In this document: one piece after another, positions 1 to 10,809 of the stretch
How the letters are laid out: each line of letters starts with the position of its first letter
How positions within the stretch are numbered: position 1 is the first letter of the stretch
Source of the DNA: Candidatus Latescibacterota bacterium
GTDB lineage: Bacteria > JAAXHH01 > JACQVL01
Length of the DNA: 10,809 nucleotides
Assembly: GCA_016209865.1 (NCBI GenBank)
Contig: JACQVL010000087.1
Span: 1-10,809 of the forward strand
Direction of reading: 5' to 3'
Made by a program: the position numbers and the translations under genes
The notes under the pieces: model-generated
What the model was told of the DNA's origin: nothing
The model's input: the letters and a program-made list of their open reading frames with translations, nothing else
Database searches by the model: none

Positions 1-57
1 GGGCGTAGGGGTGAGGTTCAAGACTCGGCAATCCAATTCTTTTTCTGAACGTCTATA

Positions 58-135
58 GCAGGGGAGCAAGGGAGCAGAGGAGCAGGGGTGAACAACCTTT
101 TTCCCCTCTGCCCCTCCGCTCCTCTGCTCCTCTGC
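58..135. repeat. Inverted repeat with octamer tandem arms
   Basis: The left arm (58-88) is built from about four 8-nt units of the form GGGGAGCA. The right arm (103-135) is the inverted complement (CTCCTCTG-type units), with about 26 of 31 positions matching and one 2-nt indel. The loop is 89-102. The arm ends 7 nt before the AAGGAG of the following gene, so a transcript from upstream would carry a long hairpin just before the ribosome site. Nothing else is seen in 1-57. The lack of a terminal T-run argues against a simple terminator. Confidence 0.75.
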
Positions 136-154
136 GTCATTGAAGGAGTCTCCC

Positions 155-934
155 ATGCGCATCACGACGCACATCTACGTAGTCGGCAGCGAGCAGTTTG
201 GCCTCTCACACCCGCTCGACTGCAACTGTTATCTGATCGATGGCGGCACCGACCTTGCGCTCATCGATGCCGGGCTTGGATTGGGCGTCGAGGACATCTG
301 CGCGCACGTCCGTCGCGACGGGTTCGACCCCGCCCGCATTAGCAAGGTCATCATCACCCACGCCCATCTGGGCCACTGGGGCGGCGCGCCTCATTTTCGT
401 GACATGTACGGCGCCAAGGTCTGGGTTTCCACGCTGGGTGCTGAGCGTTTACGGACGCTCAACGATCCGGGTCTGGGGATGAACCGGCGGTTCAACCGGT
501 ATCCCCAAGACTTCATTCCGCGTCCCTGCCCGGTGGACGGGGAGATTCGGGACGGTGATCGTCTGGTGATCGGCGCGATTGAACTCCAGGCCATCCATGT
601 GCAGGGCCACACCAAAGATTCCATCTGCTTTCTGATGAGCGAGGACGGCAACCGGGCGCTGTTCTCAGGCGATACCGTCTTCTACGGCGGACGGATCGGG
701 TTGCTCAACATGGAAGGGTGCGACCTCGACGACTATCGCCGGGACATTCACAAGTTAGCCGATCTCAGTATTGATATGCTCTTGCCCGGTCACGGGGTGT
801 TCGTCCTCTCGCGTGGGCAGAAGCACATCAACCGGGCGATCCGCAAACTGAGCGATTTCGTCCTGCCGGAGTCGTTCTTCGAGATGAACGAGTTCATGTG
901 GGATCGAGAGTATTTGCAGATTTTGAATCAGTGA
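155..934 (+). CDS. MBL-fold metallo-hydrolase with altered HxHxDH motif
   Basis: This is a 259-residue protein of the metallo-beta-lactamase superfamily, whose members are zinc- or iron-dependent hydrolases (thioesterases, lactonases, glyoxalase II-like enzymes). I chose ATG 155 because AAGGAG at 143-148 lies 6 nt upstream; an in-frame TTG at 140 falls before that Shine-Dalgarno. Expected landmarks appear in order: the N-terminal strand pair with NCYLID (24-29) and LIDAG (36-40), the metal motif HAHLGH (69-74), GHT with His152, SGDT with Asp173, and PGHG with His213. In the family motif HxHxDH the fifth position is Asp; here it is Gly73 (codon GGC, 371-373). The remaining metal ligands are present. 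Length is normal for a single-domain member. There is no signal peptide, so it is probably cytosolic. The substrate cannot be told from sequence. The gene converges on the DUF6526 gene, with 1 nt between the stop codons. Confidence 0.88.
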   Translation: MRITTHIYVVGSEQFGLSHPLDCNCYLIDGGTDLALIDAGLGLGVEDICAHVRRDGFDPARISKVIITHAHLGHWGGAPHFRDMYGAKVWVSTLGAERLRTLNDPGLGMNRRFNRYPQDFIPRPCPVDGEIRDGDRLVIGAIELQAIHVQGHTKDSICFLMSEDGNRALFSGDTVFYGGRIGLLNMEGCDLDDYRRDIHKLADLSIDMLLPGHGVFVLSRGQKHINRAIRKLSDFVLPESFFEMNEFMWDREYLQILNQ

Positions 935-935
935 T

Positions 936-1373
936 TCACACCCGCAGTGGATCGGGCGTCCACGATTTGATCAACTGTTTGATGTCGTCGCGTTTCGTGA
1001 TGTGCTCATCCAGGACACGACGGACGAGGTCGGGGAGTTCCGCATCCGACGCGAAGCGGAGGGCGATCAGTTGGCCGGGGGAGAGTTCATCGATCCGTCC
1101 GCGCAACGGATCGGGCAGGCAGATCGCCAGACGCTGACGCATCTCCAGACGAATGATCCGGTCTTGAAGCTTGGTTGCGTAGAGGCGGACGATCCCTGCA
1201 AGGAGGAAAAGAGCAACCGACGCGATAAAATTGACGAGCATCCCTGGCCCGGGCTCACGGATAAGCCTCACCAGGTTCGTCACCACGTAGAGGAGCAGAG
1301 CAGGCATCACGAAGAAATGGTACGGGGGATGGCGACGGCGATGGGTGGCGTACGTCTGTGTAGAGTCGCTCAT
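936..1373 (-). CDS. DUF6526 family membrane protein
   Basis: This is a 145-residue protein matching my recollection of the DUF6526 family: a basic N-terminus with HPPYHFFVMP, two adjacent transmembrane helices (about residues 19-38 and 46-65), then a cytosolic helical tail. The tail has the conserved stretches LIALRFASDAELPDLV (about 102-117) and IKSWTPDPLRV at the very end. AAGGAG (complement of 1379-1384) sits 5 nt before the ATG. Function is unknown; the family is typically a small inner-membrane protein. It is the last gene of a minus-strand run after the dehydratase small subunit, 123 nt downstream of it. That gap is filled by an inverted repeat, so co-transcription is possible but unproven. 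The family assignment is from memory of conserved motifs. Confidence 0.8.
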   Translation of the reverse strand: MSDSTQTYATHRRRHPPYHFFVMPALLLYVVTNLVRLIREPGPGMLVNFIASVALFLLAGIVRLYATKLQDRIIRLEMRQRLAICLPDPLRGRIDELSPGQLIALRFASDAELPDLVRRVLDEHITKRDDIKQLIKSWTPDPLRV

Positions 1374-1389
1374 AGTGTCTCCTTATCTC

Positions 1390-1497
1390 ATTTTAGATTT
1401 TCGATTTTGGATTTTGGATTCACGATGATTCGTCTTACTCCGCGTTTCCTCCCCTAACTGCTTCTCAATCCAAAATCTAAAATCCACAATCCAAAAT
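1390..1497. repeat. Inverted repeat with heptamer arms (GATTTTG unit)
   Basis: The left arm 1390-1420 consists of 4.5 heptamers of the form GATTTTG. The right arm 1467-1497 is its inverted copy (units such as CAAAATC), with 27 of 31 positions matching. The central 46 nt (1421-1466) has no repeat. The right arm touches the stop codon of the dehydratase small subunit (complement of 1497-1499), and the left arm ends 6 nt from the Shine-Dalgarno of the DUF6526 gene. The element is AT-rich in a GC-rich region. Confidence 0.85.
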
Positions 1498-1913
1498 CAT
1501 TTCCTCCGAAACAGTCCCTTTGCCTCGTACACCGGGATGGCTGTGCGGATGAACGCCACCGTCTCGCACGCCCCGTACAGCGTCTCCAGTTCGTCGCAGA
1601 GGGTGTCCACCTCCTGCCGGGTGGCCCGGTGCGGGCGGAGGGCGTTGTAGACGGCGAGCAACCGTTCGTTGGGGACGGTCGTCAGTTCCGCCGCGCGGCG
1701 CAGGTTGGCCGCCAGGGCGGCATAGCCGCTTGCCTCCGCGATGTCCGCCTGCCTGCGCAACGTCTCCGCCGTGATCCGCAGGTCGTCCACCCCTACCTCG
1801 CCCGCCAGCACCTTCTCTAAGGTGATCTCCTGGAACGACAGACCTGACGGCGCCCGCACCCAGTCAGGGTGCTTCTCCGCCAGGGGGTAATCCCGCGATG
1901 GATCGACGGACAT
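1497..1913 (-). CDS. pduE: B12-dependent diol/glycerol dehydratase, small subunit
   Basis: This 138-residue protein is the gamma/small subunit of adenosylcobalamin-dependent diol or glycerol dehydratase. It packs against the large subunit in the (alpha-beta-gamma)2 enzyme. Recognisable family stretches are YPLAEKHPDWV (9-19), a PSG motif, ITLEKVLAGEV, DLRITAETLRRQADIA (44-59), RAAELTTVP and YNALRPHRAT. I chose ATG 1913 because AAGGAG (complement of 1920-1925) lies 6 nt upstream; the frame is open further but without a ribosome site. The protein begins only 8 residues before the YPLAEKHP block. It therefore lacks the N-terminal extension of the Klebsiella/Salmonella microcompartment-associated form. 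It lies 54 nt downstream of the fused large/medium subunit on the same strand and is very likely co-transcribed with it. The usual following genes for reactivase subunits are absent. Confidence 0.95.
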   Translation of the reverse strand: MSVDPSRDYPLAEKHPDWVRAPSGLSFQEITLEKVLAGEVGVDDLRITAETLRRQADIAEASGYAALAANLRRAAELTTVPNERLLAVYNALRPHRATRQEVDTLCDELETLYGACETVAFIRTAIPVYEAKGLFRRK

Positions 1914-1954
1914 CGCGTTCTCCTTCCGGTCTATGGATTCCCACCTGCGCCGGC

Positions 1955-1979
1955 CACCGATCACCGATCACCGACCACC
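1955..1979. repeat. CACCGAT heptamer tandem repeat
   Basis: Three and a half heptamers (CACCGAT, CACCGAT, CACCGAC, CACC) lie across the end of the large/medium dehydratase gene. No inverted partner arm is visible nearby. The stop codon of that gene (complement of 1968-1970) and its last residues Gly-Gly-Arg are encoded within the repeat. Confidence 0.8.
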
Positions 1980-4211
1980 AAACTCCACGTCCATCTCCCG
2001 TGCGGGCGCGTCCGACCGGACGCACTCCGTCTCCTTCCGGTGCATCAGCGTCGTCTTGACGATGTACTTCAGCCGGGCCATGTTGTCGATGATCGACGGC
2101 ACCGGAACGACCGGCTTGTGCTTCGCGTACCGGGCGGCGTTCCGGCCGATCGTCCGGTACGACTCCGCCGTCAGGTTCGGGGACATCGAGAACAGCTCCA
2201 GGTTGTTGAGCGGGGCCAGGTCGTTTCGGGTGATGAGGATCGTCCCCTTCGACTGCATCCCGACGGCGATGCCCGACCCGCTCACCTGCGCGCCGTGATG
2301 GCCGATGAACCCGCAGTCCGAGGTCTGGAACACCTTCACGACGCGCGGGATCAACCCTTCCTCCTCGACCCCGGCCATCAACTCCCGGAGGATCGTCTCG
2401 TGCGGGATGCCGGACAGCGTCTCGGTGATCGTCGTGCCGAACGCCGGACCGACGGCGATGACCACCTCGCGCGGGTCGGTGCCGACCGACGCCGGGCCTT
2501 TTGCCCGGAACGTCCAGGGACGCTGCGCCGCCGCGGACGGCCGGACGACCTCGTCGGGCGGCTTCGCCTGCGGGATGTTCTTGAGCTGCTCCCACCGTGC
2601 CCCCACGACCCGGTAGCCGGTGCCCGGCCCGGCGTAGTCATTGGGGTCGTTGATCCCGCTCAGCGCATGGAACGCGTCGGTCAGGATGGCGGACGGCTGG
2701 AGATAGTCGCCTGCGATGCGTTGTTTTTGCATGTCGAGGACACGCTCTGCCACGTCTGTGAACCCACTTTGCGCTAAGACCTTGATCACATTCACGACCG
2801 TCTCCGGGCCGTGGAGGAACGCTTCGGCGGCGGCCAGGTCGGCCACCTTATCCCGGTCGGGCATGTCCTCGCTGGCGTGCCCGTACGTGGCGGCGGCCAC
2901 CTCCGCATCCGTGATCGGCGGGAAGTCCAGGCCGGCGTAGACCACCTGGATGGCGCGCGCCGCCCGGTCCCGCACCCGGATGACCTCCGCTTCCGTCACC
3001 GGGGTGATCCCCCCGTCCACCTGCATGTCCCGCTGGACGACGTTCCAGTCGTCCAAATCCTCCGCGTCGAAATCCCCCCCGCCGAACAGGTTATCTTCTT
3101 TCGGCATGGAGCTGTAACCGGAGGTGATGAAGTCGGTGCCGGGGAGGAATTGGAGCATCAGTTTCGCCGTCTTCCGGATGTCCGAATGGGACGCCATCGC
3201 GTCGTTCCCCGACGCCACCTCCAGGCCGAGCATCGTCGCCATCAGGTTCTCGGCGAGCACCCCTTTGACGCCGCCGGGCAGGGATTCCGGCAGGGCGATG
3301 CAACTGATCGACCCGTTCTGCACCCCCTGGCTGCCCGCGCCCCGGACGAGCATCAGGCACCGGGCCTCTAAGTAGAGCATCGATTTGCCCTCAGAATGGC
3401 CCATCAGCGCCTCCGAGCCAGTGCCGGAGGTGAACCGGGTCTTCACCCCGCGCGCCGCGTACGCGGCGGCTAAGAGCGACTTCGACCACGGGGTGTCGTC
3501 CCCGTCGATGAACGTCGAGTCGGTGCCATACACCGACAGCGTCTCCGCGTACGAGGTGAGGCCCTTCATCGCCAGTTGCAGGTTGATCGCTTCTTCAATC
3601 GAGCACTGCGTCAGCACCCCGCCGCGGCCGGTCTGCGAGCCGACCAGGATGGCTAAGGAGTTGAACGGGGCCGACCGGGCGACCGCCACCGTCGTCTCTT
3701 CCTCCGCGAACCCCCGGAGCGCCGCCTCGGCCGCGTCCGCCGCTAAGAGCGCCGGATGCTCCTTCCGGTTGGTCACGTGCGCCTGGTTGGCGGTCGTCTT
3801 CCGCACCCGGAGCTTCTGGACGGCCATCATCATCTCGACGACGTTGAGATGGCTGACGATGTCGACGAGCTTGGCCGGGGTCACTCCGCAGAACAGGGCG
3901 ACGAGGTCCTGGCGGGACACGCGGATGTCCACCATCATCCGGGCGAGGTCGAGGGAATCCATCCCCATCGCGCGGAACGCGACCCGCCGGTCGATGCTGT
4001 ACGCGGCGATGAACCGGTCGATCATGTCGAACTCATCCTTCGTCCGGCCGTCCAGCTCGACGATCTCGTCCCCCTCGACCCGCAGGCTCGGCGTCGGGTC
4101 GTGCGGGCTGTGCATCATGATCAGGCCCGCGTCCGGCCACTCCTGGATATAGCTGTCCCGGTTGACATCCCGCTCAGAGAGGATGGCGAAGCGTTTGGAG
4201 CGTTGAGGCAT
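1968..4211 (-). CDS. pduCD: B12-dependent diol/glycerol dehydratase, fused large and medium subunits
   Basis: This 747-residue fusion covers the large (about 1-553) and medium (about 580-737) subunits of adenosylcobalamin-dependent diol/glycerol dehydratase. The enzyme dehydrates 1,2-propanediol, glycerol or a similar diol to the aldehyde by a radical mechanism. A linker of about 27 residues rich in Ala, Pro and Arg joins the parts. Compared from memory with Klebsiella oxytoca (offset +2), the active-site residues are kept: Gln143, His145, Glu172, Glu223, Gln298, Ser303, Asp337 and Ser364. The pocket residue equivalent to Gln336 is Ala338 (context GNDAMASHSD). The medium part shows VVIAVGPAFG, GIPHETILRE, SGSGIAVGMQSKGT, LSM-type NLELF and NAARYAK. 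GGAGGT (complement of 4218-4223) precedes the ATG by 6 nt. Fusions of this type are known in actinobacteria. The fused medium part has no free N-terminus for a microcompartment-targeting peptide. I saw no B12 riboswitch upstream. Confidence 0.95.
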   Translation of the reverse strand: MPQRSKRFAILSERDVNRDSYIQEWPDAGLIMMHSPHDPTPSLRVEGDEIVELDGRTKDEFDMIDRFIAAYSIDRRVAFRAMGMDSLDLARMMVDIRVSRQDLVALFCGVTPAKLVDIVSHLNVVEMMMAVQKLRVRKTTANQAHVTNRKEHPALLAADAAEAALRGFAEEETTVAVARSAPFNSLAILVGSQTGRGGVLTQCSIEEAINLQLAMKGLTSYAETLSVYGTDSTFIDGDDTPWSKSLLAAAYAARGVKTRFTSGTGSEALMGHSEGKSMLYLEARCLMLVRGAGSQGVQNGSISCIALPESLPGGVKGVLAENLMATMLGLEVASGNDAMASHSDIRKTAKLMLQFLPGTDFITSGYSSMPKEDNLFGGGDFDAEDLDDWNVVQRDMQVDGGITPVTEAEVIRVRDRAARAIQVVYAGLDFPPITDAEVAAATYGHASEDMPDRDKVADLAAAEAFLHGPETVVNVIKVLAQSGFTDVAERVLDMQKQRIAGDYLQPSAILTDAFHALSGINDPNDYAGPGTGYRVVGARWEQLKNIPQAKPPDEVVRPSAAAQRPWTFRAKGPASVGTDPREVVIAVGPAFGTTITETLSGIPHETILRELMAGVEEEGLIPRVVKVFQTSDCGFIGHHGAQVSGSGIAVGMQSKGTILITRNDLAPLNNLELFSMSPNLTAESYRTIGRNAARYAKHKPVVPVPSIIDNMARLKYIVKTTLMHRKETECVRSDAPAREMDVEFGGR

Positions 4212-4241
4212 CGGAACACCTCCATCTATTTCCCCTCACTT

Positions 4242-4375
4242 CCCAACCCCCCCTGGGCAGTAGGCAGATGGGCAGTAGGCAGGTGGGCAGTAGGCAGTGG
4301 ATGGGGGAACGGCTTCAACAGCTTCTACTGCCCACTGCCCATTGCCCACCTGCCCGGTGGGGCCAGGGGGTTGGG
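4242..4375. repeat. Nested inverted repeat with GGGCAGT/AGGCAGT heptamers
   Basis: Outer ends are CCCAACCCCCCCTGG (4242-4256) and CCAGGGGGTTGGG (4363-4375), which are complementary apart from two extra C. Inside, the left side (4255-4299) is a run of alternating GGGCAGT and AGGCAGT heptamers. The right side (4328-4355) carries inverted units (CTGCCCA type), 22 of 28 matching without gaps. The element fills nearly the whole gap between the zinc-ribbon stop codon (4381) and the dehydratase Shine-Dalgarno (4223). It has the shape of a small miniature inverted-repeat element, but no flanking target duplication was recognised. Confidence 0.75.
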
Positions 4376-4380
4376 TGGTA

Positions 4381-4536
4381 TCATCCCGTCCATGTCCATG
4401 ACTTCCAGAACCGGAAGTGGCAAGCATCGCACTGGTAGGGGCACTGTCCCCAGCGGACGACGAGCAACAGGACGTCGTACCAGCGCAGGGACGCTTGATG
4501 GACGGGCTCAGCCTGGCATTTCGGACAGGTCCGCAT
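4381..4536 (-). CDS. Small zinc-ribbon protein (51 aa)
   Basis: This short open frame translates to 51 residues starting MRTCPKCQAE and ending HFRFWKSWTWTG. It has a CxxC pair at Cys4/Cys7 and a second cysteine cluster Cys32, Cys36, Cys39 in the context QCPYQCDACHFRFW. That is the pattern of small one-finger zinc ribbons of the form CPxC...PYxCxxCxxRFW. The middle (YDVLLLVVRWG, 20-30) is hydrophobic and could touch the membrane or form a small core. AAAGGG ends 6 nt before ATG, with GGAG further upstream. It reads in the same direction as the dehydratase genes, 169 nt upstream, and may be first in that transcript. Function is unknown. The regular cysteine spacing and the aromatic residues after the last Cys make chance coding unlikely. 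Confidence 0.65.
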   Translation of the reverse strand: MRTCPKCQAEPVHQASLRWYDVLLLVVRWGQCPYQCDACHFRFWKSWTWTG

Positions 4537-4578
4537 GGCGGGCCCTTTCTCCACGACACGTCATGCCAAATGAGGTTA

Positions 4579-4599
4579 TGTCATGACATTGTGTCATGA
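4579..4599. promoter_or_regulatory. TGTCATGACA palindrome plus half copy, possible operator
   Basis: A perfect 10-bp palindrome TGTCATGACA (4579-4588) is followed 3 nt later by TGTCATGA (4592-4599). It lies 43 nt upstream of the zinc-ribbon start on the minus strand, where a promoter would be expected. A dimeric regulator could bind here. This is an inference from symmetry and position only. Confidence 0.3.
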
Positions 4600-4633
4600 G
4601 GAGACGGGTCGGGACACCTTCCCTCATCCTTCG

Positions 4634-4661
4634 TTCCCCTCTCCGCAAGCGGAGAAGGGAA
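4634..4661. repeat. Short hairpin repeat CTCCGC-AA-GCGGAG
   Basis: Arms 4634-4646 and 4649-4661 match at 12 of 13 positions around a 2-nt centre. The flanks continue as C/T-rich left and G/A-rich right sequence. It resembles the CCCTCTCC...GGAGAGGG class of dispersed intergenic hairpins of many bacteria. It lies between divergent genes and has no T-run, so it is not a terminator for either. Confidence 0.6.
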
Positions 4662-4942
4662 GGGGAGTAACAGGGGCAGAGATGAGGGGCAAACACGGCG
4701 TTGGCACGCTATTTGTGAAAGCCTCCGTCCGGAGAACGGCTCGACGCAGGTTCCACCCTTCTGAAGAGTGTCTCACAAAAAGCGTTCACGAGCATCGAGA
4801 GCAGACTGCACTCGCCCTGCCGACCCCTTTCTTCATGCTGGTGTAACATTTGGCAAGTTCGTTCGTCTAACAGAGCGTGAATCGTACACGGTGTTGTGTC
4901 TTTTTTCTCCATCTCTTGATGTTCACTGTAAGGAGGACACGT

Positions 4943-5635
4943 ATGGAGACCGAGGCCGTATCCACCGTAACCCGGCGCGCGATGCCGATCTGGCTCGCCG
5001 TCGCCCTGACCGGTCTGCCGGTCGTCATCGATGCATCCCTCAGCCACGCCGCCTTCAACCCGTTCAAATTCGTGCTCAGGCCGTTCACGCACGACCTGTC
5101 GGGGCCGTCAGCCGCGCAGGAGCCGGCCGACACCGGGGACCTGAGGCAACAGGCGCTCATCCAGGCCATCCAGCAGCGTCCGGACGATGCCGACCTGTAT
5201 TACCGGGTCGGCCGGGTCTACGAAGCCTTGAACCGGTGGGATCAGGCCGCTAAAGCGTACCGTAACGCCGTCCGCCTGAACCCGCAATGGGCAGACGCGT
5301 ACTACCGGTTAGGGCTGGCCTACGAGCGCGTCGGGACGTTTGAGTTTCAGGGAGAGACCTACATCGACCGGAAGAAGCTCAAACAGGCGATCGCGGAGTA
5401 CCAGAAAGCGATTCGACTCGACCCGACTCATCTGGATGCTCGCTACCAGCTCAGTCTCGCCTACCAGATGAGGGGACAGTTTTTGCTCGCGGTCGCGCAG
5501 TGTCAGGCGATGCTCCAGGTCGATTCGGGTGACCAGCGTGCACGACAGCTCGTTCAGGCGCTCTACGAGGAGTATCTGGATGAGCAAGCGACGCTGGCTC
5601 GGGCGCAGACACTCACCCAGGCTCAGCGCCAGTAG
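4943..5635 (+). CDS. Secreted tetratricopeptide-repeat protein
   Basis: This 230-residue protein starts at ATG 4943, where AAGGAGG (4930-4936) lies 6 nt upstream. An upstream in-frame ATG (4877) lacks a ribosome site and would spoil the signal peptide. Residues 1-36 form a signal peptide: charged start, hydrophobic core about 15-30, then SLSHA before AFNP with likely cleavage after Ala36. A Pro/Ala-rich spacer follows. Three TPR units are visible at about 82-115, 116-162 and 163-196, with typical residues (YYRVGRVYEALNRWDQA, AIAEYQKAIRLDP). The middle unit is about 13 residues longer than the usual 34, through an insertion near 132-144 (TFEFQGETYIDRK). The tail (197-230) is helical and Gln-rich. 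The role is probably protein-protein contact in the periplasm or at the envelope; the partner is unknown. It converges on the ThuA gene. Confidence 0.85.
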   Translation: METEAVSTVTRRAMPIWLAVALTGLPVVIDASLSHAAFNPFKFVLRPFTHDLSGPSAAQEPADTGDLRQQALIQAIQQRPDDADLYYRVGRVYEALNRWDQAAKAYRNAVRLNPQWADAYYRLGLAYERVGTFEFQGETYIDRKKLKQAIAEYQKAIRLDPTHLDARYQLSLAYQMRGQFLLAVAQCQAMLQVDSGDQRARQLVQALYEEYLDEQATLARAQTLTQAQRQ

Positions 5636-5702
5636 CGATCGGCCTCCGTGCCGGATGCGCGGTGCGGCATCGTCGAGTGGCGCATGAGGGGTTTGAGCAT
5701 TT

Positions 5703-5750
5703 CCCTTTTCCCCTTTCGCCTTTTCGCCCGGCGGGGAAGGGGGAAAAGGG
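5703..5750. repeat. Inverted repeat between convergent genes
   Basis: CCCTTTTCCCC (5703-5713) is the exact complement of 5740-5750, with the GC-rich inner part CGCC/GGCG also able to pair. It lies between the ends of the TPR (+) and ThuA (-) genes, the place for a bidirectional terminator. There is no T-run on either strand after the stem, so termination is only possible, not shown. The left arm is again quasi-repetitive (TTTTCCC, CTTTCGC, CTTTTCGCC), like the other intergenic elements. Confidence 0.55.
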
Positions 5751-5772
5751 GATTGAGGCCCGGCCGGGCGTG

Positions 5773-6405
5773 TCATTCCCCCGACGGCCGTCCCGCCCAC
5801 AGCGCCCCGCTCTGGAGGAGGACGCGGAACATCTCCTGCCGGCAGGCGGCCTGGTCGTGGCCGAGGGCTAAGTAGAACACCCGCCCTTTCCCCCACCCCT
5901 TCGTCCAGGCCACGGGCACCGCGTTACCCCGGTACAGGGCGGTGCAGAGGACGTGGACGCGCGGGTCGTAATCGAGGATGTACTGCTCGTCCCGCACGAT
6001 GAACTCGGTCAGTCCCTCGGTGATCGGATGGTCGGGGTCGGCCACGCTCACCTGGTAGTCCCGGTAGCGGGGGTGAGTGACGAAAGAGCCGCCTAACATC
6101 GCCCGGTATTCCGGGCATTCCCGGAACGAGTCGGCCGCGGAGTGCACGCCCACGAACCCTTTCCCGGACGCCACCCAGTTGAGCAGTCCGTTCTTCTGCG
6201 CGTCCGCCAGCGTCCCGACCGTGTAATAGAACACCATCAGGTCGTATGGATCGAGGTGAGGCGCCACGAAGGTGTCGAGATCCTCTTCGACCGCGGTGAT
6301 CGCAAACTCCTCTCCTTCCGCCAGAGCCTCTAAGATCGCCTGGCCGTTCCCCTTGAAATCGTGGATCTGCCCGCCAGTAAAGACCAGAGTCTTGATCTTC
6401 GTCAT
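5773..6405 (-). CDS. ThuA domain-containing protein
   Basis: This 210-residue protein is a single ThuA (trehalose-utilisation) domain with a class I glutamine-amidotransferase-like flavodoxin fold. Family members are linked to sugar uptake or metabolism, and their exact reaction is unsettled. Landmarks are VFTGGQIHDF (8-17), MVFYY (57-61), GFVGVHSAAD (83-92), YRAMLGG (100-106), HPITEGL (126-132), DEQY (139-142) and GKGRVFYLALGHD (172-184). AAGGAG (complement of 6413-6418) lies 7 nt before ATG 6405; the longer frame upstream has no ribosome site. No signal peptide is present, so it is cytosolic. Genomes rich in ThuA proteins usually also encode many Gfo/Idh/MocA oxidoreductases, and one lies further along this window, though not adjacent. 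Length is normal. Confidence 0.93.
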   Translation of the reverse strand: MTKIKTLVFTGGQIHDFKGNGQAILEALAEGEEFAITAVEEDLDTFVAPHLDPYDLMVFYYTVGTLADAQKNGLLNWVASGKGFVGVHSAADSFRECPEYRAMLGGSFVTHPRYRDYQVSVADPDHPITEGLTEFIVRDEQYILDYDPRVHVLCTALYRGNAVPVAWTKGWGKGRVFYLALGHDQAACRQEMFRVLLQSGALWAGRPSGE

Positions 6406-6514
6406 AGCCCATCTCCTTCGACAACAGTCTCCATCATCCGGAATGTCTGCCGGGGTCACATAGAACCTGCCGTTGAAGGATATACCTCCCCTCAGGAAAA
6501 CGCAAGGAAAAAAC

Positions 6515-6530
6515 AGCGACGAGTGACGAG
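6515..6530. repeat. Short AGTGACG heptamer repeat
   Basis: Two heptamers (AGCGACG, AGTGACG) plus AG lie in the divergent gap between the ThuA (-) and ABC transporter (+) genes. The same heptamer forms the longer run at 10653-10680. No inverted arm is visible. The rest of the gap (6419-6592) holds only weak promoter-like words. Confidence 0.5.
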
Positions 6531-6549
6531 GAAAAATATCAGAATTTGC

Positions 6550-6577
6550 TTGCGCAAATGTGAGACGGTGTTATATA
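6550..6577 (+). promoter_or_regulatory. Candidate promoter giving a nearly leaderless ABC transporter mRNA
   Basis: TTGCGC (6550-6555) and TATATA (6572-6577) are spaced 16 nt, a plausible sigma-70 arrangement with a weak -35. Transcription would begin near 6584, about 9 nt before the ATG at 6593. This would explain why that gene, unlike its neighbours, has no Shine-Dalgarno. Confidence 0.3.
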
Positions 6578-6592
6578 CATGTATTGAGACTT

Positions 6593-8824
6593 ATGGATAC
6601 GCAGCCGATCATCCTCGCGTCGACTCCTGACGTTCCTCCCCTCATCCGGGATCGGATGAAGGCGGCCAACGTCGACGGACAGCCGGTGCTGCTGGCGGTC
6701 GAGGGCGACCTGAACGAGCACGGCCAGCTTACCCCCGTCTGGCTGATCGTCATGCCCGACCGGGTGGTGTCCGTGCCCGCTGCGCAGGCCGACCCGATCA
6801 TCGGGCCGTTCACCTTCGGGCAGACGGAGGAGTTCCGTCTCCGGGGCACGGTCGGGAGCTCCTCCCTGCAAGCCATGGTCGATGGCCTCCACATCGACCT
6901 GATCCGGTTCACCAACACCCATCGGGAACGGTTCCAGCGGGTGCTCACCCAGTTGAAGCTCCTGAAAGAGAACCAGGCGCTGCAACCGCAACCGTTGACC
7001 GACCCGGACCCGCGATTCTGCCAGACGTGCGGGCTGATCCTCCCCTCCCCCAATTCGCCCTGTCCCCGCTGCGTCAAGCAGGGGGCGATCCTGCGCCGGA
7101 CCCTCCGGATGCTGCGCGGGTCGATCCTCTGGGTGCTGGTGCTCGTCGGCCTGATGGTCGCCGGGATCGGCCTCGACCTGCTCCCGCCCTTCCTGATGCG
7201 GATCTTAGTGGACGATGTGCTGACGAGCAAGAAACACACGAACTGGCTGCTCTGGCTCGTCCTCGGCCTGGCGGGCGCCTCCCTCCTGCGCGCCGCCGTC
7301 AACATCCTCATCGGCCGGCTGTCGACGTTCATCGGGACGCGGATCACCTACGACGTCCGACGGCAACTGTTCGACAAACTCCAGCAGATGTCCGTGGATT
7401 ACTACGACCGGATGGAGGTCGGCCGGCTGATGACCCGGTGTCTATCCGACGTCGACCAGCTCCAGGGGTTCGTCAACCAGGCGGCGCAGGGCTTCCTGAT
7501 CAACATTTTGCTCATCGTGTCCATCGGTGGGATGATGTTCTCCTTGAACCCCCGACTGGCGGTGTATGTCCTCATCCCCATCCCGTTCGTCATCGGGGGG
7601 ACGGTCTTCTTCTGGAAGCGCATCTACCCGAAATACTTCAAACTGTCGGACAGCCAGTCGAAGCTGACGTCCGCCCTCAACAGCATCCTGTCGGGCATCC
7701 GGCTCGTCAAGGCGTTCGCCCAAGAGGAGCGGGAAGCCCGGCGGTTCACCCACCATAACGAGTACGCGCGTGATGCACGTCGCCGGGTGGAGATGAGCGC
7801 GGGGACGTTCTCCCCGCTGATGGCGTTCGTCTTCGGCCTGGGCGGGCTGATCATCTGGTACGTGGGCGGGCGGGATGTGCTCGGCAATAAGATTAGCTTA
7901 GGGACACTGATGATGTTCTTAGGCTACTTAGGCATGTTCTACGGGCCGCTGTCCAACCTGACGCAGCTCTCCAACTGGCTGACCTCGTTCATGACCTCCA
8001 GCCAGCGGGTGTTCGAGATCCTGGACACCGACCCAGGACTCCACGACAACCCGAAGGCCGTCAAGATGCCCGCCCTCCGAGGGGAGATCGAATTCGACCA
8101 TATCGTGTTCGGGTACGACCCGTACAACGCGGTCATCAAGGACGTCAGCTTTACGATTGAAGCCGGTCGGATGATCGGGATCGTCGGCCGGAGCGGGAGC
8201 GGGAAATCCACCCTCATCAACCTGCTCTGCCGGTTCTACGACGTGCAGGAAGGAGCGGTGCGCATCGACGGGGTGGACGTCCGGAACATCCGGCGGGAGG
8301 ATTTGCACCGGCACATCGGCCTGGTTCTCCAGGAGCCGTTCCTGTTCCGGGCGAGCGTGGCGGAGAACATCGCGTACGGCAAACCGGACGCGACGTTCGA
8401 GGAGATCATGAACGCGGCCAAAGCGGCCAACGCGCACGACTTCATCATGCGCCTGCCCGCCGGGTACGACACCCGCTTGGGCGAACGCGGGGCCGGGCTG
8501 TCCGGGGGGGAACGCCAGCGGGTGAGCATCGCCCGGGCGCTCCTGTGCAACCCGGCCATCCTCATCCTCGACGAGGCGACGTCGAGCGTCGATACGGAAT
8601 CGGAACAGCAGATCCAGGAGGCGCTCACCGTGCTGTGCAAGGGACGGACGACGATCGCCATCGCCCATCGGCTGTCCACCCTCCGGGGCGCGGACTGCAT
8701 CTACGTCATCGACAACGGCCGGTTAGCGGAATTCGGGAGCCACACGGAGTTGATGCGGCAGGAAGGCATCTACCACCGCCTCGTCCAGATTCAGACGCAA
8801 TTGGCGTCGCTGGAAACGCAGTAA
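6593..8824 (+). CDS. ABC exporter half-transporter with N-terminal sensor-like domain and zinc ribbon
   Basis: This 743-residue fused permease/ATPase belongs to the exporter (MsbA/MDR-like) type. Residues 1-130 are a soluble domain of beta-rich character (PVLLAVEGDL, VWLIVMPDRVVSV, FTFGQTEEFRLRG) reminiscent of PH-like domains. A zinc ribbon follows, CxxC-10-CxxC at Cys143, 146, 157 and 160. The six-helix transmembrane domain spans about 175-465. The ATPase has Walker A GRSGSGKST (532-540), Q-loop Gln580, signature LSGGE (636-640), Walker B ILILDE (656-661) and switch His692, so it should be active as a homodimer. The 130-residue N-domain plus ribbon is absent from ordinary members. Together with the DUF1854 gene downstream, this matches the 'cyanophycin metabolism-associated' ABC transporter family, as far as I recall. 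The substrate is unknown and no cyanophycin gene is here. I chose ATG 6593; GTG 6560 is in frame, but neither start has a clear Shine-Dalgarno. Confidence 0.9.
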   Translation: MDTQPIILASTPDVPPLIRDRMKAANVDGQPVLLAVEGDLNEHGQLTPVWLIVMPDRVVSVPAAQADPIIGPFTFGQTEEFRLRGTVGSSSLQAMVDGLHIDLIRFTNTHRERFQRVLTQLKLLKENQALQPQPLTDPDPRFCQTCGLILPSPNSPCPRCVKQGAILRRTLRMLRGSILWVLVLVGLMVAGIGLDLLPPFLMRILVDDVLTSKKHTNWLLWLVLGLAGASLLRAAVNILIGRLSTFIGTRITYDVRRQLFDKLQQMSVDYYDRMEVGRLMTRCLSDVDQLQGFVNQAAQGFLINILLIVSIGGMMFSLNPRLAVYVLIPIPFVIGGTVFFWKRIYPKYFKLSDSQSKLTSALNSILSGIRLVKAFAQEEREARRFTHHNEYARDARRRVEMSAGTFSPLMAFVFGLGGLIIWYVGGRDVLGNKISLGTLMMFLGYLGMFYGPLSNLTQLSNWLTSFMTSSQRVFEILDTDPGLHDNPKAVKMPALRGEIEFDHIVFGYDPYNAVIKDVSFTIEAGRMIGIVGRSGSGKSTLINLLCRFYDVQEGAVRIDGVDVRNIRREDLHRHIGLVLQEPFLFRASVAENIAYGKPDATFEEIMNAAKAANAHDFIMRLPAGYDTRLGERGAGLSGGERQRVSIARALLCNPAILILDEATSSVDTESEQQIQEALTVLCKGRTTIAIAHRLSTLRGADCIYVIDNGRLAEFGSHTELMRQEGIYHRLVQIQTQLASLETQ

Positions 8825-8833
8825 AGGCAGGGG

Positions 8834-8950
8834 TCAGGGGTCGGGGGTCAGGGGTCAGGAAAACCAGAAAGAGCAAAGGACAAAGTCGAAGGTTAGAAGG
8901 TCGTAAACCTGACCTGCGACCCATTTCTTTCCCTGACCCCCGACCCCTGA
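8834..8950. repeat. Perfect 20-bp inverted repeat with GGTCAGG heptamers
   Basis: The arms 8834-8853 and 8931-8950 are exact reverse complements over 20 bp and consist of heptamers of the form TCAGGGG/TCGGGGG. The left array continues for one more unit to 8859. The 77-nt centre contains a smaller stem (AGGTC 8898-8902 with GACCT 8911-8915). The element fills the gap between the ABC transporter stop and the DUF1854 gene and ends directly at that gene's AAGGA. Confidence 0.9.
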
Positions 8951-8960
8951 AAGGATTCCC

Positions 8961-9509
8961 ATGTCATCCAACCAAGCCCCAGACACCCGCTCCTCCATCG
9001 CCATCCGCATCCTCACCCCGGACAACTGCAAAATCTTCACCGGGGTGTTCAGTCTGCTCCACGCGTATGTCGAAGGCGACGACATCGGGCTGTACCGGGG
9101 GATTTACGCGGTGATGGCGTTCCCCGTCTCCGCGCCCGATCATTACATTTCGCTCCGGTATATGGATACGAGCGGGGTGGAACACGAGCTCGGGGTGATC
9201 ATCGACCCCAAAGTCTTCCCGCAGGACGCGCAGGGCCTGCTCCGGGAGTCGCTCGCCCGGCATTACTTCGAGAACCAGATCGTCCGCATCTACGGGGTGG
9301 AATGGAAATATGGCCTGCTGTTCTTCGACGTGGAGACGGCGCAGGGACGGAAACAGTTCCAGATGCGCTGGCAGGTCGACCGCGCCCAGGATTACGGGGA
9401 GCACAGCAAGGTGCTCTTAGACGTGCTCGACAACCGGTTCATCATCCCCGACCTCCGCGACCTTCCCCGTCAGGATCGGGAGCGGCTGACGCGGTATATT
9501 TATTGGTGA
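8961..9509 (+). CDS. DUF1854 domain-containing protein, partner of the ABC transporter
   Basis: This 182-residue soluble protein matches the DUF1854 family. Family stretches visible are an N-terminal strand region (IRILTPDNCKIF), AFPVSAPDHYISLRYMD (53-69), a small LPxxA/LL helix equivalent (FPQDAQGLLRESLARHYF, 86-103), a strand-rich middle and IIPDLRDLPRQDRERLTRYI (161-180). The family is best known as a small gene next to an ABC exporter of the type found here, in loci annotated in Burkholderiales as cyanophycin-associated; this is recalled, not searched. There is no signal peptide or membrane helix. AAGGA (8951-8955) lies 5 nt before the ATG. It is the second gene of the pair, 136 nt after the transporter, the gap being an inverted-repeat element. 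It may regulate or complete the transporter at the cytosolic face. Its last 10 bp overlap the end of the opposing oxidoreductase gene. Confidence 0.88.
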   Translation: MSSNQAPDTRSSIAIRILTPDNCKIFTGVFSLLHAYVEGDDIGLYRGIYAVMAFPVSAPDHYISLRYMDTSGVEHELGVIIDPKVFPQDAQGLLRESLARHYFENQIVRIYGVEWKYGLLFFDVETAQGRKQFQMRWQVDRAQDYGEHSKVLLDVLDNRFIIPDLRDLPRQDRERLTRYIYW

Positions 9510-10633
9510 CGCCGCTTCATCGCCTCCGCGATGTCTTTATGCCGCATCCCCTGCCGCCGCATCTCGCCGTACGCCGCCCGGTCGTCCGGCTCCATCGCTA
9601 AGAACGCCCGGATGTCGTACGCCCCCGGCTCGACCACCGGAATCTTCCCCTCGTCCCACATCAGGTCGATCGGATACCCCTGTTCCTGCATCGGCATCCG
9701 AACGACCTCGTGGTCACGGGCCGATTGATACAGCGCCATCAGAATCTCGACCGTCTGCCGCGCCTGACGGGCTTCTCCACGATGTCCGGTCGCGCCCTCG
9801 ACCCAGGAGACGAGTCCTTGCGCCTGCAACACCCAGGCGTCGTCGTAGCCGGTCTCGACCGTTACCCAGCCCGTCGTGCTCCCGTTCACGTACCGGACGG
9901 CCTGAGAGGTCGTCTCCAGCACCCCGTCCATGCCGCGGACCTGGTAATCATCGACCGACCATTCCGGCGTCAGGTCCGACTGGATGAGCGCCTGCGCGCC
10001 CGTCTTGAACCGGATCACCCCCAGACAGCGGTCCTCGATCCGGACTTCCCGCTCGAACCGGTCGGTCTTGCGCTCCACCGCGCCCATCACCCACTCCGTC
10101 TCCGGGTCGCCCAACAGGTACCGGATGGCGTCCACGACGTGCGTCCCGCAGTTGAGCAGTCCCTCCCCCGTCTTCGCCGTGACCATCTGCGGCGTCCCGA
10201 TGACCCCCTCCTGGATCAGCTCCCGCGCCTTCGTCCAGGAGTGGAAGAACCGGCGCTGGTGGCCGATGACCAGCCTGACACCCCGATCCTCGCACGTCCT
10301 GATCATTCGATCTGCCGATGCCAGACCCACCGTCATCGGCTTCTCGCAGAGGATGGCCTTCGGCCGGTAGGCCGCCGCCGCGACCGTCTGCGGCTCGTGG
10401 AGGAGATGCCAGGTGCAGACGCTGACGAAATCCAGTCGCTCCCGGTCGAGCATCTCCCGGACATCGCTGTACGCGGTGGGAATGTTGAACTCCTGCTGGG
10501 CGGCCGTCCGAACCCGCTCGTTGGGCTCGGTGATCGCCACGACGTCGACGGATTCGACCCCGCGATACCCGATTACATGATGCCGGCCGATTTGTCCCAT
10601 TCCGATCACCCCGGCCCGATACCGTGCTGACAT
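9500..10633 (-). CDS. Gfo/Idh/MocA family NAD(P)-dependent oxidoreductase
   Basis: This 377-residue protein has an N-terminal Rossmann domain with GVIGMGQIG (8-16), an acidic end of strand 2 (AITEPNERV, 34-41), the signature CEKPM (96-100) and GHQRRF (124-129). It also has the substrate-side motif GTHVVDAIRYL (163-173), with His165 and Asp168 in the usual catalytic positions. The C-terminal alpha/beta domain follows. Members oxidise or reduce sugars, inositols or sugar derivatives in the cytosol; the substrate here is not evident. ATG 10633 is preceded by AGGAGG with a short 4-nt spacing; upstream in-frame codons are repeat sequence. The last 30 residues (MEPDDRAAYGEMRR... KDIAEAMKRRHQ) form a charged helical tail resembling half of a helix-turn-helix. 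It is transcribed toward the DUF1854 gene and overlaps its end by 10 bp. Confidence 0.92.
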   Translation of the reverse strand: MSARYRAGVIGMGQIGRHHVIGYRGVESVDVVAITEPNERVRTAAQQEFNIPTAYSDVREMLDRERLDFVSVCTWHLLHEPQTVAAAAYRPKAILCEKPMTVGLASADRMIRTCEDRGVRLVIGHQRRFFHSWTKARELIQEGVIGTPQMVTAKTGEGLLNCGTHVVDAIRYLLGDPETEWVMGAVERKTDRFEREVRIEDRCLGVIRFKTGAQALIQSDLTPEWSVDDYQVRGMDGVLETTSQAVRYVNGSTTGWVTVETGYDDAWVLQAQGLVSWVEGATGHRGEARQARQTVEILMALYQSARDHEVVRMPMQEQGYPIDLMWDEGKIPVVEPGAYDIRAFLAMEPDDRAAYGEMRRQGMRHKDIAEAMKRRHQ

Positions 10634-10652
10634 GAGACCTCCTGGAAAGAGC

Positions 10653-10687
10653 AGTGACGAGTGACAAGTGACGAGTGACGAGTTAAC
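10653..10687. repeat. AGTGACG heptamer tandem repeat
   Basis: Four heptamers (AGTGACG, AGTGACA, AGTGACG, AGTGACG) and a degenerate fifth (AGTTAAC) lie in the leader of the Gfo/Idh/MocA gene, 20 nt from its start. No inverted partner is seen before the window ends. The same unit occurs at 6515-6530. Confidence 0.8.
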
Positions 10688-10715
10688 CAACATGTCTCAT
10701 TGTTTGTATTTTGTC

Positions 10716-10735
10716 ATTCCCGCGCAATCGGGAAT
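10716..10735. repeat. dRS3-like palindrome ATTCCC-N8-GGGAAT
   Basis: ATTCCC (10716-10721) and GGGAAT (10730-10735) are separated by GCGCAATC, and an extra C:G pair extends the stem. This fits the pattern ATTCCC-N8-GGGAAT of the Neisseria dRS3 repeat. Similar GTCATTCCCGC...GGGAATCC words are dispersed in many unrelated bacterial genomes, so this is probably one copy of such a family. Confidence 0.6.
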
Positions 10736-10745
10736 CCATTAGCGA

Positions 10746-10773
10746 ATTAATCACCATTCCCTCACCCTGTCAA
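10746..10773 (-). promoter_or_regulatory. Candidate sigma-70 promoter for the Gfo/Idh/MocA gene
   Basis: On the minus strand, a perfect TTGACA (complement of 10768-10773) is followed after 16 nt by ATTAAT (complement of 10746-10751, 4 of 6 to consensus). Transcription would start near 10739, giving a leader of about 105 nt that contains the palindrome and the heptamer repeat. No gene is seen from 10634 to the window end. Confidence 0.4.
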
Positions 10774-10809
10774 TCATAAATCGGCCTCCCTCTCCCTTTC
10801 ATCTTGACC

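What the first reader, a model, noticed from the sequence alone, without database searches (positions are those of the whole stretch)
58..8950. A class of inverted repeats with short tandem arms, different in every gap
Four gaps (58-135, 1390-1497, 4242-4375, 8834-8950) each hold a tandem array of 7- or 8-nt units and an inverted copy of that array. The unit differs each time: GGGGAGCA, GATTTTG, GGGCAGT and TCAGGGG. Three further gaps carry single-armed heptamer arrays. The shared design with unrelated sequences suggests one process (slippage plus inversion, a RAYT-type transposase, or a replication mechanism) seeding different word families. Cyanobacterial heptameric STRR repeats are the nearest known parallel I can name, but those are usually described as direct arrays.
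Basis: partly seen in the sequence, partly recalled or inferred. Interest (0 to 1): 0.62.

Follow-up and report, generated by a model that had tools for sequence, protein, structure and literature searches.

The report
Heptamer hairpins: gene-less IVS-type mobile elements
The odd hairpins between these genes look like empty copies of a small jumping element, found in many bacterial phyla, that in its full form carries one gene: the protein long known from insertions in ribosomal RNA.

Summary
In 637 kb of this genome, 126 intergenic tandem arrays have period 7 (period 8: 3; other periods below 14: 0-2). Two arms of one word in a gap are always convergent (36:0) and nearly always the same word (34 of 40; 9.9 expected), yet not copies of each other.
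The lead that worked is PF05635 (23S_rRNA_IVP, S23p). In 56 of 73 loci from several phyla this gene is itself bracketed by inverted 7/8-nt arrays, G-rich arm upstream (52:2), words differing; other genes 0-16%, PIN controls 0 of 12. Cyanobacterial plasmids give filled and empty sites: arms and gene enter together, at two sites with 5-bp duplications; gene-less pairs insert too, including the window's GATTTTR word. In this genome an IVP element shares a 28-nt stretch with gene-less GGCAGT elements, one in the window.
Best reading: IVS/S23p-type mobile elements with drifting words, mostly gene-less here. How they move is unknown. No paper found makes this link; convergent heptamers (Xanthomonas) and heptamers in the Coxiella IVS were published separately.

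The parts
61..88 (+). G-rich arm, 8-nt unit GGGGAGCA
   Evidence: the same word brackets an IVP gene in L267
103..135 (-). inverted arm of the same word, just before the ribosome-binding site of the next gene
1390..1420 (+). GATTTTR arm
   Evidence: gene-less GATTTTR element seen as an insertion in L385
1467..1497 (-). inverted GATTTTR arm, reaching the stop codon of the minus-strand gene
1955..1979 (-). single array, RGTGRTC family (CACCGAT)
4248..4300 (+). RGGCAGT arm
4285..4312 (-). 28-nt stretch shared, 1 mismatch, with the IVP gene element of this genome (L253)
4327..4362 (-). inverted RGGCAGT arm
8823..8827 (.). AAAGG, left copy of a possible 5-bp target duplication, overlapping the stop codon TAA 8822-8824
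8828..8859 (+). TCRGGGG arm
8928..8949 (-). inverted TCRGGGG arm
8950..8954 (.). AAAGG, right copy
10653..10683 (+). single AGTGACR arm
5698..5755 (.). pyrimidine-first hairpin with 7/8-nt spacing; membership doubtful

Best explanation
The inverted heptamer arrays are the two ends of a class of small mobile elements. In its full form the element is: G-rich 7- or 8-nt array, one PF05635 (23S rRNA IVP, S23p, four-helix-bundle) gene, and an inverted C-rich array, about 430-600 nt in all. In this window the copies are gene-less, with a short filler between the arms. Shown: the bracket around IVP genes in several phyla, insertion of arms plus gene, and of arms alone, into empty sites, and a stretch shared by gene-bearing and gene-less copies in this genome. 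Inferred: elements enter short operon gaps at or near stop codons with a duplication of about 5 bp; whatever moves them recognises the paired or periodic form of the ends, not a fixed sequence, so the word can drift; slippage by one unit and exchange between copies keep each word family alike. That the IVP protein drives this in trans is a guess.
For: Period-7 arrays 3.18/kb within 150 nt of IVP genes against 0.04-0.26/kb beyond 300 nt. 56 of 73 IVP genes have an inverted pair within 150 nt, polarity 52:2; other genes of array-rich genomes 0-16% with balanced polarity, PIN controls 0 of 12. Empty and filled sites: GTAAT duplication in a T4SS operon, TTCTA in a Nostoc operon; gene-less GATTTTR and TCAGAAT elements inserted against empty sites. 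Arms-only version in G040 at the site of an IVP element in G039. 28-nt stretch shared by own IVP element and gene-less GGCAGT copies. IVP in the array-bearing genomes of the order (G000, G013, G011) and in none of the 8 sampled array-less ones; GATTTTR arrays in 18 of 43 IVP+ against 2 of 17 IVP- cyanobacteria, P=0.034. Convergent 36:0, same word 34 of 40. The Coxiella 23S rRNA IVS has tandem heptamers before its S23p gene (PMC4990558).
Against: No target duplication in most chromosomal copies (own genome 2 of 35 against 0.6 expected). Only 3 IVP genes found here for about a dozen words. PF05635 has no known catalytic activity. G040 has many arrays and no IVP gene. About a quarter of IVP genes show no arm pair. 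IVP and array counts across related genomes are not independent.
Confidence: 0.72

Rival explanations
1. Replication slippage in 7-nt steps (polymerase footprint) plus local inverted copying makes the arms; there is no mobile element.
For: Heptamers are over-represented in many bacteria, and the polymerase footprint was proposed (cited in PMC4692102). Unit numbers vary between orthologous gaps. Adjacent gaps share words more than expected (12 of 28 against 5.2).
Against: Arms of one gap are not more alike than arms of different gaps; strict convergent polarity 36:0; whole convergent units inserted at empty sites. Eight sampled genomes of the same order have none in 283 kb.
Confidence: 0.1
2. 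IVP genes are passengers that land in pre-existing arm pairs; the arms have another origin.
For: G040 has the arms without the gene at the site of a G039 IVP element.
Against: At two plasmid sites the empty version has neither arms nor gene, and the duplicated bases lie outside the arms. IVP genes in one genome have different words.
Confidence: 0.1
3. The hairpins are kept by selection as RNA structures (terminators, mRNA processing sites).
For: Strong folds; in rRNA the IVS is cut out by RNase III (PMC4990558).
Against: Variable positions of the two arms do not track each other; pairs also lie in divergent gaps.
Confidence: 0.05
4. REP/REPIN-type elements moved by a RAYT or another Y1 transposase.
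For: Same look: single arms and strictly head-to-head pairs, dispersed in gaps.
Against: No Y1_Tnp match in G000 or G013.
Confidence: 0.02
5. A telomerase-like or DRT10-like reverse transcriptase adds heptamers from an RNA template at broken ends.
For: The G-rich strand points away from genes; DRT10 makes tandem repeats from a non-coding RNA (PMC12632851).
Against: No RVT_1 match in G000 or G013; the variable position has a favoured place in the arm, so arms are copied whole.
Confidence: 0.02

Closest known systems
IVS elements with the S23p/IVP gene in 23S rRNA (Leptospira, Coxiella)
   Same: PF05635 gene, about 430 nt, inverted ends forming a stem; the Coxiella IVS has GACAGAT heptamers before the gene (PMC4990558)
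   Different: Here they sit between protein genes, in great number, mostly without the gene, with many words
Convergent GGGAATC heptamer pairs of Xanthomonas and GGGGA(C/T)T of Nostoc (Rehm 2015, PMC4692102)
   Same: Heptamers, 70-75 convergent pairs, close to the preceding gene; an S23p/IVP protein of Xanthomonas campestris has a solved structure (PDB 2gsc, XCC0516; PMC4990558)
   Different: One word each; not linked there to a mobile element or a gene; a G-quadruplex role was studied
STRR heptamers of cyanobacteria
   Same: 7-nt tandem arrays in gaps, several words
   Different: Usually described as direct arrays (recollection, not checked in a paper here)
REPIN/RAYT and MITE/IS pairs
   Same: Gene-bearing element plus many gene-less copies with the same ends
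   Different: No transposase found; ends are tandem arrays of variable words
TAACTGA repeats of Beggiatoaceae (PMC4679880)
   Same: Intergenic heptamers in distant phyla, horizontal spread suspected
   Different: Direct repeats next to start codons, one word

Membership tests
IVS/S23p (PF05635) element | PF05635 gene inside the element | tested here: not met
   Not in the four window copies; met at 3 other loci of the same genome, two of them with arm pairs. The window copies are therefore called gene-less relatives, not full members
IVS/S23p (PF05635) element | Inverted ends bracketing the insert | tested here: met
IVS/S23p (PF05635) element | Discrete insertion with an empty site | tested here: met
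   Met for relatives in plasmids; no close sister genome of the window is held, so not tested for the window's own copies
IVS/S23p (PF05635) element | Location in 23S rRNA | tested here: not met
   Window copies lie between protein genes
IVS/S23p (PF05635) element | Excision of the RNA by RNase III | not testable with these tools
   Only the stem is predicted
REPIN/RAYT | Y1 transposase (RAYT) in the genome | tested here: not met
REPIN/RAYT | Head-to-head pairs of a short dispersed repeat | tested here: met
MITE of a DDE transposon | Constant terminal inverted repeats | tested here: not met
   Words differ between families
MITE of a DDE transposon | Target site duplication of fixed length | tested here: inconclusive
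   5 bp at two plasmid sites and a few imperfect ones; no general signal
STRR heptamer repeats | 7-nt tandem arrays in gaps | tested here: met
Telomerase-like / DRT10 product | Reverse transcriptase gene in the genome | tested here: not met

The most novel reading that the evidence does not exclude
PF05635 proteins drive a transposition system without a known transposase that recognises hairpin or 7-nt periodic ends rather than a sequence; heptamer repeats across many phyla, and the rRNA IVS, are its traces.
Probability: 0.35. Interest if true: 0.93.

Novelty: new variant of a known kind. Interest (0 to 1): 0.82.

Why it matters
Heptamer repeats in bacteria and the mobility of rRNA intervening sequences have been two separate open puzzles. 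If the link holds they are one thing: the ends and the cargo of a widespread small element. It would explain why the arrays are intergenic, why they are convergent and why the word changes, though not yet why the unit is 7, and it gives the PF05635 family, of unknown function, a testable job.

Tried and rejected
RAYT/Y1 transposase and reverse transcriptase as the maker. Local inverted duplication: arms of one gap not more alike than arms of other gaps. Gene-cassette model, arms tied to the gene rather than the gap: cross-gene sharing 5 of 13 against 2.2 expected, weaker than within-gap. General target duplication: none in 48 chromosomal IVP elements or in most own pairs. Plasmid sites 2, 3, 6 and 7 are not clean empty sites. 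Other cargo between arms: the other genes so placed look like core genes that happen to lie between two elements (judged by eye, no family search).

Full report
1. The observation. The window is contig 26 of a 3.75-Mb, 83% complete genome in 356 contigs. In 637 kb of the same genome, gaps hold 126 arrays of period 7 against 3 of period 8 and 0-2 of other periods below 14; period 14 (86) is the echo of 7. In the first 320 kb, dinucleotide shuffles gave none, and the lag-7 match in gaps stands at z 15.7 over shuffles, while coding DNA shows no lag-7 excess.

2. Anatomy. About a dozen words occur, each with one or two variable positions: AGTGACR, GATTTTR, RGTGRTC, GGGRTTC, GAAGGAC, TCRGGGG, RGGCAGT and others. 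When two arms of one word share a gap they are convergent, the G-rich strand reading into the gap from both sides: 36 FR, 0 RF, 1 FF, 1 RR. In 40 gaps with both orientations F always precedes R, and the outermost arms share the word in 34 against 9.9 expected. Arms start a median of 5 nt from stop codons. The two arms of a gap are no more alike than arms from different gaps, and the variable position has a favoured place inside the arm, so arms are copied as blocks, not made on the spot (inference). Interiors are mostly unrelated; RGGCAGT is the exception, with a conserved loop.

3. Spread. In those loci period 7 dominates as well, with many other words.

4. What does not make them. Neither this genome nor G013 (same order, 97% complete, period-7 arrays with other words) has a match to RVT_1 or Y1_Tnp.

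5. The IVP lead. Comparing two Sphaerospermopsis genomes, one gap held a whole PF05635 (23S_rRNA_IVP) gene between (GGTAATT)n and (AATTACC)n (recognised by eye, then found by the family search at the same place). In the window's order, PF05635 is in G000 (3), G013 (3) and G011 (2) and in none of the other 13 genomes. Period-7 arrays are 27.6, 5.0 and 1.2 per 100 kb in those three and 0 in 283 kb of eight others. Seven of these eight belong to one genus, so the number of independent cases is small.

6. The bracket. For 74 IVP loci, from mixed phyla, from the order of Sphaerospermopsis and from the phylum of G031, period-7 arrays are 3.18/kb within 150 nt of the gene, 0.42 at 150-300 nt and 0.04-0.26 beyond. 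56 of 73 genes with both flanks have an inverted 7/8-nt pair within 150 nt, G-rich arm upstream in 52 and downstream in 2. The same test on all genes of array-rich genomes gives 3-16% (80-200-aa genes 0-15%) with balanced polarity, and 0 of 12 PIN genes in the phylum of G031. Within one genome the words differ from gene to gene (G031).

7. Empty sites. In cyanobacterial plasmids the sequence before insertion can be read. Site 1: empty AAAAA-GTAAT-TAACAAAT (Aulosira, N. linckia, Fremyella); filled AAAAA-GTAAT-[AAATCAGAATTCAG...IVP...GTTCTTCTTT]-GTAAT-TAACAAAT (Trichormus, Scytonema): an exact 5-bp duplication holding the stop codon of the gene before. Site 4: empty GG-TTCTA-GGTTATG; filled GG-TTCTA-[AATCAGGAGTCAG...IVP...CTTCTGGA]-TTCTA-GTTATG; the element's first base restores the stop codon. 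Site 5: 5 bp with one mismatch. Gene-less insertions: a GATTTTR element in Aulosira plasmid 1 against empty relatives (imperfect duplication of 4-7 bp), a TCAGAAT element (ATGAA/ATCAA), and one inside the IVP gene of pNPM1 without a clear duplication. In G040 the site of a G039 IVP element holds arms only.

8. Back to the window. The IVP gene at G000:C104 lies between GGCAGT arms, and its right-hand side shares CCGTTCCCCCGTCCACTGCCTACTGCCC exactly with one gene-less copy and with 1-3 mismatches with five more, one of them at window 4285-4312. Window 8828-8949 has palindromic ends flanked by AAAGG/AAAGG overlapping the stop codon; in 35 own pairs such a hit is found twice against 0.6 expected, so it is suggestive only.

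9. Literature. Heptamers over-represented in bacteria and convergent GGGAATC pairs in Xanthomonas, not tied to a mobile element (PMC4692102). TAACTGA repeats in Beggiatoaceae, horizontal transfer suspected, no mechanism (PMC4679880). The Coxiella 23S rRNA IVS has tandem GACAGAT heptamers upstream of its S23p gene, and the idea that an IVS was a mobile element whose ORF served mobility is cited there to Ralph and McClelland 1993 (PMC4990558). The S23p/IVP of Xanthomonas campestris has a structure, PDB 2gsc. Targeted searches found no paper tying PF05635 to flanking heptamer arrays in general, in an open-access library only.

10. Verdict. The class is real, general and best read as ends of IVS/S23p-type elements, mostly gene-less here. 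How they move, whether the IVP protein does it, and why the unit is 7 nt are open.

Noticed in passing
window about 10712-10738, and many own gaps: A second dispersed palindrome, TGTCATTCCCGCG...CGGGAATCCA, resembling the dRS3 repeat of Neisseria (recalled, not tested), often lies between the heptamer arms.
   Followed up: partly
L030, L035, L038: A third dispersed repeat, ATCCGTAGGGGCGATCCTTGTGATCGCCCGCATCGGGGCGAATACAAGATTCGCCCCTAC.
   Followed up: no
window 1968-4211, minus strand: Diol/glycerol dehydratase large and medium subunits in a single 747-aa reading frame, small subunit next to it.
   Followed up: no
L358 and L359: IVP genes sit inside CRISPR operons of cyanobacterial plasmids: between cas10 and cmr3 (Picosynechococcus PCC 7003) and between cas6 and cas4 (Anabaena sp. 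90).
   Followed up: partly
L355, L356: The IVP start codon follows the left arm directly with no clear ribosome-binding site, and its stop codon appears to lie in the right arm.
   Followed up: no
G023, L260 and L268: 19 partial IVP matches in one genome, many in divergent pairs a few hundred bases apart, without the usual arms: perhaps another kind of element.
   Followed up: no
L064 186-1214: Two neighbouring gaps share both GATTTTR arms and interior, the only clear interior duplication seen for that word.
   Followed up: no
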